DNA of 57,212 nt from Candidatus Bipolaricaulota bacterium (GTDB lineage Bacteria; Bipolaricaulota; Bipolaricaulia; Bipolaricaulales; Bipolaricaulaceae): the NCBI GenBank assembly GCA_014360995.1, contig JACIWL010000008.1, positions 1 to 57,212 on the forward strand, in the 5' to 3' direction. The position numbers and the translations under genes were made by a program. Under the pieces are notes generated by a model. It had not been told where the DNA came from. It made no database searches and saw only the letters and a program-made list of their open reading frames with translations. Below, in pieces: positions 1 through 57,212 of the stretch. Position 1 is the stretch's first letter. Every line of letters begins with the position of its first letter.

Positions 1-129
1 CTCGGCATGCACCGTGCCCTCGATCCGCACTTCTTCGCCGCGCCAGTCCAGGGTGGCGATGTTCTCTTCCCCTTCCACCCGAAAAACCTTTCCCGGTGCG
101 GCGCGCATGGCATCCAAATCGAAGTGCAT
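1..129 (-). CDS. DUF177 (YceD) family protein, N-terminal part
   Basis: Only the first 43 codons lie in the window; the gene runs off the left edge. The reading frame starts at an ATG at 129 preceded by an AGGAGG site about six bases upstream. The peptide starts MHFDLDAMRAAPGK and reads on into the phrase RIEGTVHAE, which fits the start of the DUF177/YceD family (a domain usually encoded just before rpmF, for ribosomal protein L32). That family is linked to 23S rRNA or fatty-acid operons in other bacteria, but its exact role here is unknown. The gene is divergent from rplI. The assignment rests on a short stretch and could be wrong. Confidence 0.5.
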   Translation of the reverse strand, partial: MHFDLDAMRAAPGKVFRVEGEENIATLDWRGEEVRIEGTVHAE

Positions 130-146
130 TTCAACCTCCTAGAGGA

Positions 147-189
147 AGTATAGCCCGGCGTTGAGCATCGTACCCGCCCCCTCTACCAT
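147..189. promoter_or_regulatory. Divergent promoter region between DUF177 gene and rplI
   Basis: On the plus strand TTGAGC (161-166) and TACCAT (184-189) are separated by 17 bp and could drive rplI-murJ, with a leader carrying the AAAGGAGG site before 213. On the minus strand TATACT (complement of 147-152) is a good -10 box for the leftward gene; its -35 is not obvious. The same -35 sequence, TTGAGC, recurs in front of ftsH. Judged by eye only. Confidence 0.45.
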
Positions 190-212
190 TAGGGAAGACA
201 AAGGAGGACGCA

Positions 213-659
213 ATGAAAGTGCTTTTGGTCAAAGAGGTGCCTGGGCTGGGGACTCCCGGCGAAGTGGTGGAGGTGCGCGACGGATACGCCCGCAACTACC
301 TCCTTCCCAAGAAACTCGCGGTTTTGCCCACGCCCCACGAGCTTTCCCGTTACGCCAAGCTCAAGGTCCGCTATGAACAAGAGATCACTGATCGGCGGGC
401 CAAGGCCCAGGCCCTGGCGGAAAAGCTTCGGGATGCGGAATTCGTCTTCACTCGCCGCGTGCACGACAAAAACAAACTCTATGCGGCCGTGCGCGCCCAG
501 GACCTGGCCCAGGCCATCGCCGAGCGCTTCGGGGAGGAAATCCCTCTCGATCGCATAAAGCTTGAGCCCATCCACGAACTCGGCACTTACTCTGTGGAGA
601 TCCATCTTTATGAGGGCATCAAGGCCACGGTGCGGGTAAAGGTGGAGCCGACGGCCTGA
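213..659 (+). CDS. rplI: 50S ribosomal protein L9
   Basis: The 148-residue product has the usual length for bacterial L9. The N-terminal domain (about residues 1-50) carries the hallmark start MKVLLVKEVPGLG and the stretch DGYARNYLLPKKLA that contacts 23S rRNA; a charged helical linker (about 55-80) follows, then the C-terminal domain ending VRVKVEPTA. L9 binds the L1-stalk base of the large subunit and helps maintain reading frame. An AAAGGAGG site lies seven bases before the ATG. The stop overlaps the start of murJ by one base (TGATG), so the two are very likely co-transcribed and translationally coupled. Confidence 0.97.
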   Translation: MKVLLVKEVPGLGTPGEVVEVRDGYARNYLLPKKLAVLPTPHELSRYAKLKVRYEQEITDRRAKAQALAEKLRDAEFVFTRRVHDKNKLYAAVRAQDLAQAIAERFGEEIPLDRIKLEPIHELGTYSVEIHLYEGIKATVRVKVEPTA

Positions 660-2137
660 TGTTTCTTGGCCGTGTCTTCAGGGCTGCCCTTGGTACGGGT
701 CTTTCCCGCCTCACAGGGCTTCTTCGCGATGCGGCCATCGCCTACGCCTTTGGCGCTTCCGCAAGCTATGACGCCTTCTTGGTGGGGCTTTTCATCCCCC
801 AGGCCCTGCGCCAGGTGATCGGGGAGGCCGGGCTTGCCTCCGCGTTCATCCCCGTTTATGCCAAGGCCAAGGCCCGGGGAGAGGGCCAGGCCTTCGCCCG
901 CTCGTTCCTAAAACTCCTTCTTATTTTCCTTCCCCCGCTCGCCCTTTTGGGAAGCTTTCTTGCTCGGCTTTACGTGCCGATCCTCGCCGCTGGTTTCCCC
1001 CCGGATAAGATGCGCCAGGCCATCGACTTGGCCGCTTTTCTTTTCCCCCTCATCGTTTTTATTTCTCTTTCAGCTCTCCAAGCGGCAATCCTCAACGCCC
1101 ACGGGCGTTTTTTTCTGCCTTCTTTAGCCCCGGCCATCTTGAACTTGGGGATGGTGGCTGGAGCCCTTTTTCTTTCCAAGGTTTTCACGCCCCCCATTTT
1201 GGGGCTCGTGGTGGGGACCCTTGCGGGCGGGGCGGGCATGGTCCTCGCCCTCCTCCCCTCCTTTCGAAAAACCCTAGGCCCAAAAACCTCTGGCCCTTTT
1301 GTCCATCCCGATCTGCGGGAAGTGGGAAGGAGGCTTTTGCCTTGTCTTGCGGGGCTAGTGGTGGTGGAGGCCAATACCCTTGTGGATAACCGCCTTGCCT
1401 CCTATCTGCCGCACGGATCGATTGCCACTTTGCAGTATGCTATGCGGCTTTTTCAATTTCCGCTTGGGGTTTTGGCCGTGTCCGTGGCCGTTGTGGCTCT
1501 TCCGGCCCTATCAGAGCAGTTTGCCCAAAAAGAAGGCGAGGCCTTTCGCCGTACTTTAGCCCAGGGTTTTCTTCTCACCGCCGCCCTCATGGTCCCCGCG
1601 GCCTTGGGGCTTTGGGTCTTGGCCAAGCCCGCGGTGGCCCTCCTTTTTGAGCGCGGAGCCTTTGGGCCAGGGGATACGGCGCGCACTGCGCAAAACCTTT
1701 TGGGCTACCTTTTGGGGCTCTGGCCTTATGCCCTGGTCTATCTTTTTTCCCGAGCGTTTTACGCCTTGGGCCAGCCGGGCCTTCCCTTGCTCGGCGGCTT
1801 TTTCGCCCTCCTTGTGAATATCGGCCTTAATCTTTGGTGGGTGCGGATCTGGGGAACTTTTGGGTTGGCCTTGGCCACGGGCGCAGCCGGGTGGGCGGAC
1901 GCCCTTTTCTTGGCCGCGCTTCTTTGGCGGCGGGTGCCCGGCTGGATCCAGTGGCCCCGCGTTTTGGTGGTGATCCTCGCCAGCTTTTCTATGGCCGGGG
2001 TGGTGTGGGCCCTAGCTTGGGCTACCCAGCCTCTTGGCCCTTGGGCTCAAGTTTTCTTTGGGGTGAGCGCGGGATTTGTTCTCTACGCTGGGATATTGTG
2101 GCGTACCGGCCTTCTCCGCGCCCTTAGGGCCGGATGA
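659..2137 (+). CDS. murJ: Lipid II flippase MurJ (MviN family)
   Basis: The 492-residue, very hydrophobic protein has about fourteen transmembrane helices, as expected for the MOP-superfamily flippase that moves lipid II across the inner membrane for peptidoglycan synthesis. Family-typical phrases are visible: SRLTGLLRDAAIAYAFGAS near the N-terminus, GLASAFIPVYAKAKA around residue 60, and LFQFPLGVLAVSVAVVALP near residue 270. It is translationally coupled to rplI. Its last 14 bases overlap, tail to tail, the 3' end of the zinc protein gene on the other strand. The presence of murJ supports a cell with a peptidoglycan wall. Confidence 0.93.
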   Translation: MFLGRVFRAALGTGLSRLTGLLRDAAIAYAFGASASYDAFLVGLFIPQALRQVIGEAGLASAFIPVYAKAKARGEGQAFARSFLKLLLIFLPPLALLGSFLARLYVPILAAGFPPDKMRQAIDLAAFLFPLIVFISLSALQAAILNAHGRFFLPSLAPAILNLGMVAGALFLSKVFTPPILGLVVGTLAGGAGMVLALLPSFRKTLGPKTSGPFVHPDLREVGRRLLPCLAGLVVVEANTLVDNRLASYLPHGSIATLQYAMRLFQFPLGVLAVSVAVVALPALSEQFAQKEGEAFRRTLAQGFLLTAALMVPAALGLWVLAKPAVALLFERGAFGPGDTARTAQNLLGYLLGLWPYALVYLFSRAFYALGQPGLPLLGGFFALLVNIGLNLWWVRIWGTFGLALATGAAGWADALFLAALLWRRVPGWIQWPRVLVVILASFSMAGVVWALAWATQPLGPWAQVFFGVSAGFVLYAGILWRTGLLRALRAG

Positions 2138-2702
2138 TGAGGCTTGAGTCCTCCGGAGGGGGTGGGAAAGTCCCAAGGAGGGCGCGCACGAACCGGCGGT
2201 CGTCCTCGGGGATGCGCCAGCGGGAAAGCCATGTTTTCAGGGCGCGGGCCGCCGCCCGCACCGCCTCCCCTTCCACCTTCCCCTCGCGCACTAAGGGAAT
2301 AACGGCCGAGCTCAAGGTTTTCCCTAACGGAGAGGGAGCGGCCGAGACGAGGATGATCGGGCTCAAAGCCTGATCTAGATCGGACAGAGCTTGCTCCACC
2401 TCGGCATCGGTGGCAAAAGTTTTATGGAGGAAGGTGGCAAGGATTTCTGCCAGGGCGCGAATATAGAGCCAGGGAAGCTCGGGATTAGCCCTTTGCCAAG
2501 CGGCCCAGGCCTCCACAAGTTCGCGGCTGCGGCGCTCCCGCCAGCGAGCCTCCGCCTCCACCAGATACGGGCAAGAAGGAAGACAACGAAGGGTGCGGCC
2601 CCGCTCTTTCCCGCAACAGGCACTGCAGATCCACCGCTCCAAGGTGGGGCAGCGCCTTTCCCCGCTGCGCTGGCCACAGAGGCCGCACCGCTCGCCCTTC
2701 AA
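2124..2702 (-). CDS. Cys-rich putative zinc-binding protein, conserved, function unknown
   Basis: The 192-residue product begins with a compact cysteine-rich module: C6xxC9, C18, C26xxC29-C30, C40 and C44, with the phrases ICSACCGKERG and CLPSCPYL. I know this pattern from a conserved bacterial family of unknown function; the rest (about residues 60-192) is helical with no motif I recognise. I chose the TTG at 2702 as start because it overlaps the DUF59 stop (CATTGA context) and puts the Cys cluster at the very N-terminus; a frame extending further upstream would run inside the DUF59 gene. It is the last gene of the ftsH-dxr-rrf2-DUF59 chain, which hints at metal or Fe-S metabolism, but that is only inference. 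Confidence 0.7.
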   Translation of the reverse strand: MKGERCGLCGQRSGERRCPTLERWICSACCGKERGRTLRCLPSCPYLVEAEARWRERRSRELVEAWAAWQRANPELPWLYIRALAEILATFLHKTFATDAEVEQALSDLDQALSPIILVSAAPSPLGKTLSSAVIPLVREGKVEGEAVRAAARALKTWLSRWRIPEDDRRFVRALLGTFPPPPEDSSLIIRP

Positions 2703-3001
2703 TGGCCGAACATTTCCCGGGCCTCTTCGGACATGCGTTCCGGCGTCCACCGCGGCTCCCAAACCAGGTTCACTTCCACATCGTAGTCGGAAAACCTCTC
2801 CCGCAGAGCTTCCTCCACCTGAGCGGGAAGGAGGGCGGCCAGCGGGCAAGCAGGGGTGGTGAGGGTCATGTCCACGATGATCCGGTTCTCCTCCACCTGG
2901 ACATCGTAGATGAGCCCGAGGTCCACCACGTTGATCCCGAGCTCCGGATCCACCACCCTTTCCCGCAGGACCGCGCGAACCTCATCGGCGGAGGGCCGCA
3001 C
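2699..3001 (-). CDS. MIP18/DUF59 family metal-sulfur cluster assembly factor
   Basis: The 100-residue protein is a single DUF59 domain: DELGI-type stretch VVDPELGINVVDLGLIYDV (about 17-35), a beta strand IIVDMTLTTPACPL with the conserved Cys (about 52), then an amphipathic helix and a final strand ending in NLVWEPRW. The family (SufT, PaaD, MIP18) helps mature Fe-S proteins. It starts with GTG at 3001, overlapping the stop of the Rrf2 gene by one base (TAGTG), and its own stop overlaps the TTG start of the zinc protein. The link with an Rrf2 regulator supports a role in Fe-S cluster supply. Confidence 0.9.
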   Translation of the reverse strand: MRPSADEVRAVLRERVVDPELGINVVDLGLIYDVQVEENRIIVDMTLTTPACPLAALLPAQVEEALRERFSDYDVEVNLVWEPRWTPERMSEEAREMFGH

Positions 3002-3426
3002 TACTTCCCTCCTTTGCCCATGGCGAGCAAGTCCGCGAGCGTGGTGTTCTCCAATTCCTCAAGGAGGCGGGTTTCCAGGCGGTTCCAGAACGGCCAGGTG
3101 GGGCAGCTCTTTTCCACGGGATGGACGCCGGCTCCGCGGCCCCGCAGTTGACCGTAGGCCAATTCCAAAGCCTCGGGCTCCAGGGCCCGGATCACCGCGC
3201 CCACCTTGATCTCTGCGGGCTTACGGGCCAGTTTGTACCCCCCTACCCGGCCCTTTTGGGCCTCTACAAACCCCGACCGGCGCAGGTCCATGAGGAGCCG
3301 CCGGAGGAAGCTCTCCGGAACCCGGTACACCTCAGCCAAGGTGTGGGCCGACTGGAAGCCCTCGGCGTTGGTGGCCAAATCGCAAAGGATCCGCAGTCCG
3401 TAGCTTATCCTTCTGCTGGTAAGCAT
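3001..3426 (-). CDS. Rrf2 family transcriptional regulator
   Basis: The 141-residue product has the winged-helix start typical of Rrf2/IscR proteins (SRRISYGLRILCDLA, then VPESFLRRLLMDLRRSGFV and the wing KGRVGGYKLAR), and the C-terminal ending TLADLL. IscR-type members bind a [2Fe-2S] cluster through three cysteines around residue 92-104; here only one remains (SCPTWPFW, about residue 117), so cluster binding would need other ligands or a partner. ATG at 3426 follows dxr by 13 bases. A TAAAAT box (complement of 3437-3442) ten bases before the ATG may give an extra, nearly leaderless start inside the dxr end. Confidence 0.88.
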   Translation of the reverse strand: MLTSRRISYGLRILCDLATNAEGFQSAHTLAEVYRVPESFLRRLLMDLRRSGFVEAQKGRVGGYKLARKPAEIKVGAVIRALEPEALELAYGQLRGRGAGVHPVEKSCPTWPFWNRLETRLLEELENTTLADLLAMGKGGK

Positions 3427-3439
3427 AGCGGGCGTGATT

Positions 3440-4588
3440 TTATCCAAGTTGGGGGTAGCGCGCCACAAACCGCCAAGCCTCTTGGCGCGCCCAACTGTCC
3501 GCCCAGAGGATGGCCCCAAGGTTTTCTGCTGGTCGTTTTTCGTGCTGAGAAAGGACGTGGGCGATCCCCTCGGCGATGGCGGTGAATGGGATTTTTCTCT
3601 CCAAAAAGGCCTGGACAAGCACCTCGTCCGCGGCGTTGGCCACCGCCGGGGCCGTCCCCCCTTCCCTTCCCGCTTCCAAAACCGTCCAGAAGGCAGGATA
3701 GCGCTCTCGCGAAAGCTCGCGGAAATTGAGGGTGAGGGGAACAAGGCGCAGGGGAATTTTGGGAGGAAGGCGCTCGGGGTAAGTGAGAGCGGCGCGGATG
3801 GGAAGGCGCATATCCGCCGCGGCAAGCTGGGCCAAAATCGAGCCATCCCGCAGTTCCACCAGGGCATGGACCAAGGATTCCGGATGGAGTACCACACCGA
3901 TCTTCTCCCAGGCAATTTGAAAAAGGTGGTGGGCCTCGATGACCTCGAAGGCTTTGTTCACCAGAGTAGCGGAGTCCACGGTGATGCGCGGCCCCATTTT
4001 CCAGGTGGGATGGCGCAGGGCCTCCGCGGGGGTGACTTGGGAAAGCTCGGCTGGATCGCGCTCGCGAAAGGGGCCGCCGGAGGCGGTGATCCAAAGGCGC
4101 TCCACCTCCTCGCGCCTCACTCCGGAAAAAAGCTGCCAAAGGGCGGCGTGCTCGGAGTCCACAGGGATGATCTGGTCCGAAAAACGGCGGGCGGCCATCA
4201 CCAATTCCCCGCCCACCACCAGGGATTCTTTATTGGCCAAAGCCAGGCGTTTTCCCGCGTTAAGGGCACTTAAAGTGGGAAAAATTCCGACCGCCCCCAC
4301 CACCGCGTTTAAAACGAGCTCCACTTCCGGGAGGGCGGCGAGCTCCGCCAGGCCATCCGGCCCCCACCGCACACGGGCCTTGGGCAAAAGCTTTTGGAGT
4401 TTTTCCGCGTCCTCCTTCTCCGCCACACAAAGCTCGCGCACCCCGAATTCCTGGGCTTGTTGGGCCAAAGCCTCCACGTTCCGGCCGGCGGCCAGAGCCA
4501 CTACTTCAAATCGCTCCGGGAAGCGACGGATCTCTTCGAGGGCTTGAAGGCCGATGGAGCCGGTGGAGCCAAGGACGGCGAGCTTCAT
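3440..4588 (-). CDS. dxr: 1-deoxy-D-xylulose 5-phosphate reductoisomerase
   Basis: The 382-residue enzyme reduces and rearranges DXP to MEP, the committed step of the non-mevalonate isoprenoid pathway, using NADPH and a divalent metal. Visible are the NADPH-binding start GSTGSIGLQALEEI (residues 8-21), the phrases LANKESLVVGG and PVDSEHAALWQL (metal and substrate loop), TASGGPFRER, and the flexible-loop HPTWKMGPRITVDSATLVNK. Length is normal. The ATG overlaps the ftsH stop (ATGA). The product of the pathway needs the Fe-S enzymes IspG and IspH, which may be why an Rrf2 and a DUF59 gene follow, but this is inference. Confidence 0.97.
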   Translation of the reverse strand: MKLAVLGSTGSIGLQALEEIRRFPERFEVVALAAGRNVEALAQQAQEFGVRELCVAEKEDAEKLQKLLPKARVRWGPDGLAELAALPEVELVLNAVVGAVGIFPTLSALNAGKRLALANKESLVVGGELVMAARRFSDQIIPVDSEHAALWQLFSGVRREEVERLWITASGGPFRERDPAELSQVTPAEALRHPTWKMGPRITVDSATLVNKAFEVIEAHHLFQIAWEKIGVVLHPESLVHALVELRDGSILAQLAAADMRLPIRAALTYPERLPPKIPLRLVPLTLNFRELSRERYPAFWTVLEAGREGGTAPAVANAADEVLVQAFLERKIPFTAIAEGIAHVLSQHEKRPAENLGAILWADSWARQEAWRFVARYPQLG

Positions 4589-6423
4589 CCCACCGGCTGG
4601 GGGGCAAGATCCGAAAGGAGCCGGTCCACGTCCTCTTTGTCCAGGGTCTCCCGGCGCAAAAGCTCTTCGGCCACACGATCCAGGGCCCCGCGATACCGGC
4701 TCACTAAATCCTTGGCCCGGCTATAGGCCTCAAGGACGATGCGGCGGATCTCCCGGTCAATGGCGGCCGTGAGCTCCTCGGAGTGCTCGTCGCTTTTTAC
4801 GATTTCCTCCCCCAAAAACACGTTGGTGCGTTCCTTTCCCAGGCTCAACGGACCAAGCTCCTCGCTCATTCCGTATTCCACCACCATGCGCTTAGCTAGT
4901 TCTGTTGCGTGTTTGAGGTCCTCGGCGGCCCCGGTGGTCTGGTCCCCAAACACCACCTCTTCCGCGGCGCGGCCGCCCAAAAGGACGGCAAGGCGATCCA
5001 TGAGCTCGGACTTCGTGAGGAGATAGCGGTCCTCGGCGGGAAGTTGCAAGGCATAGCCGAGGGCGCCCATCCCTCGGGGGACGATGGTCACTTTGAGGAT
5101 CGGATCAGCATTGGGCACGAGTTTGCTCACCAGGGCGTGGCCAGCCTCGTGGTAGGCAATCCTCCGCCGCTCCTCCTCCTTTATGTACATGCCTTTCCGC
5201 GCTAGCCCCGTGATGACCCGCTCCAGGGCTTCTTCGAAATCGGCCATTTCAATGGCTGGCTTATTTTTGCGGGCGGCAAGAAGGGCGGCCTCGTTGCAGA
5301 GGTTTTCCAAATCTGCGCCCACAAACCCAGGAGTACGACGGGCAAGGAGGCTCAGGTCCACATCGGGAGCGAGCTTTTTGCCACGGGTGTGCACGCGGAG
5401 GATGGCCTCCCGGCCGTGGAGGTCGGGCGGGGGCACCACGATCTTCCGGTCGAACCGCCCCGGGCGAAGGAGGGCCGGGTCCAACACATCGGGCCTGTTC
5501 GTGGCGGCAAGGACGATCACCCCTGTGTCGCCCTCAAACCCGTCCATCTCCGCCAAAAGCTGGTTCAGGGTCTGCTCCCGCTCGTCATGGCCTCCGCCGA
5601 TCCCGGCGCCCCGCTTGCGTCCCACCGCGTCCAGCTCGTCGATGAACACGATGCAGGGAGCGTTGGCCTTAGCCTTTTGGAACATGTCCCGCACCCGCGC
5701 CGCACCCACGCCCACGAACATCTCCACGAAATCCGAGCCGGAGATGGAGAAGAACGGGACCCCCGCTTCCCCGGCGATGGCCCGCGCAAGAAGGGTTTTT
5801 CCCGTCCCCGGCGGGCCGACGAGGAGGATCCCTTTAGGGATCTTCGCCCCAAGGCGCGCAAACCGCCCCGGATCGCGGAGATAGTCCACGATCTCCCGCA
5901 CTTCCTCCAAAACCTCATCTATCCCAGCCACGTCCTTGAACGTGACCTTGGTGTACTCCTTGGTGACGAGCTTGGCCCGGGACTGGGTGAAAGAGAACGC
6001 GTTGGTTCCCTGCATCCGCCGCATCATCCAGCTCCAAAAGGCAATAACAAGGATCACCGGGAGGACGTAGCCGAGAAGGGTGAGGAACCAGCTTGCCCCC
6101 GAAGATGACTGGAACTGGATGGAAACTCCCTGAGCATCCAAAATGCCGATCAATTCGCTATAAGCCGGGGAGCTCTCCGGCGGCCCTTGGGTGGAGAAGC
6201 GTTCCCCGGTCTTTAGCACCCCCTCGATTTTGGCGCCCTGGATGACGACCTCTGCTACCTTCCCCGCCCGTACCTGCTCAAGGAAGTGGGAATAGCTGAA
6301 GGTATTAGTGCGGGGGGAGCTGGTCTGAAAGAGCTGCACCAACAAAAACACCACCAGGCCCAACACCAAAAGGAAGGTGATGAGCCGGAGGTTCCCAGGT
6401 GTTCCAATTGGCCTCTTCTCCAT
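4585..6423 (-). CDS. ftsH: ATP-dependent zinc metalloprotease FtsH
   Basis: The 612-residue inner-membrane AAA+ protease has two N-terminal transmembrane helices (about 15-35 and 115-135) flanking a small periplasmic domain, then the AAA module with Walker A GPPGTGKT, Walker [11 protein letters not shown], the second region of homology [18 protein letters not shown], and the zinc site HEAGH (about 423). It removes unassembled membrane proteins and unstable cytosolic factors. I prefer the ATG at 6423; a GTG three bases earlier is possible. No Shine-Dalgarno site is present, but a TTGAGC-17-TAAAAT promoter ends eight bases before the ATG, so the mRNA is probably leaderless. It heads the ftsH-dxr-rrf2-DUF59 chain. 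Confidence 0.97.
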
Positions 6424-6431
6424 CACAACGC

Positions 6432-6460
6432 ATTTTAGCCCCCGAGCTTCCCACGCTCAA
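6432..6460 (-). promoter_or_regulatory. Promoter of ftsH, likely leaderless
   Basis: Read on the minus strand, TTGAGC (6460-6455) and TAAAAT (6437-6432) are separated by exactly 17 bases. The ATG of ftsH begins eight bases after the -10 box, where the transcript start would be expected. There is no AGGAG-like site between. It is the cleanest case of the leaderless pattern in this window. Confidence 0.65.
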
Positions 6461-6481
6461 ACAAAGGGCTTGCAGAAGGAT

Positions 6482-7489
6482 CTAGCTCCAGACGCCAGGG
6501 ATAATGGCCCCACAGCGGGGGCAGTGCCCATCAAGGATGGCATTTTCTAAGACGTAAAAGCCGTAGCGACGTACAAGGATTCGGCTGCAAGAAGGACAAA
6601 GCGTGTCCTCTCCCTCACCCGGGACATTCCCCAGATACACGAAATGGAGCCCCGCCGAAAGCCCGATTTCCCGAGCCTTGCGGAGGGTTGAAAGGGGGGT
6701 TGGAGGAAGGTCCCAGACTTTATAGGCCGGGACAAATCGGGAAATGTGCCAAGGGATATCCGAGGAGATTCCAGCCAGAAACTCCGCGATCCAGCGCAGC
6801 TCCTCTTCCGAATCGTTTCTCCCTGGGATGAGGAGGGTGGTGACCTCCACCCAGATCCCGGCCTCCCACATCCGGGCGATGGTGTCCAAGACCGGCTGTA
6901 GCGAAGCTCCGCAGAATTTCCGATAGAACTCCTCGGAAAAGCTTTTCAGGTCGACGTTGGCGGCGTGGAGCCAGCCTTTGGCCGCAGCTAGGGCTTCCGC
7001 GGTCATGTAGCCATTAGTGACGAAAATGTTGCGCAAACCCTCTTCCACCGCGAGTTTTCCTGTCTCATGGCATAGCTCGAAGAACACGGTGGGTTCCGTG
7101 TAGGTGTAGGAGATGGAGCGGGCCTGGGTGGTTTTGGCCGCGGCCACAATTTCCGCGGGTGTAATCTCCTCGCCCACCACTCGTCCTTTCTCCCGGGGAA
7201 ACTGGGAGATCTCGTAGTTCTGGCAGAAATCGCAGCGGAAGTTGCAGCCCACCGTGGCGATGGAGAGGGTACCCGTTCCCGGCAGGAAGTGGAAAAGGGG
7301 CTTTTTCTCCACCGGGTCCAGGGCCTGGGAGACGATGCGGCCGTACACGAGGGAGTAGAGTTTTCCCCCGCGGTTTTCCCGCACCCCGCAGATCCCGCGG
7401 CGGCCCGGAGAAATCAGGCAACGATGGGCGCAGAGCTGACAGCGCACCCGGCCCTCGCCCGCGTCCTCCCAGAGCATCGCCTCCCGCAT
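6482..7489 (-). CDS. amrS: AmmeMemoRadiSam system radical SAM enzyme
   Basis: The protein (335 residues from the ATG at 7489) starts with a cysteine-rich segment (CQLCAHRC, then GICGVRENRGGKLYSL) and has the radical SAM motif in GCNFRCDFCQN, the SAM-site phrase SYTYTEPTVFFE, and a C-terminal Cys pair region (CPSC, CPRC) that looks zinc-binding. This fits AmrS of the AmmeMemoRadiSam family, whose substrate is not settled. No Memo (AmrB) or AMMECR1 (AmrA) gene is adjacent. A longer frame reaches 7567 and another ATG lies at 7498; I chose 7489 because TTGGCG-17-TAGGAT ends seven bases upstream and no ribosome site is seen. Next to ftsH but separated from it by 59 bases. Confidence 0.88.
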   Translation of the reverse strand: MREAMLWEDAGEGRVRCQLCAHRCLISPGRRGICGVRENRGGKLYSLVYGRIVSQALDPVEKKPLFHFLPGTGTLSIATVGCNFRCDFCQNYEISQFPREKGRVVGEEITPAEIVAAAKTTQARSISYTYTEPTVFFELCHETGKLAVEEGLRNIFVTNGYMTAEALAAAKGWLHAANVDLKSFSEEFYRKFCGASLQPVLDTIARMWEAGIWVEVTTLLIPGRNDSEEELRWIAEFLAGISSDIPWHISRFVPAYKVWDLPPTPLSTLRKAREIGLSAGLHFVYLGNVPGEGEDTLCPSCSRILVRRYGFYVLENAILDGHCPRCGAIIPGVWS

Positions 7490-7549
7490 CTTTCCCATCC
7501 TAGCCCCAAATTGCCGCCCCGCCAAATTCGGGACATTTGTCCAAAAGTG

Positions 7550-7579
7550 TAGACACCCTTGTCCCAAACACTATATAAT
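7550..7579 (+). promoter_or_regulatory. Promoter of the surface-protein operon
   Basis: TAGACA (7550-7555) and a perfect TATAAT (7574-7579) are separated by 18 bp. Transcription would start near 7586, giving a leader of about 100 bases before the ATG at 7689. This is the best sigma-70-type box pair ahead of the 7689-12528 operon. Confidence 0.6.
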
Positions 7580-7600
7580 GAGCCACCCCTTGGCCAAAGA

Positions 7601-7636
7601 AAGGAGGTGATGGGAGGAAGGGAGAGCTTGAGATAG
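7601..7636 (+). other. Perfect anti-SD complement and 8-codon open frame in the 5' leader
   Basis: The leader contains AAGGAGGTGAT (7601-7611), fully complementary to the standard 3' end of bacterial 16S rRNA. The only nearby start codon, ATG at 7610, lies inside that stretch and opens an eight-codon frame ending at TAG 7636, too close for normal initiation. It may be a ribosome standby or mRNA-stabilising site, a leader peptide, or chance in purine-rich DNA. The real gene has its own AAGGAGG site before 7689. Confidence 0.3.
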
Positions 7637-7688
7637 CGGTGGGTTCCCCGGCGAGGATTAGTTGGGCCTAAAAGGGGAAGGAGGTCGA

Positions 7689-8861
7689 ATGGCAAAGCGT
7701 TTATTAGTTGCGCTCATTTGCTTTGGTGCAGTGGTTTTTGGGCAAAGTCTCAGTGGCAGCTGGTCCACGCGGATCTCCCTCCTTCCACCGCCGGCGGCTC
7801 TCGACTACACCAGGTTTGACCTGCAAGGAAAGCTTTTCGACTGGACGGTGGAAGGGACGGCGGAGTTCTTCGGGACCGATGGTTGGGTTTGGCAGACCAT
7901 ATATGCCAAAGGAGTCCTTGGACCGATCTCCTCGGAGTGGATGCTGCTTTTCGGTCCCTTGGCCCCGGCTTTCCTCTACGCTTACGGAAAGTACACAGTG
8001 CCCATCGGTGGCATTGACGTGGTGCTGCACACGGCCATGGTTGGGCCCAATGGGCCCTACGTGTTCACCGGTGGCCCCTCGGGTGGAGCCGTGCTCGAGC
8101 TCGAACAGAGCCTAAACGGTTTCCCCCTCTCTCTTGAGATAGGCCTCGGTGCCCGCAAACAGGATTTCACCATCCAGTACACGGGCGTTGGGACATATAC
8201 CAAGGTTTTTCCCATTGATCCTTTTCCAGGCGGGCTGGAATTCACCTATCTGAAGCTGGGTTTGAGGTCCCTGCCCCTCTGCTGCGGCATTAGCCTCGAT
8301 TTAGACTTCTCTTTCACCAAAGAGGCTGGGTTTGACACGCTTGTGGTCACGCTGAAAGAAATGCCTCTTTGCTGTGGCATCTCCCTTGACACCGAGGTGG
8401 AGTTCACCACCACGGCCAAAACTGTAAATCTCCGGCCCAAGTGGGCGGGCATCACCGGTTGTTTCACTGTGTACGGGAACGCCCGCCTCTCGAACAACAC
8501 CTGGCAGGGGATCGAACTCTACGGGGTCAAACTCCGCTGCGATCTTGGTGACTGCGCTTATGCGGAATTTCTCACGGCTTTGGACCCGGCCAAAGTGGAG
8601 GAGATCCTCGGGGAGGACATCTTCGCGGGCGCGGAGTTCGAGTACCTGAAGCTCAAGTTCTGTGGCGCCGGCTGCTGCGGGGGAACTTGGACGTTCGAGG
8701 CGGGCCTGTTCTTCCAGCCCTCGGGGAGTCTCTTTGGGCTGAGCCGGGTACTGATGGACTTGGTGATCCCGGTGATGGCCAACCTGGAGGTGAACGCTGG
8801 CCTTGTGGCGCCGGTGGGCGGGCCGGCCGGCCTCAGCGTGGGCTGGACTTTCACCTTCTGA
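7689..8861 (+). CDS. Secreted beta-rich surface protein with CCG motifs (possible outer-membrane protein)
   Basis: The 390-residue product has a clear signal peptide (residues 1-19, ending VVFGQ) and a body of alternating beta-strand-like stretches. Two tandem segments share the phrase LCCGISLD (about residues 196-203 and 227-234), and a Cys motif FCGAGCCGG lies near residue 322. It ends in WTFTF with a terminal Phe, as many outer-membrane barrels do. I do not recognise a named family. The C-terminal 140 residues are clearly related to the protein at 24403, and more loosely to that at 37802. ATG 7689 follows AAGGAGG at 7679. It is the first gene of the operon with the 8873 lipoprotein and the subtilase. 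Role unknown. Confidence 0.72.
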   Translation: MAKRLLVALICFGAVVFGQSLSGSWSTRISLLPPPAALDYTRFDLQGKLFDWTVEGTAEFFGTDGWVWQTIYAKGVLGPISSEWMLLFGPLAPAFLYAYGKYTVPIGGIDVVLHTAMVGPNGPYVFTGGPSGGAVLELEQSLNGFPLSLEIGLGARKQDFTIQYTGVGTYTKVFPIDPFPGGLEFTYLKLGLRSLPLCCGISLDLDFSFTKEAGFDTLVVTLKEMPLCCGISLDTEVEFTTTAKTVNLRPKWAGITGCFTVYGNARLSNNTWQGIELYGVKLRCDLGDCAYAEFLTALDPAKVEEILGEDIFAGAEFEYLKLKFCGAGCCGGTWTFEAGLFFQPSGSLFGLSRVLMDLVIPVMANLEVNAGLVAPVGGPAGLSVGWTFTF

Positions 8862-8872
8862 GGGGGTGACCC

Positions 8873-10363
8873 ATGCCCAAGCGGCTCCTTTTTGTGGGTT
8901 TGATCCTCAGTGCTTTGGCCCTCTCGGGGTGTCTGTTCATCCGCGCCCCCTCCACAGGTGTCATCGAGGGATACGTGACGAACCACCTTTCCGGCGAGCC
9001 GGTGGTGGGAGCAGTGGTGAGGGCTTGGCCCATGGATGGTGAGGCTCCACGGTACACGGTGAGCTCTGACTACTACGGGGCCACGGCGGTGACGAACTCC
9101 GAGGGGTATTACCGGCTGGTGGTGCCGGAGGGTATGTACGTGATGGAGGCGCGCAAGGAGGGCCACGCCACCTCCCGGATCGAAGGGGTGAAGGTGGGAA
9201 GCACCGCGCGCGTGGACATCGTGCAGAAACCCGTATTCAACCCGAACTGGTCCGTGGAACCTCCACGGGTCAGTGTGGAAGGGGTGGAGGAGGGCATGAC
9301 CATTTCTGGCCCCATCACCCTGAAGATTGAGGCTAGGGGCGGTAACGACATTCAGCTCATCTACGCCGCATTTGGGAAGATGCCGGGAGCTTCTTGGCTC
9401 ACCGCTCCGCGTGAGGTCTTCTCTGGCACTTACACCACCGGCACATTCACCCTTGATCCCGCGAAATACGGGGTATCCGGCGCGACTACGGTGGAGGTGG
9501 TGGTGTACGACCAAAACGACAACCGGACCCACCTCATCTTCCGGGTGTTTGTGGAGCCAGCGGCGAACCCGCCCTCCGTGGCATCACCCGGGCTGGTTTC
9601 TGGCGTCCCGTTGGCGCGAGCGGTCACCCTCTCCAAGCAGGTAGCCTTCATGGGGCTTGATCCCCAGGCTGCTCCGCCAGGAGCCAATATCTACGTGGAA
9701 CTGACCTGGAGCCGATCCAATGATGATAATCCTCCGACTTCGGTTATAACTGGCTACCGCATCTATCGCCGGCTTGCTGGCGAAGCGGATTTCAAGCTCA
9801 TCGGCACGGTGGGCGCCACTGGTGCCTCTAGCTATACCTATCGCGACCCCAGCCCTGACCTCAAGGTGGGCGTAGAGGCCACCTACCGCGTCACGGCATA
9901 CAAGGGCGAGGTGGAGTCAGCACCAATCGAAGCTTCCACCACTCCCCTTCCTCCGTGGGATGTGCGGCTTTTGGAGCCCGCGGACGAAGCCATCGGTGTT
10001 TCCCTGACACCCACTTTCCGCTGGCAACCCATTCAGGTGGTGGGAAACGTCCAGCACTATCGGCTGTGGTTGTGGGATGCTAACCACGGTTGGGGTTGGG
10101 CCTTGATTAGTCCTGTACTCCAGAACCAGACTCAGTGCACTTGGGCAGAGCTCCGCGTCTATCCGGGATATCCCACGGCAGGTACACCTTGGGAACGCCT
10201 CCAGCCCAACCGCACCTACGAGTGGTACCTGGACTACGCGGTGGCTTTCGACAGTTATCCGACTTGGACAGCAGCTTCCGTGGCGATAAACGATGGCGCG
10301 ACCGATGCGTTCCCCACCGTGCTCCCCGCGGATATGTTCCAGTTCACCACCGGTGAGCAGTGA
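8873..10363 (+). CDS. Lipoprotein with CarboxypepD_reg-like and fibronectin type III-like domains
   Basis: The 496-residue protein has a lipoprotein signal (lipobox LSGC, Cys at about residue 20). Residues about 30-110 look like a carboxypeptidase regulatory-like Ig fold (GVIEGYVTNHLSGEPVVGA, then NSEGYYRLVVPEGMYVMEA). Residues about 275-360 look like a fibronectin type III domain (VELTWSRSNDD, TGYRIYRRLAGEADF, YRVTAYKGEVESAP). The last 130 residues (PADEAIGVSLTPTFRWQP, RTYEWYLDYAVAF) resemble another surface Ig-like domain. No catalytic motif is seen, so a structural or substrate-binding role is likely. The ATG at 8873 lies 12 bases after the preceding stop, with GGGGTG before it. The next gene encodes a lipoprotein protease. 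Confidence 0.75.
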   Translation: MPKRLLFVGLILSALALSGCLFIRAPSTGVIEGYVTNHLSGEPVVGAVVRAWPMDGEAPRYTVSSDYYGATAVTNSEGYYRLVVPEGMYVMEARKEGHATSRIEGVKVGSTARVDIVQKPVFNPNWSVEPPRVSVEGVEEGMTISGPITLKIEARGGNDIQLIYAAFGKMPGASWLTAPREVFSGTYTTGTFTLDPAKYGVSGATTVEVVVYDQNDNRTHLIFRVFVEPAANPPSVASPGLVSGVPLARAVTLSKQVAFMGLDPQAAPPGANIYVELTWSRSNDDNPPTSVITGYRIYRRLAGEADFKLIGTVGATGASSYTYRDPSPDLKVGVEATYRVTAYKGEVESAPIEASTTPLPPWDVRLLEPADEAIGVSLTPTFRWQPIQVVGNVQHYRLWLWDANHGWGWALISPVLQNQTQCTWAELRVYPGYPTAGTPWERLQPNRTYEWYLDYAVAFDSYPTWTAASVAINDGATDAFPTVLPADMFQFTTGEQ

Positions 10364-10377
10364 GGGAGGTGAAGACC

Positions 10378-12528
10378 ATGACCAAGAAGATCTGGGTGTT
10401 TTTCGCATTCGGAGCTTTGGCCTTGATCCTTGCGGGCTGTGGTACCCTCTTCGGCCCGAAGACGGAAACCCCCCTCGTGCAGCCCATTACCCTCACCCCG
10501 GTGGATCCCCAGACCGCAATCCCGCCGGAGATATTCCCGGCGAGAATCGAGGGTGAGTACGTTGAGGGCCAGATCATCGTGGGCTACCGGGATGAGTCCA
10601 GCCTCTCCCGGGTTTTGACTCTGGTGAACGGCACGATCCGCCACAAGACCTCCTCCATCAACGCTGCCCTGGTGGAGCTTTCGGGGATGAGCGTCCCTGA
10701 GGCGCTGGGTAGGATTGCCTGGGCCGTCCGCCGGGGCGAGCTCCCCGGCCTTCGCTACGCTGAGCCCAACTACTTGCGCGAGCTCATCGAGCCCTTGCCC
10801 TCGACGAACTTGCAGACCCTGGATGTTCTCCCCAAGGTCTACGATCCCTCGGCGGACCTCCGGCCGTATCAGTGGGGATTGGATGTGGTGCGGGCAGAGG
10901 AGGCCTGGCCCTACGCCACCGGTAAAGATGTCATCGTCGCCGTGGTGGATACTGGCGTAGATGGAACCCATCCCGATCTCCAAGGACAAGTTGAGCCCGT
11001 ATGGTACGACGCCTGGAACCTCACATGGGTTAGCGGGGATGACTCCAGCTGGGGGCCGGTTTATAGCACTCGTTACCGGCGCTGGTTTGAAGGATCGCAT
11101 GGCACCCATGTGGCGGGGATCATCGCGGCCAAAAACGATGGAGTGGGCATCACAGGACTGGCACCCGGGGTGAGAATTCTCTCCATCCGGATTTTCTCGC
11201 CCGACGCTGTTCTTGCCACCGGGCACTATTTCGTGGGCGACTATAGAGCTGCCTTAGGGATCATCGAAGCTGTAGACTATGGGGCGCGGGTCCTTAATAA
11301 CTCCTGGGGTGGAAAAGGCTATTCCCAGACGATAAAGGCTGCCATCGACTACGCTCTGGCAAATGGTGCGGTGTTTGTTGCTGCCATGGGCAACTCCTAC
11401 CTCGACGAGGTCAGTTACCCTGCGGGCTATCCCGGTGTGATGGCCGTGGGCGCCACCAATCCGCAGGATAAGAAGGTGGACTTCTCCACTTCCGGCGGGC
11501 ACATCTCCGTGGGCGCTCCTGGCGACCGGGTTCTTTCCTGCGTGCCCCGATGGATGGAGCAGGCGGGCATGGGGACACCGCTTTTGTACGACTACTGGAG
11601 CGGGACGTCCATGGCGACCCCCTTCGTTTCAGCATTGGCAGCTATGGTCCTGGAGCAGCATCCTGATGCCAGCCCGTACCAGGTGCGCCGGCTTATCGAG
11701 CAGAGCGCCGCTGACATAGAGGTGCCCGGATTCGATCGCCGCACTGGCTACGGCCGCATCGACGCCCTGCGGGCTGTGCAGACGAGCACCCTGCCCGAAG
11801 ACGGCGCCAGCCTCACAGTCTACGTGTACACTGCAAGCTCTGGCTTCCCTGTCCCCTACGTGGACATCACCCTGCGCAAGAACGGGATCGACCGGTACTT
11901 CGGTCAGACCGACCACGAGGGCTGGAATAGATTCGGCTTCCCTTATAACCCCGCTACTTATCGCTGGGGTGTAGGCGCCTTTTACGGGATCGAGCCGGGG
12001 ATTTACGAGGTCATCGTGGGCGGCGAGGACATGACCCTCTATTGGGCCCGGGTGGCCAACCGCGTCACCGCCAGAGGCACAGTCACCCTGAGCCCCGGCG
12101 ACAGCAGAACGGTCGAGCTCGAGGTCAACACCACCCTGAAGGTCACCCTGACCTGGACGGAGGCCGTGGATTTGGACCTCGCGGTCTTGGAATACGACCC
12201 AGAGCTTGACGACTATGTTTGGCGCACACCCAAAACCGGGGCAATTTGGGGCGCTTTCTCCGGGGATGCTCAGTTTGGTGGCTCGGAGACTTATACGCTC
12301 AATCCCACGCACTGGGACTACGACATTTACTATCTCGGCATCGTGGCTTACGGTGACTCCACTACCGCCACGGTCAGGGTGGTGCAAAACGGGGTGACCG
12401 AGGACTACGGCCCGTACTCCGTGGTCTCAGGGTACCTCTACCCCTCGTGGACTTGGCCGGACTGGTGGGAGAACGCTACGCATCCGTACTTTGGGGTGAA
12501 TGGGCCGGGCGGGCCGATAGTGTACTGA
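10378..12528 (+). CDS. Subtilisin-like (S8) serine protease lipoprotein
   Basis: The 716-residue protein has a lipobox (LAGC, Cys about 21), a prodomain (about 55-140, EGQIIVGYRDES through YAEPNYL), and an S8 catalytic domain with the triad D191 (AVVDTGVDGTHPD), H241 (SHGTHVAGI) and S411 (GTSMATPF), plus the oxyanion Asn in AAMGNS. The remaining 240 residues form beta-rich domains, including a stretch like a pre-peptidase C-terminal domain (VTLTWTEAVDLDLAVLEYD). It should sit on the cell surface or periplasmic face and cut proteins or peptides for nutrition or maturation. ATG 10378 has GGGAGGTGAAG upstream; an in-frame upstream extension is ignored. A strong terminator follows. Confidence 0.93.
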   Translation: MTKKIWVFFAFGALALILAGCGTLFGPKTETPLVQPITLTPVDPQTAIPPEIFPARIEGEYVEGQIIVGYRDESSLSRVLTLVNGTIRHKTSSINAALVELSGMSVPEALGRIAWAVRRGELPGLRYAEPNYLRELIEPLPSTNLQTLDVLPKVYDPSADLRPYQWGLDVVRAEEAWPYATGKDVIVAVVDTGVDGTHPDLQGQVEPVWYDAWNLTWVSGDDSSWGPVYSTRYRRWFEGSHGTHVAGIIAAKNDGVGITGLAPGVRILSIRIFSPDAVLATGHYFVGDYRAALGIIEAVDYGARVLNNSWGGKGYSQTIKAAIDYALANGAVFVAAMGNSYLDEVSYPAGYPGVMAVGATNPQDKKVDFSTSGGHISVGAPGDRVLSCVPRWMEQAGMGTPLLYDYWSGTSMATPFVSALAAMVLEQHPDASPYQVRRLIEQSAADIEVPGFDRRTGYGRIDALRAVQTSTLPEDGASLTVYVYTASSGFPVPYVDITLRKNGIDRYFGQTDHEGWNRFGFPYNPATYRWGVGAFYGIEPGIYEVIVGGEDMTLYWARVANRVTARGTVTLSPGDSRTVELEVNTTLKVTLTWTEAVDLDLAVLEYDPELDDYVWRTPKTGAIWGAFSGDAQFGGSETYTLNPTHWDYDIYYLGIVAYGDSTTATVRVVQNGVTEDYGPYSVVSGYLYPSWTWPDWWENATHPYFGVNGPGGPIVY

Positions 12529-12550
12529 GCTTTGGCCGTTTCTCAGTTCA

Positions 12551-12581
12551 GGGCCGGGTAAAACCCGGCCCTTTTCTTTTT
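12551..12581 (+). terminator. Rho-independent terminator of the surface protease operon
   Basis: A perfect 8-bp GC stem (GGGCCGGG 12551-12558, CCCGGCCC 12564-12571) with a five-base loop is followed by the T-rich run 12572-12581. It lies 22 bases past the subtilase stop and separates this operon from the gene at 12633. Confidence 0.9.
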
Positions 12582-12632
12582 AAACCCAGGCCAACCGGGC
12601 GGTGTAGACTTTCTTTGAAAGGGGGTGGCGTT

Positions 12633-13586
12633 ATGCGGGTAATTCTGGTCCTCTTGGCTTTGTTCTTTGGCTTTCTGGGCCTGGCGACCCCGTACTCTTG
12701 GCATACCCTGTACCCCGAGCCCAATACCTACGGCTGGAACAACACCCCGGTGACCGTGACCCTCGAGGCCTCGGGAGGCGCGGGTCTTCAGGTGTGCTAT
12801 ATATTGGACAACGCTGGCCAGGTATGCCAAACCCCACCAGTAACCATCACCATCTCTTCGGAGGGAGTCCACACCCTCGAGTACTGGGCCAAAGATGCAA
12901 CTGGTGAAGAGTCGCACCATTTTCTCACGATAAAAATTGATTTTACGCCGCCAAAGATCTCCGTGCGTGTTCCTGAAGAAGACCATAAATATTTTCTGCA
13001 CGAAAAGGTCCAGGTGGATTGGGTCGCATACGATCGCCTTTCCGGTTTGGAGTTCGTGGACGCGGCCGCCCGGCCCGGGGAGAGCTTAAATACGGATTCT
13101 CCCGGCCACCAGACCTTCTGGGTCTTGGCCAGGGATCGGGCGGGGAATACGGCGCGCACAGAAGTCGATTACCGGGTGATCTGCTACATCGAGACGGTTT
13201 TGGAAAGCGGTTTTTATCTGGATCGTCTGCTTCCCAAGGAAGAACAGGTCCTGATGTGGAAATTCCCTCTGAGAGCTAGATACAGCCGCGGGGAGCCCAT
13301 CTTGATCGCCTTCAGGCTCCTTGACTTTTACCGCCAGCCAGGGCCCTGGACGCGGCCCAACCTCCTTCTCACCCAGGTCCGGCCGGATCCTGAGTTCGGG
13401 GAGAGGCACACGATCTGGGATTGGGTGTTCATCCCCTACGATGCCGAGGCTGGGTTCTACCGGCTCTCCTACGACACGACGGGGCGCGAACCCGGGGTGT
13501 ACGAACTTTGGCTGGACTTCGGCGACAGTCAAAGCCAGCGCATCCGCGTGGAAATTCTACCGGAAAGTAAGGAAGAGGGATCCTGA
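12633..13586 (+). CDS. Secreted protein with OmpL47-type Ig-like domains
   Basis: The 317-residue product has a signal peptide (residues 1-18, ending FLGLATP). Residues about 25-105 (NTPVTVTLEASGG, HTLEYWAKDATGEESHH) and 110-190 (PPKISVRVPEEDHKYF, QTFWVLARDRAGNTARTEV) look like two copies of the OmpL47/bacterial Ig-like fold often found in surface proteins. The C-terminal 130 residues are beta-rich with no motif I know. No lipobox and no catalytic site are seen. ATG 12633 follows GGGGGTGG. It sits past the subtilase terminator, so it is transcribed separately or by read-through; shared location suggests a role at the cell surface. Confidence 0.7.
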   Translation: MRVILVLLALFFGFLGLATPYSWHTLYPEPNTYGWNNTPVTVTLEASGGAGLQVCYILDNAGQVCQTPPVTITISSEGVHTLEYWAKDATGEESHHFLTIKIDFTPPKISVRVPEEDHKYFLHEKVQVDWVAYDRLSGLEFVDAAARPGESLNTDSPGHQTFWVLARDRAGNTARTEVDYRVICYIETVLESGFYLDRLLPKEEQVLMWKFPLRARYSRGEPILIAFRLLDFYRQPGPWTRPNLLLTQVRPDPEFGERHTIWDWVFIPYDAEAGFYRLSYDTTGREPGVYELWLDFGDSQSQRIRVEILPESKEEGS

Positions 13587-13605
13587 AAGTTTCGGGGCAT
13601 TAGGC

Positions 13606-13650
13606 CTCCCGGAGCTCCACTAAAATCTCAGCGCGGTGGAGCTCCGGGAG
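13606..13650. repeat. Perfect 15-bp inverted repeat enclosing the -10 box and start codon of yggS
   Basis: CTCCCGGAGCTCCAC (13606-13620) and its exact reverse complement (13636-13650) flank a 15-base centre. The right arm begins with the GTG start codon of yggS and encodes its first five residues; the centre holds TAAAAT (13621-13626), a -10 candidate nine bases before the GTG. Each arm also contains the self-complementary GGAGCTCC. It could be an operator over a leaderless promoter, or, in read-through RNA from 12633, a hairpin that hides the start codon. There is no T-run, so a terminator is unlikely. Confidence 0.8.
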
Positions 13651-14307
13651 ATCGAGCGGAGGTGCCGGGAGATTCTGCGGCGGGTGCCGCCCCAGGTGAC
13701 GGTCCTTGCCGCCGCGAAAGATCGCGCTCCCGCGGAGATTCGCGCTGCCCTGGCCGCGGGAATCAAGCATCTCGGGGAAAACTACGTCCAGGAGGCGGAA
13801 AGGAAAAGGCCCCTCATCCCCGAGAAGGCCACTTGGCACATGATCGGCCGCCTGCAGAAGAACAAGGCCAAACGGGCCCTGGAGGTCTTCGATTGGCTTC
13901 AGACGCTGGACTCCCTGGAGCTTGCTCAGAAGCTCGAGGCCCTCCTCGCCCCAAGGGGGAGGACCCTCCCCGTTCTCGTCCAGGTGAACGTCGGAAGGGA
14001 ACCTCAAAAGGCTGGGGTCCTTCCCGAGGAGCTTCCGACGCTTGTGGAAGAAATCAGAAAGTTTCCCCACCTCCGCCTGAAAGGCCTCATGGCTATCCCT
14101 CCGGCGCCAAAGGATCCCGAGGACTCCCGGCCCTATTTTCGAGCCATGGCCAAGCTCTTCCGGGAAATCAAGGGTGAACTTCCCCCGGAAGAGGCCGAGG
14201 AATTCGACACCCTGTCCATGGGGATGAGCGCGGACTGGGAGGTGGCCGTAGAGGAGGGCGCGACCATGATCCGCTTGGGTACAGCTTTATTTGGCCCCCG
14301 GCTCTGA
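13636..14307 (+). CDS. yggS: PLP homeostasis protein, YggS/PLPBP family
   Basis: The 223-residue TIM-barrel protein binds pyridoxal phosphate and balances vitamin B6 and amino acid pools rather than catalysing a known reaction. The PLP lysine lies in VLAAAKDR (about residue 28), followed by the family phrases GIKHLGENYVQEA, WHMIGRLQKNKAK, LVQVNVGREPQKAG, LKGLMAIPPA and DTLSMGMSADWEVAVEEGATMIRLGTALFG. It begins with GTG at 13636. No ribosome site is seen; instead a TAAAAT box ends nine bases upstream and the start codon is part of a perfect inverted repeat. The gene precedes glmM. Confidence 0.95.
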   Translation: MELREIERRCREILRRVPPQVTVLAAAKDRAPAEIRAALAAGIKHLGENYVQEAERKRPLIPEKATWHMIGRLQKNKAKRALEVFDWLQTLDSLELAQKLEALLAPRGRTLPVLVQVNVGREPQKAGVLPEELPTLVEEIRKFPHLRLKGLMAIPPAPKDPEDSRPYFRAMAKLFREIKGELPPEEAEEFDTLSMGMSADWEVAVEEGATMIRLGTALFGPRL

Positions 14308-14366
14308 TCCCCGCTTTTTGGAGAATCTTTGGTTCCGGTAGAATCAGGCTGTTTCTGGAGGAGAAG

Positions 14367-15701
14367 ATGCCCAAATTTTTTGGTACAGACGGGGTACGGG
14401 GAAAAGCAGGGGAAGAGCTCACCGTGGACCTCGCCCTGGCCTTGGCCCGGGCAGCAGCGCTTACCTTTCGTCCAAAGAAGGTTCTTCTTGCCCGGGACAC
14501 GCGCCTTTCCGGGCCAGCTTTAAGTGCCGCTTGCGCCGCCGGCTTGGCCTCTGGTGGGGCCAACGTTTTCGACGCCGGTGTCCTCCCATCCCCGGCGGTG
14601 TCCCACCTTGTGGCCCGCGAAAAATTTGATTTGGGCCTGGTGATCTCGGCTTCCCACAACCCTCCCGAGGATAACGGCCTCAAGTTTTATAACCCCGTGG
14701 GGTTGAAGCTTTCCGTGGAGGATGAAGAGATGGTGGAAGGAGCCTTAGGCCTTGATCACGTGGGGCCGTCCTTTGGGGCCATTCACGCCTTTTTGGCAGC
14801 ACGGGAAAAGTACCTCGGGCTTTTGCGCTCCTTGGTGAAGGGCCTTGGGCTTTCGGGAACGAAGATCGTTTTGGACTGCGCCTTTGGAGCTACGGCCACC
14901 GTGGCCCCCGAGATCTTCGGAGAAAGCGGGGCTGAACTTTATCTCCTTGGGGCTGAGCCCGACGGGGCGAGGATCAACGCCAGCGGCGCGGCCGCTCCTA
15001 GCCTTCTTTCCCGGACGGTGCGGGAGGTCTCAGCGGATTTGGGGATCGCTTTCGACGGAGACGGCGACCGCGCCCTTTTCGTGGACGCCACGGGCGCCAT
15101 CGTGGAGGGCGACCAGCTCATGGCCGCGTTGGCTCCGTACCTCTTTGCTTGGGGGGAAATCGAAAAGAAAGCGGTGGTATTTACGGTGCTAGCGAACCTC
15201 GGGGCTGAGGCTTACCTTCGGGAGCGGGGCTTTGCGGTCCTGCGCGTTCCCGTGGGCGATCGCTTTGTGGCCTGGGCCATGCGGGAAAACGAGATTGATC
15301 TTGGGGGCGAGCCCTCCGGCCATATCGTCTTCCGCCGCTACACCGCCACCGGCGACGGCATCCTCACCGGACTTCTTGTCCTCTCTTACCTGCGCCAACT
15401 TGGTAAGAGCTTACGGGAGCTAGTTTCCCCGGTCCCCATGTACCCCCAGGTGCGAAAGGACGTGCCCGTAGCTAACCAAGAAGGGATTTTGGCTCAAAAA
15501 GACGTGCAAACGGCCATAGCCGAGGCGGAGCAAATTCTTTCAGGGAAAGGGAGGATCGTCGTGCGACCCTCGGGAACGCAACCCCTTGTGCGCATCATGG
15601 CCGAGGGCCCGGAGGAGAAGATCCTCCGGGAAGCGGTGGAGAGGGTGGCGGAGGCCGTACGCCGTGCCGATCAACTCATCTCCGGCAGCACCGCCGCTTA
15701 G
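14367..15701 (+). CDS. glmM: Phosphoglucosamine mutase
   Basis: The 444-residue enzyme converts glucosamine-6-phosphate to glucosamine-1-phosphate for UDP-GlcNAc, peptidoglycan and surface polymers. It shows the start [12 protein letters not shown], the phosphoserine loop [16 protein letters not shown] (Ser about 100), the metal loop [12 protein letters not shown], the sugar-binding loop [10 protein letters not shown] and the phosphate-binding end [12 protein letters not shown]. Length is normal. ATG 14367 has GGAGGAG six bases upstream. Its 3' end overlaps the 3' end of copA by 26 bases on the other strand. Confidence 0.96.
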
Positions 15702-15861
15702 GTTTTTCCTCCCCTACGTACTTTTCGGGATTGCGCTCGAATTCCGTCTTACAGCCAGGCGCGCAGAAATAGTAGGTCTTCCCCCGGTACTCGGTCTTGG
15801 CTGGTGCAGTCTCCGGGTCCACTTCCATCTTGCACACTGGATCCACCACTTTTTCCGCCAT
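15676..15861 (-). other. Possible internal start giving a free 61-residue YHS protein
   Basis: Inside copA and in the same frame, an ATG at 15861 opens exactly at the YHS domain ([14 protein letters not shown]) and is preceded by AAAAAAGGAGG with five bases spacing, the strongest ribosome site in the gene. The preceding residues ([11 protein letters not shown]) look like linker. A free YHS protein could act as a metal chaperone, much as other copper systems make a short soluble domain. Internal initiation is inferred, not shown; the site may be a relic of a recent gene fusion. Confidence 0.45.
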
Positions 15862-18321
15862 GGACGCCTCCTTTTTTGAAGAAGTGTAGCCGAAGATCCG
15901 GAGGCGGGCCCGGTGCAGGGAAAGGGAGTTGCCAACCACGGTGAGGGAGGAGGTGGCCATGGCCATCTCCGCCAAAAGTGGGTGCATCCACCCCACCATG
16001 GCCAAAGGCACCATCACCACGTTGTAAAAGAAAGCCCAAAAGAGGTTTTGCCTCATCTTTCGGAACGCAACCCGGCTCAACTTTATCGCCTCTACCACTC
16101 CGGAAAGGTCCCCCCGCACCAAAATGATGTCCCCGGCCTCGATGGCGATGTCCGTTCCCGTGCCTAAGGCGATGCCGACGTTTGCCCCCTTTAGGGCCGG
16201 AGCATCGTTAATTCCATCACCCACGAAGGCCACAAACCTGTATTTTTCCTGAAGAAGCCGAACCTCCCTCACCTTCCCTTCGGGAAGGACCTGGGCGCGA
16301 ACTTCCTCGATCCCAAGCTTTTCGGCGACGGCCTTGGCCGTCCGCCAGTTGTCGCCGGTGACCATGGCCGTTTTAAGTCCCATCCTCTTGAGCTCCTTTA
16401 GGACGAGGAAGGCCTCATCCTTTACCGGATCGGCCAAGGCCAAAGCCCCAAGAAGCTTTCCCTCTTTGGCCACGAGGATCACCGTTTTCGCCTCTTCCTC
16501 AAGGTGCAAGATGACTTCCTCCAAGGGGCTCAGATCCACCCCGTTTTCCTCCATGAGCCGGCGAGATCCGACCAGGACTTCGCTTCCTTCCACCTTCGCC
16601 ACCACCCCCAAGCCCCGGCGGGCCTGAAACTCCTCCGGCTCCCCAGTGGGAATCCCTTCTTCTTGGGCCCTCCTTAGGATGGCCCTCCCCAAGGGATGTT
16701 CGCTTCCCCACTCCGCCAAGGCCGCTATCCTTAAAACCTCCTCCTTCTTCTCCCCCTTGGCCGGGACGACGTCGATCACCTCCGGGTGGCCCAAAGTAAG
16801 CGTTCCGGTCTTGTCGAAGACCACAACCTTCACGTCTTTTAAGGTTTGGAGGGCCTCACCGGAGCGGATGAGGATCCCGCGTTCCGCTCCCAGGCCGCTC
16901 GCCACCATGAGGGCGGTGGGCGTGGCCAACCCCAAGGCACAGGGACAGGCGATGACTAGAACCGAGACCATGGAGACCAAAGCCAAGGTGAGAACGCCCA
17001 AGTTCGGGTTGACCCAGGGAAGGAAGGAACCAGCTTCCACGAGGGGCTTCATGAGCTCCGGGAAGAAGAACCAAAGGAGGAAGGTGAGGAAAGCCAGTCC
17101 CAAGATGGCCGGGACGAAGGCCCTGGTCACCTTATCGGCCAGCTCCTGGATGGGGACTTTGGCCCCTTGGGCTTCCTCCAAGAGCCGTATCACCTGGGCC
17201 AAAAAGGTGTCCTTTCCCACCCGGATAGCCCGTACCTTCAAAAGCCCTTCTTGGTTCACCGTGGAGCCGATCACCTCGTCACCTGGGCCCTTTCGGACGG
17301 GCATGGACTCGCCAGTGGCCATGGACTCATCCACGGCGCTTTCCCCCTCAACCACGACCCCGTCGGTGGGGATCCTTTCTCCAGGCCGAACCACGAGGAT
17401 GTCCCCAACCTGAACTTCGTCGATGGGGATTTCCTCTTCCCTTCCATCCCGGAGGACCCGGGCCGTTTTCGCTTCCAGTTCTAAGAGCTTGCGGATGGCC
17501 AAGGAGGCCCGGCCCTTGGCTTTTTCCTCGAGGTATCGGCCGGTGAGGTGGAAGGCCATGATCATCGCCGCGACCCCAGCATAGTTCTCAATGGGGAAGA
17601 AAAAGGAAAGGGGGCCGGTCAGAAAGGAAACGCCTGTTCCCAGGCCGATCAATGTATCCATGTTGGGATAAAGCCGTAAAGCAGCGCCGATCCCGCTTTT
17701 GAAGGTCCTTCGGCCCACAAAGAGGACGGGAAGGGAAAGGAGGATCATCCCAAGGTGAAAGACGTGGTGGCTTGGCCACATGAGTCCCCAGGTCATCTCG
17801 GGAAGCATCCAAAGGAGGATGGGGATGGTGAAGGCCCAGGCGAGGATCATCCTTTTCCGGCTTTCCTCCATCCTTTTTATGGTCTCGTCCTCTCTAAACT
17901 CCAACGGGGCTTTCCGGACCTCGTAGCCCGCCTCGCTGACGGCTTTCCGGAAATCCTCCCAAGAAGCCAGGCCGGGGATATAGGTCACCGTGGCCTTTTC
18001 CGTCGCCAGGTTTACCGCGGCAGAAAGCACCCCGGGAACCCTTTTTAGGGCCTCTTCCACGTGCTTAGCGCAAGAAGCGCAGGTAATCCCGCCAACCGCG
18101 AAGGTCGCCGTCTCCGTAGGCACGTCGTAGCCAGCTCTTTTTATGGCTTCGATGATCTTTGCCAGGGAAAGCTTTTCGTCCCCCTTGATGTAAGCCTTTT
18201 CCGCAGGGAGATTGACAAAGACCTCCCGGACCCCAGGAAGGCCGCGGAGGGCCTTTTCCACCTGGGAGGCACAGGAAGCACAAGTCATTCCCCGAATGGG
18301 GACTTTCCAGTGCTTTTCCAT
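15676..18321 (-). CDS. copA: Copper-translocating P1B-type ATPase with C-terminal YHS domain
   Basis: The 881-residue protein has two N-terminal heavy-metal domains (MTCASC, C14/C17; ITCASC, C81/C84), eight membrane segments, the metal-site CPC (about 458) in [13 protein letters not shown], the phosphorylation motif DKTGTL (about 502), and the hinge [12 protein letters not shown]. These mark a Cu(I) exporter in the inner membrane. The tail (about residues 820-881) is a YHS metal-binding domain with VDPVCKMEV and YFCAPGC, ending [12 protein letters not shown] is more often N-terminal or separate. ATG 18321 has no ribosome site; TATAGT ends seven bases before it. The gene is divergent from the PLP enzyme at 18356. 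Confidence 0.93.
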
Positions 18322-18328
18322 CCCGTAA

Positions 18329-18334
18329 ACTATA
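18329..18334 (-). promoter_or_regulatory. -10 box of copA, likely leaderless
   Basis: On the minus strand TATAGT lies seven bases before the copA ATG, with TTACGGG between and no ribosome site. No clear -35 hexamer is seen. The 34-bp divergent gap also has to serve the gene at 18356, which has its own GGAGGTGAAGG site. Confidence 0.45.
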
Positions 18335-18355
18335 GCCGAAATCCGGAGGTGAAGG

Positions 18356-19378
18356 ATGCAGATTTTGGAAGTCTCGCGAATTCCTTTGGGTTCCTGGCCT
18401 ACACCCTTGGAAGAGCTTCGCAACCTCACGCGAGCCCTTGGCGGGCCCCGGATCTTCATGAAAAGGGAGGACCTTTGTGGGATCGCCCTCGGGGGAAACA
18501 AGATTCGCAAGCTCGAATACGCTCTAGCCGAGGCCAAATCCCAAGGGGCTACTGCTCTCGTCACAAGTGGGGCCGTGCAAAGTAATCACGTCCGGCTCAC
18601 CATCGCATGCGCCAACCGATTGGGCCTCAAAACTTTCGTTGTTTTGCGCGGGGAAAAGCCAGCGTTTCCTACGGGGAACCTCCTTTTAGATCACATCCTG
18701 GGTGCGGCAGAAATTCACTGGGTGGATCCCAAGGATTACACCACGCGGGAGGAGCTGGTGCGGGCCACGGAGAGGCGGGCCGAGTTACTTGCCGAGGACC
18801 TGCGCCGGCGGGGAGAGGTTCCTTACGTCATCCCCAACGGCTGCAAGCCTCTTCATTCTGCTTTTGCGTATGCTACCTGCGTTTTGGAGCTCTTGGAGCA
18901 GATGAGGGCCCTGAACCTCGCCCCTGATGTCATCGTCACCGCCTGCGGAACGTCGGGAACACAGACTGGGCTTATCCTTGGTTCCCTCCTGTTTGCCCAG
19001 GGGCAGATCCGTGTAGTGGGGATCAGTGTAGCTGGGAAAGCCGAACTCCTGAAAGAGAGGATTCGCCGCAATCTTGAGGAAGCCCTTAGCGTTTTGGGCT
19101 TGGAGATGGATTTACCCGCCCAGGCCATCGAGGTCTACGACGATTACGTAGGGCCTGGTTATGCCGTCCCCACCCGAGAGATGAGGGAGGCGGTGGAGCT
19201 TTTGGCGCGAACGGAAGGGATCCTTTTGGATCCGGTGTACACGGGGAAAGCCATGGCTGGGTTTTTGGACCTTGTGCGCCGGGGCGCGTTTGAAGCCGGG
19301 GAAAACGTGGTCTTCCTCCACACCGGCGGAGTGCCTGCCCTTTTTGCCGATACCCAAGCCCCCGCTTTTTACCCCTGA
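18356..19378 (+). CDS. PLP enzyme, ACC deaminase/D-cysteine desulfhydrase family
   Basis: The 340-residue fold-type II PLP enzyme has the lysine motif in [15 protein letters not shown] (Lys about 51), the phosphate-binding phrase [13 protein letters not shown] with the Ser-Asn pair, the glycine loop [11 protein letters not shown], and VYTGKAMAG near the C-terminus. The QSNH and GGNK context fits D-cysteine desulfhydrase (DcyD) or ACC deaminase; I cannot tell which. True D-cysteine desulfhydrase would release pyruvate, sulfide and ammonia in the cytosol. ATG 18356 follows GGAGGTGAAGG. It is divergent from copA, and sulfide release could bear on copper handling, but that is speculation. Confidence 0.85.
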
Positions 19379-19467
19379 AATGGGCGGATTTGTAACCTCA
19401 GCCGCTCCGCACAGGGCCTGGCCAAATGGCTCATCGTCTACCGCGGCTACGTAGAAAAGGAGGGGCG

Positions 19468-21510
19468 ATGGAGGTCACACTTCACGGGGATGGCCATGTG
19501 GAGCTTATCCTGGCTGGAAAAACTATCCTGCGCGGCTTTGATTTCCTTCTTAGACTCCAAGGCGCCACGCTTTCCTCAAAGGATTTCCTGGCTAGCCCAT
19601 GGGAGGAAAGCTTGGGAAGCGACAAATTTGGCGCATTTCGGTGCCTCAAAAGGCGACTTTCTCACGAAGGTACAGAGCTTTTAGAGGAGCGGCTCTTTTT
19701 ATATGACGGGGCTCTGCGCCACGAGATCCGGTTCCTTACAGAGGTTTCCGGGCTTTTGGGCTCCCGGGATTTTCTAGATCCAGCTGTGTGGTGTCCCCTC
19801 TTTTTCCCTGCTCCGGAGGCCTCGTACTTTTTGTGCACATTTGGGCTCGATGGGGAAGGCGGGGATTATCCTGGGGGCTACTGGCCGGAGGCCAGGTGGG
19901 GAAAAGTGGGCCAGGGCTTTCCTCCTAAGCCCTTTGCTCCTTTGGTCATCTACCGAGAAGACAACGCGATGGCGGTGGCTCCAGGAGAGCTTTTCCTCTT
20001 GAGCCCCCTTGGAGCCTTTTCCCAGGGTGTGGGCCGGGCTTTAGCTGGGGATTTTCCGAAAATTCCGGCCGGGACCGTACTTTCCACCTGGTTTGTGGCC
20101 GGAAAGGACCCCGGGGAAGCCCTACGGGGGCTGGGCGAGATTTTCCTTATCCCTAAAGGCACGTGGAGGCAGCATCCGCTTCTTTCCCGCCTTGGTTATT
20201 GGAACGCCTACGGGTCCTATTACACCGAGCTCATCCACCCCATGGAGGAAAAGATCCTGCGGAGTTTGGCCGCGGAGTTCCGGGCTAAAGGCATCCCGGT
20301 GGGCTATTTTGGGCTTGACCTTTGGTACCCTTACGAGCGGATCGGCCAAGCCCTGGAATTTCGTCCAGATAAGAGAAAATATCCGCGCGGCCTCCAAGCT
20401 CTTTTAGAGGAAACGGAAATTCCCTTTGTCCTCCATCTTTCCGCCCTAAGCCCGCGCAATTCTTACGGCACGGATGGCGTAGATCCCCAAATCTACGGGG
20501 GAATCGGAAAAGAGCTCCGGCGGCAAGGGGGTATCGGCGTTTGGCACGATTGGCTTAGGACTTGGCAGTTCCTAACCAGAGAGCTCCTTTCCGATCCCTG
20601 GGCGGCGGAGCGCTGGTTCTCCGGGATGTGTCAGGAATTTCGAGAAGTTGGGCTTCCCGTGCTTCTCTGCATGCAAACAATGGGGATGGTTTTGGCCTCC
20701 ACAAAGGAACCCAACGTCATTTCCGCTCGAAGCTACACGGATCATCTTTTTTCCTTGAAGCTAGCTTTGCGCCGCGCGGCCAAAACCGATCCCCACCTCG
20801 TCCACGCGTGGCAAAATATTTTGCACATTTGGCTTCAAAACCTCCTTGTGGGCTACGTTCAGTGGGCGTTAGGTCTCGCCCCTTTCCATGACCTTTTCCT
20901 TTCCCGCAAGCACCCGGGTTTTGGCGGCGAGCGGGCCTGGGAGGAGGCTGTGCTGCGCGCCCTTTCCTGCGGACCGGTGGGCTTTGGCGACGCCTGTGGC
21001 ATGGCCGATCCCGCTCTCCTCTTGCGGCTTGTCCTTCCCGACGGGAGGCTAGCCCAGCCGGCGCGGCCACCAGAGCCCGTCTGGTCCACCTTGGGAAGCT
21101 CCACCCCGGTTTTTTGGACGGAAACCAGGGCGGGCGAGCTAACCTGGGTCTACGTTCTTATTCTGAACCTCACCGAGGAGGAAAAGGAAGTACGGGTAGA
21201 TCCTCCTCTGGAAGGGGATTTCCTTTCCTGGGATCTGCGGGCCGAGGGCCCCGGCTCACTAACTTTGCGGGTTTTACCTTCGACCCTCGCTTATCGCGTC
21301 CTTTTACCCAAGGTACACGGGGTTGGTCTTTTGGGCTTTCCCGAACTTCTCGTGCCCATGCCGGCCGAAGCGCAAGTGGAAATCTTGCGGAACCGAGGAA
21401 ACTGGTGCATTTCCCTGCCAAAAGGCATGGACCTCTCTGCAGTTTTTGATCATGGTAAAATGGTGCCGGCGAAAGATCTGGTGGGAGTGGAGGTGCAAAG
21501 GAGGGGATGA
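19468..21510 (+). CDS. Putative clan GH-D-like glycoside hydrolase, cytoplasmic
   Basis: The 680-residue protein has no signal peptide. The N-terminal 230 residues are beta-rich, the middle looks like a TIM barrel (LGYWNAYGSYYTELIHP, then GIPVGYFGLDLWYPYERIG and GIGVWHDWLRTW), and the last 150 residues are again beta-rich. This layout and the strand carrying Asp in GYFGLDLWY recall GH36/GH31-type and raffinose-synthase-like proteins, but the match is loose and the family could be new. ATG 19468 has AAAAGGAGGGG upstream. Its stop overlaps the start of the secreted GH57 gene by one base, so the two are coupled; a role in alpha-glucan or galactoside breakdown is inferred from that context. Confidence 0.5.
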   Translation: MEVTLHGDGHVELILAGKTILRGFDFLLRLQGATLSSKDFLASPWEESLGSDKFGAFRCLKRRLSHEGTELLEERLFLYDGALRHEIRFLTEVSGLLGSRDFLDPAVWCPLFFPAPEASYFLCTFGLDGEGGDYPGGYWPEARWGKVGQGFPPKPFAPLVIYREDNAMAVAPGELFLLSPLGAFSQGVGRALAGDFPKIPAGTVLSTWFVAGKDPGEALRGLGEIFLIPKGTWRQHPLLSRLGYWNAYGSYYTELIHPMEEKILRSLAAEFRAKGIPVGYFGLDLWYPYERIGQALEFRPDKRKYPRGLQALLEETEIPFVLHLSALSPRNSYGTDGVDPQIYGGIGKELRRQGGIGVWHDWLRTWQFLTRELLSDPWAAERWFSGMCQEFREVGLPVLLCMQTMGMVLASTKEPNVISARSYTDHLFSLKLALRRAAKTDPHLVHAWQNILHIWLQNLLVGYVQWALGLAPFHDLFLSRKHPGFGGERAWEEAVLRALSCGPVGFGDACGMADPALLLRLVLPDGRLAQPARPPEPVWSTLGSSTPVFWTETRAGELTWVYVLILNLTEEEKEVRVDPPLEGDFLSWDLRAEGPGSLTLRVLPSTLAYRVLLPKVHGVGLLGFPELLVPMPAEAQVEILRNRGNWCISLPKGMDLSAVFDHGKMVPAKDLVGVEVQRRG

Positions 21511-24386
21511 TGAAGAAGGCGGTGCTTTTGGGGTTGGCGGTCTTTTCAAGCCTCGCTTTGGCCAAAGGTCCCATCAACGTGGCCATCATCTGGCACATGC
21601 ATCAGCCCCTTTACTGGAATCGTCTTACTGGCGAGTACGAGCTACCTTGGGTACGGGTCCATGGGGTCCAGGAATACCTGGACTCCCCGCGGATCCAGCT
21701 GGAATTCCCCGGGGTCAAAGTCACTTATAACCTCCAGCCAAGCCTTCTTTGGCAGCTTCTGGACTACGCGGAGATCACGGAGGAAGAGAGAGCAAAAGGT
21801 GGCTTGTACGAGTTCATCGGTGCCGTGGATAACCATTTGAAGTGGATTTGGACCCTTCTCCATGAGCCGGAAGAGCTTTCTCCTGCGACGCGGGCGGCCA
21901 TGCAAGAGCAGTTTTTCTGGATCAACCCCTACATGCTCCGTCCCGGCGGGAAGTACTATGATCCCTACTACGCTGAGCTGAATGTTCTCAAGGGCCAACG
22001 CCAGCTCACAGACCAAGAGCTCCTCGACGCGGGCGGCCTCTTTCTCCTCTGGCAGATTTCGCCCGAACTCCATGCCGAATTGGGGCTTTTGGAGCTGCGG
22101 GGGAAAAGGGGATGGACGGAAGGCGACATCGTGAGGGTGATCCGGGCTCAGCACGAGCTGATAAGCCGTGTTGTGGAGTACTACCGCCGGGCTCAGGAGG
22201 CCGGGGCTGAGCTTATCACTAGCCCCTTCTTCCACCCCATTCTGCCCATTTTGGCCGAGCGCGGCTGGGATGAGGACGTGTTGGCCCAGCTTCAGCTCGG
22301 GCAAGAGCAACATGCCCAGCTTTTCGGAAGACCCGCGGTGGGAGTTTGGCCTCCAGAGCAGGCCGTTTCCGAGCGGGCCGTGGGCCTCCTTTCCCAGGCC
22401 GGCTTCGTCTGGACCGTGGCCGACGAGTGGAGCCTGGCCGCGGCGTTGGGCCGTAGCCCAAGCCCTGAGGATCTCACCCGGCCCTGGAAACTCGGGGAAA
22501 TGGCCATCTTCTTCCGCGACCACAACATTTCCGACAAAATTGCCTTCTCCTACGGGAATAAGCCCACGAGCGAGGCCGTGGCTGACTTCATGAACGAGAT
22601 TCGCCGCTACTGGAGCGTCCTTCCCAACCCTGCGGAACACGTAGTGGTCGTGGCCCTGGACGGCGAGAACTGGATGTTCATGGCCGGTTATCCCGACAAT
22701 GGCCGGGAATTCCTGCGCGCCATCTACCGTTCCCTCGTCCAGGCCGACTGGGTGCGGATGGTCACTCCCGCGGAGTTCCTGAGGGAGCACGGGGTCCAGG
22801 CGGTTCTCCCGCGGCTTCCCACTGGGTCCTGGGCCGGCGATCTCTCCACCTGGCAGGGAGAGCCCGAGGAGGACGAGGCTTGGGCCGTCCTGGCGCAGGC
22901 CAGGGAGGCCGTGTTTTCCCGCGCTCCCGATACCAGAGCTCTGAATGCCCTGTACGCCGCGGAGGGTTCCGACTGGTTCTGGTGGTACGGCGATGACCAG
23001 GATTCCGGGACCGACGACCTCTTCGACTGGCTATTCAAAGCCCATCTGGTTGGGGCTTATCGTGCCGCTGGTTATAGCGACGCGGAAATCCCCTCCACAC
23101 TTTTCTTGCGCCTTGTGATCCCCGTGCGGGCCAATCTGGGTGAGGTGAAACCCACTCTGGACGGACTGATCACCAGCCCTGCAGAATGGGCTGAGGCCGT
23201 GGTCTTTCCCGGTACCGGGGATATCCGCACCTTTGCCCTGGCGTACGGCGAGAGCTACCTCTACGTGCGGGTTGATCTGGTCAAAGCGGCGCGGGAACTT
23301 GTCGGCTCGGACACGCGTTTGGTGCTCTACGCCAGCGGTAAACCTGGAGAAAAAGCCAATATCCTCACCCGGCACAGTGGGGAGCAGCTGGGCTTTGCCT
23401 TTTCTTCCGCAGTGGAGTTGGAGTTCGCTAAAGTTAAGGCCGACGGTACAGGCTACGTTTTCCGCTACGGTGCTGATGGAAAAGGCGGTTGGCGCCTGAC
23501 CTCGCCCGTGCGCACCCTCCTTTTCCGCAAAGCGGCGGTGAACGAGATCGTGGAGTTCATGGTCCCGTTCGAGGAGCTTGGGGTGGAGCCGGGGCAAAGC
23601 CTCACTGTGGCGGTGGTCCTGGAGCGGCCAGGCGAGATACGGGGGCGTGCGCCCGAGAGGCCTCTCTTTGCCCGCATCCCCACCCTCATCCGGGGGCGGG
23701 AGATCTGGGCCATGGAGGATCCCCGGGGCGACGACTTTGGGCCGGGAACCTACGTTTACCCTCTGAACAAGGTGTTCGCCGAGGCACCGGGGCTTTTCGA
23801 CCTTATCCGCTACGCTGTGTACGATGCTGATAATGCTTGGCAGTTGAGCTTTGATTTCCCCGCTCTGCCTAACCCCTGGAACGGACCACACGGTTTCTCC
23901 CATCCCATCATCTTCGTGTATTTGGATGTGGCTCCCGGTGGTCGTACTGATGTCCACGAGGAGGGCAAAGCGGCCCAGGTTGCCTTCGATCCCGCTCATC
24001 CCTGGGATTACGTGCTGAAGATCGCGGGCTGGCCCGGTTACGGCCGGCACCTCTGGACGGCGGCCGGCGAGGGGCCGTTCCTGGTGGATGTGGCGTCCGA
24101 TCCCAAGCGGGGCCGGGTCATCGTCACCGTCTCCAAGGAACTTATTCCGGAGATCCGTGGCTGGCACTACGTTCTTGTGGGATCCCAGGACGGCTATGGT
24201 CCCAACCACATCCGGCCGGTGGGCAAGAACCCCGGCGAGTGGACAGGCGGAGGTTGTCCTGATCCCATGTGGGCTCCCCAGCTCTACGATATCCTTGCCC
24301 CCACAGTAGACGAACAAATTGCCGGGCTGAGTAGCTACATCCCTGGTCAGCACTACGCCGTTGTGCGCCCGCAAGAAGTGCGCTGA
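21510..24386 (+). CDS. Secreted GH57 family alpha-glucan hydrolase
   Basis: The 958-residue protein has a signal peptide (residues 1-18, ending LALA) followed directly by GH57 motif 1 HMHQP (29-33). The predicted nucleophile is E283 in GVWPPEQA and the acid is D384 in VALDGEN. Residues about 480-560 look like a helical GH57 tail. The last 390 residues are beta-rich: one stretch resembles a sugar-binding domain (LDGLITSPAEWAEAV), and another fits the C-terminal domain of glucodextranase-like proteins (HPIIFVYLDVAPGGRTDVHEEG). It should act outside the inner membrane on starch, pullulan or glycogen. I start at ATG 21510 (five-base spacing from AAGGAGG) rather than at 21507. It probably feeds MalEFG. 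Confidence 0.9.
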   Translation: MKKAVLLGLAVFSSLALAKGPINVAIIWHMHQPLYWNRLTGEYELPWVRVHGVQEYLDSPRIQLEFPGVKVTYNLQPSLLWQLLDYAEITEEERAKGGLYEFIGAVDNHLKWIWTLLHEPEELSPATRAAMQEQFFWINPYMLRPGGKYYDPYYAELNVLKGQRQLTDQELLDAGGLFLLWQISPELHAELGLLELRGKRGWTEGDIVRVIRAQHELISRVVEYYRRAQEAGAELITSPFFHPILPILAERGWDEDVLAQLQLGQEQHAQLFGRPAVGVWPPEQAVSERAVGLLSQAGFVWTVADEWSLAAALGRSPSPEDLTRPWKLGEMAIFFRDHNISDKIAFSYGNKPTSEAVADFMNEIRRYWSVLPNPAEHVVVVALDGENWMFMAGYPDNGREFLRAIYRSLVQADWVRMVTPAEFLREHGVQAVLPRLPTGSWAGDLSTWQGEPEEDEAWAVLAQAREAVFSRAPDTRALNALYAAEGSDWFWWYGDDQDSGTDDLFDWLFKAHLVGAYRAAGYSDAEIPSTLFLRLVIPVRANLGEVKPTLDGLITSPAEWAEAVVFPGTGDIRTFALAYGESYLYVRVDLVKAARELVGSDTRLVLYASGKPGEKANILTRHSGEQLGFAFSSAVELEFAKVKADGTGYVFRYGADGKGGWRLTSPVRTLLFRKAAVNEIVEFMVPFEELGVEPGQSLTVAVVLERPGEIRGRAPERPLFARIPTLIRGREIWAMEDPRGDDFGPGTYVYPLNKVFAEAPGLFDLIRYAVYDADNAWQLSFDFPALPNPWNGPHGFSHPIIFVYLDVAPGGRTDVHEEGKAAQVAFDPAHPWDYVLKIAGWPGYGRHLWTAAGEGPFLVDVASDPKRGRVIVTVSKELIPEIRGWHYVLVGSQDGYGPNHIRPVGKNPGEWTGGGCPDPMWAPQLYDILAPTVDEQIAGLSSYIPGQHYAVVRPQEVR

Positions 24387-24402
24387 GAAGGAGTAAAACT
24401 GG

Positions 24403-24825
24403 ATGAATGGGTTTTTGTTACAAGAAAGACAGGGTTGTTTTGTCATCCACAGAGATGTGCGCACGTCTGGCGCCTCCCTCCAAGGCGTCGAGATCTACGG
24501 TTGGAAGATTCGCTGTGACCTTACCCCTTGCGGTTATCTTGAGGTCCTCACGGCCCTGAACGTGGCCAAGATCGAGGAGATTTTCCAGGCCGATATCTTC
24601 TTTGGCGACGAGTACGAGATGGTGAAGATCGGATTCTGTGGCCAGGGCTGTTGCGGCAATTGGAATCTCGCGGTTACCACGTTCTTCAGCCCAACCGGCG
24701 GTCTTTGTGGCATCAAACGGATGTGGATCGACGCGGACTTCCCGCTGAGCAAGGACCTAAAGGTCGTCTTGAACGTCTCGCCGACTTTGGGTGAGCTCTA
24801 CGCTGGGTTCACTTTGGGGTTCTAG
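24403..24825 (+). CDS. N-terminally truncated paralogue of the CCG surface protein; probable gene remnant
   Basis: The 140-residue frame matches the C-terminal third of the 7689 protein: QGVEIYGWKIRCDL against QGIELYGVKLRCDL, and FCGQGCCGN against FCGAGCCGG, both ending in a beta strand with terminal Phe. The first 25 residues (MNGFLLQERQGCFV...) are not a signal peptide, so the product would stay in the cytosol, unlike its relative. An AAGGAG lies nine bases before the ATG. I read it as a truncated copy between the GH57 gene and malE that may still be translated, not as an intact gene. Confidence 0.6.
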   Translation: MNGFLLQERQGCFVIHRDVRTSGASLQGVEIYGWKIRCDLTPCGYLEVLTALNVAKIEEIFQADIFFGDEYEMVKIGFCGQGCCGNWNLAVTTFFSPTGGLCGIKRMWIDADFPLSKDLKVVLNVSPTLGELYAGFTLGF

Positions 24826-24883
24826 ATTCACAGGGGATAGGCTACAATAGTAAATGCCCGAAGAGGGCGAAAGGAGGTACGGG

Positions 24884-26068
24884 ATGCGGAAGTTGGTGCT
24901 AGTGTTGGTGGCGGTGTTGGGGGTTTGGGCCCTAGCGGCCGAACCGGGGAAGATCCTGATCTGGGCCGACGACACCCGGGCTCCAGTGTTCCGGACAATC
25001 GGAGAGGCTTATACAAAGGCCACGGGCATTCCCGTGGAAGTGGTGGAGACCCCCTTCGGCTCCATTCGTGACCAGTTCACAACGGCTGCTCCCACGGGTG
25101 AGGGCCCGGATATCATCATCGGCGCCCACGACTGGGTTGGGGAACTGGCGGCAAACGGACTTCTCGCCGAGATCCTCCTTCCTCCGGAGCTTGCGGAGCT
25201 CTTTGATAAAGTGAGCCTTGAGGCTTTCACCTACGCTGGGCTCTATGGCCTTCCTTACGCCCGTGAGGGTGTGGGGCTTCTTTATAACAAGGCGTTGGTG
25301 CCCGAGCTTCCCGCCACGTTTGAGGAGCTGGTTGAGCTTGCCCGCAAACTCACGGATCCCACCCTTCCTCAGTACGGCTTTGTCGTGCAGAACCCCGATC
25401 CATATCACGAGTTCCCGTTCCTCTCCGCGCTGGGCGGCTACATCTTCGGCTACGACGAGGAAGGGAAGCTCAATCCTTGTGACGTCGGCCTTGACAGCCC
25501 TGGGGCCATCGCTGGGGCGGAGATCCTCGATAGCCTCTTTGAGGAAGGCCTGATCCCCGCGGGTTTGGACTGGGACACCTGGACGAGCCTGTTCACGGAA
25601 GGTCGCATCGCCATGGTCATCACCGGGCCGTGGTTCGTGGGTCGGGCCAAAGCCGCGGGCATCGATATCGGTGTAGCTCCCATCCCGCCCATTCAGGGCA
25701 AGACCCCGAAGCCCTTCGTGGGCGTGCAGGGGGTCATGGTCAACGCTTTCTCCCCGAACCTCGCCTTGGTGTACGACTTCCTCTTCAACTACTTCGCCAC
25801 CAAAGAGACCATGCTCGCCCTTTACGCCAAGGATCCGCGCATCCCCGCGTTCCTCCCGGCCTATGAGGAGGTGGCCGAGGACCCAATTCTGCGGGGCTTT
25901 GCTGAGTCCATCGCCAATGGCGTGCCCATGCCCAACATCCCTCAGATGTCCGCGGTGTGGGGGGCCTGGTCCGACGCCATGTCCATGATCGGCAACCAGC
26001 AGCTTGAGCCGGCCGAGGCCCTGAAGCAGGCGGCGGACAACATCCGCGCTACCTTGGGCTGCAAGTGA
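24884..26068 (+). CDS. malE: Maltose/maltodextrin ABC transporter, periplasmic binding protein
   Basis: The 394-residue protein has a signal peptide (residues 1-19, ending LAA) without a lipobox, so it is free in the periplasm. The body fits the cluster 1 sugar-binding family: KILIWADDTRAPVFRTIGEAY, TGEGPDIIIGAHDWVGELAANGLLAE, YGLPYAREGVGLLYNKAL, GRIAMVITGPW, and a C-terminal PNIPQMSAVWGAW. It should deliver alpha-glucan fragments made by the GH57 enzyme to MalF-MalG. ATG 24884 has AAAGGAGG seven bases upstream; a TACAAT box (24843-24848) may be the -10. A strong hairpin separates it from malF, which would keep MalE more abundant than the permeases. Confidence 0.92.
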   Translation: MRKLVLVLVAVLGVWALAAEPGKILIWADDTRAPVFRTIGEAYTKATGIPVEVVETPFGSIRDQFTTAAPTGEGPDIIIGAHDWVGELAANGLLAEILLPPELAELFDKVSLEAFTYAGLYGLPYAREGVGLLYNKALVPELPATFEELVELARKLTDPTLPQYGFVVQNPDPYHEFPFLSALGGYIFGYDEEGKLNPCDVGLDSPGAIAGAEILDSLFEEGLIPAGLDWDTWTSLFTEGRIAMVITGPWFVGRAKAAGIDIGVAPIPPIQGKTPKPFVGVQGVMVNAFSPNLALVYDFLFNYFATKETMLALYAKDPRIPAFLPAYEEVAEDPILRGFAESIANGVPMPNIPQMSAVWGAWSDAMSMIGNQQLEPAEALKQAADNIRATLGCK

Positions 26069-26075
26069 AACACTT

Positions 26076-26104
26076 GGGGGCGGGGTTGATCCCCGCCCCC
26101 TTTT
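26076..26104 (+). terminator. Intra-operon terminator/attenuator between malE and malF
   Basis: A perfect 10-bp stem GGGGGCGGGG (26076-26085) / CCCCGCCCCC (26091-26100) with a TTGAT loop is followed by TTTT. It lies eight bases after the malE stop and 13 bases before malF, so partial termination would lower permease expression relative to the binding protein, as in many sugar transporter operons. Confidence 0.85.
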
Positions 26105-26116
26105 CCTTCTTTTGCC

Positions 26117-27664
26117 ATGTTCCGAAGACTGGGAACGGTGCCCACCACCCTGCTGAAGGTGGTGGGTCTTTCCATTTTGGACGCCGTTGTCGTTTATTTC
26201 CTTGTCCTTCTTGCCTGGGACAGAAGCTGGTTTTTGGTGGGCATCATCGCCGCCGGACTTTTCGGCCTGAACGTCTTGGCTTTTGTAAGACGGCTTTATC
26301 CAGTCCGCTACCTCGCGCCAGGGCTCGTTTTTTTGATCCTCATGGTGGTGCTTCCCCTCGTTTACACCGTGTACATCTCCTTCACCAACTACGCGACGGG
26401 GAACATCCTTTCCAAAGACCAAGTTGTGGCTATCCTCACCAGCCGGTTTTATCTTCCTCCCGATGCGCCCACGTTCACGTTTCGCCCCTATGGCCGCGAA
26501 ACCATCTATGCCCTGTATCTCACTGGACCAGCCGGAGAGTTCGTGGTCTTCCCGGACGGGAGGCTTGCGCTCGCAGCGGAGCACGACCTGAGAGATACCG
26601 ACGGCGACGGCGTAGCAGATCTCCTTGACGGTTACCCCCTCCTTCCCGCGCGGGAGCTTGCACGCTTTGCCAGTGATCTTCAGAAGTTGGAAATCCCCTT
26701 TGGAGATGGGGTTTTGCGCCTCACTACTTTGAGCACCATGCGCGTCTATTCCCGCCAATACCACTACGATCCCGTTCAGGATGTTCTCGTAGATGTGCGC
26801 ACGGGAAAGGAATATCGCCCTTATGGCGGGAATTTCGTTGCCGCCGATGGAGAAAAACTGGATCCCGGCTGGGTGACCTTCGTAGGATTTGCCAATTACC
26901 TTAAGTTTTTGCGGGATCCCCTCTATCACCGGGCGTTCGTGCGAGTTTTCGGGTGGACGGTGACCTGGGCCGTGCTCACGGTGGTGTTGAGCTTTGCCCT
27001 GGGATTGGGCTTGGCCATCCTCCTCAACGATAAGACCCTGCGCTTGCGGAAGCTCTATCGCTCCCTTCTCATCGTCCCCTATGCCATCCCCGCTTTCATC
27101 TCCATCCTCATTTGGCGGGGCTTTTTCAATACGGAGGTAGGGCTATTCAACCGGGTTTTGTCCCAGTTCTTTGGGGTTCGGGTTCCTTGGCTTTCCACGC
27201 CCTTTTGGGCGCGGTTTTCCTGCATTCTGACCAACGTTTGGCTCACCTACCCCTACATGATGCTTGTTTCCTTGGGGGCCCTTCAGTCCATCCCCGAGGA
27301 GATGTACGAGGCGGCCAAGGTGGACGGTGCCACGGGCTGGCGGAGGTTCGTGCACATCACGTTTCCTCTGCTTCTCATCTCCGTGGCCCCCCTCCTCATC
27401 GGCTCCTTCGCCTTCACCTTCAACAACTTCACCCTCATTTGGCTCCTTACGCGGGGCGAGCCGGTGGTGGAGATCGGGAGCCGTGCTGGGGCCACGGACA
27501 TCCTCCTTTCCTACGCCTACAAGCTCGCGTTCATGGGGGGGAGGGGGTCGGAATACAACATGACTGCAGCTTTGGCGGTGATCATCTTCATTATCGTGGC
27601 CCTCATCTCCGGGATCAGCTTCAGCCGCACAAAAGCCCTGGAGGAGGTTTCCCGTGGCCTTTAG
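26117..27664 (+). CDS. malF: Maltose ABC transporter permease MalF with a calcium-type motif in its periplasmic loop
   Basis: The 515-residue permease has eight predicted membrane helices: two near the N-terminus, one at about 70-95, then a long periplasmic P2-like loop (about 95-255) and the helices of the transport core. The EAA loop that docks the ATPase is EEMYEAAKVDGATGWRRFVHITFPLL. Inside the loop, residues 160-171 read DTDGDGVADLLD, the pattern of a thrombospondin type 3 or EF-hand-like calcium site. No ribosome site is obvious before ATG 26117. It overlaps malG by 11 bases. No malK follows, so a shared ATPase elsewhere must power the transporter. Confidence 0.93.
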   Translation: MFRRLGTVPTTLLKVVGLSILDAVVVYFLVLLAWDRSWFLVGIIAAGLFGLNVLAFVRRLYPVRYLAPGLVFLILMVVLPLVYTVYISFTNYATGNILSKDQVVAILTSRFYLPPDAPTFTFRPYGRETIYALYLTGPAGEFVVFPDGRLALAAEHDLRDTDGDGVADLLDGYPLLPARELARFASDLQKLEIPFGDGVLRLTTLSTMRVYSRQYHYDPVQDVLVDVRTGKEYRPYGGNFVAADGEKLDPGWVTFVGFANYLKFLRDPLYHRAFVRVFGWTVTWAVLTVVLSFALGLGLAILLNDKTLRLRKLYRSLLIVPYAIPAFISILIWRGFFNTEVGLFNRVLSQFFGVRVPWLSTPFWARFSCILTNVWLTYPYMMLVSLGALQSIPEEMYEAAKVDGATGWRRFVHITFPLLLISVAPLLIGSFAFTFNNFTLIWLLTRGEPVVEIGSRAGATDILLSYAYKLAFMGGRGSEYNMTAALAVIIFIIVALISGISFSRTKALEEVSRGL

Positions 27665-28526
27665 GCGGAAGCCTTTACGCTTTTGGGTGGGGCGGTTCTT
27701 GCGGAATCTTCTGGCTTGGGTGGCCATCGCCTTCGCCCTTTTTCCCGCGGCGTTTGTTCTCGGGACCTCTTTCGATCCAGTACAGAACTTGCGCACGGCT
27801 CGCATCATCCCCCAAACACCCACCCTGGAGAACTACCTGTACCTTTTCCGCGAGCGCCAAGAAATAAACTTTCCTCGCTGGCTTTTGAACACAGTTTATG
27901 TGGCTGGAGTCACCGCCACTTTTGGTGTCTTCCTCTGTGCCCTGGGAGCCTACGCCTTCTCGCGCTTCCGCTTCCGCGGGCGGCGCGCGGGCCTTCTCAC
28001 CATCCTCCTCGTCCAGATGTTCCCCCAGACCGTGGGCATGGTGGCCATCTACTTGATCCTTCAGACTTTGGGCAAACAGATCCCCTGGCTTGGCCTCAAT
28101 ACCCACCCTGGGCTGATCCTGGTCTACTTGGGCGGGGCGATTGGGTTCAACACCTGGTTCATGAAAGGCTACTTCGACACAATCCCTCGCTCCTTAGAGG
28201 AATCAGCCATGGTGGATGGGGCTTCCCCCTTCCAAGCGTTTCTGCGCATCGTGCTTCCCGTGGCCCGGCCGATTCTGGCCGTGGTGTTCGTGATCCAATT
28301 CATCACCGTCTACTCGGAGTACCTCTTGGCAAGCCTCATCCTCAAGGGAATGGACAAGTACACGCTAGCTGTGGGACTGCAGCTCTTCATTGGGGAAGCC
28401 TATAACCGACGCTGGGGGAGCTTTGCCGCGGCCGCGGTGATCGGGGCGGCCTTGATCCTTCTCATCTTCTACGCTCTGCAGTCCCAGATCATCTCCGGGC
28501 TCACCGGCGGGGCGGTGAAGGAATAA
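27654..28526 (+). CDS. malG: Maltose ABC transporter permease MalG
   Basis: The 290-residue inner-membrane permease has six predicted helices and the EAA loop IPRSLEESAMVDGASPFQAFLRIVLPVARP near residue 185. Other family phrases are SFDPVQN, FGVFLCALGAYAFSRFRF and LVQMFPQTVGMVAIYLIL. It starts with GTG at 27654, inside the end of malF, with GGAGG eight bases before. With MalE and MalF it should form a maltodextrin importer. It ends five bases from the convergent pfkA stop. Confidence 0.93.
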   Translation: MAFRRKPLRFWVGRFLRNLLAWVAIAFALFPAAFVLGTSFDPVQNLRTARIIPQTPTLENYLYLFRERQEINFPRWLLNTVYVAGVTATFGVFLCALGAYAFSRFRFRGRRAGLLTILLVQMFPQTVGMVAIYLILQTLGKQIPWLGLNTHPGLILVYLGGAIGFNTWFMKGYFDTIPRSLEESAMVDGASPFQAFLRIVLPVARPILAVVFVIQFITVYSEYLLASLILKGMDKYTLAVGLQLFIGEAYNRRWGSFAAAAVIGAALILLIFYALQSQIISGLTGGAVKE

Positions 28527-28530
28527 AGCC

Positions 28531-29499
28531 TCACTGGGCCAAGACTTTCGCGAGCTCAAACAGTTTGGGATCGAGGGGCTTCTTCTTCCCGGCGACCTCG
28601 GAAAGCGGGGTGGTGACAACTTCTCCCTTTATTTGGCCCACGAGAACCCCTCTTTCCCCGCGGGCCAGGGCTTCCACGGCGCCAGCGCCAAGGAGGGTGC
28701 CCAAAAGCCGGTCGAAGGCTCCGGGAGCGCCGCCCCGCTGCACATGCCCCAAGACCGTCACGCGAAGTTCATAACCCAACCGTTCTCGCTGGAAGTATTC
28801 GGCAAGCTTTTGGGCGTTGTATTGGGCTCCTTCAGCCACAACCACGATGGCATGGGGTTTACCCCGGGCGTAGGCCACGCGGATGGCCTCGGCCACGGCC
28901 TCCGGGGAGGTCGGGACCTCCGGGATCACCACGGCCTCCGCTCCACCGGCGATCCCCGCCATGAGGGCCAAATACCCACAATCCCGGCCCATCACCTCCA
29001 CTAAGAACGCACGATTATGGGAGGAGGCCGTGGTCTTCAGGCGATCGATGGCCTCCAGGGCCACGTTGAGGGCCGTATCCACGCCGATGGTGATGTCCGA
29101 GCCCACAAGGTCGTTGTCGATGGTGGAGGCCACCCCCACCACCGGCACCCCTTCCTGGGAAAGAGCATAAGCCCCGGATTGTGAGCCGTTCCCCCCGATC
29201 ACCACAAGGGCGTCAATCCCGTGCTTTTCCAGGATGGCGGCGGCGCGGCGCACGCCCTCTTTCGTTTTGAACTCCGGGCAGCGGGCGCTTCCCAGAATTG
29301 TTCCGCCAAGCTGGATGATCCCGCCCACGTCCCGGGCGCCCAGGGGGCGGATTTCCTCAGAAAGTAAGCCGGCATAGCCCCGGCGGATCCCCAGCATCTC
29401 CCAGCCTTGGGCCAGGCCGGCCCGCACCACCGCCCGGATGGCCGCGTTCATCCCCGGGGCATCCCCGCCGCTTGTGAGGACGGCAACCCTTCTAAGCAT
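28531..29499 (-). CDS. pfkA: 6-phosphofructokinase with atypical donor-site residues
   Basis: The 322-residue enzyme phosphorylates fructose-6-phosphate in glycolysis. It shows LTSGGDAPGMNAAIRA, the phosphate-donor loop GGNGSQSGA (102-110), the catalytic STIDNDLVGSD, and the sugar-binding EVMGRDCGYLA and HVQRGGAPG. In most ATP-type enzymes the loop is GGDGS; here Asp is Asn104 while the Gly that marks ATP use (105) is kept. Before TIDND, the usual PG (ATP type) or PK (PPi type) is AS. The donor is therefore uncertain. The gene overlaps the end of the COG2509 flavoprotein gene by eight bases, and its position next to malEFG makes sense for sugar breakdown. Confidence 0.93.
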   Translation of the reverse strand: MLRRVAVLTSGGDAPGMNAAIRAVVRAGLAQGWEMLGIRRGYAGLLSEEIRPLGARDVGGIIQLGGTILGSARCPEFKTKEGVRRAAAILEKHGIDALVVIGGNGSQSGAYALSQEGVPVVGVASTIDNDLVGSDITIGVDTALNVALEAIDRLKTTASSHNRAFLVEVMGRDCGYLALMAGIAGGAEAVVIPEVPTSPEAVAEAIRVAYARGKPHAIVVVAEGAQYNAQKLAEYFQRERLGYELRVTVLGHVQRGGAPGAFDRLLGTLLGAGAVEALARGERGVLVGQIKGEVVTTPLSEVAGKKKPLDPKLFELAKVLAQ

Positions 29500-30820
29500 G
29501 GCGGGAGAGGATGTGGCGGGCGGCGAGGATCCCCGTCACCGCGGCGAAAACGATCCCCCGGGAGTGCCCCGAGGCGTCCCCGGCCACGTAAAACCCGGGG
29601 AGCTCCGTCTCCATCCCCGGGCCGATGCGATAGCGCGTGTCGTAGAACTTGATCTCCGGGGCATAAAGAAGGGTGCTTCCGGAGTCCACGCCAGGCATGA
29701 CCCGGTCCAGCATGGAAAGGGCCTCCACCAGGTCCACCACCACCCGATGGGGGAGGGCCATGGAGATGTCGCCCGGGGTGAATTCCTTTAGGGTAGGCTC
29801 GATGGGGACGCGGCGGATCCGCTCGAGGGTTGAGCGCCGCCCCTGTCGGAGGTCCTTGAGCCTTTGTAAAATGGGCTTCCCTCCGCCGATGGTGGTGGCC
29901 AGCTTGGCAATGGCCCGTCCGTACTCGGTGGTGTCCTCCACCGGGTCCGTGAGCTCAATCCGCACAAGGAGGGCGAAATTGGTGTTCTGCGTTTTCTTGT
30001 CGTTTTCTGCGTGCCCATTTACAAGCACGAATTCCCCGTGGTCCTCGGCCACTACGAATCCGCGGGGGTTGGTGCAGAACGTGCGGACCATGTCGTCGTA
30101 GGTGGGGGTGCGCACGCGGAACTTCGCGTCGTACATGATCCTTTCGATGGGAGCATAAATTTCCGCGGGGAACTCCACGCGCACGCCCACATCGAGGGGG
30201 CCGAAATTCGGGCCGATCCCCAGGGCCCTGGTCACCTCCCTAAGCCAATAAGCTCCAGCCCGGCCCGGAGCGGCGATGACGCACCGCGCCCGCAGAACCT
30301 CCGCCCCCAGATCCAACAAGTACCCGTCGCCCTCCCGCCGAATGCTCTTGACCAGTGTTTCCAACCGAAAGGCGATGCCTTGGCCAAGGAGGTCTTGGTA
30401 GAGGTTATCGATGACCTCCCGGATTTTTCCTGTGCCAATGTGGCGCTGTCGGCCGGCGATGAACTCCACCCCCGCTTCCGCCGCTACCTTTTTTAGCCGG
30501 GCCAGGGCCTCTTCGTCCTCCCCGGAGTATTCCGGAGGTGCCCCGTACTGGGTGAAGGTTTCGTCGACGTATTGGATGAGCGCCTCGGCCTCCGCCGGGC
30601 CCAGCCCTAAGGCCTCCGGCTCCCCGCCGATCCGGCTCGTTAAATTGAGCTTTCCGTCGGAAAAGGCCCCGGCACCGCCCACCCCACAGGTGATGCTTTT
30701 CCGCTCTCTGGGGGCCTGACCCTTTTCCAAAACCACCACTTTTAGCCCGGAGGGCGCCAGTTCCCGGGCCGCGAAAAGGCCGGCTGGACCAGCTCCAACA
30801 ATTGCCACATCCCACAGCAT
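29492..30820 (-). CDS. FAD-dependent dehydrogenase, COG2509 family
   Basis: The 442-residue protein starts with the FAD-binding Rossmann motif MLWDVAIVGAGPAGLFAARELA and a second FAD phrase near the C-terminus, GFYVAGDASGHSRGIV. Central family phrases are SITCGVGGAGAFSDGKLN and FCTNPRGFVVAE. COG2509 proteins are flavoproteins of unknown substrate. I chose the ATG at 30820 because AGGAGCGCAG precedes it and the Rossmann motif begins at once; a longer frame upstream to 30886 has no support. It is the upstream partner of pfkA. A TAGGAT box and an inverted repeat lie in the divergent gap to rsmD. Confidence 0.88.
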   Translation of the reverse strand: MLWDVAIVGAGPAGLFAARELAPSGLKVVVLEKGQAPRERKSITCGVGGAGAFSDGKLNLTSRIGGEPEALGLGPAEAEALIQYVDETFTQYGAPPEYSGEDEEALARLKKVAAEAGVEFIAGRQRHIGTGKIREVIDNLYQDLLGQGIAFRLETLVKSIRREGDGYLLDLGAEVLRARCVIAAPGRAGAYWLREVTRALGIGPNFGPLDVGVRVEFPAEIYAPIERIMYDAKFRVRTPTYDDMVRTFCTNPRGFVVAEDHGEFVLVNGHAENDKKTQNTNFALLVRIELTDPVEDTTEYGRAIAKLATTIGGGKPILQRLKDLRQGRRSTLERIRRVPIEPTLKEFTPGDISMALPHRVVVDLVEALSMLDRVMPGVDSGSTLLYAPEIKFYDTRYRIGPGMETELPGFYVAGDASGHSRGIVFAAVTGILAARHILSRHA

Positions 30821-30834
30821 CTGCGCTCCTTTTT

Positions 30835-30866
30835 GGGAAACGAACCGGAGAATCCTAACGTTTCCC
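30835..30866. repeat. 8-bp inverted repeat in the COG2509/rsmD divergent gap
   Basis: GGGAAACG (30835-30842) and CGTTTCCC (30859-30866) form a perfect dyad with a 16-bp spacer that holds TAGGAT on the minus strand, a possible -10 for the flavoprotein gene. It could be an operator. Repeats of this size occur by chance, so the case rests on location only. Confidence 0.3.
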
Positions 30867-30907
30867 GGCTCTCGTGCAACCAGCAAGAGGCCCGGTAAGC
30901 TTTGCGT

Positions 30908-31477
30908 ATGCGCATAATTGGTGGGGAAAGGCGGGGCCGAAGGCTTGCCCGTTGGCAGGGGGTGGGGATTCGTCCCCTGCGGGACCGTGTTCGGACCGCC
31001 CTTTTCGATACCTTAGGCGAGACGGTGGTGGGGGCTGAGGTCCTCGACCTTTTTGCTGGGACGGGTGCGGTGGGGCTCGAGGCTCTTTCCCGGGGGGCAA
31101 AGTGGGCCACTTTTGTGGACTCCTCCGCCGAGGCCATCCGGCTCATCCGGGAAAACGCCGCCCGGCTGGGCTATTCTCAGCGGGTGGAGGTCATTCACGG
31201 GGATGCAATAAAGGCCGTAAAGAATCTCGCGCGGCGGGGGCGGCGCTTCGACCTCGTTTTCATCGGGGCTCCGTACGAAACGGGCTTAGCTAGGGAGGCC
31301 TTGCAGGCGTTGGCCGAGGCCCTGCCCCTGCGGCCAGGCGCTTTCGTCGTCGCCGAGACCTTCCACAAAGAGGAGCTCGGCGAGGAGTTCAGGCCTTTAA
31401 GGCTTTGCCGCTCCCGCTCCTACGGCGAGACCCGCCTCACCTACTTTCGGTTTGGTCCGAGTGAGGAAACCCGGTAA
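30908..31477 (+). CDS. rsmD: 16S rRNA (guanine966-N2)-methyltransferase RsmD, altered catalytic motif
   Basis: The 189-residue Rossmann methyltransferase has the RsmD start MRIIGGERRGRRL, the phrase GIRPLRDRVRTALFDTLG, and the SAM site VLDLFAGTGAVGLEALSRGA. RsmD methylates G966 of 16S rRNA with a DPPY (N/DPPY) motif; here the site reads LVFIGAPYET, so Asp and the first Pro are Gly and Ala. Activity may be changed or lost. No ribosome site is seen; TAAGCT (30896-30901) ends six bases before ATG 30908, which suggests a leaderless start. A TTG at 30902 is an alternative. surE follows after 14 bases. Confidence 0.88.
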   Translation: MRIIGGERRGRRLARWQGVGIRPLRDRVRTALFDTLGETVVGAEVLDLFAGTGAVGLEALSRGAKWATFVDSSAEAIRLIRENAARLGYSQRVEVIHGDAIKAVKNLARRGRRFDLVFIGAPYETGLAREALQALAEALPLRPGAFVVAETFHKEELGEEFRPLRLCRSRSYGETRLTYFRFGPSEETR

Positions 31478-31491
31478 ACTTCGCCCCAACC

Positions 31492-32271
31492 ATGGCGCCC
31501 CTGATCCTTGTCACCAACGACGATGGGTATCTATCCCCCGGGCTTCATGCCCTGCGGCGGGCCTTAGGGGAACTGGGAGAGGTTTGGGTTTTGGCGCCGG
31601 AGAAGAACTGGTCTGCCGCTTCGCGCACGCGGGTCTTTCATAAGCCCCTTCGGGTTTATTCCGCTCAGCTTCCCGATGGCGCTGTGGTGCACGTGACAAA
31701 TGGTTCGCCCTCGGACTGTGTGCTTTTGGCCGTTTTGGGGCTTGCCCCGCGCCGGCCGGATTTGGTGGTGGCCGGGATCAACGCCGGGGCCAACCTCGGC
31801 CGGGATGTGACCTACTCCGGGACGGTTTCCGCGGCCATGGAGGGCGCCCAGGCCGGGATCCCCTCCATTGCCGTCTCCGTGGACGTGACCGGGGAGCCCG
31901 AGGAAAGCCCCGATTACGAGGGAGCGGCGCGCATTGCCCTTCGCCTGGCGCGGGAGCTTTTGCGAAATCAGCCGATCCCGCCCGGGGTTTGCCTCAACGT
32001 GAACGTCCCCCGCGGGGTGCCAAAGGGGATCAAAGTCACCCGGTTGGGCGGGAAAATCTGGACTGAGGAATTGGTGCGAGGCAAAGACCCGCGTGGGCGC
32101 GACTTTTTCTGGTTCTCTGGGGAAATGCAGTCCACCCCACCTGCCGGGGAAGAGGACACGGATATCTGGGCCGTCCTTTCCGGCTACGTCTCCGTGACTC
32201 CCCTCCATTTGGATCTCACCGCCTACGAGGTCCTGGAGCATTTGCGCGCTTTGGAAAATCTGGAACTATAA
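31492..32271 (+). CDS. surE: 5'/3'-nucleotidase SurE
   Basis: The 259-residue phosphatase removes phosphate from nucleoside 5' or 3' monophosphates and can cut short polyphosphate. It has the metal site LVTNDDGYLSPGLHAL (Asp-Asp at about 10-11), PEKNWSAASRT, the phrase NGSPSDCVLLAVLG, GINAGANLGRDVTYSGTVSAAMEGA, and a C-terminal DIWAVLSGYVSVTPLHLD. The closing segment is normal for the family. A TTGGTC-17-TAAACT pair (31452-31480) ends 11 bases before the ATG and there is no ribosome site, so the leader would be only a few bases. The product may link nucleotide salvage to the nucleoside transporter near the right end, but the two loci are far apart. Confidence 0.96.
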   Translation: MAPLILVTNDDGYLSPGLHALRRALGELGEVWVLAPEKNWSAASRTRVFHKPLRVYSAQLPDGAVVHVTNGSPSDCVLLAVLGLAPRRPDLVVAGINAGANLGRDVTYSGTVSAAMEGAQAGIPSIAVSVDVTGEPEESPDYEGAARIALRLARELLRNQPIPPGVCLNVNVPRGVPKGIKVTRLGGKIWTEELVRGKDPRGRDFFWFSGEMQSTPPAGEEDTDIWAVLSGYVSVTPLHLDLTAYEVLEHLRALENLEL

Positions 32272-32272
32272 T
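32267..32272 (+). promoter_or_regulatory. -10 box of the DUF72 gene, likely leaderless
   Basis: A perfect TATAAT overlaps the surE stop region and ends five bases before the GTG start at 32278. No ribosome site lies between them. A good -35 is not seen (TTGCGC is 19 bp away). Confidence 0.45.
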
Positions 32273-32277
32273 TTGGC

Positions 32278-33048
32278 GTGGAAATCCGCGTTGGGTGTTG
32301 TGGGTGGTCGAGCCTGCGCCCCAAAGACTTTGGCGAAGAGGACTGGCAGAAAAAGTATAAACACCGCCTACAACTTTACGCGGCGCATTTCTCCCTGGTG
32401 GAAGTGAACTCCACCTTTTACAAGCTTCCGCGGCCCTCCACGGCCGCGCAGTGGCGGGAGCTTGTGGACGAAATCAACGCCAACTTTGAGTTCACCGTGA
32501 AGGTCCATCAGGATGTGACCCACACCGATCGCTTTCGGGGAGACCTTTCCCGGGAAAGTTTTTTGCGCACCGCGGAGATTGCCCGTTTACTTCGGGCAAA
32601 AATTCTCCTTTTGCAAAGCCCGGCGTCTTTTGGCCCCACCCCGGAGAACGAAAACGCCCTGCGTCGTTTTTTCTCCGAGATAGGGCGTGATGAATTCGTC
32701 CTCGTTTGGGAGCCCCGGGGGGCGTGGGAGAAAAAGCCGGAGCTTGTGCGTGCTCTCTGCGAGGAATACGGACTTGTGCACTGTACTGATCCGTTCAAAT
32801 GGCTTCCGGTAGGGGAAAGTGACATTGTCTATTTTCGGCTCCATGGCGCCCCGCCGGGGACGAAGATTTATCGCTACACCTACACCGACCAAGATCTCTC
32901 TTGGCTTTTGGGCACAATTCTCGGGCTTAAGGCCGAACTCGTTTACGTCCTTTTCAACAACGACACGATGTGCGCCGATGCCTGGCGGTTCCTTTGTCTT
33001 TTGGGGAGAATTCGCGGAAAGGGGGTTTCATGTCCAACGAGCTTTTGA
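32278..33048 (+). CDS. DUF72 domain-containing protein
   Basis: The 256-residue product has the DUF72 (YecE) TIM-barrel start IRVGCCGWSSLRPKDFGEEDW and the phrases HFSLVEVNSTFYKLPRPSTAAQWR and FEFTVKVHQDVTH, and, later, FVLVWEPRGAW and YFRLHGAPPG. DUF72 proteins are widespread and have no proven function. It starts with GTG at 32278 behind a TATAAT box and ends inside the start of the nitroreductase gene, with a 19-base overlap. The final 15 residues beyond the usual end are encoded in that overlap. Confidence 0.88.
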   Translation: MEIRVGCCGWSSLRPKDFGEEDWQKKYKHRLQLYAAHFSLVEVNSTFYKLPRPSTAAQWRELVDEINANFEFTVKVHQDVTHTDRFRGDLSRESFLRTAEIARLLRAKILLLQSPASFGPTPENENALRRFFSEIGRDEFVLVWEPRGAWEKKPELVRALCEEYGLVHCTDPFKWLPVGESDIVYFRLHGAPPGTKIYRYTYTDQDLSWLLGTILGLKAELVYVLFNNDTMCADAWRFLCLLGRIRGKGVSCPTSF

Positions 33049-33572
33049 ACGTCATACGGGGGAGAAGGAGCGTTCTACGGTTCACTGGGGAGCCGGTGAG
33101 CGAGGAAGAGCTCTCCAAAATTTTAGAGGCCGGAAGGTGGGCCCCTTCTTATGCCAACTCGCAGCCCTGGGTTTTTATCGTGGTGAAAAGCGAGGAGACG
33201 AAGAAGAAGCTCGGAGCACTCGTGGAAAGGATCGCCCTTTTCCGCCGGGGAAAAGTGGCGTTAAGCGGGCATGGCCTTGGGGATCCGGCGGTGGTGATCG
33301 TGGTGGCGGTAGACCCCATGAAGGACCCGCGCCATCACGTGGAGGCCGGGGCGGCGGCCACCCAGAATATGGCCCTCATGGCCCATGCCTTGGGCTTGGC
33401 CTCCTACTGGGCTGGGATATATGGGGAGCCCGCGGAGCGGGAGGTGCGCCGCATCCTTGGCCTTCCCCGGGGATATCGGGTCATCTCCATCCTCCCCATA
33501 GGCAAACCCGCCTATCAGGGGGAAAGCGAGCGAGCAGATCTCTCGGAGCTTGTCCGTTACGAAAAGTTCTGA
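33030..33572 (+). CDS. Nitroreductase family protein
   Basis: The 180-residue flavoenzyme has the FMN-binding start IRGRRSVLRFTGEPVSEEEL and the phrases EAGRWAPSYANSQPWVFIVV, AGAAATQNMALMAHALGLASYW and RVISILPIGKPAY. Members reduce quinones, flavins or nitro compounds with NAD(P)H. ATG 33030 has AAAGGGGG upstream. It is a close paralogue of the broken gene at 35156-35705. The downstream thrC frame overlaps its 3' end. Confidence 0.92.
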   Translation: MSNELLNVIRGRRSVLRFTGEPVSEEELSKILEAGRWAPSYANSQPWVFIVVKSEETKKKLGALVERIALFRRGKVALSGHGLGDPAVVIVVAVDPMKDPRHHVEAGAAATQNMALMAHALGLASYWAGIYGEPAEREVRRILGLPRGYRVISILPIGKPAYQGESERADLSELVRYEKF

Positions 33573-34683
33573 GTTGACCGGGCTTTTTTGCTTCCGCTGC
33601 GGCCCAAAAAGCGTAGCTTTTGGCGACCTCTGCCCGGATTGCGGCCTTCCTCTCTCCTTCACCAAAACCGGGGCCTTGGAAGGGAAAGGACCGGGTATTT
33701 GGCGTTTCTCCTCCTTCCTTCCTGAGGCAAGGCCGTTGAGTTTGGGGGAGGGGAACACCCCGTTAATCCCAAGCCTTAGGCTGGGAGAGGAGCTTGGGGT
33801 TGACCTTTGGTTCAAGCTGGAAGGGGCCAATCCCACGGGATCCTTCAAGGACCGGGGAGCGGCCGTTATGGTGGCGGTTTTGCGGGAAAAGGGTGGAAAG
33901 GCCCTGGCCGACGATTCCTCAGGAAATGCTGGAGCTTCCTTGGCTGCCTATTGCGCCCGAGCCGGAATCCCCTCCCTCATCTTCGTTCCCGCTTACGCTT
34001 CGGGACCGAAGGTGAACCAGATCAAGGCCTATGGGGCAAGACTTGTTCCAGTTTCCGGACCAAGGCAAGCGGCAACTCAAGCCCTTCTTGAAACTATCTC
34101 CAAGGACCCCCAAATCCATTATGCCTCCCATAACCACTCCCCCTATTTCCTTGCCGGCCTTCGCACCCTGGCCTACGAGCTTTTCCTCGATCTTTCGGAA
34201 AAAAGCCCCGATCACCTCGTGGTTCCCCTGGGAGGAGGCGGCCTCTTCCTTGGCCTTTTTTACGGCTTCTCTGAGCTTCTTGCGCTGCAAAAACTTTCAA
34301 AAATGCCAAAGATCCACATCGTTCAGCCCGAGGCCTGCGCTCCCATCGTTAAGGCCTTTCTTAGCGGAAAGGCGGAGCCGGATGAGGTGGTCCCTTCTGA
34401 GACTGTGGCCGAGGGCACAAGGATCCCCAAGCCTGCGCGGGGAGCGGAGGTCCTTTGGGCCCTAGGAAGATGCCAAGGGAAGGCCCTTACCGTAAGTGAA
34501 GAAGAGATCATCCAAGCTCAGGGAGAACTTGCCCAGAAGGAGGGGGTTTACGTTGAGCCCACCTCGGCTTTAGCCCTAGCCGGGCTGAAAAGGCTTGCTT
34601 CCGCTGGGGAAATTAAGGAAGGGGAGAGAGTCGTCCTCCCCCTTACCGGTTCTGGATTAAAGGCAGGAGGTGGAAGATGCTGA
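33550..34683 (+). CDS. thrC: Threonine synthase
   Basis: The protein has an N-terminal zinc-ribbon-like stretch (CFRCG...CPDCG, about residues 14-32), GEGNTPL, the PLP lysine in NPTGSFKDRG, DDSSGNAGASLAAY, the glycine loop VPLGGGGL and the C-terminal EPTSALALAGL. It makes L-threonine from O-phosphohomoserine in the cytosol. The start is unsure: TTG 33550 gives 377 residues and overlaps the nitroreductase, TTG 33574 removes the overlap and eight residues; neither has a good ribosome site. It overlaps the next gene by seven bases. Confidence 0.9.
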   Translation: MSVTKSSELTGLFCFRCGPKSVAFGDLCPDCGLPLSFTKTGALEGKGPGIWRFSSFLPEARPLSLGEGNTPLIPSLRLGEELGVDLWFKLEGANPTGSFKDRGAAVMVAVLREKGGKALADDSSGNAGASLAAYCARAGIPSLIFVPAYASGPKVNQIKAYGARLVPVSGPRQAATQALLETISKDPQIHYASHNHSPYFLAGLRTLAYELFLDLSEKSPDHLVVPLGGGGLFLGLFYGFSELLALQKLSKMPKIHIVQPEACAPIVKAFLSGKAEPDEVVPSETVAEGTRIPKPARGAEVLWALGRCQGKALTVSEEEIIQAQGELAQKEGVYVEPTSALALAGLKRLASAGEIKEGERVVLPLTGSGLKAGGGRC

Positions 34684-35159
34684 TCGGGATACTGTCCGAC
34701 ACCCACGATCATCTTCCCCTTCTTCGCAAGGCCCTGGGAATGATGAAAGAGCGCGGGGTGGAATTGGTGCTGCACGCCGGGGACTTCGTCTCGCCTTTTA
34801 CCGCGGAGCCCTTTCGGGAGGCGGGGCTCAGGGTGATCGGGGTTTTCGGCAACAACGACGGGGACAAGCTTTACCTTCGCGAGCGCTTCCGGGAAGTCGG
34901 GGAGATCTTCTTTCCTCCCCATGAGTTCGAGCTCGGCGGGCGGCGCGTGGTCCTTCTGCATGAACCGCGAGCCTTGCAGGCTTTAGTTGAGTCCGGGAAG
35001 TATGACCTTTTAGTCTACGGCCACACCCACCGCCCGGAGGTCCGTCAAGGACGAACTTTGGTGGTCAATCCCGGGGAAGCCGGGGGATGGCTCACGGGCC
35101 AGCCCACGGCGGCCCTGGTGGACCTCGCTTCCCTGCGCGCGGAGATAATCTACCTTTAG
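34677..35159 (+). CDS. YfcE/MJ0936 family metallophosphoesterase
   Basis: The 160-residue protein is a single calcineurin-like domain: ILSDTHDHLPLL (Asp, His), LHAGDFVSP, VFGNNDGDK, VVLLHEP and the metal site VYGHTHRPEV, ending VNPGEAGGWL. Relatives hydrolyse phosphodiester bonds with two metal ions; the natural substrate is not known. ATG 34677 overlaps the thrC end, and its 3' end overlaps the broken nitroreductase by four bases on the other strand. Confidence 0.93.
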   Translation: MLIGILSDTHDHLPLLRKALGMMKERGVELVLHAGDFVSPFTAEPFREAGLRVIGVFGNNDGDKLYLRERFREVGEIFFPPHEFELGGRRVVLLHEPRALQALVESGKYDLLVYGHTHRPEVRQGRTLVVNPGEAGGWLTGQPTAALVDLASLRAEIIYL

Positions 35160-35705
35160 CCCATCCTCTCCTGGACCACGAGTTCGGAGAGGGGAAGGCG
35201 CTGTCCGGGCTCCGGCTCGTAGGCGGGCTTTCCCAGAGGAAGCAGGGCCACCACCCGCATGTGCCGGGGTATGCCCAAAAGCTTCTTGATCTCCCGCTCC
35301 ACCTCTTTCCGGCCAGCTACCCCGGCCCAGAACGAGGCGTATCCCAGGGCGTGGGCCAGGAGAGCCATGTTCTGGGTGGCGGCGGCCCCGGCCTCCAGGT
35401 GGTGCAGGGGATCCTTAGCGGGAGCGACCACCACGGCGATCACCACGGGAGCCTCGCCCAGTCCGGCCGCAGTCAGGGCCACACGACCAGGCCGAAAGAT
35501 GAGAACCCTCTCCCACCACGGACCCCAGAGCCTTTATCGTCTGGGGATTCCGGACAACGATGAACTTCCAGGGTTGGCTGTTGGCGTACGAGGGGGCCCA
35601 ACGCCCTGCTTCCAGGATCTTGCGAAGGTCCTCTTCGGGTATTGGATCGGGTTTGAATCTCAGCACACTGCGACGCCCCTGTATGACGCTCAACAGATCT
35701 GTCAT
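35156..35705 (-). pseudogene. Nitroreductase, broken by a single-base frameshift
   Basis: Two minus-strand frames (35415-35705 and 35156-35482) together give one nitroreductase closely like the 33030 protein. The N-terminal part reads IQGRRSVLRFKPDPIPEEDL, EAGRWAPSYANSQPW and KALGSVV; the C-terminal part resumes as ERVLIFRPGRVALTAAG and AGAAATQNMALLAHALG. Dropping one base from the CCC run at 35512-35514 (a G on the coding strand) restores the reading and aligns with LVERIALFRRGKVAL of the paralogue. It is either a recent pseudogene or a sequencing or assembly error. Its ATG overlaps the stop of the Prx-nitroreductase gene. Confidence 0.85.
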
Positions 35706-36703
35706 TTTTCCTCCTTTGGAAAAGCGTTCCAGCCCAGCACTTCCGCGAGAGGCCTGCGTATCCTTGGGCCGAGCTCGAGCTCGCGGTGTTTCTCGCTTAG
35801 GTCAGCCGGGTCTCCTGGCCAGCCCAGGACCACCAGGGTGATGAGTATGTAGTCCTCGGGGATGCCCAGGGCCCGTTTCACCGCCAAGGGGTCGTACCCG
35901 GCTATAGGGTGAGCCACCAGCCCAATCTGGGTGGCTTGTACCATGAGGAATCCCACGGCCAGACCGCAGTCGAACAGGAAATAGTCGCGGTGGTCGGAGA
36001 GGCGGCAATCTAAATCCGGATGGGAGGCCACAGCCACAATCGCCGGCGCCTTCAGAGCCCAGTAGTTCCCGCCCGGGAGAGCCTTTTTCACCTCCTCCAG
36101 TTTTTCGCCCTGGGCCACCACGAATCGCCAGGGTTGGTTATTGAAACAGGAGGGGGCAAGGTGGGCGGCCTCGATGAGGCGGGTGATGTCCTCCTGAGGA
36201 ATGGGGTCTGGTCGCAGGGCCCGCTTGGCCCGCCGCACGGCAATGAGGGCATTCACATTTCGCTCGGCTTTAATCAGCGCCTCCAAAGTGGTCAAAACCT
36301 CCTCCACGTGGCCGGGTACCAGCACATTCCGCCAGGCCCAGCGCACCACTCCGGCCCGGTCCAGAAGAAATGTGGACCTCACGAATTTTCCCTCCGAACG
36401 CACTCCATAAGCCTCCGCTAGCTTCCCATCTTCATCGGAAAGCAAAGGGAACTCCAGCGCGTTCCTTTCCGCAAAGCGGGCCAAGCGCATGGGGCTGTCG
36501 GGCGAGACCCCCACCACCTCCGCTCCTTGACTCCGAAACCGGGGAAGGTTTTCCTGGAACTCCCGCGCCTCCCGCGTGCAGCCAGGTGTGCCTGCACGGG
36601 GAAAGAAATACAGAACCACGTAGCGGCCGAGAAGGGACGTCAGGGGAAAGGCTCGCCCATCTTTGTCTGGCAGAGTAAAATCAAGACCGAAATCAAAAAG
36701 CAT
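35702..36703 (-). CDS. Peroxiredoxin-nitroreductase fusion protein
   Basis: The 333-residue protein joins two redox enzymes. Residues 1-145 are a BCP/AhpC-type peroxiredoxin with the peroxidatic site PRAGTPGCTREAREF (Cys about 45) and no nearby resolving Cys. From about 150 on it is a nitroreductase (VRRAKRALRPDPIPQEDI, HLAPSCFNNQPWRFVV, GLAVGFLMVQATQIGLVAHP). Such a fusion is known from Thermotoga maritima. The nitroreductase part probably supplies electrons for peroxide removal. I chose ATG 36703, with AAGGGG upstream, over a GTG six bases earlier. It shares its promoter region with the divergent DUF1573-rhodanese gene and is followed by the broken nitroreductase. Confidence 0.93.
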   Translation of the reverse strand: MLFDFGLDFTLPDKDGRAFPLTSLLGRYVVLYFFPRAGTPGCTREAREFQENLPRFRSQGAEVVGVSPDSPMRLARFAERNALEFPLLSDEDGKLAEAYGVRSEGKFVRSTFLLDRAGVVRWAWRNVLVPGHVEEVLTTLEALIKAERNVNALIAVRRAKRALRPDPIPQEDITRLIEAAHLAPSCFNNQPWRFVVAQGEKLEEVKKALPGGNYWALKAPAIVAVASHPDLDCRLSDHRDYFLFDCGLAVGFLMVQATQIGLVAHPIAGYDPLAVKRALGIPEDYILITLVVLGWPGDPADLSEKHRELELGPRIRRPLAEVLGWNAFPKEEK

Positions 36704-36731
36704 TGGCACCCCTTTCGCTATGCATTATAGT
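36703..36731. promoter_or_regulatory. Overlapping divergent promoters
   Basis: Rightward: TTGGCA (36703-36708) and TATAGT (36726-36731) with a 17-bp spacer, for the gene at 36762. Leftward: TATAAT (complement of 36724-36729) for the Prx-nitroreductase gene, its -35 unclear. The two -10 boxes overlap, so polymerase binding on one side should exclude the other. Read by eye. Confidence 0.6.
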
Positions 36732-36761
36732 GCAGCGGGTGTTTTTGCCCAGGAGGTGGCT

Positions 36762-37805
36762 ATGAACCTCTTCTTCGCCTGGGTTTTGAGCGCTATTTTG
36801 GGCCTTTCCCTGCTTGGGGCTCCCCGGCTTTCCGTGTCCGAGGAAGTTTACGATTTCGGGGAAGTCAAGGAGGGAATTTTAGTGGTCCACCGGTTCATCC
36901 TGAGCAATGTGGGGGATTCCGTGCTCACTTTCACGCGCCAGCCCGCCACGAGTTGCGGCTGCACCAGCGCCCCCCTTTCCAAAACTTCCCTTGCTCCAGG
37001 GGAGTCAGTGGCCCTGGAAGTGCGCTTTGAGACCACCGGTTACGGGGGGAATCGGGTGACACGATATGTTTACGTTTATTCCGATGATCCGGAGACTCCG
37101 CAGCTCACCCTCGTCATGCAGGGGTACGTGGCGCCCTGCGCTGCCTATGAAGACTCGGCCTATATGCTCCGTTACCGATACCGGCTGATCTTGGATGTGA
37201 GGGAGCGGGAGGCCTTTGCCCGCAGCCATCTTTTGGGAGCGGTAAATGTTCCGGCCGCGGAGATCGCGGAGGCTTTTTCGTGGCTTCCGCAGGCCACAAT
37301 GTATATCTACGACGAAGCGGGGGAGACGGGCCTTTCCGTGGCGGAGGTCCTGCGGCGCCAGGGCTTTTGGGCCGTGCGGGTTTTGTCCGGAGGCCTCGCC
37401 GGATGGGTCAAGGAACTCGGTAACTACCTTCTCATTGGCGAAGCGGTTACATCAGAGCCCCTGTACTCTCCTGCCGCTGTCCCTGCCTCCCGCCTGGCCG
37501 AGGACTACATGATCATCCTGGACTTCCGAGAAAAGGAGGCCTATGACCAAGAACATCTTGTGGGGGCTATCCATGTTGGCCCAACTGGCCTTGACGCCCT
37601 TTTGGATTACCTTTTGCTGGCGGCATCCCAAGCTCCCGAGCTTCAGCCCTACATTTTCTGCGTGGACGAAGGCGAGGGAGTGGCCCAAGAGGCTGCACAA
37701 TTCCTGCAGGCCTTGGGCTTAACCCGCGCCTACGCCCTCGTGGGGGGCCTGTCTCAGTGGCGCATCCGCTACGGCTCGGACTTCATGCTCAAACGGGAAC
37801 CCTAA
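36762..37805 (+). CDS. Secreted DUF1573 protein with two rhodanese domains
   Basis: The 347-residue protein has a signal peptide (1-19). A DUF1573 Ig-like domain follows (about 24-122: VYDFGEVKEGILVVHRF, TSCGCTSAP, LTLVMQGYV). Two rhodanese-like domains fill the rest: about 130-220 (LILDVREREAFARSHLLGAVNVP) and 245-340 (IILDFREKEAYDQEHLVGAIHV). In the first, the catalytic Cys position reads YDEAGETG, so it should be inactive; in the second FCVDEGEG keeps a Cys. A periplasmic sulfur or redox role, or protein binding, is possible. ATG 36762 has AGGAGG. It overlaps the 37802 gene tail to tail by four bases. Confidence 0.85.
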   Translation: MNLFFAWVLSAILGLSLLGAPRLSVSEEVYDFGEVKEGILVVHRFILSNVGDSVLTFTRQPATSCGCTSAPLSKTSLAPGESVALEVRFETTGYGGNRVTRYVYVYSDDPETPQLTLVMQGYVAPCAAYEDSAYMLRYRYRLILDVREREAFARSHLLGAVNVPAAEIAEAFSWLPQATMYIYDEAGETGLSVAEVLRRQGFWAVRVLSGGLAGWVKELGNYLLIGEAVTSEPLYSPAAVPASRLAEDYMIILDFREKEAYDQEHLVGAIHVGPTGLDALLDYLLLAASQAPELQPYIFCVDEGEGVAQEAAQFLQALGLTRAYALVGGLSQWRIRYGSDFMLKREP

Positions 37806-38701
37806 AATTTGAGCTCAAACCCCATCCTGATCCAAATGAGGCCCGAAAGATCGAACCGGGTCGCTGAGTAAATGAGGACCTGAGAAAAGTTGATCTTCAT
37901 CCCGATCTCCTCCCATTTGAAGCCGAAGAAGTCGAACGCCGTGGCGGAGTAGACGGATACAGGATCTACCGTTACCCCAAGGTAGAGCTTCGCCCAGTCC
38001 AAAGAGAAGCCGCTATCAACGCGGAGGGAGGCTCCAAGGTCCACAATGGGCTGGAAGAAGCGGTAGTTCACCCCTAACTCTCCGAACCCCAAGCCCATCC
38101 AGGTGAACATCCAGGTGGTGTAAAGGCGCCAACATTCCCCGGACCAGGCGAAGTGTAGAAGCTCTTCCTCGAAGTACCAGCCGGAAACCAGGGTCACGTC
38201 CGTCCAAGGGTCATCATCGATGAGGGCGTAAATGTTCATCACGCCAAAGCCGGTGAGACTCCGAATAAGGAAACCGGGCTCCTCTCCCACTCCAAACTCC
38301 AGGATCAGCCCCACAGTGTAGGCGGGTGTCTGGCAAGGAGGGGCCAAGTTCCCCAGAAGGAACATCCCGCCCAGGAAGAAGGGGCAGCATCCACCGCTCA
38401 CCGCGAGCGTCCAGCGGGAAAAGCAGGGGTCAAAGGTGAGGCCGCTTTTCAGGGTGATCCCGGAGAAGTTGAGCCAAAACCAAATGTGCTCGGCCTCCAG
38501 TCCAGCCAGAGAGAGGACGGTCAGACTTTTCACCCCGCCCTTCCCCACGTCCATGCTGAGGGTGAACGCGGCGTCCATGGAAGGGGGGGTGCCAGGGAGG
38601 AAAAGGAAATCCATTCCCAAAGATCCAGAGAAGGAAAGTTCTTGAGCCAAGACGGGAAAAGCCAAAGCCAAAACCGGCAAAATCCAAAGTTTATTCCGCA
38701 T
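37802..38701 (-). CDS. Secreted beta-rich protein, possible outer-membrane barrel
   Basis: The 299-residue product has a signal peptide (MRNKLWILPVLALAFPVLAQ) and a body of amphipathic strand-like segments such as LYLGVTVDPVSVYSAT, with the repeated phrase SATxFDxxGxxW near the C-terminus (two copies). It ends in FELKF, a terminal Phe as in outer-membrane barrels, and carries a GGCCPFF cysteine pair. It appears distantly related to the 7689 protein, but I cannot name the family. ATG 38701 has AAGGAGG upstream. No enzyme motif is seen. Confidence 0.65.
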   Translation of the reverse strand: MRNKLWILPVLALAFPVLAQELSFSGSLGMDFLFLPGTPPSMDAAFTLSMDVGKGGVKSLTVLSLAGLEAEHIWFWLNFSGITLKSGLTFDPCFSRWTLAVSGGCCPFFLGGMFLLGNLAPPCQTPAYTVGLILEFGVGEEPGFLIRSLTGFGVMNIYALIDDDPWTDVTLVSGWYFEEELLHFAWSGECWRLYTTWMFTWMGLGFGELGVNYRFFQPIVDLGASLRVDSGFSLDWAKLYLGVTVDPVSVYSATAFDFFGFKWEEIGMKINFSQVLIYSATRFDLSGLIWIRMGFELKF

Positions 38702-38755
38702 GTTTCCGCCTCCTTGCAAACCAAAGCCTAGGAGGAAAGCCGGCGGGGAAGGAGC

Positions 38756-38780
38756 AAAAAGGGGCGAGCGAGGTCGCCCC
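38756..38780 (-). terminator. Rho-independent terminator of the COG2403 gene
   Basis: On the minus strand GGGGCGA (38780-38774) pairs with TCGCCCC (38767-38761) around a six-base loop, followed by a TTTTT run (38760-38756). It lies about 30 bases past the COG2403 stop and before the 38701 start. Confidence 0.8.
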
Positions 38781-38809
38781 TTTGTCCGGTTTTTCCAGGA
38801 CCCTTTGCC

Positions 38810-40120
38810 TTAGAGAAGTTCCCGCAGGACTTCTTCCAAGGTGGGGTGGCCGATCTCCTGAAGCTCGTAGTGCACCCGCGTGGCAGGCTTGGGAAGTGCG
38901 ATCAGCCGCCGGAGGTCCACCGGAGTGGCGATGAGGATGGCCTCGCAGGGGACCCGGCAGATGGTCTCGGCCAGGTCCCGGATTTGGTGATCACCATAGC
39001 CCATGGCGGGAAGGACCGGGCCGAGGTGGGGATAGAGCTCGAAGGTCTCACGGATGGAGTTCACAGCATAGGGGCGGGGGTCCACCAAGGTGGCCCGGAG
39101 TTTCCTCGCCGCCACCGCTCCGGCCCCAAACGGCATCTCCCCGTGGGTGACGCTGGGGCCATCCTCAATGGCCAGGACTTTCTTTCCCGCCACTACCTCC
39201 GGCTCCTCCACGCTGACGGGGGAGGCCGCCTCCACCACCCGGGCCCGCGGGTTTAGCTCATAAATGGAGTGCCTCAAACGCTCGATGTCTGCAAGAGGCG
39301 CGGTGTCGATCTTGTTGATCACCACCACGTCGGCCATGCGGATGTTCACCGAGCCCGGCCAATAGGTGCGCTCGTGCCCGGCCCGCAAAGGATCGGTCAC
39401 CACGATGAGGACATCGGTCCTGAAGAACGGGAAGTCGTTGTTCCCCCCGTCCCAGAGGATGACGTCGGCTTCCTCCTCGGCCATGCGCAGGATTTTTCCG
39501 TAATCTACGCCGGCGTAGACCACCGTGCCCTCGCGCAGGTGGGGTTCGAACTCCTCCCTTTCCTCAATGGTGCAGTTGTAGCGATCAAGATCGCTAAGGG
39601 TTTCAAATCTCTGCACCACCTGGCTTCGCAAATCCCCATAGGGCATGGGGTGGCGAACGACCACCACCTTCTTTCCCCAGGACTTGAGGATCCGGGCCAC
39701 CTTGCGGGTTGTTTGGGACTTTCCGCACCCGGTGCGGACGGCGCACACGGCCACCACCGGCTTTTTCGCGGAAAGCTGGGTGGAGGTAGGGCCAAGGAGC
39801 CAGAAGTCCGCGCCCGCGGCCTGGGCCACCGCCGCCCGCTCCATCACATACTGGTGGGAAACATCGGAATAGGCGAACACCACACGGTCCACCTGATGGT
39901 GGCGCACCAGTTCCGCCAAGCGCTCCTCCGGCTCGATGGGAATGCCCTCAGGATAAAGGGGGCCGGCCAGCTCCGGTGGATACCGCCGTCCGGCGATGCC
40001 CGGGATTTGGGCGGCGGTGAAGGCCACCACTTCATACTCTGGATTATCCCTAAAAAACACGTTGAAGTTGTGAAAGTCGCGCCCAGCAGCACCCATGATG
40101 ATGACTTTGGTCCTACGCAT
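38810..40120 (-). CDS. COG2403 P-loop GTPase, cyclic 2,3-diphosphoglycerate synthetase-like
   Basis: The 436-residue protein has a dehydrogenase-like N-terminal start (VIIMGAAGRDFHNFNVFF), then the P-loop CAVRTGCGKSQTTRK near residue 130, ILWDGGNNDFPFF and the nucleotide phrase VVINKIDTAP, and a C-terminal extension. COG2403 includes the archaeal cyclic 2,3-diphosphoglycerate synthetase, which makes a thermoprotectant solute, but most bacterial members are uncharacterised. ATG 40120 has GAGGTGA upstream and a leftward TATAAT (complement of 40157-40162). A terminator follows. Whether this organism makes the cyclic compound cannot be told from here. Confidence 0.85.
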   Translation of the reverse strand: MRRTKVIIMGAAGRDFHNFNVFFRDNPEYEVVAFTAAQIPGIAGRRYPPELAGPLYPEGIPIEPEERLAELVRHHQVDRVVFAYSDVSHQYVMERAAVAQAAGADFWLLGPTSTQLSAKKPVVAVCAVRTGCGKSQTTRKVARILKSWGKKVVVVRHPMPYGDLRSQVVQRFETLSDLDRYNCTIEEREEFEPHLREGTVVYAGVDYGKILRMAEEEADVILWDGGNNDFPFFRTDVLIVVTDPLRAGHERTYWPGSVNIRMADVVVINKIDTAPLADIERLRHSIYELNPRARVVEAASPVSVEEPEVVAGKKVLAIEDGPSVTHGEMPFGAGAVAARKLRATLVDPRPYAVNSIRETFELYPHLGPVLPAMGYGDHQIRDLAETICRVPCEAILIATPVDLRRLIALPKPATRVHYELQEIGHPTLEEVLRELL

Positions 40121-40156
40121 GTAGGTTCACCTCGCGTTGCTCGCTTTGTGCGTCCC

Positions 40157-40164
40157 ATTATAAC
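40157..40164. promoter_or_regulatory. Divergent -10 boxes between the COG2403 gene and pgsA
   Basis: Leftward TATAAT is the complement of 40157-40162; rightward TATAAC is 40159-40164 with a weak TTGCTC (40137-40142) 16 bp upstream. The layout repeats the overlapping -10 design seen at 36.7 and 41.6 kb. Confidence 0.45.
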
Positions 40165-40192
40165 CGAAATTTCACTGGTTTTCCCGTTTCTG

Positions 40193-40747
40193 ATGGGTAA
40201 CATCCAGGTTGTGACTTGGGCCAACGTTTTGACCTCGGCGCGGCTCGCTTTGGTGGGGCCGCTGGTTTGGGCGGTCCTCTACGGGAGATTTTCTCTGGGT
40301 CTTGGCCTGTTCCTTTTGGGCGTGGCCACGGACATCCTGGACGGCTGGGTGGCGCGGCGGGAGCGGCCGACCATCGCCGGCCAACTCCTCGACCCCCTTG
40401 CCGATAAGGTCTTCTATTTCTCCCTGAGCGTGGCCTTTCACTGCATCGGCCGGCTCCCCCTTTTGGCCGTCCTCCTTTTTCTCATCCCTCAGCTTGGGAT
40501 CGGAATCGGCACAGTGGTCCTTTGGCGGAAGAAAGAGGAACTTCGAGCGCGCTGGGCGGGTAAGGCCGCCGCCGCCCTCACCGCCCTAGCCAGTGGGCTT
40601 CTTTTTCTCACCCCGGTTGGGGTGTGGGTCTATTGGGCAGCGGTTGCCGCCCAGTTTTGGGCAGGTGTTTACTATCTAGTCCAGCAAGCCAGGCGTCGAA
40701 CTCCGGAGGAGGCGGGGCCTGGAATTCCCGCCAGTCGCCCGCGCTAG
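40193..40747 (+). CDS. pgsA: CDP-alcohol phosphatidyltransferase (PgsA type)
   Basis: The 184-residue membrane enzyme has four to five helices and the CDP-OH-P motif DGWVARRERPTIAGQLLDPLAD (residues about 50-72: DG-x2-AR-x8-G-x3-D-x3-D). The start TWANVLTSARL resembles PgsA, which makes phosphatidylglycerophosphate in the inner membrane; another CDP-alcohol transferase is possible. ATG 40193 has no clear ribosome site and a GTG at 40211 is an alternative. The last 140 bases overlap the 3' end of the rluD gene on the opposite strand. Confidence 0.85.
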   Translation: MGNIQVVTWANVLTSARLALVGPLVWAVLYGRFSLGLGLFLLGVATDILDGWVARRERPTIAGQLLDPLADKVFYFSLSVAFHCIGRLPLLAVLLFLIPQLGIGIGTVVLWRKKEELRARWAGKAAAALTALASGLLFLTPVGVWVYWAAVAAQFWAGVYYLVQQARRRTPEEAGPGIPASRPR

Positions 40748-41561
40748 GATGAACAAAGCCCAGCCGCAGGGCGTGGAGGAGGAGCGGGCCCGCGGATCGC
40801 CCATATAAAGGGTCCCCCACCACCGGGTGCCCGATGGCCCCAAGGTGCAGACGGATCTGATGCGTTCGCCCGGTAAGCGGGCGTACCAGGACCAGGCTTT
40901 TCCCCTCCTTTCGCAGAAGAACAGAAAACTCCGTGACCGCTTCTTTGCCAAACTCCCGCACATCCATGCGCCACGGCTCATGGGGATCGCGCCCGATCCG
41001 CCCCTTGATCACCCCTTCCTCCACCTCTATTTCCCCCTCCACCACGGCCAAATACTCCTTGAGGACCTTTCTCTCCTTGAACTGCTGGACGAGGGCATGA
41101 TAAGCCCCCTCTGTGCGGGCCAGGACCATCGCCCCGGTGACTGCGGCGTCCAGGCGGTGGACCACGCCCGGCCGATCCCCTGGCCCCCCGGCCAACGGGC
41201 CCCGCGCCAAAAGGGCTCCCACCACTGTGGGCCTTTGGGCGGATCCTGCGGGATGGACGGGAAGGCCCCGGGGCTTATTCACCACCACAATGGCCGCATC
41301 CTCGTAGATGATGGGGATGGGAAAGGGGGTGGGCACAAGGCCAGGACCGGTCCAGCGCACCACCACCTCCTCGCCGGGCCGAAGTTTTCGCGCCGGCTCA
41401 GCCCAACCACCCCCCACCAGGGCTGCCCCTTCCCGCAAAAGCCGCTGGGCTAGCCCCCGGGAGATCCCGAGCTTTCGGGCCAAGAAGCGATCCACCCGTT
41501 CCCCAGCCTCTTCCTCCTCCACAAAGAACCGATCTATTCGCAATCCTTGCGTTGCGTCCAT
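40608..41561 (-). CDS. rluD: RluA/RluD family 23S rRNA pseudouridine synthase
   Basis: The 317-residue protein has an S4-like RNA-binding start (RVDRFLARKLGISRGLAQRLLREGAALV), IIYEDAAIVVVNKPRGLPVHP, the catalytic motif VVHRLDAAVTGAMVLA (Asp about 132), and GRTHQIRLHLGAIGHPVVGDPLYG. RluD modifies helix 69 of 23S rRNA; a paralogue is possible. I start at ATG 41561; TATACT (complement of 41574-41579) ends 12 bases upstream without a ribosome site. About 20 residues extend past the usual end, inside the overlap with pgsA. Confidence 0.92.
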   Translation of the reverse strand: MDATQGLRIDRFFVEEEEAGERVDRFLARKLGISRGLAQRLLREGAALVGGGWAEPARKLRPGEEVVVRWTGPGLVPTPFPIPIIYEDAAIVVVNKPRGLPVHPAGSAQRPTVVGALLARGPLAGGPGDRPGVVHRLDAAVTGAMVLARTEGAYHALVQQFKERKVLKEYLAVVEGEIEVEEGVIKGRIGRDPHEPWRMDVREFGKEAVTEFSVLLRKEGKSLVLVRPLTGRTHQIRLHLGAIGHPVVGDPLYGRSAGPLLLHALRLGFVHPSAGDWREFQAPPPPEFDAWLAGLDSKHLPKTGRQPLPNRPTPQPG

Positions 41562-41573
41562 TCCCGAAGACTT

Positions 41574-41581
41574 AGTATAAT
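41574..41581. promoter_or_regulatory. Overlapping -10 boxes of rluD and rimP
   Basis: Rightward TATAAT is 41576-41581, ending eight bases before the rimP ATG, which points to a leaderless rimP mRNA. Leftward TATACT is the complement of 41574-41579, 12 bases before the rluD ATG. The two genes cannot use this site at the same time. Confidence 0.55.
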
Positions 41582-41589
41582 GGCAAACT

Positions 41590-42042
41590 ATGAACGTACC
41601 GAGGGAGAGGCTCGAGGAGATCATCCGCAAAGGGGCGGAGCTGGCCCAGGTGGAGCTCTACCACTGGGAGCTCGCCCAATACGGGAGGGAGCTTCGCCTT
41701 ACGGTGTACATCGACCGGCCGGGCGGGGTCTCCGTGGAGGATTGTGCGCGGGCCAGCGAAATCCTGAGCGATCTCCTCGATGCTGCTGACCCCATCCCCT
41801 CTTCCTATGTGCTGGAGGTCTCCTCCCCAGGCCTGGACCGGAGGCTTTGGGAGCCCTGGCACTACGAGCGCGTGGTGGGGAAGAAAATCCACGTGAGGGT
41901 CCGGGGCATGGAGAAGACGAGCTATGTGGGCCGCCTGATTCAGGCCGGCGAGGGGAAAGTGGTGGTGGAAGGGGAGGGTGGGCGCGTGGAAATTCCCTTG
42001 TCCCAGGTGACCCAGGCTTGGGTGGTGTACGAAGGGGAGTAG
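41590..42042 (+). CDS. rimP: Ribosome maturation factor RimP
   Basis: The 150-residue protein binds the 30S subunit during assembly. Family phrases are LRLTVYIDRPGGVSVEDCARASEILSDLLDAAD and YVLEVSSPGLDRRL, followed by the C-terminal SH3-like part VVGKKIHVRVRG. It begins with ATG at 41590, eight bases after TATAAT and without a ribosome site. nusA follows after three bases, the usual order, so the pair is an operon. Confidence 0.96.
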   Translation: MNVPRERLEEIIRKGAELAQVELYHWELAQYGRELRLTVYIDRPGGVSVEDCARASEILSDLLDAADPIPSSYVLEVSSPGLDRRLWEPWHYERVVGKKIHVRVRGMEKTSYVGRLIQAGEGKVVVEGEGGRVEIPLSQVTQAWVVYEGE

Positions 42043-42045
42043 GTT

Positions 42046-42987
42046 ATGAACATCGAGTTCCTCGAGGCGCTGGAGGAGATGGCGCGGGAGCGCGGGATCG
42101 ACCGGGAGGCGGCGTACGAGGCCATGGAGAAGGGCATCGCCGCCGCTTACCTCGCGGAGTTCGGGGGGACAGAGCCCCCGGTGGTGAAGATCGACCGCCG
42201 CTCCGGAGATGTCTATGTGAACGGGCAGAAATTCGATCTTTCTAAACTAGGCCGTATTGCCACCCGTAGGGCGGAAGAGTATTTCCGCCGGGAGATCCTG
42301 CGCCGGCGCCGCGAGGCCCTCTATGAAATGTACTCCGCCCGCGTGGGCGAGATCATAAACGGCACTGTACACCGCTTCGAGGGAAGGGATGTTTGGATCA
42401 ATCTCGGTGACCTAGAGGCCCTCATGCCCGCCGAGGAGAGGATCCCCACCGAACGCTATGTCCCGGGAAATCGCATAAAGGCCTACCTTTTTAAGGTGGA
42501 GAAGACCCAGGGAGACCCTCGGGTTTTCCTTTCCCGGGCCCATCCCGGCTTTCTGGCCAAGCTCCTGACCATCGAGGTCCCCGAGCTCGCCCAAGGGATG
42601 ATGGAAATTGTAAAGGTGGTGCGGGTTCCCGGGGTGCGGGCTAAGGTCCTCGTGCGGGGCTTGGATCCCCGCATCGATCCCGTGGGAAGCTGCATCGGCC
42701 CCGGCGGAAGCCGCATCCGCGCGGTGAGCCGGGAGCTTGCCGGAGAAAAAATCGACGTGATCAAGTTCAGCGAGGACGTGCGGGAGGTGATTAAGGCGGC
42801 ATTGGCCCCGGCCAGCGTTTTGGAAGTTGAACTGGACGAAAAAGAGAAGAAGGCCACAGTGGTCGTGCCCGAGCACGAGGTTTCCTTGGCCATCGGCCGG
42901 GAAGGCCACAACGTTGGATTGGCCGCGCGCCTCACCGGCTACGACCTCACCGTCCGCACGCCCTCCGGCGAAGAATCCAAACGCTAA
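42046..42987 (+). CDS. nusA: Transcription termination/antitermination protein NusA
   Basis: The 313-residue protein has a short N-terminal RNA polymerase-binding domain (1-100), an S1 domain (GEIINGTVHRFEGRDVWINL), and two KH domains (VRVPGVRAKVLVRG, DPVGSCIGPGGSRIRAVSRELAGEKIDVI and VVPEHEVSLAIGREGHNVGLAARLTGY). It lacks the acidic C-terminal repeats of some proteobacteria. It modulates pausing and termination. The usual downstream ylxR and infB genes are absent; an MMPL-type transporter follows after six bases. Confidence 0.97.
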   Translation: MNIEFLEALEEMARERGIDREAAYEAMEKGIAAAYLAEFGGTEPPVVKIDRRSGDVYVNGQKFDLSKLGRIATRRAEEYFRREILRRRREALYEMYSARVGEIINGTVHRFEGRDVWINLGDLEALMPAEERIPTERYVPGNRIKAYLFKVEKTQGDPRVFLSRAHPGFLAKLLTIEVPELAQGMMEIVKVVRVPGVRAKVLVRGLDPRIDPVGSCIGPGGSRIRAVSRELAGEKIDVIKFSEDVREVIKAALAPASVLEVELDEKEKKATVVVPEHEVSLAIGREGHNVGLAARLTGYDLTVRTPSGEESKR

Positions 42988-42993
42988 TCCTTT

Positions 42994-45723
42994 ATGGATA
43001 AAGGCTCAGCCTTTGCTTGGCTTGGGCGATTTGCCGCTACCCACTATGTCTTGGTCCTTTTTCTTTTTGCCGCCCTTGTGGGCCTTTCTGTGTATTACCT
43101 TCAGGATTTCCCTGTCCGCACGTCCTACCTCGATCTCCTCCCGGCCCAAGATCCCCTGGTGGAGAAGTACGAGGCCGTGCAGGCCGAGCTTGGGGGGTTG
43201 GATGTGGCAGCGATCCTCCTTTCCCTTCCCAACCCTCCGCCGGATCTGGATGAGCGCGCGCGCCTCCTTTTTTCTGCGGCCGACCGCATTATTTCTGAGT
43301 TGAACCCGGAAATTGTGGCCCGGGCCTCCTATTTCCTCCGTGCTGAAGCCCCCCTCCCCCCGGAGCTCCTTGTGTTCCGCACCTTATACCCGGAGGAGAG
43401 GGAAAGATTGGCCCAAATCGTCGCCGAGCTCAGCTCTTATGTGGTCGGTCTCACTGGGCAAGAAACCTTCTTCGTGCCCGAGAAATTGCCTGAGGATCCA
43501 GAGGAGCTCGACCGGGTTTTGGGAAATGTTTCCCAGGCTGGCCGCACGGCCCTCGCCCTCTTTGGTGAGCTCCCGAGGGTCAGGGCTTTGGTGGAGGAGG
43601 CCAGCGCCCTCCTGCGCCGGGCGCAAAGCCGGGTTATTCCCGAAGATGAGGGGCAGCCCCTCCTTTCTTTGGATCACACGAAACTCGTGATCCAGGTTTG
43701 GCCCACCCAGCCGGTCTACGCCTCCCAAGCATTTAACCGCCGCGTGCGCGACGAGCTTTTGCGTGCCGTTCGCGCTGCGGATTTGGGAAAAATGGGGGTC
43801 GAGGCCGGCCTTGCCGGTGGGTATGTCGTCTCCACGGAGGTGGAGGATGTTATTCGCCGCGATATGGCCACGGTCACCATCATTTCCGCCGTGGCCGTAT
43901 TCGTTTTGACTTTTCTTGCGCTGGGAAGCCCGTTTCTTACGCTATTGGCCCTCATTCCCGTCGCAGCCTCCGCCGTGCTCATCGTGGCCTGGGCTAAGTT
44001 TTCGGTGCACGGGTTCAACCTCCTCACCACCTTCCTCCCCGCGTTGGTATTGGGTTTGGGAATCGACTATTCCATTCACCTTTTGGCGCGATTCAGCGAG
44101 GGCCGCCGCGGGGGGTTGGAGGTGGGGGAGGCGGTGGTGGAGGCGGTGCGCAAGAAAGGGCCAGCCGCGTTTGTGGCGGCCCTCACCACCACCGCGGTTT
44201 TCTCTTGCCTCCTTCTTTCCCACTCCCGCGCCCTGTGGGAATTAGGCGCCATCATGTCCCTGGGGGTCCTCATTTCCTTCTTCACCACTTTTCTCCTTGG
44301 TCCAGCGCTTCTCGTTTTTGTGGGGAAGCTTTTTCCCTCTTTGCGAGGGCGGCTTCTTCTTACGCCCGAGCGCCTTTACCCCTCCTACCGCCGCCTTTCC
44401 TTCTTAAGCAAGGGCGTGATTTTAGTTTGTGTTTTGGTGGTGGCCTTGGCCGTGGCCATGGCAGTGAGGGTGGAGTTCAAATTCGCCTCGGGGGAGCTTG
44501 CTCCGGCCACGCCCGGCCAGGCCGTGCTCAGAAAAATCCTCGCGGAGTTCGGAAGCGAGATCTGGCTTGGTGACTCCTTCCGGGTTTTTGTCCCCAAGGC
44601 CCGCGACCTGGCCGACCTTTCCGAGAGACTGCGCGACCATCCGTTGGTTCACTCTGTGGTTTCGGCGCGGGCCCTCTTGCCCACGGAGCTTTTGGGGGAG
44701 GCCGTGCAACTCCAGGCCCTTCCTTTTCCGGCGGCAAAGGAGGGGCTTGGCAATCTTGCCCGCCTTCTTGGGGAGTGGCCGGACTTGGTGAGCACTTTGG
44801 AGGGGGTGGCGGCCAGTTTTTCCCTTCTGGAGCTCCAGGCGCTGCTCAGGGGGGAGGTGCGGCGGGCCCAGGTCCTTTCCCGGCGGGCCGTGGACTTCTT
44901 CACCTTGGCCGAGGAGATGGCGGCTGTGGATCCCCAGCCCCTAAAAGAAATCGTGGCCGCCATCGCGGCCGATCTCCCGCCTCTTGAGGCCTTCGCCCAA
45001 AAACTCCGCGGCCTCCCCCCCGAAGATCAACTTATCGACCTCATCCTGAATCTTCTTCCCCAGGAGATCCGTTCCCAATACCGCATCTCCCGGGGTTACA
45101 TCATCGAGGTTCGGGTCCTGCCAAAACTCTATGAAGGGCGGAACCTGGAGGAGTTCCTGACCTGGCTTAGGGGCTTTGGCCTGGATTACGTGGGGTCACC
45201 GGAGATCCAATTGGCGTTGGAACACCACATGCGGCGCGACTTTTTCATCACTACGGGGCTAGCCCTCCTTCTCGTTCTTAGCGTGATCATGGTCAATTTC
45301 CGTCGCCCGGGGACGGCGTTTTTGGCCCTGGTCCCCTTGGCCATGGGCTATGCCTGCATGCTTGGGGGGATGGCCGCGCTCCGGTTGCGCTTCAATTTCA
45401 CAAACATCGTCATCTCCCCCCTCCTTGTCGGATATGGGGTGGACGGGGCCGTGTACTTCCTGCATCGGTTTGAGGAAGAGCGAGCCAAGGGGCGGGAGGC
45501 CGTGCCGTGGGCGGCGGCTTCGACCTTTGGCCCTACTGTGGGGAGCTACCTCACCGCCATGGCCTCGTTCGGGGCCCTCCTCGCCGCGCAAACCCCGGGC
45601 CTCCGCTTCCTGGGAGCCTCCGCCCTCCTCGGGTTGGGCTTTACCCTCCTTTGGACGGCCCTCTTCCTTCCCGCCATGGCGGGGGAGTTGCAAAAGGTCA
45701 AGGGAAGGACTAAAGTGGCTTAG
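42994..45723 (+). CDS. MMPL/RND family transporter
   Basis: The 909-residue protein has one N-terminal helix, a large periplasmic domain (to about 280), a block of five helices (VAVFVLTFLALGSPFLTLLALIPVAASA, FNLLTTFLPALVLGLGIDYSIHLLARFSEG), a second periplasmic domain and a second helical block (ISPLLVGYGVDGAVYFLHRFEEER, then GPTVGSYLTAMASFGALLA). This is the MMPL or hopanoid/lipid exporter type of RND protein, driven by the proton gradient. Substrate unknown. It sits six bases from nusA and six from rny; no ribosome site is clear at ATG 42994. Confidence 0.88.
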   Translation: MDKGSAFAWLGRFAATHYVLVLFLFAALVGLSVYYLQDFPVRTSYLDLLPAQDPLVEKYEAVQAELGGLDVAAILLSLPNPPPDLDERARLLFSAADRIISELNPEIVARASYFLRAEAPLPPELLVFRTLYPEERERLAQIVAELSSYVVGLTGQETFFVPEKLPEDPEELDRVLGNVSQAGRTALALFGELPRVRALVEEASALLRRAQSRVIPEDEGQPLLSLDHTKLVIQVWPTQPVYASQAFNRRVRDELLRAVRAADLGKMGVEAGLAGGYVVSTEVEDVIRRDMATVTIISAVAVFVLTFLALGSPFLTLLALIPVAASAVLIVAWAKFSVHGFNLLTTFLPALVLGLGIDYSIHLLARFSEGRRGGLEVGEAVVEAVRKKGPAAFVAALTTTAVFSCLLLSHSRALWELGAIMSLGVLISFFTTFLLGPALLVFVGKLFPSLRGRLLLTPERLYPSYRRLSFLSKGVILVCVLVVALAVAMAVRVEFKFASGELAPATPGQAVLRKILAEFGSEIWLGDSFRVFVPKARDLADLSERLRDHPLVHSVVSARALLPTELLGEAVQLQALPFPAAKEGLGNLARLLGEWPDLVSTLEGVAASFSLLELQALLRGEVRRAQVLSRRAVDFFTLAEEMAAVDPQPLKEIVAAIAADLPPLEAFAQKLRGLPPEDQLIDLILNLLPQEIRSQYRISRGYIIEVRVLPKLYEGRNLEEFLTWLRGFGLDYVGSPEIQLALEHHMRRDFFITTGLALLLVLSVIMVNFRRPGTAFLALVPLAMGYACMLGGMAALRLRFNFTNIVISPLLVGYGVDGAVYFLHRFEEERAKGREAVPWAAASTFGPTVGSYLTAMASFGALLAAQTPGLRFLGASALLGLGFTLLWTALFLPAMAGELQKVKGRTKVA

Positions 45724-45729
45724 GGGAAA

Positions 45730-47247
45730 ATGTACGAGGTTTATCAGCTTGTCCTATTCGTTATCGTAGCGTTTGCCGTGGGCCTAAGCATTCCCCTTTT
45801 GCTTCGGCGCCTCAGGCGGGAACAGGCCCAAAACATCATTGAGGAGGCCCGGCGCGAGGCGGCCCGTCTGCGCGAGGAGGCCCTTCTTTCCGCCCAAAGG
45901 GAGATTCAAGATCTTCGGGAAAAAGAGGAAGAGAGGATCCGCAAGCGTGAGGAAGAGCTCAACGCCCTTGAGGAGAGGCTGCGTCAGCGCGAGGACCGCA
46001 TAAGCAAAAAGCGTCAGTACCTGGAGATCCTTGAGGAGAATTTGCGCCGGGAGGAGGCGGAGCTGGCCCGGCTCATCGAGGCCGGCCAAAAGCTTCTTGC
46101 CGAAGAACGCGAGCTTTTGGAGAAACTGAGCGGTTTTACCCAGGAAGAGGCTCGAGACTACCTCCTCAAGCTGGTGGAGGCCGAAAGCGAGCGGTACTTT
46201 GCCAAGAAGATCGCGGAGGTGGAGCGGCGCACCAAGCAGGAGGCTGAGCGCCGGGCCCGCCGCATCCTCGCCGACGCCATTCAGCGCCTGGCCCTGGACT
46301 ACGTGGAGGAGGCCACCGTTACCGCCGTTCCCCTCCCCAGCGACGAGTACAAAGGCCGCATCATCGGCCGCGATGGCCGCAATATTCGCACTTTCGAGGC
46401 CCTCACCGGGGTGGAGGTCCTTGTAGACGACACCCCGGAGGTGGTGGTCCTTTCCTCCTTCCATCCCATCCGCCGGGAGATCGCCCGCATCGCGCTGGAG
46501 CGGCTTTTGGAGGACGGCCGCATCCATCCGGCGCGCATCGAGGAGATGGTGCGCAAGGCCAAGGATCAGGTGGAGGCGGTGATCCGGGAGCAGGGGGAGA
46601 AGGCGGCCATGGAGGTGGGAGTGGACCTTCCTCCGGAACTGATCCAGCTTTTGGGACGTCTCCATTTCCGCCAAAGCTACGGGCAGAACCAGCTCCGGCA
46701 CGCGGTGGAGGTGAGTTTCATTGCCCGGATGTTGGCGGAGGAGCTTGGGCTGGATCCGCGGCCGGCCAAGCGGGCTGGCCTCCTCCACGACATCGGAAAG
46801 GCTCTGGACCACGAGGTGGAGGGGCCCCATGCCTTGATTGGAGCGGATTTGGCCAAGCGGTATGGCGAGCCCTGGCCCATCGTGAACGCCATTGCCGCCC
46901 ACCACGGCCAGGTGGAGCCGGCCACGGTGACCGCTGTCCTCATCCAGGCGGCTGACGCCCTTTCCGCGGCCCGGCCCGGGGCGCGGGTGGAGGCCTATGA
47001 GCGCTACATCCAGAGGCTTGCCGAGCTGGAGAAACTCGCCCGCTCCTATCCTTACGTGAAAGAGGCTTATGCCCTCCAGGCTGGCCGGGAGGTACGCGTC
47101 ATTGTGCGGCCGGAAAAGGCCACCGATGAAATGGCCGCCAAGCTCGCGTATGATATTGCCCGGCGGATCGAGGAGGAACTTCAGTACCCTGGAGAGATAA
47201 AGGTGACCGTCATCCGTCAAATCCAATATACGGAGACGGCGCGATAA
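45730..47247 (+). CDS. rny: Ribonuclease Y
   Basis: The 505-residue membrane-anchored endonuclease has an N-terminal helix (QLVLFVIVAFAVGLSIPLLL), a long coiled coil (residues about 30-180, rich in REEAR-type repeats), a KH domain (SDEYKGRIIGRDGRNIRTFEALTGV), and the HD domain (LLHDIGKALDHEVEGPHALIGADLAKRYGE, HHGQVEPATVTAVLIQAADALSAARPGAR). RNase Y starts mRNA decay. It begins with ATG 45730 behind GGGGAAA. spoVS follows, an association also known from Bacillus. Confidence 0.97.
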   Translation: MYEVYQLVLFVIVAFAVGLSIPLLLRRLRREQAQNIIEEARREAARLREEALLSAQREIQDLREKEEERIRKREEELNALEERLRQREDRISKKRQYLEILEENLRREEAELARLIEAGQKLLAEERELLEKLSGFTQEEARDYLLKLVEAESERYFAKKIAEVERRTKQEAERRARRILADAIQRLALDYVEEATVTAVPLPSDEYKGRIIGRDGRNIRTFEALTGVEVLVDDTPEVVVLSSFHPIRREIARIALERLLEDGRIHPARIEEMVRKAKDQVEAVIREQGEKAAMEVGVDLPPELIQLLGRLHFRQSYGQNQLRHAVEVSFIARMLAEELGLDPRPAKRAGLLHDIGKALDHEVEGPHALIGADLAKRYGEPWPIVNAIAAHHGQVEPATVTAVLIQAADALSAARPGARVEAYERYIQRLAELEKLARSYPYVKEAYALQAGREVRVIVRPEKATDEMAAKLAYDIARRIEEELQYPGEIKVTVIRQIQYTETAR

Positions 47248-47257
47248 GGAGGTGGCT

Positions 47258-47596
47258 GTGAACGTACTTAAGATCGCAGCGACTTCGGACGCCACGGCGG
47301 CAGCTGGGGCGGTGGCCAATACCTTCCGCGAGGAGGGTGTGGCCGAGATCCAGGCCATCGGGCCCAAGGCCGTGAACCAAGCGGTCAAATGCATCGCCAT
47401 CGCCCGGGGGTATGTAGCCCCAAGCGGCATTGACCTCTTCTTTGTCCCCTCCTTTGTGGAGGTGGAGGTGAACGGCGAGATCCGCACAGGGATCCGCTTC
47501 ACCGTGCGCTCCCGCACCCCGGTTCCGCCCTTGCGGCCGCGGGCCCGCCGAGGAGAGAAGGCTCCTGAGACCAAGGAGGAGTGGACGGACATCTGA
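47258..47596 (+). CDS. spoVS: SpoVS family protein with C-terminal extension
   Basis: The 112-residue product begins MNVLKIAATSDATAAAGAVAN and contains EIQAIGPKAVNQAVKCIAIARGYVAPSG, which is nearly diagnostic for the SpoVS/Alba-like family of small nucleic-acid-binding proteins. The last 25 residues (PPLRPRARRGEKAPETK) are a basic tail. I chose GTG 47258, five bases after AAGGAGG; a GTG six bases earlier overlaps that site. In Bacillus SpoVS affects sporulation, but the family is common in non-spore formers. It follows rny and may act with it in RNA or nucleoid biology. Confidence 0.93.
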   Translation: MNVLKIAATSDATAAAGAVANTFREEGVAEIQAIGPKAVNQAVKCIAIARGYVAPSGIDLFFVPSFVEVEVNGEIRTGIRFTVRSRTPVPPLRPRARRGEKAPETKEEWTDI

Positions 47597-47609
47597 TTCG
47601 GCCCTCGGG

Positions 47610-47819
47610 GTGGTGAGGGCCCTGGCCCTGTTGGGCCAGGTTGGTTTTATTGTGGCTGGAGGAGCCTTCGTTGGCTACGGTCTGGGCTGGCTTTGGGATC
47701 GCGGCCACGGCGGCCGCCTCGGTCAAGCATTGGGCATAGTTTTGGGATTGGCCGGAGGGGCGTGGGCGGCGCTGAGGCTCCTCCTTAAGGAAGGGAAAAG
47801 AGGTGGTCCCGAACCATGA
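47610..47819 (+). CDS. atpZ: AtpZ/AtpI-like small membrane protein
   Basis: The 69-residue protein has two helices (about 5-27 and 37-58) and the phrases VGYGLGWLWDRGHGG and GLAGGAWAALRLLLK, which fit the AtpZ/AtpI family associated with F0F1-ATP synthase assembly or ion import. No ATP synthase genes are nearby, so it is an orphan member. GTG 47610 has no clear ribosome site; GTG 47613 is an alternative. Its stop overlaps the parvulin gene (ATGA). Confidence 0.75.
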   Translation: MVRALALLGQVGFIVAGGAFVGYGLGWLWDRGHGGRLGQALGIVLGLAGGAWAALRLLLKEGKRGGPEP

Positions 47820-50287
47820 GACGCTGGCAAAAAGCTGTCGTCTGGGCGATCGTCGTTGGCTTTGCCGCCGGAGGCATCGGGCTTTTTACGTTCCAACGCT
47901 TCTCTCCTCCGCCAAAGGGCAGCGCTGAGGAGGTCGTTCTCGTCGTCGAGGGCCAGAAGTTCACCCGGGCCCAGTTTCACGAAACCCTCCAAAATGTCCT
48001 TGCTTACTACCGCCAGCTTTACCAGCTATTTGGCATGGACTTCGATGCTACCCTCAGGGGAAGCGACGGGGCCTTCCGCCTTTTTCAATACAACGCCCAG
48101 GCGGCAGAGACGCTGATCCGCCAGGTCATCATCCAAAACGAGGCTAATCGGCTACGCATCCAGGTCCCGAGCTCCGAGCTGGACCAGGCCGCACAAGCTC
48201 GCTATAACCAAGTCTTGCAGCAAGTGGGCGGGGACGAAAACCTTCTCAGACTCTATCTTCAGGCGCAAAACCTTACCTTGGACGAATACAAAAAGCTCCT
48301 CCGCCAATCCGAGGAAGCAAGGCTTCGGGAGGAAAAGCTGAAAGCCGCGGTGGTAGGGGCGATTGAGCCCACCGACGCCGAGTTGGAAGCCTACTTTTCT
48401 GCCAATCAGGCGCGCTATGAGACGGAGCCCGAAAAAGTCAAGGTGGCCCACATCCTCGTCAAAGACCCGGAACTAGCGGATGAGCTCGTGGCCAAGGCCC
48501 AGGCTCCCGATGCGGATTTCGCTGCCTTGGCCCGCGAGTACTCCCAGGACGAGGCCACACGGGAAAAGGGCGGGGAAACCGAGTTCTTCAGCCGCGGCGA
48601 ATCCCCCTTCTCCTTCACCGTCACCGAGGCCATTTGGGCCCTCAACCCTGGCGAAGTGCGGCTGGTCCAGGATGACCAAGGCTATCACATCGTTAAGCTT
48701 CTTGAGCGTAAACCCCCGGTGGTCCCCAGCCTTTCCGAGGTTCGCGACAAAGTGCGCGACGACTACGTGCAGGAGGAGACCGCGCGCCGCTGGGACGCCT
48801 GGTACAAGGAGAAACGGGCAAAAATAAAGCTTGAGGTGAATGACCCGGTGATCCTCGCGGCCATGCTCTATTCCTCGGACAAAGAGGCAGCGCTAGCAAA
48901 GCTTCTTGAGGCCCAAGAAAAAGGGTACGCCCTCGATAGCTACCTTTCCTACTACATCGGGCGCATCTACGAGGATCTCTACATGGACGTTGTCAGCAGG
49001 CGCGCGGAGTTGGAAAAGAAAGAGGAACGCACCGCGGAAGAGGAAGCGGAACTAGAGAGCCTAAAGGCCAAAGAAGCCGAGCTTAAGGGAAAGGCCCTCG
49101 CTCAATACCTTAAGTTCATGGAGACTGGGGAGGGCGACGAAGCCTTCTTCAATCGTGTGCTTCTTTTGGCCCCCCAAAACGTTCAGGTGCTATATCAATT
49201 AGCCGAGAGCTATCGCCTGACGGGGAGAAACGTGTTGGCCGAGTCCCAATATGGAAAACTCTTGGAGGTTGATCCCAACTTTGTTGCCGGGTGGGTGAGC
49301 CGGGGCGACAATGCCATGGCCATGCAGCTTTATGGCCGCGCCGCGGAATTTTTCCGAAAGGCCTTGGATCTCCAGCCCGGAAGCATCACCCTCAAACTGA
49401 AGTTGGCCGACGCCTACGTGAAAAATAAACAATACGCGGAGGCACGGTCGCTTGTGGAGGAGGTTCTCAAGGCGGAAGCAGAAAACACCACGGCCCTTGT
49501 TTTGATGGGCGACGTCCTTATGGGGGAGGGAAAGCTTGAGGAGGCCGTAAACTACTACACCAAAGCCTGGCAGAAATCCCCTACTGCGGATGTGCAGCTC
49601 AAACTCGCCCAGGCTTTGGCCTTGGCCGGCCGCGCGGACGAGGCCTTGCGCCGCTATCAGGACCTCATTCAGCGCTCCCCCTATAACGCCCAGGCTCACC
49701 TGGGCTACGGCGATCTCCTTTTGGCCCAGGGGCAGCGGGATAGGGCTTTGGAGGCATTCCAAAACGCTCTGCGGTTTGCCGGCGACGTGGAAACCCGCGA
49801 GCAAGCGGCGCGCCGGATCGTGGAGCTTAAGCCCGACGACATTGCCACGCGCTTCCGGCTGGCAGGGTATCTCCGCGAGCAGTACAAATACGACGGGGCC
49901 ATCGCCCAATACGAGGCGATCCTTAAACTGGACCCGCAAAATATCGATGCCGTAATCGGCCTTGGCGACTGCTACGTTCCCAAAACCCAATACGATCGGG
50001 CTTTGGGGTACTACAGACAGGCGCTGGGATTGGCCACAACTTCGGAAAAGAAGCTAGAGATTTACGGGAAAATCATCACCTGCGAGGAGCAGCGCGTTGG
50101 GCCGAATAAGCCATTGACCGAAGCGGGCCTTGAGGCCCTGTGGAACCGGGCTCTCCTCTATAAGGACCTCGGTCGTTACCAGGAAGCTATTAACGATCTA
50201 GAGCGGATCCAAAACCTAGCCCCCGAATTCCGCGCCCAGGAAGTGGCCGCCCTTCTTGAGGAGCTGAAGAAGCCGCAGCCGCAATGA
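47816..50287 (+). CDS. Membrane-anchored parvulin-type peptidyl-prolyl isomerase with TPR repeats
   Basis: The 823-residue protein has an N-terminal membrane anchor ([19 protein letters not shown]), a SurA/PpiD-like chaperone region (about 40-200), and a parvulin domain ([48 protein letters not shown]). From about 390 to the end it is helical with TPR-like repeats (for example [24 protein letters not shown] and [25 protein letters not shown]). Such a protein could fold or tether envelope proteins on the periplasmic side. It is coupled to atpZ and mazG at both ends by four-base overlaps. Confidence 0.85.
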
Positions 50288-50898
50288 ACGAGCGCGTGGC
50301 TCAGGTCCTAGGAGAACTTGTGGAGGTGGTGGCGCGGCTGCGTGCGCCCGATGGTTGCCCGTGGGATCGCGCCCAAACCCATCGAAGCCTCGTCCCCTAC
50401 CTTCTTGAGGAGGCTTATGAGCTCGCGGCGGCTGTGGCCGATGGTGATCCCTCCTCCATTAAGGAAGAGCTTGGTGACCTTCTCCTTCAAGTCCTTCTTC
50501 ATGCGCAGATCGAGGCGGAGGCCGGCCGGTTCGACATCGCCGATGTGGCCGAAGCCTTGAAGGAAAAGCTCATCCGCCGCCATCCCCACGTTTTCGGCGG
50601 GGAGAAGGTGAGAACGGCAGAAGAGGTGCGGGCCCAGTGGGAAGAGCTGAAGAAGGAAGAGGGGCAAGCCAAAAAGGCGGAGGATCGCGCCAAACCCGCC
50701 TTGATCCGCGCGAGCAAGTTCGTGGAGGTGAAAGAAGCCCAAGGCCAGCCTGTACCCGGCGGGCGCTTCCTTTCCCTTCCCGAAGGGGAACCGGACCAGG
50801 TCATCGCCGAGGCCCTGCTCGAGGTGGTCGTGGAAGCCCGCAAGCGCGGGGTCGATCCCGAACTCGCCCTCCATAAGTTCTTGGAGAAGCATGGCTGA
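50284..50898 (+). CDS. mazG: Nucleoside triphosphate pyrophosphohydrolase MazG
   Basis: The 204-residue protein shows the MazG start [33 protein letters not shown] with the metal-binding EExxE-type helix, [19 protein letters not shown] and [19 protein letters not shown]. The final 80 residues are a second, divergent helical unit. MazG cleaves (d)NTPs, including damaged ones, to NMP and pyrophosphate. Its ATG overlaps the parvulin stop, and its stop overlaps the DUF4911 start. Confidence 0.93.
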
Positions 50899-51172
50899 AC
50901 GTTTTCCCTTTTTGCGCCAACTGAGGCCACCCAAGAAGATGCACGTCCTTTGGGTGGAAATGGACGAGGAGTCCCTGCATCTTGTGGACGGCGCGTTCGG
51001 CATGAGCGACGGGGTAGCTAACGTGCGGCGGGAGTATCGGGAAAAGGACGGACGGAAATTCTTCAAGATCTACGTGGCCCCGGGCTGTTTGGCCGAGGCC
51101 CTGGAGGTTTTAAACCGGCTGCAGGACACTGTGTCAATCGGGGAGATCATCGTAGAACATGAGGCTGATTAG
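50891..51172 (+). CDS. DUF4911 domain protein
   Basis: The 93-residue product has the phrase [31 protein letters not shown] and a beta-rich core ([18 protein letters not shown]), which matches the DUF4911 profile as I know it: a small alpha/beta domain of unknown function, often beside yqeG-type genes. ATG 50891 overlaps the mazG stop by eight bases, and its end overlaps yqeG by 14. Confidence 0.65.
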
Positions 51173-51659
51173 GCCCCACGAGGAAGTGAATTCTCTGCGC
51201 GCCCTGGATTTTCGTCATCTTTGGACGAGGGGTTTTCGCGCTATTCTTTTTGATTTGGACAATACTCTGTGCCGGTGGCGCAGTGGGGAATTTCCCAGGC
51301 CGACGCTGACCCTCCTCCGCCGGCTGCGCGAGCAAGGCTTTAAGATCGCGGTGCTCACCAATGCCCGGCTTCCCCAGGACTCTCCGGTGCGTTCAGCTTT
51401 GGCTACACTCGGTGTACCCCTCATTGAGCGCGCCCGGAAACCGTTGCCTTTCGGTTTTCGCCGGGCATTGCGGCTCCTAGGGGCCAAACCAACCGAGGCC
51501 GTAGTGGTCGGCGATCAGCTCCTCACTGATATTTTGGGTGGGAGGCTGACGGGATTATATACTGTCCTTGTGCCTCCTCTCTCCGGGTATGAGGCCCGGC
51601 GCACTAAGTTTAATCGCGTTTTGGAGCGCTTGCTTGGTCGCCGGACCCTCACGCGTTGA
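51159..51659 (+). CDS. yqeG: YqeG family HAD IIIA-type phosphatase
   Basis: The 166-residue protein has the HAD nucleophile loop ILFDLDNTLCRW (Asp pair about 31-33), the second motif VLTNAR, the Lys in RKPLPFGFRRAL and the metal motif VVVGDQLLTDILGG. YqeG enzymes are small phosphatases, some acting on phosphatidylglycerophosphate or ribosome-linked substrates; the target here is unknown. It overlaps the DUF4911 gene and ends 38 bases before the PucR gene. Confidence 0.92.
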   Translation: MRLIRPHEEVNSLRALDFRHLWTRGFRAILFDLDNTLCRWRSGEFPRPTLTLLRRLREQGFKIAVLTNARLPQDSPVRSALATLGVPLIERARKPLPFGFRRALRLLGAKPTEAVVVGDQLLTDILGGRLTGLYTVLVPPLSGYEARRTKFNRVLERLLGRRTLTR

Positions 51660-51697
51660 CCACTGTACCAGCGGTCTTCACAATTCAAGGGGAAGAA

Positions 51698-53371
51698 ATG
51701 GGTCTTACATTGCGCGAGGCGCTCACTCTGGCTGAGCCGCTCAGGCGGGCACGGGTCCTGGCCGGCGAGAAGGGCTTAGACCGGGTGGTGGAGGCGGTCA
51801 ACGTCATGGAAGTCCCCGATATCCTGGAGTGGGTTCGCCCCGGGGAATTGTTGGTGACCACCCTTTATCCGCTCCGGGATAACGCGGCCGCAGTGGAGAC
51901 CCTCGTTCCAAGACTGGCGGAGAAGGGTTTAGTAGGTCTGGCCATCACCCCCGACAGCTACATCGACAAAATCCCGCAGTGCATGATCGAAGCCGCGGAG
52001 CGTCTGGATTTCCCACTCATCGAGCTTCCTCCTAAGGTCTCTTTCATAGACATCATTCAACCTCTCACCAGCCGTATTCTCAACATCCAAGCTAACGAGC
52101 TTCGCCAGTCCGAGCAGCTCCTACGGCAATTTTTGGAGCTCATCCTTTCCGGGGGAGGATACGGCGAGATCGCGGGGCTTTTGGCCCAGACTTTGAGCCG
52201 GCCCGTGCTCATTTTGGACAGATTTCGCCGTCTTCTCGGGCAGAGCCCGGACGCCTCCGTGCTTCTAGGCTTTTTCGAGGGAGACAGAGGCGGGGAACTT
52301 TACCTACGGGAGGTAGTCGCCGCCGAGGAGGTGGATTTGGAGTGGGGCCGAATGCGGCGATGGCGTGACCCCCTCACCGGCCAGGAACTTTGGTTTTATC
52401 CGATTCGGGTGAGCTCCATGTTCCTCGGTGACATCGGGATTCCGGGCCCGTTGCCTGAGCCTGTCCCTCACGTGTACAAAGTCGCGCTGGAGCACGGGGC
52501 TACCGTGATCGCCCTGAAAATGATGGAGCTTCAGGCACTGAGTCAGGTGGATCAGCTCTTCCAAAACGAAATTTTGGAGGGCCTCCTTTCCGAGCGGCCG
52601 GAAGTCTTGGCCCGCACTCTGCGTTTGGCCCAGCGTATGGGCTTGGTGCTGGATCCGCCGTATTGCCTAGTGGTGGCGGCCCCGGACCGCCCGGTGGGAG
52701 AGGTTCTGACTTTGCAGGAGAGACGGGATCGCTCCGCGGTGGACACGAGCTTGTATTTGGCCAGGCGCTATCTGCGGATGTTCAATCCACGAGCCGTGTT
52801 TTGGCGTCAGGGCGCGCGGCTCGTCGTGTTTTTCCCCACGGCGGGATTGCGCGCGGGACCGCCGGAGCTGCGTCAAGCCCTGCAAGAGGTTTGCCAACGC
52901 GTGGCCAGGGAGAATCCCTCGCACACCGTTTCCATGGGTGTGAGCCAGGTTTTCCCCGACCTAAGGGATTTTCCCACCGCTTATCGCAGCGCTATGCAGA
53001 GTCTGGAGCTCGGCCGGGCCCTGCACCCGGGGCAGACCAGTTTGGTCATCCACGAGGAGGAACTCGGGCTTCTTCGCTTGGTTTCCTCGGCGGAGACGCT
53101 GAAACACATGGGGGAGCTCTGTCGGAGCACATTGGCGCCGCTATTAGCTTTGGACCGGGATGGCAGTCTTCTTCGGACCCTGCGGGCTTATTTGGAGTGC
53201 GGGCAGAATCTGCGCCGAACCGCGGAGATCCTGGGCCTGCACTACAATACTGTGCGGTATCGCCTGAAGCGCATCCGTGAAGCGTTGGGCCCGGCCCTGG
53301 ACAGCCCCACCAACCGGCTAACCCTGGAAGTGGCCCTCCATTTCCTCCCCCTCCTGGACCATCTCCCCTGA
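51698..53371 (+). CDS. PucR family transcriptional regulator
   Basis: The 557-residue protein has the PucR N-terminal domain (LTLREALTLAEPLRRARVLAG, PGELLVTTLYPL), a middle GGDEF-like/CdaR region and the C-terminal HTH_30 helix-turn-helix (LRTLRAYLECGQNLRRTAEILGLHYNTVRYRLKRIREAL). PucR proteins sense purine or other metabolites and activate or repress uptake and breakdown genes. I start at ATG 51698 with AAGGGGAAGAA before it; a TTG at 51656 overlaps the yqeG stop. It is directly upstream of a nucleoside-type ABC transporter, its likely target. Confidence 0.93.
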   Translation: MGLTLREALTLAEPLRRARVLAGEKGLDRVVEAVNVMEVPDILEWVRPGELLVTTLYPLRDNAAAVETLVPRLAEKGLVGLAITPDSYIDKIPQCMIEAAERLDFPLIELPPKVSFIDIIQPLTSRILNIQANELRQSEQLLRQFLELILSGGGYGEIAGLLAQTLSRPVLILDRFRRLLGQSPDASVLLGFFEGDRGGELYLREVVAAEEVDLEWGRMRRWRDPLTGQELWFYPIRVSSMFLGDIGIPGPLPEPVPHVYKVALEHGATVIALKMMELQALSQVDQLFQNEILEGLLSERPEVLARTLRLAQRMGLVLDPPYCLVVAAPDRPVGEVLTLQERRDRSAVDTSLYLARRYLRMFNPRAVFWRQGARLVVFFPTAGLRAGPPELRQALQEVCQRVARENPSHTVSMGVSQVFPDLRDFPTAYRSAMQSLELGRALHPGQTSLVIHEEELGLLRLVSSAETLKHMGELCRSTLAPLLALDRDGSLLRTLRAYLECGQNLRRTAEILGLHYNTVRYRLKRIREALGPALDSPTNRLTLEVALHFLPLLDHLP

Positions 53372-53470
53372 GTTTTGTCACTTTTGCACAAAAAACAGGC
53401 CAGGGCTTAGCGGGGTTTCACCGTTTACTGTGCCTGTCCAGGCCAGGATAATCCCTGTTGGACGCTGAAA
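53372..53470 (+). promoter_or_regulatory. Control region of the BMP-type transporter with paired repeats
   Basis: TTTACT (53424-53429) and GATAAT (53447-53452), 17 bp apart, could drive the ATPase gene. Two direct copies of CAGGCCAGG (53396-53404 and 53439-53447) are 43 bp apart, about four helical turns; the second abuts the -10. TTTTGTCA (53373-53380) is repeated inverted as TGACAAAA (53500-53507), and TTTTG-CA-CAAAA is a small dyad at 53382-53393. These are candidate PucR operators. Confidence 0.45.
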
Positions 53471-55021
53471 ATGGACGAAGACAGGCTTACGTGTGAGTCT
53501 GACAAAACAGTGGTTTGCCTGCGCGGAATAACCAAGCGCTTCCCCGGGGTGCTGGCCAATGACCACGTGGATTTCCAACTCCAGTCCGGCGAAATTCATG
53601 CTCTCCTCGGTGAGAACGGGGCGGGGAAAAGCACGTTGGTCAAAATTCTTTACGGCTTCTACCACGCCGATGCCGGTGAGATCCTCGTGCATGGGCGGCC
53701 CGTACATATCCGCTCTCCCCGGGATGCCCGCGCGCTCGGCCTTGGTATGGTCTTCCAGGGCTTCACCCTCATCCCCGCCATGACCGTGGCGGAAAACGTG
53801 GCCCTGTTCCAAGCCGAGCTGCCCAGATTCTTCAGCCCCCGCGAGCTTGAGCAGTCCATTCGCGCCGCCAGCGATCAGTACGGCTTAGCCCTCGACCCAA
53901 AAGCACCGGTGTGGCAGCTCTCCATCGGTGAACAGCAGCGCGTGGAACTGCTCAAACTTCTGCTGGCGGGCGCCCGCATTCTCATCTTCGATGAGCCCAC
54001 TAAAGTCCTCGTTCCCCATGAGGTGGAAGCCCTGTTCCGCGTGTTCGAAAGCCTCAGGGCCCAAGGGTTTTCCATCATCTTCATCACGCACAAGCTGCGA
54101 GAAGCCCTGAGCTGCGCTGATCGCATTACGGTTATGCGGCAGGGCCGGGTCGTGGGCACCCTTTTGGCCCGCGCGGCCACTGAAGAAAGCCTTTTACACA
54201 TGATGTTCGGGGAAAAACTGCCCGAGATAACCCGATCCCCGGGCAGCCGAGCGCCGGGTGAGGTCGTGCTGGAACTGCGGGACGTGTGCACAAGGCCAGT
54301 GGGTACCGCTCCCGCTTTGGACCACGTGAACCTCAAGGTACGCGCCGGCGAGATCGTGGGAATTGCCGGTGTTTCCGGAAACGGCCAGCGCGAGTTGGGC
54401 GACGTTGTGCTTGGCCTCCTCCGCATTGTCCGGGGAAAGAAGTTCTTCTTGGGTCAGGACGCTACATCCTGGTCACCTCGGCAGCTTGTTCGCCGCGGAA
54501 TCGCGTTTGTTCCCGAGGACCCGCTGTCCATGGCTGTGGTCCCCGGATTTTCCACGCTGGAAAACTTTGCCCTCATGGATCTCCAGGCTTTCAGCAAGTT
54601 TCTCGGGACGGTGATGAACTGGGGCAAAGTGCGCACCTTCTTCCGTGAAGGCTTCACCAAGCTCGGTCTTTCTCCCCTTCCCGAGCCGGTCCGGGCCAGT
54701 ACCCTGTCCGGGGGAAACCTTCAGCGCTTGACCCTGGTGCGGGAGCTGAGTCGACCGTATCACCTCGTGGTCGGTCTCTATCCCACCCGTGGCCTGGATG
54801 TGCGCAGCGCTAACGCGGTGCGCCAGGCGTTTCTGGTTGCCCGCGAACAGGGGAAAGGAGTGCTCCTTATTTCCGAAGACTTGCAGGAGCTGTTCAGTTT
54901 GTGTGACCGAGTGCTGGTTATCTTTCGGGGCCGGATCGTGGGGGAATTCCGGCCAGAAGAAGCGGATCTCACGGAGGTGGGCCGGTTGATGACGGGTGCG
55001 GGGGTGCTACATGGTTCTTAA
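53471..55021 (+). CDS. BMP-type nucleoside/simple sugar ABC transporter, double ATPase subunit
   Basis: The 516-residue protein has two ATP-binding halves. The first has Walker A GENGAGKST (about 43-51), signature LSIGEQQRVELL and Walker B ILIFDEPT. The second has a degenerate Walker A GVSGNGQRE, signature LSGGNLQR and a Walker B altered to VVGLYPTRGLDV, as usual in this family, where only one site is active. This pattern, with two permeases and a BMP protein downstream, fits nucleoside or basic membrane protein-type importers. The ATG at 53471 has only a weak ribosome site. It overlaps the permease gene by 11 bases. Confidence 0.92.
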   Translation: MDEDRLTCESDKTVVCLRGITKRFPGVLANDHVDFQLQSGEIHALLGENGAGKSTLVKILYGFYHADAGEILVHGRPVHIRSPRDARALGLGMVFQGFTLIPAMTVAENVALFQAELPRFFSPRELEQSIRAASDQYGLALDPKAPVWQLSIGEQQRVELLKLLLAGARILIFDEPTKVLVPHEVEALFRVFESLRAQGFSIIFITHKLREALSCADRITVMRQGRVVGTLLARAATEESLLHMMFGEKLPEITRSPGSRAPGEVVLELRDVCTRPVGTAPALDHVNLKVRAGEIVGIAGVSGNGQRELGDVVLGLLRIVRGKKFFLGQDATSWSPRQLVRRGIAFVPEDPLSMAVVPGFSTLENFALMDLQAFSKFLGTVMNWGKVRTFFREGFTKLGLSPLPEPVRASTLSGGNLQRLTLVRELSRPYHLVVGLYPTRGLDVRSANAVRQAFLVAREQGKGVLLISEDLQELFSLCDRVLVIFRGRIVGEFRPEEADLTEVGRLMTGAGVLHGS

Positions 55022-56045
55022 GTCCACGTCGAACCGGTGGGTGTGGATTCTCTTTCGTCTTAGCCTCACCGTGGTTCTGATCCTGGGAGTGTTTGGTCTT
55101 TTCCTGTGGGCATTGGGCAAGAATCCGCTCAAGGCCTTTCAGGACACGTTACGCCTGAACCTCCTGAACCCCCGCGGTTTGTCCGAAGTGGTGGTGCGTA
55201 TGTCCCCGCTCCTCCTCACGGCGCTGGGGGTTGCCGTGCCCTTTAGAGCGGGCCTCATCAACGTGGGAGCAGAGGGGCAATTTCTGATGGGCGCCCTTTT
55301 GGGCACCTGGGCAGCGTTCAATATTGCCGGGCTCCCTCCCGCTCTGCATCTGGTCCTTGTGCTCCTGGCGGGCATGGTGGGCGGCGGGCTGTGGGGGGCT
55401 GTGCCGGGTGCATTGCGCGCCCTGGGGTGGGTCAACGAGACCATCACCACCCTCCTCCTCAACTACCTAGCCCCGCTTATTGTGGGCTATTTCGTGTTCG
55501 GTCCCTGGCGCGCGCCGGAGCTCGCCATGTATCCCCAGACACCGGAGTTGCCGGTTGTCCCGTACTTTCCCGTCTTGCCTGGCACCAGGCTGCATCTTGG
55601 GTTCTTTCTCGGCCTGTTTTTCCTCGGCCTATATGCGTACATGACGGGTCGCAGTCGCTGGGGATTGGAGCTGCGCGCGGTGGGCGGCAATCCGGAGGCG
55701 GCACGACGGTTGGGAATGCCCGTGGAACGCTGGCTTTTGGCAGCCATGGTGCTGGGCGGAGCGCTGGCCGGGCTGGCTGGGGTGGCAGAAGTAGTGGCCA
55801 TTCACGGTCGCTTGAAAATGGCTGTGTCCCCGGGTTACGGATTCATGGGATTTTTGGTGAACTGGCTGGCTTTCGCCAATCCGCTGGGAATTTTGATCAT
55901 GTCCTTCCTTCTCGCGATCATCGCCTCCAGTGGTTTCACGCTGCAGATAACCCAACGCTTGCCCTACGCCGCGGTGAACGTGCTGATGGCCTTGATCCTT
56001 TTTGTGGTCCTAGCTAAGCCCTTCCGACAGGGGGTGCGGCGATGA
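55011..56045 (+). CDS. BMP-type ABC transporter permease 1
   Basis: The 344-residue protein is mostly hydrophobic with about eight to nine helices. Family phrases are LLTALGVAVPFRAGLINVGAEGQFLMGALLG and RSRWGLELRAVGGNPEAARRLGMPVERW. It pairs with the permease at 56042 in nucleoside-type transporters. I start at ATG 55011 after GGGGTG; an earlier GTG 54996 in the same frame is less likely. It overlaps the ATPase gene by 11 bases and the next permease by four. Confidence 0.9.
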   Translation: MVLKSTSNRWVWILFRLSLTVVLILGVFGLFLWALGKNPLKAFQDTLRLNLLNPRGLSEVVVRMSPLLLTALGVAVPFRAGLINVGAEGQFLMGALLGTWAAFNIAGLPPALHLVLVLLAGMVGGGLWGAVPGALRALGWVNETITTLLLNYLAPLIVGYFVFGPWRAPELAMYPQTPELPVVPYFPVLPGTRLHLGFFLGLFFLGLYAYMTGRSRWGLELRAVGGNPEAARRLGMPVERWLLAAMVLGGALAGLAGVAEVVAIHGRLKMAVSPGYGFMGFLVNWLAFANPLGILIMSFLLAIIASSGFTLQITQRLPYAAVNVLMALILFVVLAKPFRQGVRR

Positions 56046-56935
56046 ATTGGTTTCTGTCCTGGATATCTGGGACCATCCTTTACGCTGCTCCTTTGCTCTT
56101 TCCCACCCTGGGAGAAGTGATCGAGCAGCGCGCAGGACTGGTCAATCTGGGCCTAGAGGGTCTCATGCTTCTCGGTGCCTCCGTGAGCTTTGCTGTTTCC
56201 TTTGCCACGCAGAATGCCTGGGTTGGGGTGTTGGTCGCGGGCTGCGTGGGGCTGCTTGCTAACCTCATCTACGCCTGGCTGGTGGTGCACCGCCAGGCTC
56301 ATCAGTTGGCCGCTGGTCTTGCCCTCATGTTTTTCGGTATCGGTCTCAGTGCTCTCATCGGTAAGGCCTATGTGGGGCAAATGGCCCCGGTGCTTCCCAA
56401 ATTCCAACCCTTCCCCTCTCAGGCCCTTCTTTTTCGGTACGATCTTTTGGTCTACGTCGCGTTCTTGCTCGCTCCGCTCTGCTGGTTTTTGCTCTTCCGT
56501 ACCCGATTCGGTTTGAAGTTACGGGCGGTAGGGGAGAGCCCAGCCATTGCCTACGCGGCCGGGGTTTCTCCCGCGCTGGTTCGCTATATCGCTGCGGCCA
56601 CGGCTGGAATCCTGGCGGCCATCGGCGGGGCGCACCTTGCGGTGGGGATCACCGGCACCTGGAGCGAGGGCATGACGGCTGGGCGCGGTTTCATCGCCAT
56701 TGCTTTGGTCATCTTTTCCCGCTGGGATCCTCTGCGCGCCATCATCGGGGCCCTGCTGTTTGGGAGCGCGGTGGTTCTGCAGCTTCAACTTCAGGCACAG
56801 GGGCTTGGGATTTCCCCGTTCCTTTTGGACATGTTGCCCTACGTCCTCACGGTGCTGGTATTGCTCATCTGGGGGCGTGGGGTGCGGTACGTAGCCCCGG
56901 CCAGTTTGGGCCGGGTCTACTTCGGAACGGAGTGA
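56042..56935 (+). CDS. BMP-type ABC transporter permease 2
   Basis: The 297-residue membrane protein has about eight helices and the family start AAPLLFPTLGEVIEQRAGLVNLGLEGLMLLGA, and later RTRFGLKLRAVGESPAIAYAAGVSPALVRYIA, the loop that contacts the ATPase. It begins with ATG overlapping the previous stop. Together the two permeases form the channel for the BMP-delivered substrate. Confidence 0.9.
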   Translation: MNWFLSWISGTILYAAPLLFPTLGEVIEQRAGLVNLGLEGLMLLGASVSFAVSFATQNAWVGVLVAGCVGLLANLIYAWLVVHRQAHQLAAGLALMFFGIGLSALIGKAYVGQMAPVLPKFQPFPSQALLFRYDLLVYVAFLLAPLCWFLLFRTRFGLKLRAVGESPAIAYAAGVSPALVRYIAAATAGILAAIGGAHLAVGITGTWSEGMTAGRGFIAIALVIFSRWDPLRAIIGALLFGSAVVLQLQLQAQGLGISPFLLDMLPYVLTVLVLLIWGRGVRYVAPASLGRVYFGTE

Positions 56936-57006
56936 AAGGGGGTGAGAGTCTGCGCGAAAACTGCGGTTCCTACACACCACTAAAAACAAAAAAGGGGGTG
57001 TTGGTG

Positions 57007-57212
57007 ATGAAGCGTGCGTTTTCGTGGTTGGTGGTGTCCTTTTTGGGCTTAACGGTGCTTGCGGCGGAGCCGTGCCTCACCGTAGGGATGATCATCGGCG
57101 GTACCAAAGACGATGCCGGTTATAACCAGTCTCAATACGAAGCCCTCATGGCCCTCAAGGAGAAGATGCCCTGCGTTGAAATTCTGTTTGCGGAAAATGT
57201 TCCCGAGGGTGA
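57007..57212 (+). CDS. BMP family ABC transporter substrate-binding protein, partial
   Basis: The last 68 codons of the window encode the start of a secreted binding protein: a signal peptide (MKRAFSWLVVSFLGLTVLAA) followed by a first strand LTVGMIIGGTKDDAGYNQSQYEALM, typical of BMP/Med/PnrA proteins that bind nucleosides. There is no lipobox at the cleavage site, so it is free in the periplasm, as in a diderm. GGGGGTG lies before the ATG. The gene runs off the right edge. In many genomes the binding protein comes first in the operon; here it is last. Confidence 0.85.
   Translation, partial: MKRAFSWLVVSFLGLTVLAAEPCLTVGMIIGGTKDDAGYNQSQYEALMALKEKMPCVEILFAENVPEG

Follow-up and report, generated by a model that had tools for sequence, protein, structure and literature searches.

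The three closely spaced genes at this locus raise the question of whether their products act together at the cell surface and whether such a system has been described before. The locus lies in the window, i.e. the whole analysed stretch of 57,212 nucleotides from a Bipolaricaulota MAG (genome of 1.29 Mb). The original prediction saw in these genes one surface machine made of a possible outer-membrane barrel, a scaffold-like lipoprotein and a protease, with no described counterpart. As the MAG encodes an Omp85 assembly protein, we consider the cell to be diderm.

All three genes are on the forward strand. The first (P1, 7689–8861) encodes a secreted protein of 390 aa with a signal peptide and the C-terminal motif LxxGWxFxF, the second (P2, 8873–10363) a lipoprotein of 496 aa and the third (P3, 10378–12528) a subtilase lipoprotein of 716 aa. 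The gene coordinates reproduce the proposed gaps of 11 bp between P1 and P2 and 14 bp between P2 and P3. We took the ATG at 7689 as the start of P1 and the ATG at 10378 as the start of P3, while the TTG at 7662 reported by the ORF tool and the in-frame GTG at 10360 were considered extensions.

The promoter and terminator put forward for this unit both held up. The sigma-70-type promoter TAGACA-18-TATAAT (7550–7579, forward strand) matches the consensus in 11/12 positions and was the best of four matches in the scan, for which 2.2 were expected by chance. Its position is kept in three close relatives (L125, L127 and L128), each again with 11/12, and it has decayed in G002, a genome with broken or lost P2 and P3. 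Upstream of the promoter, the palindrome GGACATTTGTCC (7531–7542, forward strand) is exact in the window and its core GACA..TGTC, or a close version of it, is aligned in 6/6 genus members compared. The palindrome alone is no rarer than chance within the window, so we regard it as a candidate operator because of its conserved position and not because of rarity. Another palindrome, GACACCCTTGTC, is imperfect and overlaps the promoter −35 on the same strand. With two GACA..TGTC palindromes flanking or overlapping the −35, the first of them kept throughout the genus members compared, the operon may be regulated. The intrinsic terminator (12550–12572, forward strand) consists of a 10-bp stem, AGGGCCGGGT/ACCCGGCCCT, followed by the T-run TTTCTTTTT, and 11/12 family loci have a stem with this GGCCGG core 3′ of P3. 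The next gene, P4 (12633–13586), was rejected as a member of the unit: it is located past the terminator, it is separated from P3 by another gene in G005 and, among the loci searched, only G001, G004 and G005 have it.

P3 is, as proposed, a subtilisin-like lipoprotein. It carries the lipobox LAGC, a fervidolysin-type prodomain, the S8 domain and C-terminal beta domains; the Pfam matches to Peptidase_S8 (PF00082, 188.9 bits) and Fervidolysin_NPro (PF22148, 54 bits) are both above cut-off. The DR_A0283-like Ig domain PF24025 was recognized with 28.1 bits against a gathering threshold of 27.1 (residues 481–559 of the GTG-started P3). The lipobox Cys21 and the intact catalytic triad D191/H241/S411 are invariant in an alignment of 25 rows. 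The best PDB match is fervidolysin from Fervidobacterium (1r6v, E-value 1.2e-162). The alignment with P3 spans its prodomain, its S8 domain and the first of its beta-sandwiches (profile positions 46–564), whereas the second one (PF22349) has no match in the window P3. An aromatic C-terminus of P3 was also considered as a universal sorting signal and was rejected, as it is absent from the Deinococcus P3.

P2 had been described as an FN3/CarboxypepD_reg lipoprotein, and both Pfam domains (CarboxypepD_reg and fn3) were recovered together with the lipobox LSGC, whose Cys20 is invariant in alignment A1 and nearly so in A3. The structure prediction suggested for this protein was run and shows four Ig/FN3-like beta-sandwich domains (pLDDT 88.4, pTM 0.82), with a loop of low confidence around residues 258–270. 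Its affinities point to a DRA0282/PrcA-like scaffold. The NCBIfam model DRA0282 (NF052428) matches residues 192–383 with an E-value of 4.6e-10 and 38.7 bits, below the whole-protein cut-off of 800 bits, and it matches 26/30 members of the P2 family (best 1.8e-17). The PrcA equivalog NF033597 does not match the window P2 itself but matches 13/30 of the P2 relatives (lowest E-value 1.1e-16; 50.5 bits for the best one listed individually), none of them reaching its cut-off of 200 bits. These matches are collinear and cover PrcA 8–133 and 320–412; the latter stretch matters, because the common CarboxypepD_reg domain gives much of the PrcA signal. Across 80 relatives the PrcA model had a single match, and this was a P2.

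P1 has no Pfam match and no sequence relative in PDB. The AlphaFold2 model contains about 24 strands (pLDDT 81.9, pTM 0.65), and Foldseek searches with this model (E ≤ 0.001) returned outer-membrane barrels, apart from designed metalloproteins, with modest TM-scores (best 0.56). The likeness to TonB receptors and porins is one of fold alone. A GWxFxF-like C-terminal strand ending in Phe is present in all P1 orthologues, and the protein carries conserved Cys-Cys motifs. Strands, fold matches and C-terminal Phe together agree with the barrel suspected in the original prediction, and we consider P1 a predicted outer-membrane barrel.

We then asked how widely the genes occur together. P2 was found in 27 of the 80 relatives searched, and an alignment search of named genomes gave 29 P2 loci in Bipolaricaulota, Fraserbacteria, Thermaceae and Thermotogae MAGs; in all 28 of these that were not truncated by a contig end, P2 is followed by P3. 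The P2 profile was recovered from 53/103 Thermotogota and 35/111 Deinococcota genomes, the two sets being the genomes around the Thermotogae record and the Thermaceae record, which we took to represent these phyla. In each of the 60 loci fetched from these sets, an S8 protease of the P3 type adjoins P2 on the same strand. It lies just downstream in 59 of them, the best match being upstream in L184, and in L213 the P2 is interrupted. The same pair is borne by Deinococcus megaplasmids. The P2-P3 couple is thus a two-gene module spanning at least three phyla, and the pairing is near-obligate. This distribution bears on another explanation of the locus, namely that P3 is an ordinary secreted scavenging subtilase and P2 a generic Ig/FN3 surface protein that became its neighbour by an accident of operon history. 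Both S8 and FN3/CarboxypepD_reg domains are indeed widespread, and the keratinase fervidolysin is similar to P3, but with P2 so constantly beside a P3-type protease we regard this explanation as very improbable.

Judged by sequence likeness, two published systems come closest, the Treponema denticola dentilisin complex and, from the SlpA complex of Deinococcus, the proteins DR_A0282/DR_A0283. Dentilisin is encoded by prcB-prcA-prtP and forms a lipoprotein complex at the cell surface, in which cleavage of PrcA needs PrtP and PrtP depends on its partners (PMC8167434). As in the window, a lipoprotein gene stands directly 5′ of a lipoprotein subtilase gene in one operon, and PrtP and P3 are both subtilisin-family lipoproteins with a prodomain and a long C-terminal domain. 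We compared the proteins through the NCBIfam models of PrcA and PrtP, which indicate remote similarity of PrcA to P2 relatives and of PrtP to P3. The window P3 matches the PrtP equivalog NF033595 with an E-value of 4.4e-53 and 180.8 bits, below the cut-off of 300 bits; the other P3 proteins score 115–175 bits and unrelated S8 proteases of the phylum at most 104. However, the dentilisin operon starts with the PrcB lipoprotein gene and the window operon with the P1 barrel gene. We searched the operon for an equivalent of PrcB and found none, the only PrcB_C domain of the window genome being on contig C34. Because all matches to PrcA, PrtP and DRA0282 are below the curated cut-offs, we do not claim membership; the operon resembles dentilisin and may work like it, but given these cut-offs and the missing PrcB we do not file it as dentilisin. 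According to PMC8167434, PrcA and PrcB occur only in oral spirochetes, and a literature search joining PrcA or dentilisin with Thermotoga returned only a Kosmotoga paper mentioning the PrcB domain.

In Deinococcus, DR_A0282 and DR_A0283 have been reported in the deinoxanthin-binding SlpA complex (PMC8779699), although DRA0282 has also been described as a DNA-binding protein (PMC7314050), which counts against a surface role. The pair on MP1 of D. radiodurans (DR_RS15800/DR_RS15805) consists of a DRA0282-family lipoprotein and, after 17 bp, a fervidolysin-type S8 lipoprotein, which shares the DR_A0283 Ig domain with P3. With 886 aa and an additional Ig domain, the Deinococcus P2 is longer than that of the window, only part of which can be aligned with it (approximately 26 % identity), and the Deinococcus operon lacks a P1-type barrel gene. 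Literature searches under the locus names DRB0068–0070 found nothing. The claim that no system of this make-up had been described is not supported, as the P2-P3 pair resembles both PrcA-PrtP and DR_A0282-DR_A0283.

The trio itself turned out to be conserved together across many genera, and neither of the outcomes named beforehand as counter-evidence to the original prediction was observed. Yet the position of P1 differs from that of the other two. P1 belongs to a Bipolaricaulota-wide family of paralogues with several copies per genome. In f1, the family of the window, the upstream sequence is readable in 19 genomes, and in each of them P1 precedes P2 or what remains of it, in several differing genomic neighbourhoods and with short gaps. 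Outside f1, the P2-P3 pair occurs without P1 in seven genomes of families f3, f6 and f9, and P1 is not beside the pair in the other phyla tested. The P1 profile had no match in 10 genomes of other families and phyla, a set holding no positive control. P1 was therefore added within the family of the window; the core of the module is P2-P3, and the barrel is a clade-specific extra.

It is possible that P1 is nothing but a co-transcribed general porin and that P2-P3 alone form the functional unit, although we somewhat doubt it. Besides its absence from the pair elsewhere, P1 is intact in G002 despite broken or deleted P2 and P3, and largely persists in G012; as it outlives the loss of P2 and P3 in these genomes and belongs to a multicopy family, it may have a separate role. 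The constant place of the operon-type P1 beside P2 in varied neighbourhoods argues against a mere porin, as does an additional P1-P2 couple without P3 in G001. Another explanation is that the pair is a machine for the maturation or quality control of envelope proteins and that the P1 barrel and its paralogues are its clients, comparable to Msp, which depends on dentilisin. In Treponema, dentilisin is tied to the major outer-membrane protein Msp: PrcA2 binds and co-precipitates with Msp, and Msp oligomers are missing in nearly all dentilisin mutants (PMC8167434). The first place of P1 in the operon and its many paralogues per genome would suit a client. On the other hand, many genomes of f1 retain P1-family barrels without P2 and P3, so these barrels do not generally need the pair, and other families and phyla have the pair but no P1; we consider this explanation unlikely.

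The sequences of the window lineage also suggest how the parts of P2 may be arranged. Compared with genus members G001, G003 and G004, identity is 59–83 % for P1 and for P2 up to about residue 335, 42–46 % for the C-terminus of P2 and approximately 48 % for P3, while P3 is 57–59 % identical to those of the distant genera G025 and G018. In the trees of P1 and the P2 N-terminus, a clade of the window genome (G000) and G005 with G025 and G018 was rejected (p-AU 1e-93 and 1e-63), whereas it was recovered in the trees of the P2 C-terminus and P3 (support 85/93 and 100/99), in which the genus as a clade was rejected (p 3.7e-4 and 6.6e-8); as the groups were picked after the identities were known, these p-values are lenient. 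The P2 C-terminal domain and P3 were thus exchanged together and P1 and the P2 N-terminus were not, with a breakpoint near the P2 domain boundary after FN3. This shared history again speaks against a chance neighbourhood of P2 and the protease, and it fits a P2 whose C-terminal domain would face the protease, so that P2 would bridge anchor and protease. The mosaic could also be explained by a single crossover in linked neighbouring DNA, without any physical meaning.

Taking these results together, we think it rather likely that this operon, read from a single promoter, encodes a PrcA-PrtP-type protease complex held at the cell surface by lipid anchors, for which we infer both complex formation and function. 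Prodomain-assisted folding followed by self-activation is the general behaviour of subtilases. P3 would be exported as a lipoprotein zymogen, fold on its N-terminal prodomain and then activate itself. P2 would be anchored through a lipid of its own and would hold or stabilise P3 through its C-terminal domain, and the P2-P3 complex would be displayed on the outer membrane and cleave external proteins for nutrition. In Bipolaricaulota, P1 would be the co-transcribed partner in the outer membrane and would most likely offer P2-P3 a channel or a place to dock, a role drawn by analogy with Msp-PrcA in Treponema and SlpA-DR_A0282/0283 in Deinococcus. The nutritional reading would agree with the lifestyle of a relative, Acetothermia strain Ran1, which has been described as fermenting peptides (PMC6092417). 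The idea of one surface machine is reasonable in so far as relatives of P2 and P3 are parts of known surface complexes; with P1 included, a physical complex is hypothetical.

What was already known is the dentilisin-type pair; what is new is that a surface protease operon resembling dentilisin has a barrel gene built in. We tentatively suggest that PrcA-PrtP may represent a single branch of an ancient module of surface proteases in diderm phyla with unusual envelopes (Thermotogota, Deinococcota and Bipolaricaulota), into which Bipolaricaulota would have built a dedicated outer-membrane barrel, giving a protease-coupled channel for external protein comparable to the Sus systems for glycans. The finding connects a gene pair that is widespread in the environment with an already studied, virulence-associated protease complex in oral spirochetes and points to a likely surface role for a Deinococcus protein presently annotated as DNA-binding. 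For the scaffold subunit, no close solved structure was found in this analysis, and homologues from thermophile-rich lineages are usable for structural work on the dentilisin-type complex. With a barrel linked in the same operon, the mutual dependence of surface proteases and outer-membrane barrels becomes directly testable.

The operon has been both duplicated and eroded in relatives. In the genus member G001 (locus L106, G001:C22:1-20000) two copies were found in tandem, at 2938-5705 and 7015-11944. One is a complete operon of the predicted outer-membrane barrel (P1), the Ig/FN3-like lipoprotein (P2) and the subtilase lipoprotein (P3), and the other is a diverged P1-P2 couple without the protease. 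The operon has decayed in G002 (L107), with P1 intact, P2 broken and P3 lost. At L112 of G012, P2 residues 7-49 abut P3 residues 668-722, and this junction is a relic of deletion.

We also identified a 140-aa ORF matching the P1 barrel at 24403-24825 of the window. Its neighbours are a GH57/Glucodextran_C protein on one side (21507-24386) and, starting at 24854, a binding-protein-dependent ABC transporter on the other. The similarity covers only the C-terminal part of P1. As ORFs comparable in length and coverage are present in G004 and G006, this may be a conserved short protein and not debris.

Past the terminator lies P4, a secreted Ig-like protein (12633-13586), for which the loci searched gave orthologues close to the operon only in G001, G005 and, as two copies, G004. 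At 11843-12968 of L153, from a Thermotogaceae MAG, the P2-P3 pair is followed by two small secreted proteins with NPTVTF ends, possible outer-membrane partners in that MAG.

Two GACA..TGTC palindromes around the -35 (7531-7565) represent a candidate operator for a regulator; the first is kept among genus members, and the pair also lies near the divergent radical-SAM gene.

The C-terminal tail of P3, PDWWEN..GPGGPxVY (12440-12528), is common to many Bipolaricaulota P3 proteins. Its aromatic final residue is shared by Thermaceae and Thermotogae and absent in Deinococcus. Inside P2 (8873-10363) we located a recombination breakpoint at residues ~335-365: the P2 C-terminal domain and the protease P3 originate from another lineage, and the remainder is of genus origin.
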